Virus record (IMG/VR): IMGVR_UViG_3300024946_000004
Coordinates: 1-34,227 of that record
DNA: 34,227 bases
Reading direction: 5' to 3' (one strand)
Source of the DNA: a virus
The translations under genes were made by a program, and so were the position numbers. Of this stretch, positions 1-34,227 are shown piece after piece. The notes beneath the pieces were generated by a model. That model was not told the origin of the DNA. It searched no databases and saw only the letters and a list, made by a program, of their open reading frames with translations. Every line of letters starts with the position of its first letter. Positions within the stretch are counted from its first letter, which is position 1.

Positions 1-2
1 TA

Positions 3-251
3 GTGATGAGTGCAACTGACAGATTGAGAGAAAAAGCGCAAAACGAACAGACAAGCATTGCACTGAATCATCTACTTAAAGCTGAACAATTACGCAATCA
101 GAAACTTGAGGCACAGTTAGCAATAGCAGTTGAGGCTCTTGAGGAAATAGGAAGTGTTAATTGGCATTACTCTATGAGCAGGAAAATAGCAACCGAAGCA
201 CTCAGCAAAATTAGAATACAGAACAAGTCTGCGGAAAGTAAAGGTGAATAG
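3..251 (+). CDS. small coiled-coil phage protein, function unknown
   Basis: An 82-residue protein at the window edge. GTG (3) and ATG (6) are both possible starts, and the frame could extend further left outside the window, so the start is uncertain. The sequence is charged and almost entirely helical, with a heptad-like stretch around residues 20-50 (LRNQKLEAQLAIAVEALEEI). This resembles small accessory proteins common in phage early regions, where a repeated A..AL..I pattern ends the chain. No catalytic motif is visible. It is followed directly by the membrane-peptide gene at 253, whose Shine-Dalgarno lies in its last codons, so the two are probably co-transcribed toward the integrase. Function not recognised. 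Confidence 0.6.
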   Translation: MMSATDRLREKAQNEQTSIALNHLLKAEQLRNQKLEAQLAIAVEALEEIGSVNWHYSMSRKIATEALSKIRIQNKSAESKGE

Positions 252-252
252 T

Positions 253-426
253 ATGCTTAATTTTATTGCTTGGGCTTTTGCAATTGCATCTATTTTAATT
301 TCTCACTTTGGCAGTGTATCGAGTGATTATTTGTTTGCAATTTATTTGTCCAGTCTTGCATTTTTAGCATGGGTTGCTGACATAGCCGTGTATAGATTAA
401 TCAAAGAATTGAAAGGTAAAGGATAA
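253..426 (+). CDS. small two-helix membrane protein
   Basis: A peptide of about 57 residues with two hydrophobic segments (roughly residues 4-20 and 26-46) and a positively charged C-terminus (KELKGKG), so probably an inner-membrane hairpin. A GTG at 244 is in frame, but the ATG at 253 is preferred because AAAGGTG at 240-246 sits at good Shine-Dalgarno distance from it. It lies between the coiled-coil gene (ends 251) and the AlpA-like gene (starts 431) with almost no spacing, so it is part of the same early plus-strand operon. No family recognised; superinfection exclusion or another membrane role is possible but not shown. Confidence 0.55.
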   Translation: MLNFIAWAFAIASILISHFGSVSSDYLFAIYLSSLAFLAWVADIAVYRLIKELKGKG

Positions 427-430
427 GAAT

Positions 431-613
431 ATGAGCGAAGTTTACACAATCGAAGATTTAATGAAGGCACTTAAAATTAGTCGCACAACGTTTTGGCGCA
501 GACGTAAATCAGGCGCGATTCCTGATCCGGATTTAAAAGAAGGCCAGCCAAGATGGAGCCAAGCTATTTTAAGAAAGCACCTACCCATGCTGACCACCAA
601 TCCATCAACTTAA
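431..613 (+). CDS. AlpA/MerR-like helix-turn-helix protein, possible excisionase
   Basis: A 60-residue protein. Residues about 6-35 form a winged-helix-type HTH of the AlpA/excisionase kind: YTIEDLMKALKISRTTFWRR, followed by a short wing with G-IPDP and RWSQ. Proteins of this family act as excisionases (recombination directionality factors) or as activators of integrase genes in P4-like elements. The start ATG has an upstream AAGGAT. The 3' end overlaps the 3' end of the convergent integrase gene by 50 bp, so the two messages are antisense over that stretch. Its place next to a P4-type integrase supports a role in the integration/excision decision. Which of these roles it has cannot be read from sequence; a plain regulator is the alternative. 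Confidence 0.65.
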   Translation: MSEVYTIEDLMKALKISRTTFWRRRKSGAIPDPDLKEGQPRWSQAILRKHLPMLTTNPST

Positions 614-1694
614 TGCGATCATCTAAATATTCGGCACGATTGTAAGCAGCGCGGATAGCATCAGATTCACCATGTGCTAACTGCCTTTCAATTACATCGT
701 GCCTGAAACCTGATTGCTCATTGAGTACAGTAGAAGCAAGCGCTCTAAAGCCGTGAACGGTATGTTTGTGGCGGTACCCGATACCATATAAGGCATCAAG
801 CAAGGCATTTTCACTGATCGGTTTATTTTTAAGAATTGGTGATTGAAACACGTACTCATAATCACCTGTATGCACTTCAAGCTGCTTTAATATAGAGAGC
901 GCTAAATCTGATAGCGGCACAACATGCGGCTTCTTCATCTTCATGCGTTCTGCAGGGATCACCCAGAAACGCTCATCGCGGATCTCATCCCATTTCATAA
1001 AACGTAATTCACTGCTACGAACAAACGTGATCGCAACAAATATCAATGCAAGTCTATTCACAGATTCATTAATAGTTTGAATTGCCTTAAATAAATCTTT
1101 TGCGCCTTCTACTGGAATGCACGCCATGTTTTTAACAATCGGCGTTTCCAATACTCTACTGAGATTGTTCGCTGGATGCACCTCTAATATTCCTTCATCA
1201 ATCGCGTAATCAAACAACTGCCGAAGATGCATTGCTACTCGATGCGCAGTTTCGATAATTTCAAGAGCCTGCACATCTTTAACCACTTTCACCAGGTCAG
1301 CACGCTTGATCGTATCAATCGGCATTTTGCCAAGATGAGGTGATGCATAGTAATCAAGCCTGTTGGTTACCTGCACTTTATGTTTGTCGTTTTTTAGTGT
1401 CTTAAGCTTATGCTCAAGAAATGCCTTTTTTACTTCATCAAAAGTTAGCGATGCCTTGTCGGTACCTAAAACCAATTGCTCTTTAAAATCGGAAAGAAGC
1501 TTTCGCGCATCAGACAAACCAACAATAGGATATTGTCCAAAGGTTTTAGTTTGATTTTTACCGCCAGACTTATATAGGTATCGCCAGCTTTTAGTACCTG
1601 ATGGAAGCACAACAATAAATAAACCATGTGCGTCAGAAAGCTTATAGGGCTTGTCTTTGGGCTTGGCCCCGTCAATTTTTTTATTCGTTAACAA
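564..1694 (-). CDS. int: P4-type tyrosine recombinase integrase
   Basis: A 376-residue phage integrase that catalyses site-specific recombination between attP and a tRNA-end attB. Residues 1-75 match the DUF4102 arm-DNA-binding domain of P4-type integrases (KPKDKPYKLSDAHGLFIVV, then a GQYP..GLSDAR motif). Residues about 80-180 are the core-binding SAM-like domain, and 190-376 the catalytic domain. Catalytic residues are visible: R226 (FVRSSEL), H314 and R317 (HGFR), H341 (LAH) and the nucleophile Y351. The start is TTG at 1694: GAGGG lies 8 nt upstream and an in-frame TAG lies just beyond, with no in-frame ATG. The N-terminus faces attP, as in P4. The Shine-Dalgarno lies inside an arm-type repeat, suggesting autoregulation. 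It looks intact. Confidence 0.95.
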   Translation of the reverse strand: MLTNKKIDGAKPKDKPYKLSDAHGLFIVVLPSGTKSWRYLYKSGGKNQTKTFGQYPIVGLSDARKLLSDFKEQLVLGTDKASLTFDEVKKAFLEHKLKTLKNDKHKVQVTNRLDYYASPHLGKMPIDTIKRADLVKVVKDVQALEIIETAHRVAMHLRQLFDYAIDEGILEVHPANNLSRVLETPIVKNMACIPVEGAKDLFKAIQTINESVNRLALIFVAITFVRSSELRFMKWDEIRDERFWVIPAERMKMKKPHVVPLSDLALSILKQLEVHTGDYEYVFQSPILKNKPISENALLDALYGIGYRHKHTVHGFRALASTVLNEQSGFRHDVIERQLAHGESDAIRAAYNRAEYLDDRIKLMDWWSAWVGAFLK

Positions 1695-1875
1695 GGCATC
1701 AACCCTCGATGCCTAAACAAATGCCTAACGTACATATAAGACAGAATGAATAAATTTGAAACATGATGGTTAACCAAGAAACAATGAAAGCGCTTAACTA
1801 TAAAGGTTTATAGCTTAAATGTGAAACACTTTGATAGGGATTGGTTACAGATGGAACTACTTGAAAATAATCTTA

Positions 1876-1895
1876 TGGAGGCGCGAGCCGGAGTC
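1876..1895 (-). other. att core identical to a tRNA 3' end (tRNA-Cys-like)
   Basis: The plus strand reads tggaggcgcgagccggagtc. On the minus strand this is the 3' half of a T-stem, a seven-base acceptor strand (TCGCGCC), U73 and CCA. U73 and a GGCGCG-type acceptor are typical of bacterial tRNA-Cys. To the right the sequence departs from any tRNA at once, so this is not a tRNA gene but the phage copy of the crossover segment. Integration would rebuild the host tRNA end. Confidence 0.75.
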
Positions 1896-1908
1896 ATGAA
1901 TTAAACTA

Positions 1909-1921
1909 AATCAACAACTTA
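1909..1921 (+). promoter_or_regulatory. IHF-binding site (exact consensus)
   Basis: AATCAACAACTTA fits WATCAANNNNTTR at every defined base. It lies between the att core and the right arm repeat, where a DNA bend would bring an arm-bound integrase onto the core. Binding is inferred. Confidence 0.6.
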
Positions 1922-2098
1922 CCAACTCGATGCCTTATTTTATGCCTAATACTGCTTTTTTCAACACCTTATTCGTAAAAATTTTTATTAGGTGCGGAAT
2001 GAATCGAGGAGCGCATTATAACCATTCTAATTATTTTAGCAATACCTAATTATTCACCGCACAAATAAATACACACGCTTAACCAATGAGATTATTAT

Positions 2099-2175
2099 GC
2101 ACCAATGGATAAAGTTATTGTGTTTACCCTTTGGTGCATGCTTGCGCTTTGGCTACTTATTACTATAGCCAAAGC
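2099..2175 (-). terminator. tandem stem-loops after the late operon, possible terminator region
   Basis: Two hairpins lie just beyond the stop of the giant gene. The first met by transcription is a perfect 10-bp stem (2146-2155 with 2166-2175, gctttggcta/tagccaaagc) with a 10-nt loop. The second is a 7-bp stem (2099-2105 with 2131-2137, gcaccaa/ttggtgc). Neither is followed by a clean U-tract on the minus strand, so they may end the late transcript weakly, protect its 3' end from exonucleases, or insulate int and attP. Confidence 0.4.
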
Positions 2176-2189
2176 TGCATGGGTTCTGA

Positions 2190-5100
2190 TTATGGGTTAG
2201 TTATTTCTGGCTTAACTGTCTGATTGAACTCCGTCATGATTAGCGTGATTTGTTCATCAACCAATTTAACCTCTTCTCTATTTGCGCCTTCTTTAACTAG
2301 ATCGCGCTTGTAATCTCGTAGTTTTGAAATTGCGCTTTGTGCTTTTTTACCGTAATCCACATAATTCAACTCTGGATTCTCGTTTAAAAACTCGTCAGCG
2401 TCCTTACCATCTTTCAATCGCCCAAGATAACCAGCCTCTAGTTTATTCAGTTTGATTAGATTATTGTAGAACTTACCAGCTTGAGGCGCTTGCCCTGCAC
2501 TGTTACCCACAAATCGACCAACCAAAGGTATTTTGTAAGTTGGCAGATCTTCACCTGTCACGATAGATTCTATAGTGTTCACCGTTTTTACCACCTCACG
2601 ACCAACACCGCCAGTTAACTGACCTGTTAAATATTCAATCTGGTCGCCTGTCGGACTTAATTGGCCTTTTTCGTAATCATCACCGCCTGATAAGTTATTG
2701 ATCCAGCGTGCAAGCTCGATACTTAACTCAGTTGCTTTGTCGCGTGTGCGAGTGTAGCCAGGTGTAGGTCTAAGATTGCTAAAATCTTCTTGTGCGATAT
2801 TGCGACCTGTCCAATCTTCATTTTTAGATAAGTCATTAAACGGATCTGCTACTGTTGGCATAATGATTGAATCAATCCTACCATTACCGCCTAGTGGGTT
2901 GAATGATTCCATGACTGCGCCAAATATATCAAACACGCGCTCAGTTGTGTTTTCTGCACCAGATAATAGCCACTCTGTTGTAATGCGCCCAAAGTTTGGC
3001 AACACATTAAAACCTAGCGGCATTGGAATTGTGATGTACTTTTGATCAGTGTTAGGAATTGGAATAATAAAGTTACTAGAACGCACAAACTCTGGCGGCT
3101 CATCTTCATCAAATCCAGCCATTGCCAACATCAGCGCTTGTGCTACACCGATTGATATACCGCCTGCAATAATCTGTTTACCTTTAGGACCTGTTAGCGT
3201 TTCACCAATACGTGCGGTACCTTGCACTGCCGCATTGAAGAATGCATACCAAGCGCCCATTGTTCTAGTCGCAGTGCCTTTTCGGTTAAAGTTTACCGTG
3301 AGGTTTTTTCCGATACTTGCCGCTTGTTGCTTACTGATTCCGCTATCAATTGCCACTTTATAAGCAGCTAAACGCACTGCGTTTTCAAGTGTCTGGTTGT
3401 AGTCAGATAACCAATAAAAGATAGGCTTGATGAGTTTATCGTTGAGTGCTGTTTCTGGCACGGCTAGCACACCGCCTACCGTTACCACTTTACCTGCAAG
3501 TGTTTTAGTCCACCAATTAGGGTCAAGTGCTTTTGATACTGCCTTTGTACGCTCTTCTGCATTCGCATACATATCTCTAAAGCCAGTTGTGCCACCTTCG
3601 CGTTGGTATTCCTCCCATAATGCACGCATCTCTTGTGCTTTTGATTTCTGTGCTTCAGTAAATGAACCAAACTGCATTGGCGATTTAATGCCGTTATCAG
3701 TTCTAGTTTCAGCATAAATGCCACGTAGCGCAGGCATGATATTGGCCAGAACTTCTTTCTGTTTGCCGGCAATCTCAGTGGTGCTTAAGTTAAGCATTGC
3801 GCCTTGCGTATCGCGCGTAATGTTCACGATGCCGAAGATTGGGTTGTATTGCGTATTAATGCTTGAGAAGTAGCGCGTAATATTGCCCATAAAGTTACTG
3901 ACGGCACTCACCTGGTCAACATCTAAGTTATTTAAACTAAGTGCCATTTTCATCGCACGATCATTAAACTCATTAAACGTTACGCTACGCTCTTCAATTT
4001 CACCACGCTTATTAACGATACGCGCAACGATGACATTGTTGCGGTTTTTATAGCTTGGATCTGTGCGAGTTTCAACAAGGCCTGTTGCTTTGCTTACATG
4101 GCGAATAGTAGGCGGTGTTTCAACATTCCAAAACTCTTCATTTGGATTAAGTTTAGCTAATCCAATCATTGCAGTAGCAACACGATTCTTTTCACCACGA
4201 ACGACATTCTTTTCATATTGCTGCGCAATGTTAGCAATTACATCAACCACGGCACGATTAGAACCCATTGCACGTTTAGAGCTATTGCCTTTCACTTTAA
4301 AGCCTGAACCGGTGCCGTTACCTGTGCCACGTTCCATATCTTCACGCATCAGCGGCACGTAGAACTGATAAGCTGATTGCCATGCATTCACGATTGATTG
4401 TGATTCAAGTCCGTAATCAACTAATACTTGGCGAGATTTAGCAGTAATTGCATCAATGCGTTTTGCCAGTGCTTCGTATTTACGTTTATCTGCTGGATCT
4501 AAAGCCGCCATGTAACTATTTGCTTCTGCAGTCGTAACACCTGCGCCACCGTCTTGCATATCAGGATTGATAGTTGCAATCTGTTTGTTACGCTCTGGCG
4601 CGTGGCGCATCCACAAATACTCTTCAAAGTCAGCCATGCCAACACCGCGCATACGCATATCTTCAATGAGTGGCGTTAAGTCTTGTTTTATAAAGTCTTG
4701 AACTCGTTTAGCAGAACGTCCGTGGTAAAGCTCTTCTTGCAGGTAGGCGTTCCAACGGTCTGCAATGTTGGTACCGGATTTTTTGATTTCCTGAGTGACA
4801 CGTTTTAAGTCAATGTATTTATCTTGCAGAGCACGGATAACATTATCCATTTTGCTAGATTCATCAACCTGCCATTGAGGCGTTAGGCTTGCTTGAGGTG
4901 ACTGTTTGCTGCGTGAATACATCACGCCTTGCAATGCAGGTGCTAGTCCGCGATTCTGTAGCTCGCGCACATATGAACCCAATAACTCTGTCCGCTCTTC
5001 GCTGCTCTGTTTCCGTAGAAAGGTATTGTAGAAAGCTGCTCTCTTTGCCGTGCGGATTCCTGCGCGATAAGGATTGCTCGTTTCAGTGGTGTTGACGGTA

Positions 5101-8100
5101 GCATCTTGTGAACTTCCATCAATAATTCTTGATCCACTGACTCTATCTGTTCTTGCGTAATAGTTGGATAACACGCGCTCAAAGTCATCATCGGTAAATT
5201 GCTCACCGCTGATGGTTGTAAAGCCTTGTGTTGTTGGGTTAAAGATAACATTTTTAAGTTCTGGCAAATTGGTAATTGCACCGTGATAAACAGTATAAAT
5301 CAGTTCTTTAATGTTGTGTGCATCATTACCTTTTTTCCAATCAATCTTACGCACAGCCTCGCCAAAGTCTTTTGTTTTTTCATCGAATGAATAGTACAAA
5401 TCTGGGTCAGTTTGCGCGACATGTGGCTCGATATGTTTAGTGGTACCGTACTTTAATGCGCTTGATAGCATATTTTCAGCACGGCGGTAGAAAGCCTTAG
5501 CAGTTAAACCAAGTGGGTCACCAATAAATACTTTGTCATTGTTGTATGCATAAGCTGCAGCTAGTGAGTAAATACGGGTCCCAAAGTCTGCGCCAGAGCG
5601 TAAGCGAGATACGTTAATCCAAACCTCATTGCCTTTTTCATAGATAACGGCTGAGCGATATTTAGCGTTTGGTAAAAACACCTCCCAAGCGGTATCAGCA
5701 CCATCTAGTTTTGTTTGTGACTTACCAAATGGTTCAACACGGAATTGCGTGTTCATATCGCTGGCAATATCGGCAATTTCTTTTGCATCAGATGGGGCGT
5801 TCTCAAAGAAATCTTCGTTTCTTGCGGTGAACTCAAGCGCGGCGGTTAAGAATGTGTCACCGTCTGCTTTGGATGGTACGCGATTGTTGCGGCTGTAATA
5901 CATATCTTTGTTTGAGATAAGGCTTACAACATCCTCACCCTTAGCATAACGTGAAGCCATTGAAACAATATCTCTCACATCAACATCAGTCATCTCAACA
6001 TCAAATACCAGCTTTGCAAATGCCTTGATTCCATCAATTAAGCGTTGCCATATTGACCTAGCAACTGGCGACATTTCAACATCTTGATCACCACGTTCAG
6101 CGATAAAAGCCAAAACCTCACCGGCCATTGCATTGTCGTCAATATCCGGCTGCGATTCTTTAACATCATCCCAAATGCCGCGAATGTACTTATTGCCTGA
6201 TTTGTTCAAGGTTTTAATTTGCGTAAGCAATTTAGGAAATAAAGTTTTATCAACTTCATTTAGCATGCTCTCAACCGACATATGCCCGATTGCCTCATGC
6301 GCAAACACTTCTCTTAAGCGCTCCTCGCTGTTAATTGCATTGGTGTTAATCCATATTTCACCATTTGAATACAGGCCTTCCACGTCATTAATTCTTACGC
6401 TCAATGCGGCCTGAATGTTTTGTTCGCTAGGTAACTGAGTGACCAACTCTAAGCGCTCAATTAGTAGCTGTTCACTGCCGTTAATTTCCTCAATAATGCT
6501 AGAAGGAATTGGCAGTTTAGAATGATGGTCAACTAACTTTACCTTAGGTATGCCTTTGTGTGACTTCTGCAGTTCATCGATAATCGACTGTGCTTTATCT
6601 TTGTCCATTCCTCGGTATGGGGTTGCATTACTGCGGCTAAACATCACCACATTGCCGCTGTCTGATTCTTTTGTCTGAATCTCACCAAACAGGTTATCAA
6701 ACGCCTCTGCTACTGGTGCAACCTCTTCATCCAACAAATAGGGGAATCGTGAACTATCACGGTTAAATGAATCTACGCGCACTACGTTTGCAAGGTAGTC
6801 ATTATCATACCCATTCAACTGCATCTTATGGATAACGTAGTTTTCAAATGCTCTCGCACCAAGCTCTATAATTCTTGACCAATAGCCATCTGTGCCTTCT
6901 TTTACACCGTCAATGCTTCTAGCACGTTGCTTCATTGGTGAAGTGTTAAGTGCATCCACCAAGTCAGCAAATCTAACCTCAACCTCAGGCCTTACGCCTT
7001 GAGGATGTTTCGGATCGATAATCCAATTCTCTTCGCTCCAATACTTGCTGTTAGGGCTTTGTTTGCGATAACGCTCAAGCTCTGCTTTTGTGATTCCTTT
7101 ATTGCCATAATTTTTATTTATGTACAAAGCTTCTGGCTTGTAAGTAATGTAGTTACCTTCACGGTAGGCTTGCTGGCTTTTGACCTCTGCCATTGACTTT
7201 TCACCACCGCGCTTACGTGAAAAGTAATTATCCAAAGCATGGAACCACTCATGCGCTAAAGTGCCAGCGCCTTGCGTCTTTGTAAGATTGATAACTAAAT
7301 TGCCTGGCTCAAAATGTGCGGCGGCACTACCCTTGCCTCGCGCACCGAATGAAAGCCCCAGTGTGCCTTCTAATGACATTGCTTTAGGCGGTACACCTAC
7401 TATGTTAGCCAAGTCCATTAAAGCATCGTAGGCGGCGTTTAGCGCACCTTGTCGGTCATTATCTTTACCGCCTTGCTTTACCCATTCGCCAAATTGAATA
7501 CCCCTAAAGCCAAATGTAGTTGCGAACTCTTCTGAGCTTACATCTTTACCTTTGCGATAATCTTCACCTGTGCGCGGTCTGTTTTCTTTACCACGAACAT
7601 CTGATTCTTTAACATTCAATCGGTCTTTTGTGGCATCCCATGCGGCAACTACTTCATCGTAGTTATTGCGTAAAAATTCAAATGCCTCTTTTGAGCTATC
7701 AAAATCCTTAAGCTTGGTGTAGTTTTTATCGCCTTTCTTGTTGATAAAGTAACCGCCTTTTGATGAGCCACGCACCTCAAACGCCATGCGCTTCTCTTGC
7801 TTTTCCTTGCCAAGTTTCTCGTTTACATTATCAATTACATCGGCAACACTTGAGGCTTCGTAGGTTGTAGTTACGCCATCAACATCAATACGCACCATCG
7901 GTTTAATTTGTTTTACACCATCAACGTAACTGTAAGCATTAGGGTACTCTTCAACCTTACCAATGCGCTTCCATGCGTCACGATCAATCGCCTCAAGCAA
8001 TGCAACTTTAGATTTAAACTGGCCTAGTTGAGCATCTTTGATTTTCTGCAACATTAGCTCTGGGTTTACTTCAAGCGCCTTGCTTACAATCCTGCCTATA

Positions 8101-11100
8101 TCACGAAGTGTTTTTACCTTGCCTACCCAAACTTTAAGCGCATAAGGCTTACGTGGTTTAGATGGGATTTCCTCTCTGGCCGTCCATGCAATTGCTGCGG
8201 CAGTTTTATTATCGATTAAATTAACATCGGTAATGGGCCATATCTTACTGAGTGGCAATGAGGCTAGTTCATCGTCTGAGTATTCCTTAGCCATTGCACG
8301 CACCATATCTTTACGTGCACCTTCTAGCTTCTCGCCAAAGTCATCTACATTGCCTTTAGGTTTCTGTGCAGCTGGTTCACCATAAGCATCAGCCACCTCA
8401 TCAGCCGTGACTTTACCTTCGCGCACATCCTTGATAGTGTCGAGCTTCTCTTTGCCTTTAACTCCTGCGGCGGTGAGTGCTTCTGCGGCTTTGTCCACTT
8501 CGTCTTGATGTTTTGGCTTTGTATCAACCATTTTCGCATCGTCACGAAAAAGGTCTTGCGCACCGGCTGCGGCGGCAATATCTGCTTCACTGTTTGAACC
8601 AGTTAGAGTGAATGTGTCTTGATTGTCGTTGCCAGAATTGCGCTTAGCGTCTTTCGCACGCTCTGCATCTGCAATGGCTTGTTTGGCGGTAGTATTTTCG
8701 CCTAGTAGGTCGGTGTCTTGCTTAGCTGTTCCTACTTCCGCTTGCTTACCGGCGTTAGTTTCTGCTGCGCTTTCTTCTCTTTCACCGCTAGCAACATCGC
8801 TATTTGTGCGTCCTTGCTCAACGTTTTCAATCTCGCTATTGCTTCCTGCGCTTTCTTGCTCTTGTTCGTCAAGTCCACTTCCGTAATAGGCGCTTTCGGT
8901 ACCGTTTTCTCTTTCGTCATATCCAGCCTCCTGTAGTAGTTTGTTTACTTCTTCATCGCTAATTTCGGCAATTGAAACTATGTCATCCTGTGCACTTTCG
9001 TTTTCATAGAACCGGCTTGCTTCAATCTCTTGCTGCGTGTCATAAGGCAATACTGATTCACCGTTACGGATTTTGTCAGCAAGGTAATCATACGCCTCTG
9101 TTGAATCAAAAGCATCATCATTAGCACCGTTAGATTCAAGGCGCATGTTATATGGTAAGTAGTCGTCTAAATCACCTGATTCAATCAAGACTTTAAGTGA
9201 ACGGTTGTTATCTTTTTTGAATATCTGATTGTAGCCACCTGGTGCAAAGCCTTTATCCTCGCCTGTAACATCGCGTTTTTCAGATAAAGAAACGCCGCCT
9301 AATTCGCGTAATGTAGCCAGTAGCGTTTTAGGCTTGTATTGTTTAGGTGCTTTAGGCTTAGTAGATTTGGCTGGCTTTGATTTAGCAGCCTCTTGATACA
9401 AGTCATCTATTAAAAAGCTGATTGTTTGAGACTTCCCCTTGAACAAATCTGCAAGTGTCTTGAGTTTTTCCGCTGATACAGCCTTGCCATTTTGCATTTT
9501 ATTGGCTAAATCAAGACCACTATTCAAGCCATCTTCTAGGTTCAATGCTTTAGCGGTCTTGCGTTGCTTCATTAGGCTTGCAATAACATCGCTCACTACG
9601 CTGCTGGCTTGCTTTGATGATACGGTAGTAGTATCAGTTGATACAGTCTCGTTATCTGACAATGCTCCCGTAGCTTTTCCGTTTTCGGATGTTGAAGCGC
9701 CACTCTCAACCGTTGAGCTAGGGAACTCTTTAACATCGTTAAGAAGCTGAGCAATAGGCGCATTCAAGCGAATAACATCAACGTTATCGCCCTTATTTAA
9801 TTTTGATAGCCATTGATGATGGCCGTCTAATACGTGGTTATCAGCTGATACCAAGATTGAACGGTCACCGCCTGCAAACTTGCTTGCTTTCTTAACCTTA
9901 GCCTCTGAAAACTCCTGCTGTGTTGGCTTAAGTGATGATGCCGGTACCGTTTCTTGCGTATGGTCCACGCCTCTAGCATTAAGAAAGTTAACCATCGCGC
10001 CACGGTGCTCTGCTTTAACCTGTGGCATTTCTGCGCGTGGAATATTTAATGTGCCAGATTCAGGACTAAATGCAGTCCACTCTTTATCAATCTTCTGGCC
10101 TGCCACTTGCACCTGCGCTCTTTGACTAGCCAAAGGTGTTTCTGGAATATTTTGTGGTTCGTTTTGTTGTTGAGGCTTTATTTTAAATAAACGCTCAAAT
10201 AATTCTGGCGCGTCACGGCCTGCATATTCAACCGCTTTGTCGCGCATCGCTTCAATAACTTCTGATTCATTCCAACCCTGCTCTTTTGAGTAGGCTAAAG
10301 CATTTTTAATAGACACAAACTCTGGTGAACCTTCAAAGCCGGGCTTGTCAATGTCGCGCATTTTTAGCGCAATAGAATTGCCTAGCGCCTGTGGTGTTGA
10401 TTCATCAAAGTTTGTTATTGCATTTGCATATTGGTCTATTTTTTCAACATTTACACCTTTAAATGCAGATGATTCATTCTCCATCTCGCCTGTCGCATTG
10501 CTTTCAAACCATTTATCAATTTTTCGTTGCGGCCAGTTAATCGCTTCATTAGCAATGTTATCGCCTGCGTACTTTCTAATTACAGCTAAATCCAACTGCT
10601 TATTTTTAGCCATGCCATCTTCACGCGCTTGTTGAAGCTGCTCATAGCTCATTGTTGAATAATCTGGCTCAATTAGTGCATCGTCAGGCTGACTTCCATT
10701 TCCAGCAGGAATATCACTTGCAACGCTCTCTCGATTGATGGATGGTTCATCTGCGTTAATTCCGTCACTTGTAGCAACTGCGCTTCCTGCTGCGTTATCA
10801 AGTTCATTCGTAACGGTTCCGCTATCCACCATTCCAGTGGCTCCAAGTACGTCTGCGCTGACATTATCATCCCCTAGTATGTCGCTAGCTGGTATGGCTT
10901 CTTGTGCTGAGATTGTGTTAAGTAACCCATTAGGTTTTGTGAAAGGAATATCAATTGCTTTTTCAGCAAGCGCAATAGCGTCATCAATACTTGCATCTGG
11001 ATTAGTAATATTGGCAAGCGCAGTGTCTGCCTCGTCTTGCTTTGCTTGGTCTTGCTTCTGCTGTTGTGATGCATTAAATGCAGCTAACAACTGAGCGTCT

Positions 11101-12242
11101 ATTTCATCTGCTTCTGCTGTGCCAACAGGTGCATCAAGTTTTTTTGCAATATTAGTTAAAACTGCACCGCCTGCGCTCATGCCGCCAGATTGTAAAATGG
11201 TAGCTAATGCAGTATCTTTTACAGCCTTTTTATAGTCGTCAAACGTGGCATCTTGATTTAGGCCAATCTCTGGCGTTTTATCAACGAGGAATTGAAGTGT
11301 TGTTGTTAGCTCTTCTGCTGGCAGTTCTTTTAGACTGCTTTCAAGCATTGCAGCACCTAAGTCCGCTATGCCATTGCCTTGCGTAGCCTTACGCAACCCT
11401 TTAGCTACCTTATCAAAGCCACCTAGCTTTTCGCCTACAACCTCTGCACCTGCCATAGGGATGGCGCGTGTTGCTGATTGCAAAGGGCTTAAATCTCTCT
11501 CTCTACCTTCGTTATACTCTTGCAGGGCAACGCCACCGAATAAAGCAGGCAATGCAGAGCCTCCACTAGCGGCGCCTACGCCAAGTGCTGGCGCTGTTTG
11601 TATAACAGATGAAATTGCGTTAGCGCCGGCCTCCGGCAAGTCTTGAACAATCGATTCTTTTGCAAATCCTTCTACAGGCTTGCCACGCAATACTGCACGG
11701 TTCTCAACTTTATCAGCGTAGCGATTTTGTCCTTCTGCTAACTTGGCTAGCGTTTCAGAGTTTGTTAGGTCTGCAACTGACTTTAAAAAACCAGCCTCTA
11801 TTTTACCTAACCCAGCATAGCCACGATTTAAGCCAACTTTAGCAACACCTGAAATACCATCAACAACTTCTGCACCTTCTTCAAGCACGTTCTGTTTTTT
11901 GTTCTTGTCAATAGCTTTTTTGAATGATTTTGCTGCGGCCTGATCTGGCTTAACTTCTTTGCCATCCATGCCATCAACCACTGACTTGGTGCGCAATTCG
12001 TCTGCAATGGCTAAAGGTAATCTAATCGCATTGTCTTTAATGTAGTCAGCCGCATCTTTTGCTGTATTGATTACCCTGTCTGAAAATGATTTTGATTTTT
12101 CAGGTGTGACTTTAGAGGTCTCTTGACTAGAAAAATCCGCATCTATCTGATCCGCAATTGAAGGCATTGCTTGCGATATTTCAGCCTCGCTCATGCCTTC
12201 TGGGAATGTGATTGATTTACCGCGATATACTACGTTAGTCAT
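2190..12242 (-). CDS. giant polyvalent protein with ParB-like, LPD and two zincin peptidase modules
   Basis: A 3350-residue protein, the last gene of the late operon. Visible parts: an N-terminal FPEGMSEAEI motif as in many ejected phage proteins; a Gly/Ala-rich hydrophobic stretch about residues 205-260; a ParB-like nucleotide-binding motif (VLDGHH, DGHH at 806-809); an LPD5-like segment from about 1580 (FGFRGIQFGEW) leading to a zincin active site HEWFH at 1664-1668; a second zincin motif HEAIGH at 1982-1987; a DPLGL segment near 2244 resembling another polyvalent-associated domain; and a C-terminal LPD38-like region around 2950-3250 (NFNRKG, WYAFFNAAVQG). This matches the polyvalent proteins described for phages and conjugative elements, thought to enter the host with the DNA and counter defences or process other proteins. 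Its own late-type promoter precedes it. Individual substrates are unknown; no RNA polymerase motifs were seen. Confidence 0.85.
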   Translation of the reverse strand: MTNVVYRGKSITFPEGMSEAEISQAMPSIADQIDADFSSQETSKVTPEKSKSFSDRVINTAKDAADYIKDNAIRLPLAIADELRTKSVVDGMDGKEVKPDQAAAKSFKKAIDKNKKQNVLEEGAEVVDGISGVAKVGLNRGYAGLGKIEAGFLKSVADLTNSETLAKLAEGQNRYADKVENRAVLRGKPVEGFAKESIVQDLPEAGANAISSVIQTAPALGVGAASGGSALPALFGGVALQEYNEGRERDLSPLQSATRAIPMAGAEVVGEKLGGFDKVAKGLRKATQGNGIADLGAAMLESSLKELPAEELTTTLQFLVDKTPEIGLNQDATFDDYKKAVKDTALATILQSGGMSAGGAVLTNIAKKLDAPVGTAEADEIDAQLLAAFNASQQQKQDQAKQDEADTALANITNPDASIDDAIALAEKAIDIPFTKPNGLLNTISAQEAIPASDILGDDNVSADVLGATGMVDSGTVTNELDNAAGSAVATSDGINADEPSINRESVASDIPAGNGSQPDDALIEPDYSTMSYEQLQQAREDGMAKNKQLDLAVIRKYAGDNIANEAINWPQRKIDKWFESNATGEMENESSAFKGVNVEKIDQYANAITNFDESTPQALGNSIALKMRDIDKPGFEGSPEFVSIKNALAYSKEQGWNESEVIEAMRDKAVEYAGRDAPELFERLFKIKPQQQNEPQNIPETPLASQRAQVQVAGQKIDKEWTAFSPESGTLNIPRAEMPQVKAEHRGAMVNFLNARGVDHTQETVPASSLKPTQQEFSEAKVKKASKFAGGDRSILVSADNHVLDGHHQWLSKLNKGDNVDVIRLNAPIAQLLNDVKEFPSSTVESGASTSENGKATGALSDNETVSTDTTTVSSKQASSVVSDVIASLMKQRKTAKALNLEDGLNSGLDLANKMQNGKAVSAEKLKTLADLFKGKSQTISFLIDDLYQEAAKSKPAKSTKPKAPKQYKPKTLLATLRELGGVSLSEKRDVTGEDKGFAPGGYNQIFKKDNNRSLKVLIESGDLDDYLPYNMRLESNGANDDAFDSTEAYDYLADKIRNGESVLPYDTQQEIEASRFYENESAQDDIVSIAEISDEEVNKLLQEAGYDERENGTESAYYGSGLDEQEQESAGSNSEIENVEQGRTNSDVASGEREESAAETNAGKQAEVGTAKQDTDLLGENTTAKQAIADAERAKDAKRNSGNDNQDTFTLTGSNSEADIAAAAGAQDLFRDDAKMVDTKPKHQDEVDKAAEALTAAGVKGKEKLDTIKDVREGKVTADEVADAYGEPAAQKPKGNVDDFGEKLEGARKDMVRAMAKEYSDDELASLPLSKIWPITDVNLIDNKTAAAIAWTAREEIPSKPRKPYALKVWVGKVKTLRDIGRIVSKALEVNPELMLQKIKDAQLGQFKSKVALLEAIDRDAWKRIGKVEEYPNAYSYVDGVKQIKPMVRIDVDGVTTTYEASSVADVIDNVNEKLGKEKQEKRMAFEVRGSSKGGYFINKKGDKNYTKLKDFDSSKEAFEFLRNNYDEVVAAWDATKDRLNVKESDVRGKENRPRTGEDYRKGKDVSSEEFATTFGFRGIQFGEWVKQGGKDNDRQGALNAAYDALMDLANIVGVPPKAMSLEGTLGLSFGARGKGSAAAHFEPGNLVINLTKTQGAGTLAHEWFHALDNYFSRKRGGEKSMAEVKSQQAYREGNYITYKPEALYINKNYGNKGITKAELERYRKQSPNSKYWSEENWIIDPKHPQGVRPEVEVRFADLVDALNTSPMKQRARSIDGVKEGTDGYWSRIIELGARAFENYVIHKMQLNGYDNDYLANVVRVDSFNRDSSRFPYLLDEEVAPVAEAFDNLFGEIQTKESDSGNVVMFSRSNATPYRGMDKDKAQSIIDELQKSHKGIPKVKLVDHHSKLPIPSSIIEEINGSEQLLIERLELVTQLPSEQNIQAALSVRINDVEGLYSNGEIWINTNAINSEERLREVFAHEAIGHMSVESMLNEVDKTLFPKLLTQIKTLNKSGNKYIRGIWDDVKESQPDIDDNAMAGEVLAFIAERGDQDVEMSPVARSIWQRLIDGIKAFAKLVFDVEMTDVDVRDIVSMASRYAKGEDVVSLISNKDMYYSRNNRVPSKADGDTFLTAALEFTARNEDFFENAPSDAKEIADIASDMNTQFRVEPFGKSQTKLDGADTAWEVFLPNAKYRSAVIYEKGNEVWINVSRLRSGADFGTRIYSLAAAYAYNNDKVFIGDPLGLTAKAFYRRAENMLSSALKYGTTKHIEPHVAQTDPDLYYSFDEKTKDFGEAVRKIDWKKGNDAHNIKELIYTVYHGAITNLPELKNVIFNPTTQGFTTISGEQFTDDDFERVLSNYYARTDRVSGSRIIDGSSQDATVNTTETSNPYRAGIRTAKRAAFYNTFLRKQSSEERTELLGSYVRELQNRGLAPALQGVMYSRSKQSPQASLTPQWQVDESSKMDNVIRALQDKYIDLKRVTQEIKKSGTNIADRWNAYLQEELYHGRSAKRVQDFIKQDLTPLIEDMRMRGVGMADFEEYLWMRHAPERNKQIATINPDMQDGGAGVTTAEANSYMAALDPADKRKYEALAKRIDAITAKSRQVLVDYGLESQSIVNAWQSAYQFYVPLMREDMERGTGNGTGSGFKVKGNSSKRAMGSNRAVVDVIANIAQQYEKNVVRGEKNRVATAMIGLAKLNPNEEFWNVETPPTIRHVSKATGLVETRTDPSYKNRNNVIVARIVNKRGEIEERSVTFNEFNDRAMKMALSLNNLDVDQVSAVSNFMGNITRYFSSINTQYNPIFGIVNITRDTQGAMLNLSTTEIAGKQKEVLANIMPALRGIYAETRTDNGIKSPMQFGSFTEAQKSKAQEMRALWEEYQREGGTTGFRDMYANAEERTKAVSKALDPNWWTKTLAGKVVTVGGVLAVPETALNDKLIKPIFYWLSDYNQTLENAVRLAAYKVAIDSGISKQQAASIGKNLTVNFNRKGTATRTMGAWYAFFNAAVQGTARIGETLTGPKGKQIIAGGISIGVAQALMLAMAGFDEDEPPEFVRSSNFIIPIPNTDQKYITIPMPLGFNVLPNFGRITTEWLLSGAENTTERVFDIFGAVMESFNPLGGNGRIDSIIMPTVADPFNDLSKNEDWTGRNIAQEDFSNLRPTPGYTRTRDKATELSIELARWINNLSGGDDYEKGQLSPTGDQIEYLTGQLTGGVGREVVKTVNTIESIVTGEDLPTYKIPLVGRFVGNSAGQAPQAGKFYNNLIKLNKLEAGYLGRLKDGKDADEFLNENPELNYVDYGKKAQSAISKLRDYKRDLVKEGANREEVKLVDEQITLIMTEFNQTVKPEITNP

Positions 12243-12265
12243 GCTGATTATCCAGAAACAATAAA

Positions 12266-12289
12266 GGGTTGGATAATTCTATCCAACCC
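12266..12289. repeat. perfect 10-bp palindrome overlapping the -10 box
   Basis: gggttggata at 12266-12275 pairs with tatccaaccc at 12280-12289 around a 4-nt attc loop. On the minus strand the stem is followed by CCCTTTATTGTTT, so it could be a weak terminator. The predicted -10 hexamer TAGAAT (12276-12281) occupies its loop and top pair, so it could equally be an operator over the polyvalent-protein promoter. Confidence 0.5.
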
Positions 12290-12300
12290 CACTTGTGTCA
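12276..12300 (-). promoter_or_regulatory. late-promoter-like element P1 (before polyvalent gene)
   Basis: Minus strand: box TGACACAAGTGGG followed at the shared distance by -10-like TAGAAT (12276-12281). It is the most diverged box of the five but has the best -10. The predicted start near 12269 gives a leader of about 27 nt before the ATG at 12242. Confidence 0.55.
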
Positions 12301-12311
12301 CCAGGCGATGC

Positions 12312-13130
12312 TTAACGGTTAAATATATAATTGCCGTTTTTATCTCTCGTTAAACCGCCTACTGGCTTTTGCGGCACCTTCTCTTTACGTGTGACTGATG
12401 TTGTCATTAAAGGCTTTCCATCTTTACCCAGTTTATTTGTTCCATCAAAACCAATCACTGGTTTTTCAGTCACGGTTTGATATTCGTCACTTTCAATTTT
12501 ATTGAATTTATCAAAGCCTTTCGAGGTGAGTTTCCCATTTTTAACATACTCTGGGTTGTCGCTATAGGCATCAATAAAGTCACGTTTACGTGATTCCGTT
12601 TCCGTTTCACGCTGCGGAGCACGCCCAGCCACCGCTTTTTTAATATCCATTGCAGACATTTTATCTAAGAAAGCTTGTGCCTTTTTGTCGCCAGATGCTG
12701 CCAAAAATATCATTTCATTCACATCAACTTTTTCGGCTTTTGGGTTGCCTTCTGCAATCACTTTACCACCACTATCAACAACCTTTTGTCCTTCACTTAA
12801 TGTAAAAGTTTCGCGTTTAGGTGTTGACTTATTAAACTTCTCTGCGGTTTCTAAATCACCAGATTGCATAGCTTTATTGGCGGCTTCTTGCGTACTTAAC
12901 ACTACGCCATCATCACCTGTCATGTAGCCTTTGTTGCGCTCCCTTTCGGCAGCTTCACGCTTATCTTCCATTGCAAATCCTGCTTCTTTCAATCGAAGCT
13001 CTTTATCCATCTGTGCATCAAGCAACGCCGTCTTTAAATCAAATTCTTGCTTCTGAGCTAGGTCGCGGCCTCTCCCCTCTGAATATCCTTTAGCCGCGCC
13101 TGCTGCCATAAAACCTAATAAGCCAGACAT
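12312..13130 (-). CDS. putative internal virion/ejection protein
   Basis: A 272-residue protein of no recognised family. It starts with a short Gly/Ala-rich hydrophobic segment (GLLGFMAAGAAKG), followed by a charged coiled-coil at about residues 25-70 and a long polar, Lys/Glu-rich remainder. AAGGAG lies 7 nt before the ATG, which overlaps the upstream stop as TAATG, so translation is coupled to the 153-residue protein. Its position between lysis/internal genes and the giant polyvalent gene, and its polar low-complexity character, suggest a protein packaged inside the virion and ejected with DNA. That role is inferred only from context. Confidence 0.6.
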   Translation of the reverse strand: MSGLLGFMAAGAAKGYSEGRGRDLAQKQEFDLKTALLDAQMDKELRLKEAGFAMEDKREAAERERNKGYMTGDDGVVLSTQEAANKAMQSGDLETAEKFNKSTPKRETFTLSEGQKVVDSGGKVIAEGNPKAEKVDVNEMIFLAASGDKKAQAFLDKMSAMDIKKAVAGRAPQRETETESRKRDFIDAYSDNPEYVKNGKLTSKGFDKFNKIESDEYQTVTEKPVIGFDGTNKLGKDGKPLMTTSVTRKEKVPQKPVGGLTRDKNGNYIFNR

Positions 13131-13591
13131 TATTCTGCTCCTTGATACTGTGATAAAGCTTGCTCTGATATTTGCCCAAACTGTTGCGGATCAACACCAA
13201 AACCGCGCATTAAAGAATCGATCATCGTTTGCATTGCTTGCGCAATAATCTCTGGTGCCATTTCTTCCTCTGTCACCGTTTCTAAAAACTCTGCGGCCTG
13301 CGCGAGTAGATATGTTCCAGCAGGTACAATCACTTCGCCTGGCATTGTCTGGTTGCTTTTTTGGTAAAGCATCGCCATTAAGCTTGCAATTTGAGAACCA
13401 AGCATTTCGCCAATATCGCCTTCACTCTTATTTAGCATTTGAATAATATCTTCGTGCGTTTCCTCTGAAAATATCACTTTCATGCCGGCCTTAACTACAC
13501 GCGCAAAAGCTTCTTGAAACTCTTTAGGAATATTGCCTGATATATCCTCAGCAATTGCCGCCGGCTTTGCGTTAAATTGTTTCTTGGCCAT
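13130..13591 (-). CDS. conserved-looking phage virion-associated protein, function unknown
   Basis: A 153-residue, acidic, helical protein. Residues about 20-60 (EFQEAFARVVKAGMKVIFSEETHEDIIQ and onward) and 90-150 look like helical bundles; there is no signal peptide or clear membrane segment. A strong GGAGGTG precedes the ATG, which overlaps the upstream stop as TAATG. It sits in an unbroken run of translationally coupled internal-protein genes between the spanins and the giant polyvalent gene, so it is probably expressed late and may be a virion component or chaperone for ejection proteins. Family not recognised. Confidence 0.55.
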   Translation of the reverse strand: MAKKQFNAKPAAIAEDISGNIPKEFQEAFARVVKAGMKVIFSEETHEDIIQMLNKSEGDIGEMLGSQIASLMAMLYQKSNQTMPGEVIVPAGTYLLAQAAEFLETVTEEEMAPEIIAQAMQTMIDSLMRGFGVDPQQFGQISEQALSQYQGAE

Positions 13592-14586
13592 TACGCACCT
13601 CCCATTTGTGAAAGCATGCCTGTTGCACCTGTTTTGGCTTGCTGGATTTGGTTGTATTCTTCTGGGGTGACATATTTAATCTCACCATCGATCGATACGG
13701 CTATCTTCCCTGGTGTATTAGTGCCGGGCTGTCTGTTGTAAACATTTTGGTTTTCGTTTACAGTTGCCGCCGCATTCGGTTGGTATTGCAAGTTTTGTTG
13801 GCGTTGAGCGATTAAATCCATCTGCTGCTGCTGTGCTGCAGTTTGTGAATTGGTTAAATCAACTTTAGCGTCAGTCAATGGCTGCAACTGCTCAATTTCT
13901 TTACCCTTCATATAACCTTCTGAAAGTCCACCTAATGCATTGATTGCACCAGAGTTACTATTGAGTGAACCTAATAATCCACTAGCGCCACTCGATACCG
14001 CATCCGTTGCTCTACCTAATGCCGATGTAGAAACGCCATCAACAAAACCTAATTGCTCAGTACCTGCCGACATTAAGCCGCCTGCTGTATCTGCCGCATT
14101 ACTTGCTATACCAGCAGTATCTTTAATGCCGCTGACCATGGCACTATCGCCAATCCCTAAACCAGATTTGATATTGCTAAATACACTCTTAACGGCATCA
14201 CCAGAAACTGTGTTAAAGAAGTTTGATGTGCCGTCTGCCGCAGTTGAGAATGGATTCATAAACCCACCTTCAACACCGGTAAATGCACCAACACCAAAAC
14301 CTGCAAGGCCTGCCACTGCGCCAATTGTGGATAGTGTTTTATTGCCAGTAATTGCACCTAGTCCGCTAGCGATACCGCCTGCAATCATAATGCCGCCAAG
14401 TAATGTGCTTGTTGCCGCCATCCCTGCTGAAATTGACCCGATTGCGGCAGCAACGCCAAGTGCAGGGCCATTTTTTTCACCATAAGGCGCGCCTTTGTGC
14501 GGATTGGCAAACGGCATATCAACCGACATGCGGCGTGTATGAGTAATGGTTTGGTACTCAATGCGTGGTATTTGAATGGCGATCAT
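13591..14586 (-). CDS. putative internal virion protein with glycine-rich membrane-active region
   Basis: A 331-residue protein. Residues about 35-105 are a long Gly/Ala-rich hydrophobic region of several GxxxG-like repeats (TLLGGIMIAGGIASGLGAI, then AVAGLAGFGVGAF), able to insert in or cross membranes. The middle is Ser/Ala-rich, and residues about 240-290 are Gln/Asn-rich (TAAQQQQMDLIAQRQQNLQ). The C-terminus carries a small ordered segment (KIAVSIDGEIKYVTPEEYNQI). This composition is typical of podovirus ejection proteins that form a channel through the envelope. The ATG at 14586 has AAGGAC upstream and overlaps the preceding gene by 29 nt. The ejection role is inferred from composition and neighbours. 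Confidence 0.6.
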   Translation of the reverse strand: MIAIQIPRIEYQTITHTRRMSVDMPFANPHKGAPYGEKNGPALGVAAAIGSISAGMAATSTLLGGIMIAGGIASGLGAITGNKTLSTIGAVAGLAGFGVGAFTGVEGGFMNPFSTAADGTSNFFNTVSGDAVKSVFSNIKSGLGIGDSAMVSGIKDTAGIASNAADTAGGLMSAGTEQLGFVDGVSTSALGRATDAVSSGASGLLGSLNSNSGAINALGGLSEGYMKGKEIEQLQPLTDAKVDLTNSQTAAQQQQMDLIAQRQQNLQYQPNAAATVNENQNVYNRQPGTNTPGKIAVSIDGEIKYVTPEEYNQIQQAKTGATGMLSQMGGA

Positions 14587-14941
14587 TTTTTGTGTCCTTG
14601 TCTAGCCAAAAGTATTCGTGCAGTTCATCTTCATGTGTTTTTTTAAAGCCAAACAACTCTACTAACTTTTTGTATTTGTCTTTTTTATACAGCCTTGTTA
14701 CTAAAAATCCGTGTTTATCAATGAGCGCATTTACTACTTCATGCATCATTTCTTTACGTCCAACAATCTTTCTAAATTGCTTATTTAATGCAAAATGAAT
14801 TTCATTGTTTTGCATCATGGTTTCGCCTATTTGCACGCCACGATAGATGAGCGGCTCAACTTCCCACTTTAATAACGCAAGCTTCACTTGCTCAATTGAT
14901 AAGTGCTCTTCGTTAATTAAATAATCCTGTATTTCTTTCAT
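14558..14941 (-). CDS. GNAT-like internal virion protein, similar in pattern to T7 gp13
   Basis: A 127-residue protein. Residues about 25-115 follow the pattern of a reduced GNAT acetyltransferase fold: a strand pair (EPLIYRGVQIGETMM, EIHFALNKQFR), a long helix (GRKEMMHEVVNALIDKHG) and a terminal LVELFGFKKT segment, the usual place of the acyl-CoA fold end. Several podoviruses carry such an inactive-looking GNAT-like protein next to their internal virion proteins, T7 gp13 being the known example. Its ATG overlaps the upstream stop as TAATG and has no good Shine-Dalgarno, so it depends on coupling. Acetyltransferase activity is not claimed; the similarity was judged by eye. Confidence 0.5.
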   Translation of the reverse strand: MKEIQDYLINEEHLSIEQVKLALLKWEVEPLIYRGVQIGETMMQNNEIHFALNKQFRKIVGRKEMMHEVVNALIDKHGFLVTRLYKKDKYKKLVELFGFKKTHEDELHEYFWLDKDTKNDRHSNTTH

Positions 14942-15786
14942 TACGCAGTCGGGAACGTAAGCAATCCATCAAGGTTTAAACCGCCAATTTTCCCCAAAAT
15001 GTTTAAGCCAGTTTTTAGCAATTCATTCTGGTTGGTGACTGCCGCAGTTTTCGCCTCTGGTGTTAAATCAGGATTTTGTAAAATGTCACTAATGTTTCTA
15101 ACAGATTGCTGATACAACGAACCGGCAGATGCCTCTGATTGCAATATCGTTTTATAGCTTGCCTCAATATCCGCAAGCTGTAATTTGTTGCTTTGATCCA
15201 TGAACTGCTTAATCACCACATTCTGCTCATTCGCATTGAATATGTTTGTTTTGTTCTGCTCAGACGCATTGAACTTGTTAGCATCCTGCTGATTGTTTGC
15301 ATTGAACTGGCTATTCTGAGCTTCAGTATTTGTATTGAATTTATTAATATCCTGTTGCTGGCTTGCATTAAAAGTATTGGTTTGTTGCTGATTGCTTTGG
15401 TTGGTATTCAACACGTTAGTATTTACACCAGCATCATATTGAGCGATTGGCAAAGCTCGATCCATCACCGCTGCTTGTCCAGCTTGTACCGCCATTGAGC
15501 TGTTTAACATACCTCTGCTATTGGCGGCCTGTTTTGCTTTTGCTGCTGCTTGTTGCATCAATGGCGAATCTTCACCGATTACCTTATTGACTTGGTTACT
15601 TAGCAGTTCATTACTATTCACATCTCTGGTGATTGCAGAAGTTAAACCGCTGGCAGTTGGTGTAGGTGCCGCCGCTGTTGCTGCATTTGCGGTTTGTGTT
15701 TGCGCCAACTGAGGCGTTGCGCTAACGTTGTTGTAGTTGTTGATACCGTCTGTTGGTGTCCAAGACTGATTATTTGTTGTTGTCAT
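14941..15786 (-). CDS. Asn/Gln-rich internal virion protein with 11-residue repeats
   Basis: A 281-residue protein. An Ala/Thr/Gln-rich N-terminus and a helical segment (about residues 75-110) precede five consecutive 11-residue repeats at 137-191 with consensus NxFNAxxQxxx. The C-terminal part (200-281) is helical and ends in a Gly/Leu-rich stretch. Similar N-x-F-N repeats occur in phage structural and ejection proteins, where an 11-residue period favours a right-handed coiled coil. AAGGAAA precedes the ATG at 15786. It is the first gene after the lysis cassette and is coupled (TAATG) to the GNAT-like gene. A tail or core protein is likely; no enzyme motif is present. Confidence 0.6.
   Translation of the reverse strand: MTTTNNQSWTPTDGINNYNNVSATPQLAQTQTANAATAAAPTPTASGLTSAITRDVNSNELLSNQVNKVIGEDSPLMQQAAAKAKQAANSRGMLNSSMAVQAGQAAVMDRALPIAQYDAGVNTNVLNTNQSNQQQTNTFNASQQQDINKFNTNTEAQNSQFNANNQQDANKFNASEQNKTNIFNANEQNVVIKQFMDQSNKLQLADIEASYKTILQSEASAGSLYQQSVRNISDILQNPDLTPEAKTAAVTNQNELLKTGLNILGKIGGLNLDGLLTFPTA
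15214..15378 (-). repeat. five 33-nt coding repeats (11-residue units)
   Basis: Five in-frame units of 11 codons encode N-x-F-N-[ANT]-x-x-x-Q/A-x-x, residues 137-191 of the Asn/Gln-rich protein. Amino acids are better conserved than bases, so these are old protein repeats under selection, not a recent duplication. Confidence 0.7.
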
Positions 15787-15795
15787 GATGTTTCC

Positions 15796-16308
15796 TTATT
15801 CCCCACAAACGCACATCTTGCCGTTAAGTGATTCAGCCTTGTCTATTAAGGCGTTGTGTTTGATGATGTTGTCGTTACAGGTTTTAAAATTATCCGCTGC
15901 GTTGGTGAGGACTTCTGTAACGTTGGCGACAACGGCTTCATTTTCTGTGGCCTCTCTAGCAAGCTCTGGTCTATGGTTATCCGCACCTGCGATGGCGCTG
16001 TTCCACAAGCTGAGAGAATCAGCATCAAAGCAAATGTCAGTATCATTCTTTTCATATATCTTCTCCCTGATCGTTCGATACACTATTTCTGTTTTTTGCA
16101 GGTTATCAATCTTCTTTTCGATGATTGGCTTAGATTCATTCTGCAAAACTTCTGCCTGCTTAACCTGCTTTTGAATGCCTGTAAGTTGGCCTGAGTTTGT
16201 TTTCCAGCCATGGACCGTCCAGCCAGACGCAAACGCAACAATAGCAACGACTGCAATTAGCATTGCGTTATTTTTAAGATTGGCAATCAATGCAATTGGA
16301 TTAATCAT
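15796..16308 (-). CDS. Rz-like inner-membrane spanin
   Basis: About 170 residues. One N-terminal transmembrane segment (MLIAVVAIVAFASGW, roughly residues 16-33) is followed by a periplasmic coiled-coil (LTGIQKQVKQAEVLQNE onward). It is the i-spanin that joins the o-spanin across the periplasm to fuse inner and outer membranes in the last lysis step. Key evidence is the lipoprotein gene nested inside it in another frame, the lambda Rz/Rz1 layout. A TTG at 16314 is also in frame, but the ATG at 16308 is preferred; either overlaps the amidase stop. The several cysteines near the C-terminus (CNDN, CVCGE) could allow disulfides. Little primary sequence is conserved in this family, so the call rests on topology and context. 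Confidence 0.8.
   Translation of the reverse strand: MINPIALIANLKNNAMLIAVVAIVAFASGWTVHGWKTNSGQLTGIQKQVKQAEVLQNESKPIIEKKIDNLQKTEIVYRTIREKIYEKNDTDICFDADSLSLWNSAIAGADNHRPELAREATENEAVVANVTEVLTNAADNFKTCNDNIIKHNALIDKAESLNGKMCVCGE
15846..16055 (-). CDS. Rz1-like outer-membrane lipoprotein spanin, nested in Rz
   Basis: A 69-residue lipoprotein entirely inside the i-spanin gene in a different frame. The signal peptide MKRMILTFALMLILSAC ends in the lipobox L-S-A-C, so the lipidated residue is C17 and the mature protein has 53 residues. It is short, polar and has several prolines, as in o-spanins. Together with Rz it would disrupt the outer membrane after endolysin action. G18 after the cysteine (no Asp at +2) agrees with outer-membrane sorting. 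Complete nesting, not just overlap, is the lambda-type architecture. Confidence 0.85.
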   Translation of the reverse strand: MKRMILTFALMLILSACGTAPSQVRITIDQSLLERPQKMKPLSPTLQKSSPTQRIILKPVTTTSSNTTP

Positions 16309-16843
16309 ATTCAATCGGATTCATGCCGCCTCTAACCCAAGCTGAAACGTCGAAATTCGGGCACGTTTTTACCCATTCATTCCGTGTAATTTGACCGTCA
16401 CCATTAAGATCAGGGCTATGGTCACGATGTCCAAGTATTTTAATCCCCATATCTTTGTAAGCATTTAACGCACCTGATACAGTCGCGTGTGGCTTGCCTT
16501 GGATAATTGATGATAGGTTAATCAAACAAGTGCGCAGCGTTTCCCATTGCTCTGGCGTGTATTTATCAGTGCCGATTAAACAGATGCCAATAGAACCAGT
16601 ATTTCTACCTTGAACGTGTGCGCCGACCTCTTCTAACCCACGGCCAGTTTCAATATGTCCATCTACTGTAATCACGTAGTGATAGCCAATGCTTGGCAGT
16701 TCTGGGTTAAAGTTGCGCTTTGCCTGACTGTCACGCTTGAAGCTTCTTTGACGGTGCATTTCGTCAATATGTCTTGCGCGAATATCCTTACCGTTAGGCG
16801 TGGCTGAGCAGTGAATGATGATGTTGTTAATTACTCGCTTCAT
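16301..16843 (-). CDS. endolysin, N-acetylmuramoyl-L-alanine amidase (Amidase_2) with an EF-hand-like loop
   Basis: A 180-residue T7-lysozyme-type amidase that cuts the bond between N-acetylmuramate and L-alanine in peptidoglycan. The zinc ligands of the family are visible as H11 (IIIHCSAT), H139 (LGHRDHSPD) and C161 (KTCPNFD), with K159 before the cysteine and Y55 in SIGYHYVI. Between the second and third ligands residues 145-156 spell a canonical EF-hand calcium loop (DLNGDGQITRNE). There is no signal peptide, so release depends on the holin(s). The ATG has an AAGG upstream and overlaps the stop of the preceding membrane-protein gene as ATGA; the spanin follows. Confidence 0.93.
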   Translation of the reverse strand: MKRVINNIIIHCSATPNGKDIRARHIDEMHRQRSFKRDSQAKRNFNPELPSIGYHYVITVDGHIETGRGLEEVGAHVQGRNTGSIGICLIGTDKYTPEQWETLRTCLINLSSIIQGKPHATVSGALNAYKDMGIKILGHRDHSPDLNGDGQITRNEWVKTCPNFDVSAWVRGGMNPIEYD

Positions 16844-17142
16844 AGGAACCTTGCCTCAATGTCCTCGTAGCCTTTAATCATGCTTTTAAACCTATGTACC
16901 GTTCGGGGCCATACGAAAAAGGCTAACGTTCCAGCTGATCCAAACAGCAACCAATGCCATTCAGGACTAGCACGCGCAACCATAGAGTAATAGATAAAAA
17001 CTAAAGAACTTGAGAATGCCAACACGTATTTAATTTTGTGGCAGAAGTGGATCATGCCGCCTGGCATCTTGGCCATTGCGCAGAAGCTCTCAAATAGAAT
17101 GTAGAGCGAAAGAATAATGGTTGCGAGTTTTAGCCAGCTCAT
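16840..17142 (-). CDS. small membrane protein of the lysis cassette, holin-like
   Basis: A 100-residue protein with three hydrophobic segments: residues about 5-24, 37-54 and 62-80. A basic C-terminal tail follows (WPRTVHRFKSMIKGYEDIEARF). It lies between the larger holin-like gene and the amidase, joined to both by 4-nt ATGA overlaps, so the three form one translationally coupled lysis unit. It could be the holin itself, an antiholin, or a pinholin partner; the sequence does not decide which. No family name was recognised. Confidence 0.6.
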   Translation of the reverse strand: MSWLKLATIILSLYILFESFCAMAKMPGGMIHFCHKIKYVLAFSSSLVFIYYSMVARASPEWHWLLFGSAGTLAFFVWPRTVHRFKSMIKGYEDIEARFL

Positions 17143-17507
17143 GCTTTATTCCCTCGTATAAAGTCTTGAATCCTGATAAAAATAGCAGTTAAAATCTTTG
17201 GGGCTTCCTGCCTGATCTGCACCCTAAACGCAATGAATGTGAATGCCATGAATGCAGCAACAGACTTTTGGGCAATATCAGGTGCAAACTTCAAAACAAA
17301 AGGCACCGCCCAACCTGTGGCTAAAGTGCCAACAACGATTAAAATGAACGCTGCAATTAGGCTTGCCTCTTTAGAGAAAGCCACGCCCAATGCTGAACCA
17401 ATGGCAGCCACCCACAAAGTAGCAGGCGGCACATCAAATAAATGTCCAATTGCGGCAGCCAAAACCCCTATGAAAGCAATCGCAATATTTGGTATGTTGT
17501 CGTTCAT
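17139..17507 (-). CDS. putative holin
   Basis: A 122-residue, strongly hydrophobic protein with about four membrane segments (residues 5-25, 28-44, 48-70, 80-97) and a basic C-terminal tail ending in RIQDFIRGNKA. It is the first gene after the lysis promoter element and is coupled to the second small membrane protein, so it is the best holin candidate, forming the inner-membrane lesion that frees the amidase. AAAGG sits before the ATG at 17507, and the predicted transcription start gives a leader of about 20 nt. Identity as holin rather than antiholin is inferred from order and topology. Confidence 0.65.
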   Translation of the reverse strand: MNDNIPNIAIAFIGVLAAAIGHLFDVPPATLWVAAIGSALGVAFSKEASLIAAFILIVVGTLATGWAVPFVLKFAPDIAQKSVAAFMAFTFIAFRVQIRQEAPKILTAIFIRIQDFIRGNKA

Positions 17508-17534
17508 TTTTAACCTTTCTATTTTTATGTGCCA

Positions 17535-17559
17535 ATGTTAGCAACGTCCACCTGTGTCA
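17535..17559 (-). promoter_or_regulatory. late-promoter-like element P2 (lysis block)
   Basis: Minus strand: box TGACACAGGTGGA, then -10-like TAACAT (17535-17540). It directly follows the terminator at 17580-17606 and precedes the holin by about 20 nt of leader. No -35 at the usual 17-bp spacing is evident. Confidence 0.65.
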
Positions 17560-17579
17560 TAACTCAGATGTATAGGCGT

Positions 17580-17606
17580 AAAAAAACCGCAATCAAGCGG
17601 CTTTTT
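17580..17606 (-). terminator. intrinsic terminator after the tail/NlpC block
   Basis: On the minus strand AAAAGCCGC, loop TTGATT, GCGGTTTTTTT: a GC stem with A/T flanks and a seven-T run. The A-tract on its other side means it could also act on the plus strand. It closes the block that ends with the NlpC/P60-like gene at 17618. Confidence 0.85.
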
Positions 17607-17617
17607 AATAGTGAGGT

Positions 17618-18061
17618 TTACTTTAATCTTGTTTTCTCAAAATTCAGCGATAACAAGTGCTGAGGTGTAATGCGGTGATGATACTTACTATCAAACGGCC
17701 TTTGACCCCCTGCTGCTAGAATGCTGGCCACCAACTCAGCACACGACCATTTATCATCTTCCTGCCAGTTTCGCTTTAGCCCGATACCAATCACACCGAG
17801 CCAATCGTATTGCTTACCAAGCTGGCCAATCGCAAACGCCTCTGATACATCCAGCTCTTTCACTGGGATATGCATCATCACGGCCTTAGATGACTTTGCT
17901 AACCTATCGTTAATCTTACCTAGTACAACGCCATCCCCTGCAATTGCACCGATAAGCAAATTGTCATCAAGCACCAAGTCAACATGGCTATACTCTGACC
18001 AGGTAATAAACCTGATCAACCATGATCCAAGATGCCACCTACGGCTGAATAAGAGCTTCAT
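17618..18061 (-). CDS. NlpC/P60-like (YiiX-type) cysteine peptidase or amidase
   Basis: A 147-residue protein of the permuted papain-like NlpC/P60 type. Motif one is YSHVDLVL with H26; motif two is KWSCAELVASIL with C107. In this group the His and Cys occur in reversed order relative to classic NlpC. Such proteins hydrolyse amide or thioester bonds, and in phages can be tail-associated peptidoglycan enzymes or lysis helpers. A strong GAGGAG lies 8 nt before the ATG; the 5' end overlaps the assembly-protein gene by 23 nt. A terminator and new promoter separate it from the lysis genes, so it is expressed with the tail block. Substrate unknown. Confidence 0.7.
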   Translation of the reverse strand: MKLLFSRRWHLGSWLIRFITWSEYSHVDLVLDDNLLIGAIAGDGVVLGKINDRLAKSSKAVMMHIPVKELDVSEAFAIGQLGKQYDWLGVIGIGLKRNWQEDDKWSCAELVASILAAGGQRPFDSKYHHRITPQHLLSLNFEKTRLK

Positions 18062-18650
18062 CTACATACTCCTCGGGAAATCCATCAAGTACGTCATAGG
18101 CTTCAAGTTGTTGAATGGTCATGTTGGCGATGGCAGCGCGCTTAGATTCTGCTACACCAAAAATCACCTGTTCGCGCATAACCTGTGCCGCAAATAACTC
18201 ACTAGCCAATGCTTGCGTCATTGTCGCAAACGAGCCGTCTAGTGTTTTCCACTGTAGATTTGCAGGGATATTTGCGCCCATGATGACCAATGCAATTTGT
18301 TGTTGCTTTGAATCGCTGTCTGAGTGAAACCACTTACCTTGTACTAAACAACCGCCATTGTTTTTAACTTCATCACGTCGATTCTTAATCTTCTCCCAAA
18401 GGCGTTCTCTAATACCTTTAAGGTCTTTAGGTTCATTCACATAAGTTAACTCTGCGCCGTTTAATACTTCATTCACAAAGTAAAACTCAGGATTACCAGA
18501 CTGATTGGTTTTTACAACTTCAACTAAACCAAGCGCTAGCTTTTCTTGGGGCGTGCTCTGATTAAGCCATCCACTAGGGTAGGTAACACCATCCAATGTG
18601 AATTGTTGACCTTCGTGAATGTATTTATTTTCTGATTGGTTGTAGAACAT
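18039..18650 (-). CDS. DUF4376-type tail (fibre) assembly protein
   Basis: A 203-residue protein. The N-terminal half is a small strand-rich domain (KYIHEGQQFTLDGVTYPSGWL). Residues about 95-200 match DUF4376, recognised by RDEVKNNGG, WFHSDSDSKQQ and the closing helices with AHEAI-like pattern. Such proteins usually follow tail-fibre genes and are thought to help folding, trimerisation or attachment. Here it follows the 774-residue receptor-binding gene by 8 nt. GGAAA precedes the ATG. The chaperone role is taken from the family's usual position, not from a proven activity. Confidence 0.65.
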   Translation of the reverse strand: MFYNQSENKYIHEGQQFTLDGVTYPSGWLNQSTPQEKLALGLVEVVKTNQSGNPEFYFVNEVLNGAELTYVNEPKDLKGIRERLWEKIKNRRDEVKNNGGCLVQGKWFHSDSDSKQQQIALVIMGANIPANLQWKTLDGSFATMTQALASELFAAQVMREQVIFGVAESKRAAIANMTIQQLEAYDVLDGFPEEYVDEALIQP

Positions 18651-18658
18651 AATTTTTC

Positions 18659-20980
18659 CTAGCGCGCGTTAGAATAAGCAAAAGGTGTTTCGGCGAATGC
18701 CATGAATATGTAAGTGCCGCCGTTAGCATTTATAGAAGCATCCGAGCTACGTAACTTAAATCCATTAGAAGTTAAATCTAGTAAGTCAGTAGCTACTTCT
18801 GCCGCTGTGGTGTTCGCATAGAGCTGGTCGTTGTCCACGTTGTAGCCATCTCTTTGATTATCAAAAATAGTCCAGTTAGATGTGGTGTCTGTACGTTTAA
18901 TCATCAGGAATGCAGTCTCAAATCCTAACGTAACGTTAGTGCCATCAGCACTACCATTACCTGTGTAACTACCGAACTTAGAATACCCAGCGATTTCAGC
19001 GAAGCAGTAGGCTACGTAAGTGGCAGTGCTTGCATTAGTACCATTGGAGCCGTTCGCTGTGACAGAAAAAGTGGACGATGAGCTTGGATGTGAGAAGTAA
19101 AAGTTACCTGATGTAAACGCATTAGTTGTATTTAAGAACATACCGCCATTTGGACTTAACGAACCGTGTTGCATAACCCAATTCTCAGTTGCATCTCTTC
19201 TCTTTACTAAGACTACTTGTGGTGTAATTCCTAATCCGTGACCTACCGTAGAGGCACTTGCACCTATAGTTGTGGAACCATTGCCTGTGTAAGTAACCAC
19301 ACTAAACCCTGCCGCAACGTTAGCTGACACCTGTGAACTGATAGAGCCATTAGTGTTAGTTACTGGTGCACTATCAGAAGCTCGCCACACCCAACCAACA
19401 CTAGAACCACTAGGTGCTGTGTAGGTAGTCTCAGCCGCAGTAGTGTTTGATTGCAATACTGCTGAACTGCCCCGTACTGAGTCAATCAACTGATGATTGT
19501 TAGCGTTAGCCCTATCTTTAATCCACTCAAGCTCATTGGTAAACAACGCCTCTGAATCGGCCTTGATGTTTGCACCAGTAGAAAGCTGAACATTGAAGTG
19601 GTCAGATGGTTTCTTGATGCTCGGTGTTGGCAGGTTCGCTGTGCATAGCGCTTTAGCTCCAGCAGGGGGAGTATAGGCAAATGAGCGTTGACCGAAGTTA
19701 GCATTTACAGAATCCCCTGATACCGATATATAGATATAAACAAAATCACCAGCAAGAACATCAGTAGGAGTTATGGTAAGTTGTAGAGTATTATTTTTAT
19801 AAAATGAGATTGTATTATTAGTGGTATTAACTAACATACCCACAACATCACCTACAGTTAGTGTAGCGTATGTACCTAAATTAACCCCATCTCGCCAAAT
19901 AGAGCCATTTGCTCTGTACTGTTGTCTTAACTGACCAACCCCGATAGTTTGGTTAAACGCTGTTCCTGACAACACCCCCCAAACAAATTCCATGTAAATA
20001 CTAGAGCTTGTGGGGAGTGGGAAGTTTTTAAGAAATAACTCTCTATCTGTTGTATTTGCTGTAAATCTTAAATTACCATGAGATATTGTTCTACTTGCAG
20101 AATTGCCAGATACCTCTAAGGGACTAAACACCGCATAATTCCCACTAGGCTGAACCGAGCTAGCAGTTCCATTACCTGCTGGCACATCTAACATCCAGCA
20201 ATCACTCACACCAGCACTTCTAGTGAAGTTGGTTAAAGTCCAATGGTTGTTATTGCCTGATTTGTCGTAACCTAGCGTTGTAGTGCTAGTGCCGTCTTTG
20301 AAGTCTAGATAGAAGCCGTTAGTGCCGTAGGTGCCTGTGTATTTCTTGGCTACCCACTGGCTTGTGGTTTGGTTGATTTCACCGAAGCTTGAAGCGTCTA
20401 ATGCTTGTCCTGTTACCCACTGATACTCTGCAATACACCCATCTAAATACTCTCCAGCTTGTCGCCCTATATTTAATGGGAGACTTCCAGTTAAGGACGT
20501 ATTATAATTAATTGAAGGGTCACTACTAGTAGAAAAGCTATTTAATCTACCCCCATTTATATATATACGCACCCTATCTGTGGGAGTAGCGTTAGTAGTG
20601 TCTAATATTACAACTACGTGCATGTACGCAGAAGGGTCTCTATACAACGCTGAGCTGGTCTTCCGAAATACTATATTACCTCCTGCTACTTGATACAGGT
20701 CAAAAGCACCATTGGAGTTAAACCCAAATATGAAGGCTGTATCTAAACCGTTTGACCAGCCAGTAAGAGTTTGAGCTGTATTAAGTGCCCCACGCTTTAT
20801 CCACATAGACCACGTGTTTGTAGTACCGCCAGCTGTAAATGTCCTACTCAAATACTGACTACTAGCCGAGCTAAACCTCAAGCTACGCTCAATGACGTAA
20901 CCACCAGCACTACCCCCACCCGACATAAAGAAGCTAGGTGTATAAAGGCTGTAAAGCTTAGAGATAAAGTTTCTAATCAT
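18659..20980 (-). CDS. receptor-binding tail protein with LamG-like, SPRY-like and DUF7483-like domains
   Basis: About 773 residues, probably the distal host-recognition protein. A short N-terminal anchor ends in a Gly/Ser linker (about 18-27). Residues 30-225 form a concanavalin/LamG-like beta domain (SLRFSSASSQYLSRTF, WSMWIKRG, IYINGG, LDGCIAEYQWV). Residues about 300-450 resemble SPRY/B30.2 (NNTISFYKNNTLQLTI). Residues about 550-774 look like DUF7483, with two repeats of the GFxxVxYTGNG type and a C-terminal YIFMAFAETPF. The same string occurs in many aquatic phage tail proteins. GTG at 20983 and ATG at 20980 are both possible starts; the ATG is chosen. No depolymerase motif is visible. 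Confidence 0.75.
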   Translation of the reverse strand: MIRNFISKLYSLYTPSFFMSGGGSAGGYVIERSLRFSSASSQYLSRTFTAGGTTNTWSMWIKRGALNTAQTLTGWSNGLDTAFIFGFNSNGAFDLYQVAGGNIVFRKTSSALYRDPSAYMHVVVILDTTNATPTDRVRIYINGGRLNSFSTSSDPSINYNTSLTGSLPLNIGRQAGEYLDGCIAEYQWVTGQALDASSFGEINQTTSQWVAKKYTGTYGTNGFYLDFKDGTSTTTLGYDKSGNNNHWTLTNFTRSAGVSDCWMLDVPAGNGTASSVQPSGNYAVFSPLEVSGNSASRTISHGNLRFTANTTDRELFLKNFPLPTSSSIYMEFVWGVLSGTAFNQTIGVGQLRQQYRANGSIWRDGVNLGTYATLTVGDVVGMLVNTTNNTISFYKNNTLQLTITPTDVLAGDFVYIYISVSGDSVNANFGQRSFAYTPPAGAKALCTANLPTPSIKKPSDHFNVQLSTGANIKADSEALFTNELEWIKDRANANNHQLIDSVRGSSAVLQSNTTAAETTYTAPSGSSVGWVWRASDSAPVTNTNGSISSQVSANVAAGFSVVTYTGNGSTTIGASASTVGHGLGITPQVVLVKRRDATENWVMQHGSLSPNGGMFLNTTNAFTSGNFYFSHPSSSSTFSVTANGSNGTNASTATYVAYCFAEIAGYSKFGSYTGNGSADGTNVTLGFETAFLMIKRTDTTSNWTIFDNQRDGYNVDNDQLYANTTAAEVATDLLDLTSNGFKLRSSDASINANGGTYIFMAFAETPFAYSNAR

Positions 20981-20983
20981 CAC

Positions 20984-22105
20984 TTAACCCACATTCGCGT
21001 TATGACCGTCATAGATAAGCGTGTTACCAGCGCCACCAATGAAGTTGATAATGTCGTAAGCGCCGTTAGTAGTTGCACCAGCAGTTAACGGCGGTGTTGC
21101 ATTGGGAAATTTAAACGCAGCATTCCAAGCAAATACACGCGCAGAAGTATCCCCAGCTTTCAGCATGAATTTATACATGGCCTTTTCTGTGATGCCTGTA
21201 GGTGCACCAAACGTAACGGTGATTGCATTGGTTAGCGTCACCTCACGTATTTGGTCTGCACCATCGAACGTGTAAGTTGAGGTAGTTGATACCGCAGCGG
21301 TGCCGTTATCTGGCACTTGAGTTTCAGTGAAAGTGTTGGCTACGTTTTTCTTGACAGTGTTAGCGTCAAAGGCTTGAACATCTGTACCGATCACTAAACC
21401 TAATGTAGTTCTTGATGCCACCGCATCTGCATCATTTAAGAGTGTTTGAATAAAGTCTGAAACACCAAGCGTTGTTAGGTAAGCCGAAGCATCAGCATCA
21501 TCTAATAAGGTTCGAGAAAATGCGGTGAGGTCTGTTAATGCCGCTGCTCCTGCTCCTGTAAAGTACGGTAGTTTGTTTGCATCGGTAAAAAGAGAAGCTA
21601 GTGCGGTTAAATCTTGATCTAACGGCTGATAGCCAGAGGCCACTGCCGCCGCAGTCACTCGTGTATCAATATCAGCCTGCAATTCAGCCAATGCCGCATT
21701 TAGATTAGTGGAGGTAAGATTGCCAGAAGATGCCGTTGTAATCGTGTTGCTTGCAGCTACAATGGTTTTATTGGTAAGTGTTTGCGTTGCGGCATTAAGC
21801 GTTAGCGTGTCGGCGGCTACATTTGGGATGGTGTGCAAACTATCTGCATCTACTCCAACGTTACCGCCTGCAATTGTTAAATCACCGCTTACAGTTGCAT
21901 CTGTTCCGTTATCTGAGATGACGTTTGATGTTTCTAGTGAATTTGCTGCGGCATTAATCTTCACAAGCTTGCCGCCATTACCTGCTAACGTTGGTAATTT
22001 ATTGAACCCTGCCTCTACTGAATCAAGTTCGGCACGCATAGACGCAGATGATCCGCTTGCCCCTGTTTGCGGATAACCAGTTGAATCGTAGTATTCGTTT
22101 GACAT
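20984..22105 (-). CDS. tail fibre / phage adsorption protein
   Basis: A 373-residue fibre-like protein. It starts with a conserved virion-attachment-type N-terminus ([32 protein letters not shown]), then repetitive beta-rich segments common in tail fibres ([30 protein letters not shown]) and a compact C-terminal beta domain (residues about 265-373). The repeats suggest a trimeric shaft. Its gene stops 1-4 nt before the start of the larger receptor-binding protein and starts 10 nt after the tail nozzle-like gene, so it is likely the proximal fibre that links the tail to the distal LamG/SPRY protein. That pairing is inferred. Confidence 0.75.
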
Positions 22106-22115
22106 AATTTGCTAC

Positions 22116-24155
22116 CTATCTTAAAAGCCTGCGTTGCGTGTAATGGATAATCGCGCTGTTCACTGTGAATGGTCTAAATAGCGCAGATGAGCTACGCAAT
22201 ATCAGTGATATGTTTTCTGCCGTTCCCGTAATGTCCTGCTCGGCAGGCAATAACGTTCTACCATCCCAATAAAACTGATCCCAAGTAAAACTATCCCAAA
22301 ACACGTTGCCGAATGCTGTTTGAATATCGCTTAAAATGCCTTGGTTAATTTCATTGCTTGCGTACCCAATCTCATACGTTGCATCAAGCTCTGCATAACT
22401 GCCGCCAGTAATTTCATATACTGCTTTTCTGAAACGCTTTCTTAATCTTGGGTTTTTCATGAAAGAGAAAGCTAGGTTCATGTATGCAATAATCGGCTGT
22501 CCATCAAAGCTTGTGCCACGTTCCATACGATATACAAATCCATCTGTATCGCCTGCGTAGATAAACTCTTCACCGTTATTACTTTCATAAGAACTCATCA
22601 CTGTCATGGTGTGTGCGTATTGAATAGGCATTGCGCCTTGAAACTCACCATTCTGCATCGTGATATGTAGCGCATAGCGATCATTAAATAAAAGGCGGTA
22701 CTGGTCGCGCAATCGCACAATGCAGCTACCTATGGCGCGAGTTACTCTAGTTTCTATAAAAGGGCGAATTAGTTTCGTAAGCTGAGCGCTTGAGAAGTTA
22801 CCAAATTGATCTGTGGCCGCAATTTGTCGCACGCCTAGTGCATCCATCACATAGCCTTCACCAATGTTTTGCATGGTGTACGCAAAGCCGCCGACTTCAA
22901 AACCAAGCGTCACCAGTTGAAAATCTGCTGAGCTATTACCGTAAAGAATCGAGGTTTTGTTCGTGGTAAAAATGGCTAATGCAGGACTTTGATTAGAGCC
23001 GATCATTGGCAAGAAGCCACTAATCGTGTCACCCATTGCAAGCTCACCTGCACCTGAAATGATTGTCCAAACGTAAGGCTCACCTGGTGCGCTGTTTTGT
23101 GCACTGCCATTGAATGATAAGAACAAATGATTCACATGCACATCAATGTGCTTTGGCGTATCGTTTGCCATGCCGGTGCTGATCGGTACAAAGATAGTTC
23201 CGTCAAACTCAAATGCACGATGCGTACCACTAGCACCATACATTTTTATAGTACCTGCACCACCACCGAAGTTGTAGTTGATGCACTCATAGCGTCCATT
23301 AGGATTTAAAGTGATTGCAGATTCAGCACCACTTAACGTGATTGCACCTGATCCAGTGCTTGTTGCTGCGCCAGCAATAAAATTACCACCTGCAGGCGCT
23401 GTAATAATTAATCGACCTGTATTCACGCCAGAAAGTAAACTACCTGATTGCACGACCACCTTTAGAATCGTAGCCGTCACGCCACCTTGCGTAAGTGTGT
23501 CGCCTTCTTCAATGTCTAAATTGGCATTGGTAAATGCAATCTCATAGCCAAGATCAATCAAGGTCCAGCCAGAAGGTGATGAAACGTATATTTTTGCCTC
23601 GGTACCATCCGCATTATTTCTAAATGCATACACTAATCCGTTATATCGATGCACGCCTAAAACGCCACCACTACCTGGCACTGCACTAATGTCATCACGG
23701 TAAACATCAGTCGCTAGCTTTGTGTATTCTGCTTGCTGTAAAGGGGTTTCTGCCAATCCAGATATAGCAATGCTGGTTGACGTAGCAACCACTACCGCTG
23801 ACACTGATATATCTTCACCTGACACAAACGCACCGGTTAGCTTTGTAAATATAATATTGCCATCCGTCCGTGTTAGCACAACGCCAGTAGCGCCACTTGT
23901 ATCACCAACAATCACATCATTTGCACTTACCGTACCAACAAAATTACATGCGATTGAGTAGAACAAAGCATCTGATGGTGAGGCATGACCATCGAAGCGT
24001 TCATAACCTGCAACACGGCGATAGCCACCATCAATATCAATTTCAAAATTAAGAGAATCACGGCACATCCCATCTGGTGTTGATAGAGGCGGTGTAACTA
24101 GATTTAATCCACCTTTAAGTGCAAAGTACGTGGTTAAGACTGCTGGTAAATTCAT
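22116..24155 (-). CDS. putative tail nozzle/tube protein
   Basis: A 679-residue beta-rich protein. The N-terminus GGLNLVTPPLSTPDGMCRDSLNFE..GGYRRVAGYERFDG is a pattern often found in podovirus tail proteins next to the head-tail adaptor. The middle part contains beta-propeller-like repeats (VYAFRNN..AKIYVSS, VNHLFLSFNGSA), as in the T7 gp12/P22 gp10 nozzle class. The end (about 560-679) has WDSFTWDQFYWDG and an ITGTAENISL beta segment. The start overlaps the upstream gene by 4 nt (ATGA). Size, order and fold pattern support a nozzle role, but the match was judged by eye. Confidence 0.6.
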   Translation of the reverse strand: MNLPAVLTTYFALKGGLNLVTPPLSTPDGMCRDSLNFEIDIDGGYRRVAGYERFDGHASPSDALFYSIACNFVGTVSANDVIVGDTSGATGVVLTRTDGNIIFTKLTGAFVSGEDISVSAVVVATSTSIAISGLAETPLQQAEYTKLATDVYRDDISAVPGSGGVLGVHRYNGLVYAFRNNADGTEAKIYVSSPSGWTLIDLGYEIAFTNANLDIEEGDTLTQGGVTATILKVVVQSGSLLSGVNTGRLIITAPAGGNFIAGAATSTGSGAITLSGAESAITLNPNGRYECINYNFGGGAGTIKMYGASGTHRAFEFDGTIFVPISTGMANDTPKHIDVHVNHLFLSFNGSAQNSAPGEPYVWTIISGAGELAMGDTISGFLPMIGSNQSPALAIFTTNKTSILYGNSSADFQLVTLGFEVGGFAYTMQNIGEGYVMDALGVRQIAATDQFGNFSSAQLTKLIRPFIETRVTRAIGSCIVRLRDQYRLLFNDRYALHITMQNGEFQGAMPIQYAHTMTVMSSYESNNGEEFIYAGDTDGFVYRMERGTSFDGQPIIAYMNLAFSFMKNPRLRKRFRKAVYEITGGSYAELDATYEIGYASNEINQGILSDIQTAFGNVFWDSFTWDQFYWDGRTLLPAEQDITGTAENISLILRSSSALFRPFTVNSAIIHYTQRRLLR

Positions 24156-25045
24156 GATGCAATGGTTTCGGTGTAAGGGTTAGCTGAGGCCAGTTCGTTG
24201 CTGACAACTGAGCCACTACTGCCCACTACTTGTGAATTAGCGGCATCTTTCTTGAGCAAAGGTTTTAATTTGTTGGTGAGTTCAGAATACGCATTAACAG
24301 TCGTATTACCTTTGCTTCCATTGATACTGTTACCGAGTGCATTAATGTCATTAGCCGCTGATTCTGCCACCTCAAGGTTTTTATACAGCGCACCAAATCC
24401 ACCAAATGTTTCTGCTTGAACAAACCTTGATGGATCTGAAACACGCATCGCATCAAGGTCTTTTTGTGTGTATTTCTCTGGCACATTGAATTGCCCTAGC
24501 CTTTTCACTGAACCTAACAATCCACCTAAGCCATTGTTGTACGATTCCATTCGCTTCGTTGCATCAGCCATTGCCTCTTCTTGCGTTTTGAACATACTGC
24601 CTTTAGTGGCAAATGATGATTTTGGCGGCTCAATAGGCGCAAAGGTTGCATAATCCCCTGCCCCATTTTTTATAGTATTTTGCGTGTACCCAAAATAATC
24701 GTTGCTTGGTGGTGCAGGCAAAGCCGCTGGTTTATCTGATATTGAATAACGAACTGTGGATTTATTCGCCATCTGGTCTTTTAAAATAGCGTATCTATCG
24801 TTGTAGGCATTGACCTTTTTTTTGTAGTCATCGTCATTGTTAATTTGACGTGCCAAACGATCTGTTTTTTGTGCTAGATTGCGCGTTCTAAACGATGCAC
24901 CATCGCCAACGGTTTCTTCTACTTGGCGCTTGTTTGATGTTGAGATTCTTTCAAGCTCAGGCAGTGATTGTAACTTTGCAAATTCCGCATAATAAGCCGC
25001 TGCTGCCGCTTGTTGCGCTTTACGCTTTTGTGATGATGCGCCCAT
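24152..25045 (-). CDS. tail/ejection-associated structural protein, function unknown
   Basis: A 297-residue polar, helical protein of unrecognised family. The N-terminus is basic and Ala-rich (KRKAQQAAAAAYYAEFAKLQ) with a coiled-coil to about residue 75. Central Pro/Tyr segments (APPSNDYFGYTQ) and a C-terminal helical stretch (ELTNKLKPLLKKDAANS) follow. It lies between the head-tail adaptor and the nozzle-like gene; podoviruses often encode an internal or stopper protein here. GGAAA precedes the ATG. Role inferred from position only. Confidence 0.55.
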   Translation of the reverse strand: MGASSQKRKAQQAAAAAYYAEFAKLQSLPELERISTSNKRQVEETVGDGASFRTRNLAQKTDRLARQINNDDDYKKKVNAYNDRYAILKDQMANKSTVRYSISDKPAALPAPPSNDYFGYTQNTIKNGAGDYATFAPIEPPKSSFATKGSMFKTQEEAMADATKRMESYNNGLGGLLGSVKRLGQFNVPEKYTQKDLDAMRVSDPSRFVQAETFGGFGALYKNLEVAESAANDINALGNSINGSKGNTTVNAYSELTNKLKPLLKKDAANSQVVGSSGSVVSNELASANPYTETIAS

Positions 25046-25053
25046 AATATTTC

Positions 25054-25728
25054 CTAAATAAGCGGTTCAGCCATTTGCACATCAGGCAATTGGTTAAGCT
25101 CTAATTTGCCCATGTAAAATGAAATGTTCTTTTGTGCGCGTGCGATGACTTCGCCTGCTGATTCATACAGTCCGTAAGCTTCAAGCGCCTTCCAAACAAT
25201 CAATTCATGGAACTGTGTTGGCATTTCTGGCTCATCAGCATCAAGCGAAAGTCTTTGTGGTGTTTTCCAGTATTGCCCACTCACGGTAAATACACCGTCC
25301 GGCTTTGGCCCCAATAGCAATTTCTGATCTGGTGCTACTGAAAAACAAATCGGCGTGCCTGCAGGTTGTGGTCCAGTCAAATAAACACTTCTGTATTGAC
25401 GGTAAAGCAACTCGCCCAACTCGAACTCATTAGAGATACCAACGCTAGTACGGAAAGATTTGATTGTGTCTGAATCCCATTGGCTAAATCGCTCAGTAAT
25501 ACCAACTTCCAATGGGGTGTAGTCATACTTATTTAGCGTTGTGTCAAACTCAAAATCAGCACGTAACCAATTCCAGTTGGTGCGTTGAAGTTGAATCATG
25601 TCGTAAGCGCTTCGCGTCCAGCTAACAACGCGACCCATTTCACCGCTTTGGCTAACTACCGTAGCAGGGCCAAGGCCGCTAATGCCAGCCTCTTCTCTCA
25701 CGCGCTTACATATCTCTAAGAAAGTCAT
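25054..25728 (-). CDS. head-tail adaptor protein (SU10-adaptor / T7 gp11-like)
   Basis: A 224-residue protein with the features of podovirus adaptor proteins that ring the portal and receive the nozzle: an N-terminal helical segment (TFLEICKRVREEAGISG), the aromatic motif YDMIQLQRTNWNWLR at about residues 42-56, a beta region (FSVAPDQKLLLGPKPDG, then VSGQYWKTPQRL) and a C-terminal helical pair (QFHELIVWKALEAYGLYE). This pattern is widely annotated as phage adaptor protein. Position directly before the tail genes fits. The N-terminal W/Y-rich motif and length are close to other members. Confidence 0.75.
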   Translation of the reverse strand: MTFLEICKRVREEAGISGLGPATVVSQSGEMGRVVSWTRSAYDMIQLQRTNWNWLRADFEFDTTLNKYDYTPLEVGITERFSQWDSDTIKSFRTSVGISNEFELGELLYRQYRSVYLTGPQPAGTPICFSVAPDQKLLLGPKPDGVFTVSGQYWKTPQRLSLDADEPEMPTQFHELIVWKALEAYGLYESAGEVIARAQKNISFYMGKLELNQLPDVQMAEPLI

Positions 25729-25735
25729 GGCTTAA

Positions 25736-26284
25736 CTATGCTCGGCGTGTTGCACGCAGATTACGCAACCACTCAAGGCCTTCGCGTGTATCTTGAATTA
25801 CTGTAAATTGATATGGTGAAATGCTGTATGCTTTTTGGAATGATTCAAGCACACCTTCACTATTCACTTGCTCATGGTTTTTATATTTAACTTGGCGCGA
25901 TGCGGAAGCAACGCCTAAATACTTACGTTTAATTGTCACCTCAACGCCGCGCGGAACCCATGGAATACCATTTGGCCCAGCACCAACACCATTGATTGAT
26001 AAGAAAACATACTTTTCTGCGTCTGCCGTGTTGCCTTCTTGAAACATTACGGTTACTTTTTCTTCAAGAAAGGCTAATTTTTTTGCTTTATCATCTAATC
26101 CGTGAATAGATTGAATTTCAATATCTTCACCAATTAGCTGTTTCTCACCCTTTTGAGAAAACTTAACGGTCTTTTCTGGTGCCACTTCCAACTCTTCTGA
26201 TGCAATCGCATTGGATTTAATAACAGGTGCTGATTTAGCGGCTGTTGGTTTACGTGCTGGTGTATTTTTGGTCACTCTGGCCAT
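25736..26284 (-). CDS. head-completion or tail-connector region protein, function unknown
   Basis: A 182-residue protein with a basic, Ala/Pro-rich disordered N-terminus (residues 1-25), a short acidic linker, and an ordered C-terminal two thirds. That part has EKVTVMFQEGNTADAEKYVFLSINGVG and PWVPRGVEVTIKRKYL, then an Arg-rich end (REGLEWLRNLRATRRA). No enzyme motif. It is the first gene after terminator and promoter element P3, with a good AGGAG 11 nt before the ATG, so it heads the tail block. It is likely a structural or capsid-surface protein. Family not recognised. Confidence 0.55.
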   Translation of the reverse strand: MARVTKNTPARKPTAAKSAPVIKSNAIASEELEVAPEKTVKFSQKGEKQLIGEDIEIQSIHGLDDKAKKLAFLEEKVTVMFQEGNTADAEKYVFLSINGVGAGPNGIPWVPRGVEVTIKRKYLGVASASRQVKYKNHEQVNSEGVLESFQKAYSISPYQFTVIQDTREGLEWLRNLRATRRA

Positions 26285-26332
26285 TGATGGGTTACTCCTG
26301 TATGAGTTTGAAAACTAAGCATTAACGCACCC

Positions 26333-26357
26333 AAGATAACGCAATCCACCTGTGTCG
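26333..26357 (-). promoter_or_regulatory. late-promoter-like element P3 (adaptor and tail block)
   Basis: Minus strand: box CGACACAGGTGGA, then -10-like TATCTT (26333-26338). It directly follows the terminator at 26369-26394. Predicted leader about 42 nt to the ATG at 26284. Confidence 0.65.
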
Positions 26358-26368
26358 CAATTTGATAC

Positions 26369-26394
26369 AAAAAAACCCCAATTAAGGGGCTTTT
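26369..26394 (-). terminator. intrinsic terminator after the capsid block
   Basis: Minus strand AAAAGCCCC, loop TTAATT, GGGGTTTTTTT: a GC stem followed by a run of T. It separates the capsid genes from the tail block and would limit capsid read-through. Confidence 0.88.
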
Positions 26395-26419
26395 CTTCAA
26401 GTGTTAACTTATAGGTTAA

Positions 26420-26785
26420 CTATGCGATTGCTTTGAAGTAGCAAGTCTTGCTTGCCAATACAAGTGCGAGTGTCGCATTTTGTAATACACGGAAACCGTT
26501 TGTGGTTAATGTGATGCCACCATTGCCGCCAGTGACTTCAAGTGTGCGTGTGCCTGCAGCAACAGTTTTAATACAACTGTTATCTGCCATGCCTTCATAA
26601 AACTCACCACTTACGCGATCAGTTGCGTTGATAAATTCAACGTATTTAGGTTTAAAGCCAACGTCAATTTCAATAAAGTCCGTTGCAACAATCGCAGTTG
26701 CATCAAATACCACTTTACCAACAGCTACCTGACCGTTTTGCTGTGATGGATTTAAGGTTACTGTACGCGCTGTATTTTCAGCCAT
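26420..26785 (-). CDS. small capsid-associated protein, possible decoration protein
   Basis: A 121-residue beta-rich protein (VAVGKVVFDATAIVATDFIEIDVG, KYVEFINATDR, TRTLEVTGGNGGITLTTNG). Small beta-rich proteins encoded just after the major capsid gene often are capsid decoration or cement proteins, but the sequence gives no direct proof. A strong AAGGAAGGAA lies before the ATG at 26785, suggesting high expression, which agrees with a structural role in many copies. The gene ends just before a short inverted repeat gttaac...gttaac and the terminator. Confidence 0.55.
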   Translation of the reverse strand: MAENTARTVTLNPSQQNGQVAVGKVVFDATAIVATDFIEIDVGFKPKYVEFINATDRVSGEFYEGMADNSCIKTVAAGTRTLEVTGGNGGITLTTNGFRVLQNATLALVLASKTCYFKAIA

Positions 26786-26823
26786 GATAATTCCTTCCTA
26801 ATGAGTTAAATAAACACCACGGC

Positions 26824-27033
26824 TTAAGCTGTAAGTGTTAGTGCTGCTGGATTTGTAGTCGCAGCATAATTTGTATCTGTTACGCCTGCATCAGCATCAA
26901 GCTTTGCGGTAATCGCAACAATGCTTGCACGCAAAGCGGTGTTGTCGGCTAAAACAGCCTCTAACAGTTCACGCTGTGCTTTTGCTTCACGCTTGTCTTT
27001 TAATGTGGCGGTTTGTTGTTTGATTGAGGCCAT
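26824..27033 (-). CDS. small capsid-block protein, function unknown
   Basis: A 69-residue protein from the preferred ATG at 27033, which has AAAGGA at ideal distance. The longer reading from 27075 would begin in the loop of the hairpin 27061-27081 and has no Shine-Dalgarno, so it is less likely. The N-terminal half is a charged helix (KQQTATLKDKREAKAQRELLE) and the C-terminus is Ala/Thr-rich (TNYAATTNPAALTLTA). It lies between the major capsid gene and the decoration-like gene; probably a minor head protein. Family not recognised. Confidence 0.55.
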   Translation of the reverse strand: MASIKQQTATLKDKREAKAQRELLEAVLADNTALRASIVAITAKLDADAGVTDTNYAATTNPAALTLTA

Positions 27034-27060
27034 ACCATTTCCTTTACTAATAAATTTAAC

Positions 27061-27081
27061 AAAGGGGAATTTCACCCCTTT
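27061..27081 (-). terminator. stem-loop after the major capsid gene, attenuator-like
   Basis: aaagggg (27061-27067) pairs with ccccttt (27075-27081) over a 7-nt loop; on the minus strand it is followed by GTTAAATTTATTAG rather than a pure U-run. It may partly end transcription or protect the capsid message. Confidence 0.5.
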
Positions 27082-27087
27082 AGTTGA

Positions 27088-28131
27088 TTAAGCTAGGTTA
27101 GGTGTACCAACTTCTAAAACAGCCATCCAGCCTTGGTTAAGAACCAATGAATCATAGTAGAACTTAGAGCCTGCATAACCACGTTGACCTAATGGATCAG
27201 CTTTATCTGCAACACCAGGTGGTACCCATGTTGGTGTAATTGCATCAACTCCGCGCAACATCACATTACCCCAAGCCTCTTCTGCTGCAACGATACAAGG
27301 ATAAACGTCAATCAATGTGCCGTTAGTTGAAGCTAAGCCTGTTGCGCCAACTGCCGCACCTGCATCGATGTACGGCGCAAGTTCTGGTGATGTAACAAAG
27401 CGGAAGTTTTCAGCAGTGCCGATTTCACCTTCTGAAATGGTTTTACGACTGCCGTAATCTGCCACTGGCACAAAGCCTGGCAAATCACGAATAGCAGGGT
27501 CCATATCAGTATGGCAATAAACCACGTATGAAGCTTCAACTGATGAAGTGCCATAACCTGGGCTTGCATCTAAAATGCTTGTGATTTGTTTTGCATGGTT
27601 AGTTTTTAAGCCTTTAGTAACACGGCGAATTAAGTTAAGACTTAATGTTTCATCCACTGTGTCTGTACTAGAACCGCCTGCATAAAATTTGTTAGTACCT
27701 GCTTTTAATGCACCGAAGCAAACCATTTCACGAATCAAACCAATCGTTTCACCGATTTGTTTTTTCATGTCGCCTGCAACGTCATCTTCGTACAAGTCAA
27801 AGGTCTTGTCTGTGATTGAATACAATACGCCGTATTGTTCAACCACTGCAGTTACATCAGTGTAAGCCATCGTGCGTGCAGTTGGTGTTGTACCTTCGTT
27901 GAGTTTGTAGCTGTCAGCGAAAGTGCCTACATTTGAACCATTGATCCAAACGTTATCTACACCGCTTGGTGGTAATGCGCGGCGATAAACTACAGTATCG
28001 CTTGAGTTTTTAGGCATCTTTTTTTGTAAGCCTGTTTTACATAACACTTCCATTGGCATGGCGTGTTTAAGAATGTCGCCTTTAAGTTTGCCAATACGTG
28101 CTGCTGCTGTGGTCATTGTTTGAATAGCCAT
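27088..28131 (-). CDS. N4-gp56 family major capsid protein
   Basis: A 347-residue major capsid protein of the N4-gp56 family, predicted HK97 fold. Features: an N-terminal KGDILKHAMPMEVLCKTG segment, the conserved VVYRRALPPS and LNEGTTPTARTM blocks at about 45-90, a VTAVVEQYGVLYSITDKTFDLYED spine-helix region, a long central domain with LPGFVPVADYGSRKTISEGEIGTAENFRF, and a C-terminal GQRGYAGSKFYYDSLVLNQGWMAVLEVG. No N-terminal propeptide is evident, in line with use of a separate scaffold. GGAAA precedes the ATG. It follows the scaffold gene at 13 nt and is the most clearly recognisable structural gene. Confidence 0.93.
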   Translation of the reverse strand: MAIQTMTTAAARIGKLKGDILKHAMPMEVLCKTGLQKKMPKNSSDTVVYRRALPPSGVDNVWINGSNVGTFADSYKLNEGTTPTARTMAYTDVTAVVEQYGVLYSITDKTFDLYEDDVAGDMKKQIGETIGLIREMVCFGALKAGTNKFYAGGSSTDTVDETLSLNLIRRVTKGLKTNHAKQITSILDASPGYGTSSVEASYVVYCHTDMDPAIRDLPGFVPVADYGSRKTISEGEIGTAENFRFVTSPELAPYIDAGAAVGATGLASTNGTLIDVYPCIVAAEEAWGNVMLRGVDAITPTWVPPGVADKADPLGQRGYAGSKFYYDSLVLNQGWMAVLEVGTPNLA

Positions 28132-28143
28132 GATATTTCCTTT

Positions 28144-29025
28144 TTATTTTTTAAACGCCATATTAAAACCGTCTAATTCTGTCATCGCTTGCGGCTTTAA
28201 AGTGACTTGTGTGCTTCTTGGTGTAATCGCACGCTGTAAACGATCTCTACGTTCCTGCGTGCCGCTATTTTTTGCGGCGTTCCAATTTTTATACTCTGTA
28301 AGCTTTTCACCGATATACATTGCATCCCAACTATCATCCAGCTTCACGCGCTCTTCATCTGGTAGCGTTTGCTTCCAAACTTTGTAGTCGTCAGAAACCA
28401 GAAGCTGCGGTGCGTCTTTGTGCTGAATTAACAGCAAGCTCTTCTGCATATCCTTACTTAACTCTTCGCGCACTTGCGCTACACGGCTTTCAATCACCTC
28501 GTTAGATTGAGTGTTATCCGCTGTGCCAAAGTTATTAAAATCTTCTGCCAATATCTCTGCAAGTTCAGGGAACTCTGCTTGCATGCGTTTAAAGCTCGCA
28601 CCATTAAAATTCACTTTAGCTTGTTGCTGAGTTTGCCCATTTTTTTGAAGCTCAAGTAATGCACGGTTTAACTCACCAAACTTACCGTGGATCTTGCGAA
28701 TTTCAGCAGAGGTCATCTGCTCAATTTCTTCAATCTTAGGCATCTTGGCTAACATTGCTGTCAGCTGCTCTGGCGTTAATCCTACTTGTTGCTCAATTGG
28801 CTTATCATCAACAGCATCAGCTTCTGATAATGTCGCTTCACTAGCATTGGTTACTTCCGCTTCTTCTGTGTTCTCTTGTTCTGCAGGGGCTTCATCAGCG
28901 CGTACATCACCATTTAAACTGGCAGAAAATGCAGCAGATTCTTCTGCTTGTGCTACCTCTTGCGCGGTCTGTTGCGATTCAAGGTTGTTTGCTTCTTCGC
29001 TTGCTACTGTTCCATCTAATTGCAT
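28144..29025 (-). CDS. capsid scaffolding protein
   Basis: A 293-residue protein with the typical scaffold layout: a very acidic, Glu/Ala-rich disordered N-terminus (residues 1-80), an amphipathic central helix region (LTPEQLTAMLAKMPKIEEIE, EIRKIHGKFGELNRALLELQ) and a basic C-terminal end (RRDRLQRAITPR). Its position directly before the major capsid gene, and length near 300, agree. GAGGAG precedes the ATG strongly. It would direct prohead assembly and be lost or degraded later. No protease gene is adjacent. Confidence 0.82.
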   Translation of the reverse strand: MQLDGTVASEEANNLESQQTAQEVAQAEESAAFSASLNGDVRADEAPAEQENTEEAEVTNASEATLSEADAVDDKPIEQQVGLTPEQLTAMLAKMPKIEEIEQMTSAEIRKIHGKFGELNRALLELQKNGQTQQQAKVNFNGASFKRMQAEFPELAEILAEDFNNFGTADNTQSNEVIESRVAQVREELSKDMQKSLLLIQHKDAPQLLVSDDYKVWKQTLPDEERVKLDDSWDAMYIGEKLTEYKNWNAAKNSGTQERRDRLQRAITPRSTQVTLKPQAMTELDGFNMAFKK

Positions 29026-29038
29026 TTAAAGCTCCTCA

Positions 29039-29275
29039 TTACTCAAAAGGGCGTGATTCCTCAAGGCCTTTTGTCAAACTCGGCGGTGTGTTTTCCAGCG
29101 CCAAAAAACTTTTAATCTCTAAAATTCTGCCTCGCATCTTTGCGGTTTGAACTGCATCAGCATCACCATCGTTTTGCTTTCTGCAAGTTTCTAATCGTGC
29201 CTCTAAATGCGCTTTAATCTTTATCCATAAAGCAGTCTGCTTTTCAGCAGCGTTGAGCAGTAATTTACTTGACAT
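29039..29275 (-). CDS. small helical protein between portal and scaffold, function unknown
   Basis: A 78-residue, mostly helical protein (LNAAEKQTALWIKIKAHLEARLETCRKQ, MRGRILEIKSFLAL) of unrecognised family. There is no good Shine-Dalgarno before the ATG at 29275, while element P4 predicts a transcript start at or next to that ATG, which would make a leaderless message; translation may instead rely on read-through from the portal block. A minor head protein or scaffold helper is possible. Confidence 0.5.
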   Translation of the reverse strand: MSSKLLLNAAEKQTALWIKIKAHLEARLETCRKQNDGDADAVQTAKMRGRILEIKSFLALENTPPSLTKGLEESRPFE

Positions 29276-29281
29276 GTGTTT

Positions 29282-29306
29282 ACTTTAATCTTGTCCACCT
29301 GTGTCA
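29282..29306 (-). promoter_or_regulatory. late-promoter-like element P4 (scaffold and capsid block)
   Basis: Minus strand: box TGACACAGGTGGA, preceded by T so that TTGACA is complete, then -10-like TAAAGT (29282-29287). It lies over the last codons of the 103-residue gene and has no terminator in front of it. Confidence 0.6.
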
Positions 29307-29596
29307 AAGGGGCTTTTTCCAGCCTTCAATCTTTCAATTGCATGGCTCACCGCTTTATCCATAATTGGCTTTGGTATGTCTGCTGGATTAGGCTCATTTT
29401 CTAAAAGGTACTTAATCTCTGTTTGATCAAGCGTTGGCACCAGTAAAGGTATTTCCATTTCACCTGCACCAAAATCTACGCCTACAGATATTTCTGTTGA
29501 TACTTTCCCATCTGGTCTTTGAAGTACACCCAAAAATCCAGAACCTTTTTTTGTTCCGTCATTCCTGTTACCAAACTCATTTAATAATCCAGCCAT
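29285..29596 (-). CDS. conserved small phage protein between portal and scaffold genes
   Basis: A 103-residue protein. The N-terminal half (NEFGNRNDGTKKGSGFLGVL, RPDGKVSTEISVGVDF) followed by MEIPLLVPTLDQTE is a pattern I associate with short uncharacterised proteins encoded beside portal genes in podoviruses with polyvalent tails. It is a compact beta-rich domain with a helical C-terminus (MDKAVSHAIERLKAG). Its last ten codons carry the P4 promoter box. It begins 1 nt after the portal stop, with AGGG upstream of the ATG. No biochemical role is known to me. Confidence 0.55.
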   Translation of the reverse strand: MAGLLNEFGNRNDGTKKGSGFLGVLQRPDGKVSTEISVGVDFGAGEMEIPLLVPTLDQTEIKYLLENEPNPADIPKPIMDKAVSHAIERLKAGKSPFDTGGQD

Positions 29597-29597
29597 A

Positions 29598-31817
29598 CTA
29601 AAGCCCTGCGCCGAACTGTTGCTTCACGGCAATCTCTTGGCTTTGCAACTCTTTCTTGGTACGCTCTTTCATGGCGGTATCAGCTAACTGTGCTTTGATT
29701 TGCTGTACTGACATTTCAGACTTCTGTGCTAATTCAATTAATTTTGTATCTCTCGCCAACTGTGCCATTTGCAAGCGATACTCACGATCCTCACGCGCAT
29801 CCTGTAAATCAATTTCGCGCTGTGTCATTTTCTCTTGCGTATTCGCTTGGGCCACTTTCACCATCGCTTCTGTACGGAGGTGCGTTGATTCTATTTGCGC
29901 TTGTGCTGTAATCTGGCGCGGATCTTGTGGTGGATTGGCGGCGGCTTGTTCTTGCATCGCCTTTAACTCATCTTCCGAGTACATAAACAAGGTTGGATTT
30001 AATCGCTGTGACTTAAAGTATTCAGTAATCCATTTTTGCGGATTGATACCAAAGGCAGGGTTAACGACCATTGCGCCCATCTGTGCAATCGTTTGATTTT
30101 GAATGTCACGCTCAACCAGTGCGCTAGAACCTTTGGCAACAATTTTGTAATCGCCTTTTTCATTCTCTGGCACTTCTGGATCAAGTAATAACCACTCGTA
30201 ATAGCGTGAGATATGAGGCTCAGTTACTTTGTCATCATAGGTGCGTGCAATACGGCGCATGACTGTCGATGCGTTGTTATTCAACATCTGCATGCCGCCA
30301 ACAGTTTCAGGCGCTTTACCTTGCTGGCCTTGTAGCAACATGGGTAACCCTGTCACATCCTCAGCCATCTTGATTGCGAATTGAACGATGTTAAATAACT
30401 GGTCTTGCATGGCTGGAATGTTGATTGCTGCAAATGCTTCATTCACTGGACCAACGGCATCTTCAACCATGTACCATAATTTGCGCGGTGTAATCTGCCA
30501 AACACCATCAGCAGGCTCAATCACACTTCTACGCATTACAATCTGTGGGCCACTCATTAAGCCTGCGTTATCCATGACATTACGCACGGCAGCATTAAGC
30601 ATGCGTTGCGGCGTTCTAATTTGTCTGGATATGCCAATGCCTGCCCAATAGCCGTCACGCTCTTGCCAGTTCATTACGTCATAAGGGAATGCGCCACTAT
30701 CAAGTGGGTTAATGGCTGCTTTCACTACACGATCATTAATCATGACAACAATCGCTGGTACGCTTTCCTGACTAGCACATGGGCAGCCTGCGGCCTCCAT
30801 ATCCTCTGGTGAGATAAAGCCTGTGTAATACCAAATGTCGTACTGGTCTTTGTTGTCTAGGTTAAGGGTTTGACGCTCTGCTTCACGCTCTTCTAAGTTC
30901 TTTTTCTGTGGGCCTTCTACCAGGCACAGTTCAATCATTTCGGTAATGTATGAAGGATCTAGCTTTAAATCTTCTAGGCCACGTTTAGTTAAGCGGCCTT
31001 TTTCAAAGATAAATGAACCTGTGTGGATGTCGTTGCCACATGATGGATCTGGGTACAAATCCCATACATCAATGTTGCGCGATTCTGGATAAATCGACAT
31101 CTTGCGCACAATAGACGTTAAGCCACCTTCTTTGTTAATTGAGCTATGCTGTCTTGCTACTGGATATGGACCTTTGATAACGCCTGTACCAAGTCTGGCA
31201 CAACTCTCAATGACTTTACGTGTTTCGTGGTTAAAGCGTGATTCTCTCAACCAATCATCAATGCGTGTTTCAGCATCTTTAGCGGCTGATTTTGCCACCT
31301 GTAAGATTTGCTCAGCATGTTCACCAACTGTCATTTGCTTGGGGTTGCCTGCATCATCCGAAGTCATGACAGGCTGGCCATTAGGTGCTAACAATGGCTC
31401 TTGGTTTTTGTTGTTCTTAACTAGGTTAGGAATTGGTGTAGGCTCAATGCCCCAATTCTGATCGTCAGTAGGCAGTAACATATCAGCCACTTTCGCAGCT
31501 GCAGCATCTACATAAGAACGAGTGATATTAAGAAAAATACGTGAGCGGACTACCTGCTCTTTTTCTTTATCGGTGCCGCCTTCTGGTGATAATGGCTTGC
31601 CTCGATTGCGGTATAAGTCACGGTTAGCATCATCAATGCCCTCGTAGTGATCTTCGTCCTCGCGCCAATCATCTTCAACGCCTGATAATTGTCTAGCTTG
31701 GACCGCCTCTTCGCGCTTGCCAACTAATACTGTACTCAGAGATTGAAGGCGATTAATCCGCTCTTCGTAGGCTTTCTTCTGATCTTCAACCTGAGTGGTT
31801 AATTCAACGTTATCCAT
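29598..31817 (-). CDS. portal protein
   Basis: A 739-residue podovirus portal, the dodecameric ring at one capsid vertex through which DNA enters and leaves. Its N-terminal part has RSRIFLNITRSYVDAAAAKVADMLLP (about 90-115), an LLAPNGQPVM linker, then the core with RLGTGVIKGPYPV, IDVWDLYPDPSC, FPYDVMNWQERDGYWAGIGI (about 370-390) and GLPMLLQGQQGKAPETVGGMQML. The last 130 residues are a Gln/Glu/Ala-rich helix suited to a barrel or crown. Size and order agree with N4/P22-type portals. It is 9 nt downstream of the small acidic gene, with a weak Shine-Dalgarno, so coupling is likely. Confidence 0.9.
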   Translation of the reverse strand: MDNVELTTQVEDQKKAYEERINRLQSLSTVLVGKREEAVQARQLSGVEDDWREDEDHYEGIDDANRDLYRNRGKPLSPEGGTDKEKEQVVRSRIFLNITRSYVDAAAAKVADMLLPTDDQNWGIEPTPIPNLVKNNKNQEPLLAPNGQPVMTSDDAGNPKQMTVGEHAEQILQVAKSAAKDAETRIDDWLRESRFNHETRKVIESCARLGTGVIKGPYPVARQHSSINKEGGLTSIVRKMSIYPESRNIDVWDLYPDPSCGNDIHTGSFIFEKGRLTKRGLEDLKLDPSYITEMIELCLVEGPQKKNLEEREAERQTLNLDNKDQYDIWYYTGFISPEDMEAAGCPCASQESVPAIVVMINDRVVKAAINPLDSGAFPYDVMNWQERDGYWAGIGISRQIRTPQRMLNAAVRNVMDNAGLMSGPQIVMRRSVIEPADGVWQITPRKLWYMVEDAVGPVNEAFAAINIPAMQDQLFNIVQFAIKMAEDVTGLPMLLQGQQGKAPETVGGMQMLNNNASTVMRRIARTYDDKVTEPHISRYYEWLLLDPEVPENEKGDYKIVAKGSSALVERDIQNQTIAQMGAMVVNPAFGINPQKWITEYFKSQRLNPTLFMYSEDELKAMQEQAAANPPQDPRQITAQAQIESTHLRTEAMVKVAQANTQEKMTQREIDLQDAREDREYRLQMAQLARDTKLIELAQKSEMSVQQIKAQLADTAMKERTKKELQSQEIAVKQQFGAGL

Positions 31818-31826
31818 TTGACAGGT

Positions 31827-32066
31827 TTACTCTTCCATGTCCATGGCCATGCCGCTTTTAATCGGCTCTTTAACGCTTGCATTAAAAGCATCTTCTTCAA
31901 CTTCTGGCGGCGGTGCATCGCCTAGTAAAATACGTTCAGCTACTTCAACGCCTGCTTCAAACGTTTCAACTGGCTGAAATTCTTCGGTATCAATCGTAGC
32001 CGGATCAACTTCACCAACCGTCATTTGACCTTCATCTGACAACATAAGAACAACTGCGAATGGCAT
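31827..32066 (-). CDS. small acidic protein before the portal, function unknown
   Basis: A 79-residue, very acidic protein (VGEVDPATIDTEEFQPVETFE, APPPEVEEDAF). The N-terminus is hydrophobic for only about eight residues (PFAVVLMLSDEG), too short for a membrane helix. A clear GGAG precedes the ATG at 32066 and the promoter element P5 lies about 27 nt further upstream, so it heads the portal block. It may be a small head-assembly helper. Family not recognised. Confidence 0.55.
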   Translation of the reverse strand: MPFAVVLMLSDEGQMTVGEVDPATIDTEEFQPVETFEAGVEVAERILLGDAPPPEVEEDAFNASVKEPIKSGMAMDMEE

Positions 32067-32099
32067 GGTAATACTCCGTAAATGAATTTATTTACAGAA

Positions 32100-32124
32100 A
32101 AGATAACAGTGTCCATGTGTGTGA
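32100..32124 (-). promoter_or_regulatory. late-promoter-like element P5 (portal block)
   Basis: Minus strand: box TCACACACATGGA, then -10-like TATCTT (32100-32105) at the same distance as the other copies. It follows the terminator at 32131-32158 and gives about 27 nt of leader before the ATG at 32066. Confidence 0.55.
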
Positions 32125-32130
32125 CAGACG

Positions 32131-32158
32131 TAAAAAAGCCCACGGCTTAGGTGGGCTT
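32131..32158 (-). terminator. intrinsic terminator ending the structured RNA
   Basis: Minus strand AGCCCAC, loop CTAAGCC, GTGGGCT, then a six-T run: a perfect 7-bp stem. It lies 2 nt from the end of the closing stem of the structured RNA and directly before promoter element P5. Confidence 0.9.
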
Positions 32159-32160
32159 GG

Positions 32161-32291
32161 TTGTTAGTGTTCCAGTGCTGATCTCTGGAATGGCAAACGA
32201 GGGATTTCAACCCACGGCGCCTCACCCAACGTTCTTTGCCAGAACCGGCTACGGCACCAACTGCGGATCAGCCTCCGCATCACACTAACAA
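32161..32291 (-). ncRNA. structured non-coding RNA, multi-branched, no family recognised
   Basis: About 130 nt closed by a perfect 10-bp helix (32161-32170 with 32282-32291). Inside are a 5-6 bp hairpin (32171-32175/32185-32189), a 7-bp stem (32191-32197/32235-32241) and a 6-bp hairpin (32262-32267/32274-32279, loop of 6). A further possible 3-bp hairpin lies at 32245-32254. Coding is unlikely; the minus strand ends in a strong terminator, giving the orientation. Within the 7-bp stem the minus strand holds GGGTTGAAATCCC, which resembles a T-arm, but the domain is too short for a tRNA. Strand assignment and function are inferred. Confidence 0.55.
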
Positions 32292-32293
32292 GT

Positions 32294-32378
32294 TATGGTT
32301 ATTCTAGGACTTTTATCACCTGTGCCCATTAGGTGGCACGCCAAATCCCGTTGTCCTTCCGCTAGTGGAATAACCATA
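32294..32378 (-). repeat. long-range 11-bp inverted repeat next to the RNA domain
   Basis: tatggttattc (32294-32304) and gaataaccata (32368-32378) pair perfectly. They enclose nested pairs aggac/gtcct (32306-32310/32353-32357) and cacct/aggtg (32318-32322/32331-32335). It could be a second RNA domain stacked on the first (2-nt gap) or a DNA-level operator; the nesting favours RNA. Confidence 0.55.
32302..32329 (-). promoter_or_regulatory. possible variant late-promoter element P6 for the ncRNA
   Basis: Minus strand GGGCACAGGTGA (shared core CACAGGTG at 32318-32325), then TAGAAT at 32302-32307, two bases further away than in the other five copies. The predicted start near 32295 is just before the closing stem of the ncRNA. 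Weak and possibly chance, since the bases are also in the inverted repeat. Confidence 0.3.
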
Positions 32379-32520
32379 CTTCTTAATGCAATTACAAGTT
32401 AATTTTAACCTGCCATTCTCTGCGCGTATATATTTACTAATGATAAATTGGTAACAAAATATTGTTATAACAAGTCTATTACCAATTAGTTTAAACATAT
32501 CAATACCCCATCTCATTTAT

Positions 32521-32850
32521 TTACAAAGCCCAATTTGGCTTATGTTCACTAAAAGCTAAAAAAACGTTCATATTTGTGTTTCGTTTTTTAAAATTCCATA
32601 AACTTGGAACAACTTGCAAATTTTCAGCAACGTGTAATCCACAAGCTAATTTGTGAAATATTGGTACTATATGATCTATATTCCATTTGTAACCGGTATA
32701 TTTTTCTCTCAATCTACATAATTCAACAGCCTCTTTAAAAACAAAATCATTTAACTCTGACTGATTTGCATTAATGATGTTTGATTTTCGTCTGTGTGAG
32801 TATTTTAATGACGAAAGCCTTCTACATTTAATTTTTTCATCATTATTCAT
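32521..32850 (-). CDS. HNH homing-type endonuclease (C-terminal half)
   Basis: A 109-residue protein with an HNH nuclease motif of the WNIDHIVPI...GLHVAENLQVV...NFKK type. Visible key residues are D59-H60, H73, N77 and N86. This family cleaves DNA as free-standing homing endonucleases common in phages. An N-terminal zinc finger usually belongs to the same chain; here it is a separate gene 6 nt upstream, so the pair may be a split endonuclease. The region is clearly more AT-rich than neighbouring structural genes, a sign of recent transfer. AGGT lies before the ATG at 32850. Activity untested. Confidence 0.75.
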   Translation of the reverse strand: MNNDEKIKCRRLSSLKYSHRRKSNIINANQSELNDFVFKEAVELCRLREKYTGYKWNIDHIVPIFHKLACGLHVAENLQVVPSLWNFKKRNTNMNVFLAFSEHKPNWAL

Positions 32851-32856
32851 TTTTAC

Positions 32857-33090
32857 CTAAATTCCATCTACTTTTCTTGCTTTAGTTATTACTCTTGTAC
32901 CAAGTTCTAATTCTCTTGCATATCGTTGTTCACGGTCTAATTTTTTACCTTTTTTCTCTCGCCATTTTCTTACATCATCAACTGCGCACTTTGCACATTT
33001 ATTTAATCTTCCATCTTTCATTTTCTTATGGGAATGAAAGTTACTTAATTCTTTTATCTCACCGCACTTAATACATTTTTTATCTACCAT
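32857..33090 (-). CDS. zinc-finger protein, likely DNA-binding half of the HNH endonuclease
   Basis: A 77-residue protein with two CxxC pairs (C6/C9 and C32/C35) in the CIKCGEIKELSNFHSHKKMK layout typical of the zinc finger that leads phage HNH endonucleases, followed by a basic helix (RKWREKKGKKLDREQRYARE). The ATG at 33090 overlaps the end of the large-terminase gene, so its translation is coupled to it. It probably binds DNA for the HNH protein encoded 6 nt downstream. A single stop and short spacer separate the two, leaving open a split ancestral gene. Confidence 0.65.
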   Translation of the reverse strand: MVDKKCIKCGEIKELSNFHSHKKMKDGRLNKCAKCAVDDVRKWREKKGKKLDREQRYARELELGTRVITKARKVDGI

Positions 33091-33872
33091 CCCATTTCCC
33101 CATCTAAAGCTCTAAATCCAGCAGAAGGCGCGGTGCGTTTAGGTGTGTTTAGTTTAGCAAAACGAAGCATCATGACCGCATATCTAACCGCACTCAAAAT
33201 ATCATCAAACTCTTTAACTATTTTACCATCCTTGCGATGATACAAGCGGTACTCTTCAAAGTAACCGTCCAAATGTGCGAACACTTTAAACCGCCCTGTT
33301 TGCATACGGTCTAATATTTCAAGCACACCTGCCTCAACGCCATTACCGCCGGTGCCTTCTTCTTCACCTTTTTGTGGTGGGTGAGTTGCTTTATCCTTAA
33401 GCATATTCACGCCTAAGTTGCGGTACTGTTGCGCAATTGCTTCGCCAGAACCTTTGTCGTGCTGCAATCCATCATGAGGCCATGCAACAGGAATCCATTT
33501 ACCTCTAGCGTTGATTGAAACAGAGTGCACTGCTGGTGTTTGTTCGCTTAGCCGGTGAATGTCATACACATAAACAATATCAGCATCCCTATCCCAAGCC
33601 AACCAACCGCCTGCAGTCGGGTGATCCCAGCCAAAGTCTAAACCTGCAATGCGTGGCCAGTGCGCAGGAATTGAGAAAGGCTGCACCTTAACCAACTCTT
33701 CATCCATTGTAAAAATGCGTCCTGAACCTAACACTGGAATTCCCCTTGATCGTGCATCACGTAAATGCGATGGCGTTGAATATAACAATTCTCTTTTAGT
33801 TTTCTCGCTGAGGTGAGGTACATCATTCCAACCAGCCATCACCAAATATTTTGATTCTGATACTTTAGGCAT
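33084..33872 (-). CDS. terminase large subunit, nuclease-domain part
   Basis: A 262-residue protein matching the C-terminal portion of podovirus large terminase: linker (KYLVMAGWNDVPHLSEKTKR, RDARSRGIPVLGSG), then an RNase-H-like nuclease with D79 (IAGLDFGWD) and the closing D223-D224 (EFDDILSAVRY). The nuclease cuts concatemeric DNA at packaging start and end. It begins with ATG at 33872 that overlaps the stop of the ATPase ORF as TAATG, and the two ORFs differ by one frame at the ATPase-nuclease linker. Either the gene is split and translated by reinitiation or a one-base indel is present. It is followed by the zinc-finger gene. Confidence 0.85.
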   Translation of the reverse strand: MPKVSESKYLVMAGWNDVPHLSEKTKRELLYSTPSHLRDARSRGIPVLGSGRIFTMDEELVKVQPFSIPAHWPRIAGLDFGWDHPTAGGWLAWDRDADIVYVYDIHRLSEQTPAVHSVSINARGKWIPVAWPHDGLQHDKGSGEAIAQQYRNLGVNMLKDKATHPPQKGEEEGTGGNGVEAGVLEILDRMQTGRFKVFAHLDGYFEEYRLYHRKDGKIVKEFDDILSAVRYAVMMLRFAKLNTPKRTAPSAGFRALDGEMGW

Positions 33873-34227
33873 TATTTAAGCTTCATTCCCTTTGGTATGA
33901 ACTGCATTACTGTGTCAGTCATCCCTTCTAGCGGTGTAAATGTCATGTAAATTAAACCTTCTGTTGTTGCTGTTCTAATCAAGCATTCACCGTATATATC
34001 CATTGGCGGCTCTTCGTCCAACCAAATGCCATCTTGTTCAGTGCCTTCAAAAGCACCCCTGCCTTGTTGGTATGACTTAAGACCAAGCAAAGAGAAGCCG
34101 CCATTAACATGTTTAATCTCTACCTTATCAATCAAATCACTAACGCCTTGCTTCCAGCTAATATCACCGATGCATTCACCTGGTATTAATCCAGTGCCGC
34201 TTAATCGCTTAGTTGACCCACTGCCTT
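33872..34227 (-). CDS. terminase large subunit, ATPase part (partial, runs off the right edge)
   Basis: The reading frame is open to the window edge (at least 118 codons visible), so the N-terminus lies outside; the TTG at 34135 is only an internal codon. Visible motifs: a Walker-B-like DGIWLDEEPP, the preceding GLKSYQQGRGAFEGTE block and the later coupling motif YMTFTPLEGMTDTV, all as in podovirus TerL ATPases. It ends in a TAA at 33874-33872, one base overlapping the start of the nuclease ORF. It powers DNA translocation into the prohead. The small terminase subunit is expected further right. Confidence 0.85.
   Translation of the reverse strand, partial: GSGSTKRLSGTGLIPGECIGDISWKQGVSDLIDKVEIKHVNGGFSLLGLKSYQQGRGAFEGTEQDGIWLDEEPPMDIYGECLIRTATTEGLIYMTFTPLEGMTDTVMQFIPKGMKLK

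Follow-up and report, generated by a model that had tools for sequence, protein, structure and literature searches.

A stretch of the minus strand in a viral DNA is almost certainly a real folded RNA. It belongs to a large and widely distributed family of RNA modules in phages. The window, that is, the whole stretch of DNA that we analysed (34,227 nucleotides), comes from a virus record. A sequence-only reading had proposed a new structured phage RNA at this place; covariation, model matches and the lack of an Rfam family strongly support this proposal. The minus-strand gene order in the window is terminase, two HNH/endonuclease VII-like half-genes, the RNA, a terminator, a 79-amino-acid gene (32066-31827) and the portal gene (31817-29598). 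Thus, the RNA has the HNH half-genes (32850-32521) on one side and the 79-amino-acid gene and portal on the other, as had been described.

On the minus strand, positions 32291-32282 (TTGTTAGTGT) pair perfectly with positions 32170-32161 (ACACTAACAA) over 10 bp. The helix that was claimed to close a domain of 131 nt (32161-32291) is therefore present in the sequence. Folded alone, the 131 nt reached -52.8 kcal/mol, whereas shuffled versions averaged -40.5 (z = -3.40), and one of 200 dinucleotide shuffles was as good. When the domain and the terminator were folded together, the z value was -3.31 and none of 200 shuffles was as good. This domain (domain B) is the core module. Its score with model R1 (73 bits, E = 1e-17 and 1.5e-16) is high by construction, because the window sequence sat in the training alignment of the model. 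The closing helix P1 (5′ arm, 32282-32291; 3′ arm, 32161-32170) encloses the P2 hairpin (TGCGGA-GGCTGA-TCCGCA, 32262-32279), a hypervariable insert (32190-32261) and the P5 hairpin (TCCAG-AGATCAGCA-CTGGA, 32171-32189), all on the minus strand. In the window copy, the insert is predicted to form two hairpins, GGUGCC/GGCGCC at 32258-32216 and GGGUUGAAAUCCC at 32213-32201.

The family was assembled from relatives of the window phage, which were collected via the portal protein; among these the RNA is optional. In one portal relative (L012), a diverged copy of the RNA shows compensatory changes, and two of its loop sequences are conserved. Patterns built on these loops led to copies in further phages. 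A relaxed loop pattern, which fixed just the loops and a few flanking bases, gave at least 120 stretches on viral contigs. In our reading of the model search, the module is present in 99 of the 100 relaxed-pattern loci searched, the exception being L058. Homologs occur in more than 100 phage contigs. We aligned 58 distinct copies. Paired cells amounted to 93.6% against 75.9% in shuffles, a percentage that is inflated because the copies were prefiltered for P1 and P5 pairing, and double-change cells numbered 244 against 73 in shuffles. The unfiltered loop-pattern result (99/100) and alignment A2, which consists of model-found copies and is itself fitted to the model, agree with the filtered alignment. 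In P1, both sides have changed in all ten pairs across the 58 homologs, and the stems of P2 and P5 also covary. The compensatory change that the sequence-only reading had proposed to look for among homologs is thus extensive.

The consensus order of the module is P1, P2, insert, P5 and P1′, and its length is 110-145 nt. P1 has about 10 bp and is free in sequence. The P2 consensus is AAUGCGC-AGGCUGAU-GCGCA and the P5 consensus is GCCGG-AGAUCAGCA-CCGGC. The insert between P2 and P5 is mostly about 30-90 nt long and cannot be aligned across the family. It is not a strongly structured RNA in its own right (mean z = -0.24), nor is it a coding sequence, since the insert lengths fall in all three remainders.

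Several other matches in the searches were set aside. A first, overly strict pattern found no match on genome contigs; the relaxed pattern gave mostly chance matches there, and a minority were real prophage copies. Of five viral matches from a 17-mer scan of the T-loop, four have just that short stretch in common. Matches in Gamaleyavirus and Escherichia phages were rejected because they are confined to the terminator stretch (query 353-390). In L039, a tandem pair of degenerate module copies is seen at 9236-9507. Three contigs (L033, L034 and L037) show a possible third domain, closed by ACATAT/ATATGT, 3′ of the module; in L037 this domain directly follows domain A (described below) and the module is absent.

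The loops of P2 and P5 form a kissing helix of 5-6 bp, as judged from compensated sequence changes. The P2 loop GCUGAU (32272-32267) is complementary to the P5 loop AUCAGC (32182-32177; both minus strand). Because both loops are nearly invariant, this complementarity alone proves nothing. In L101, a model match, both loops are altered in concert. We then scanned viral contigs with two changes imposed on the first loop and two bases left free in the second. All 12 contigs obtained, from at least three sequence backgrounds, had GUCGAU/AUCGAC, in which the second loop is exactly complementary to the first. When one change was forced in a second scan, three contigs from two backgrounds were obtained, all with GCCGAU/AUCGGC. 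Since 15 of 15 forced-change contigs carry exactly the compensated partner, the two loops pair, although the 15 contigs do not represent 15 independent events because many are close relatives. The pairing may occur within one molecule or between two. The links to P1 are very short and, therefore, a stacked rod within one molecule looks strained.

Upstream of the core module lies domain A (32294-32389, minus strand), which begins with a conserved GCAUUAAGAAG and is conserved together with the core module. It forms a helix of 14 pairs, fully paired in six homologs, and two of the pairs are doubly changed. Its closing helix pairs 32378-32368 with 32304-32294, and AAG/CUU extends the helix across the start of P1. 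A comparable helix is visible 5′ of many other module copies; in only 48 of 121, however, it beat all 20 shuffles. A 66-amino-acid ORF (32316-32516, minus strand) overlaps this region. Its first 47 residues resemble a small ORF of L012; beyond them the frame continues into the conserved 5′ part of domain A, which would fit an insertion of the RNA into the ORF at its 3′ end. In phage lambda (L326, NC_001416), the late leader between Q and S contains, at about 44.78-44.95 kb, a domain A-like stretch and a differently filled, P1-closed hairpin (GTTGTGCTG..CAGCACAAC), both identified by sequence match and fold only.

The sequence-only reading regarded the 131-nt domain as a small RNA with its own terminator and a product of about 165 nt. 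This description holds in part. An intrinsic terminator (AAGCCCACCTAAGCCGTGGGCTT and a T tract, 32131-32158, minus strand) was found by terminator scan and starts 2 nt past the closing helix, as claimed. However, phages with an 85%-identical portal (L009 and relatives) keep the terminator and the 79-amino-acid gene without the RNA, and several homologs run directly into a ribosome-binding site. For these reasons the terminator stands outside the RNA family; from such comparisons we assign it to the phage late region. Moreover, the domain does not stand alone but is a module in a longer modular RNA, in which domain A (32389-32294) precedes it. Domain A and the pairing of the two outer hairpin loops were absent from the earlier description.

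The neighbouring genes have several features of their own. The terminase large subunit is split at 33872 (minus strand) with an ATGA overlap into an N-terminal Terminase_6N ORF and a C-terminal Terminase_6C ORF, and the two-part terminase is also found in relatives such as L009 and L014. The HNH/endonuclease VII-like gene (32521-33090, minus strand) is split into a 77-amino-acid zinc-finger-like half and a 109-amino-acid half; in L026 both halves are conserved side by side. Between the terminator and the 79-amino-acid gene lies a ACACATGGACACTGTTATC-like motif (32085-32122, minus strand), which recurs in diverged form past terminators in L012, L013 and L026 and is possibly a phage-specific promoter. 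No second copy of the motif was found in the window. A single ORF of 3,350 amino acids (2190-12242, minus strand) occupies almost one third of the window.

Model R1, a new covariance model, matches phages mEp460, P1 (two copies), ep3, T751 and IME207, and by its matches the family ranges over lambdoid phages, Klebsiella phages and gammaproteobacterial prophages. With the seed genome counted, the module is present in 7 of 119 Enterobacteriaceae genomes and 6 of 398 Pseudomonadota genomes, and one bacterial genome has seven copies. None of 199 Bacillota genomes, a set without a positive control, matched the model. Among 5,426 complete E. coli genomes, one allele was matched in 840 and the 5′ half in 1,256. 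Prophages in at least one sixth of E. coli genomes carry the module.

The RNA family is apparently new. The sequence-only reading had recognised no Rfam family in it, and none reaches its gathering score in the 34-kb window. A gathering scan with Rfam 15 over the window and ten homolog loci gave only tRNA, C4 and isrK, all at other positions. E-value scans of the window region and an E. coli leader gave only Trp_leader, which was rejected because its score (22.7 bits) is below the cut-off of 41 and the match rests largely on the terminator hairpin. We found no description of the RNA in the literature by sequence string and terms, in a search that covered sources other than subscription journals. 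Tests with model R1 set it apart from put and from the T4 stable RNAs. Structured phage RNAs of unknown function as such are an already known kind. In the purine riboswitch, a closing helix holds two hairpins with interacting loops. The module differs from it in having 5-6 Watson-Crick loop-loop pairs and a long insert between the hairpins, and in lacking an Rfam match.

The structure of the module rests on comparative evidence; what it does, we infer. We tentatively favour, by analogy and at somewhat less than an even chance, that the module is a leader RNA which acts in cis on transcription, in the manner of put though without homology to it. The module would lie within a phage transcript leader and would fold while RNA polymerase makes it. 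The folded module would modify the transcription complex, or dock a factor that does, and transcription would then read through the terminators that separate phage operons. In the window, the terminase/HNH unit would be coupled in this way to the 79-amino-acid/portal unit through the terminator at 32158-32136.

The positions of the copies are consistent with action in cis. Copies occupy noncoding gaps before terminase, lysis (endolysin), replication, recombination and other genes. Promoters with at least 10 of 12 consensus bases within 600 nt were found upstream of 19 of 108 copies and downstream of 3 of 115. Terminators within 350 nt downstream are enriched (46/120 against about 12.5% expected). 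In E. coli prophages, the pL leader that separates the repressor from the yfdP operon is taken up by the module. In one such prophage (L323), a promoter and an operator-like palindrome end about 10 nt before P1, which would place the RNA start at P1, about +1 of pL. In L322, the module is located between Q and the holin gene, which is a late-leader position. The pL slot also points to a role in cis. At L317, L319 and L327-L332, three alternative RNA alleles share one slot, which is bounded by the pL region and the yfdP terminator. In SfV and six further E. coli loci, this slot holds, before the same terminator, one of two differently filled alleles with the same P1-type closure. All eight loci read (8/8) held one of the three P1-closed alleles; in these loci the slot was thus never empty, while its content is exchanged. 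The flank with the yfdP terminator is present in 2,827 of 5,426 E. coli genomes, some of the matches being short. The SfV leader holds a variant module; SfV orf33 was considered as a replacement of N and rejected, as it encodes an acidic-looking protein of no known family. In a search for long antisense targets of one allele from E. coli, blastn against E. coli genomes and phages gave essentially copies of the element itself; short antisense targets may exist.

The closest known parallel is HK022. Its putL and putR RNAs bring about processive antitermination as RNA alone, through the zinc-binding domain of RNA polymerase, at the same place as the module (PMC9378689). In put, two stem-loops stand where the pL transcript begins; the module likewise has two stem-loops and is found in a lambdoid pL leader upstream of terminators. 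However, put RNA is about 70 nt and is described without a closing helix or insert (PMC9378689), whereas the module has both, and antitermination is ascribed to the module by analogy. No homology to put was found; in the HK022 genome, the best match of model R1 was not significant (E = 0.14) and lay outside an early leader. The put-like early position applies to the E. coli prophage copies, whereas the window copy lies in the late region. Other observations fit action in cis less well. Close relatives of the window lack the RNA, although their terminator and gene order are the same. No good promoter for the window RNA was found close upstream or elsewhere in the window, the best having 9 of 12 consensus bases. 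The hypervariable insert would not be needed by a plain antiterminator. Terminators are also enriched upstream (32/116), and some copies precede opposite-strand ORFs, most of which belong to no known family.

The kissing loops suggest another function, which by analogy is a serious possibility and almost as likely as a cis-acting leader: the module may be a trans-acting, self-assembling noncoding RNA, an accessory RNA gene of phages. The loops would pair between copies to form a dimer or ring, with the frame as scaffold and the swappable insert as the specificity part, similar to GOLLD and ROOL or to phi29 prohead RNA. The loop pairing is conserved and both loops change together within one RNA, and the strain that the short P1 links would impose on an intramolecular rod also fits pairing between molecules. 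Promoter-RNA-terminator units are seen in several prophages, and inserts and whole alleles are exchanged. The phi29 prohead RNA forms a ring. Like it, the module resembles a three-way junction with two complementary loops, and the window copy lies among packaging genes; however, there is no Rfam match and most module copies are outside packaging regions. In GOLLD and ROOL, kissing loops join separate molecules (PMC12286853). The module shares with them an origin in phages and prophages, a conserved and a variable part, an occasional location near tRNA genes, and conserved kissing loops, here seen as three compensated loop pairs. In contrast, it is much shorter (110-145 nt), has another architecture and is often an operon leader, and the homo-oligomer is a trait of GOLLD and ROOL. 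The Rfam models of GOLLD and ROOL matched nothing in the window, the ten homolog loci or the E. coli leader.

Proximity to tRNA genes also bears on a trans-acting RNA. Eleven of 141 copies lie within 1 kb of a tRNA against 4.6 expected (the maximum of 200 random placements was 10), and all 11 are on the same strand. The association is nevertheless weak overall, and because only a minority of copies are near tRNAs, we rejected the idea that the module is a tRNA-cluster RNA. T4 rnaC and rnaD are likewise phage RNAs of similar size adjoining tRNA genes; model R1 found no match to them in the T4 tRNA region (69000-74500). In Klebsiella phage T751 (L284), 3.3 kb without annotated genes (2894-6231) contains the module and ends at a tRNA cluster; this region may hold further structured RNAs. 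Against a trans-acting RNA, several copies are plain 5′ leaders right before a start codon, and many copies have no terminator of their own.

It is unlikely that the module serves to protect an mRNA end from RNases, whether early transcripts at their 5′ end or, in the window copy, the terminase transcript at its 3′ end. The module is at or near the transcript 5′ end in L323 and in L325, where it reaches the start codon almost directly, and it lies directly before a terminator in the window and L012. However, simple hairpins would suffice for protection, without three compensated loop versions, a conserved frame and exchangeable alleles. An element that works as DNA is very improbable, whether as a mobile repeat or as a hairpin of single-stranded DNA that serves recombination or packaging: modules and inserts are indeed exchanged between phages and the inverted repeats are present in the DNA too, but the orientation tracks promoters and terminators, the first ORF downstream runs in the direction of the module in 38 of 45 cases, and no fixed partner gene was found among the neighbours scanned. 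A chance fold or assembly artefact, to which the modest z of single-sequence folding might point, is hardly credible, being contradicted by covariation that extends over dozens of unrelated contigs and over the complete genomes of named phages.

We consider it conceivable, though doubtful, that the modules form a new class of self-assembling phage RNA, in which a fixed kissing-loop frame carries hypervariable, exchangeable inserts, stands in regulated phage leaders and acts as an RNA-based specificity system; such a system might serve phage-phage competition, counter-defence or allele-specific control of transcription. The family is common, in P1, relatives of lambda, Klebsiella phages and hundreds of E. 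coli prophages, yet it stands outside Rfam. Thus, phages that have been studied well contain a basic part that had escaped notice. If the module is a cis-acting antiterminator, control of RNA polymerase by RNA alone would not be a peculiarity of HK022-type phages but general. Self-assembly, if it occurs, would make the module a compact counterpart to GOLLD and ROOL in laboratory E. coli phages. In either case, experiments in P1 or an E. coli prophage can directly test the role of the leader RNAs.
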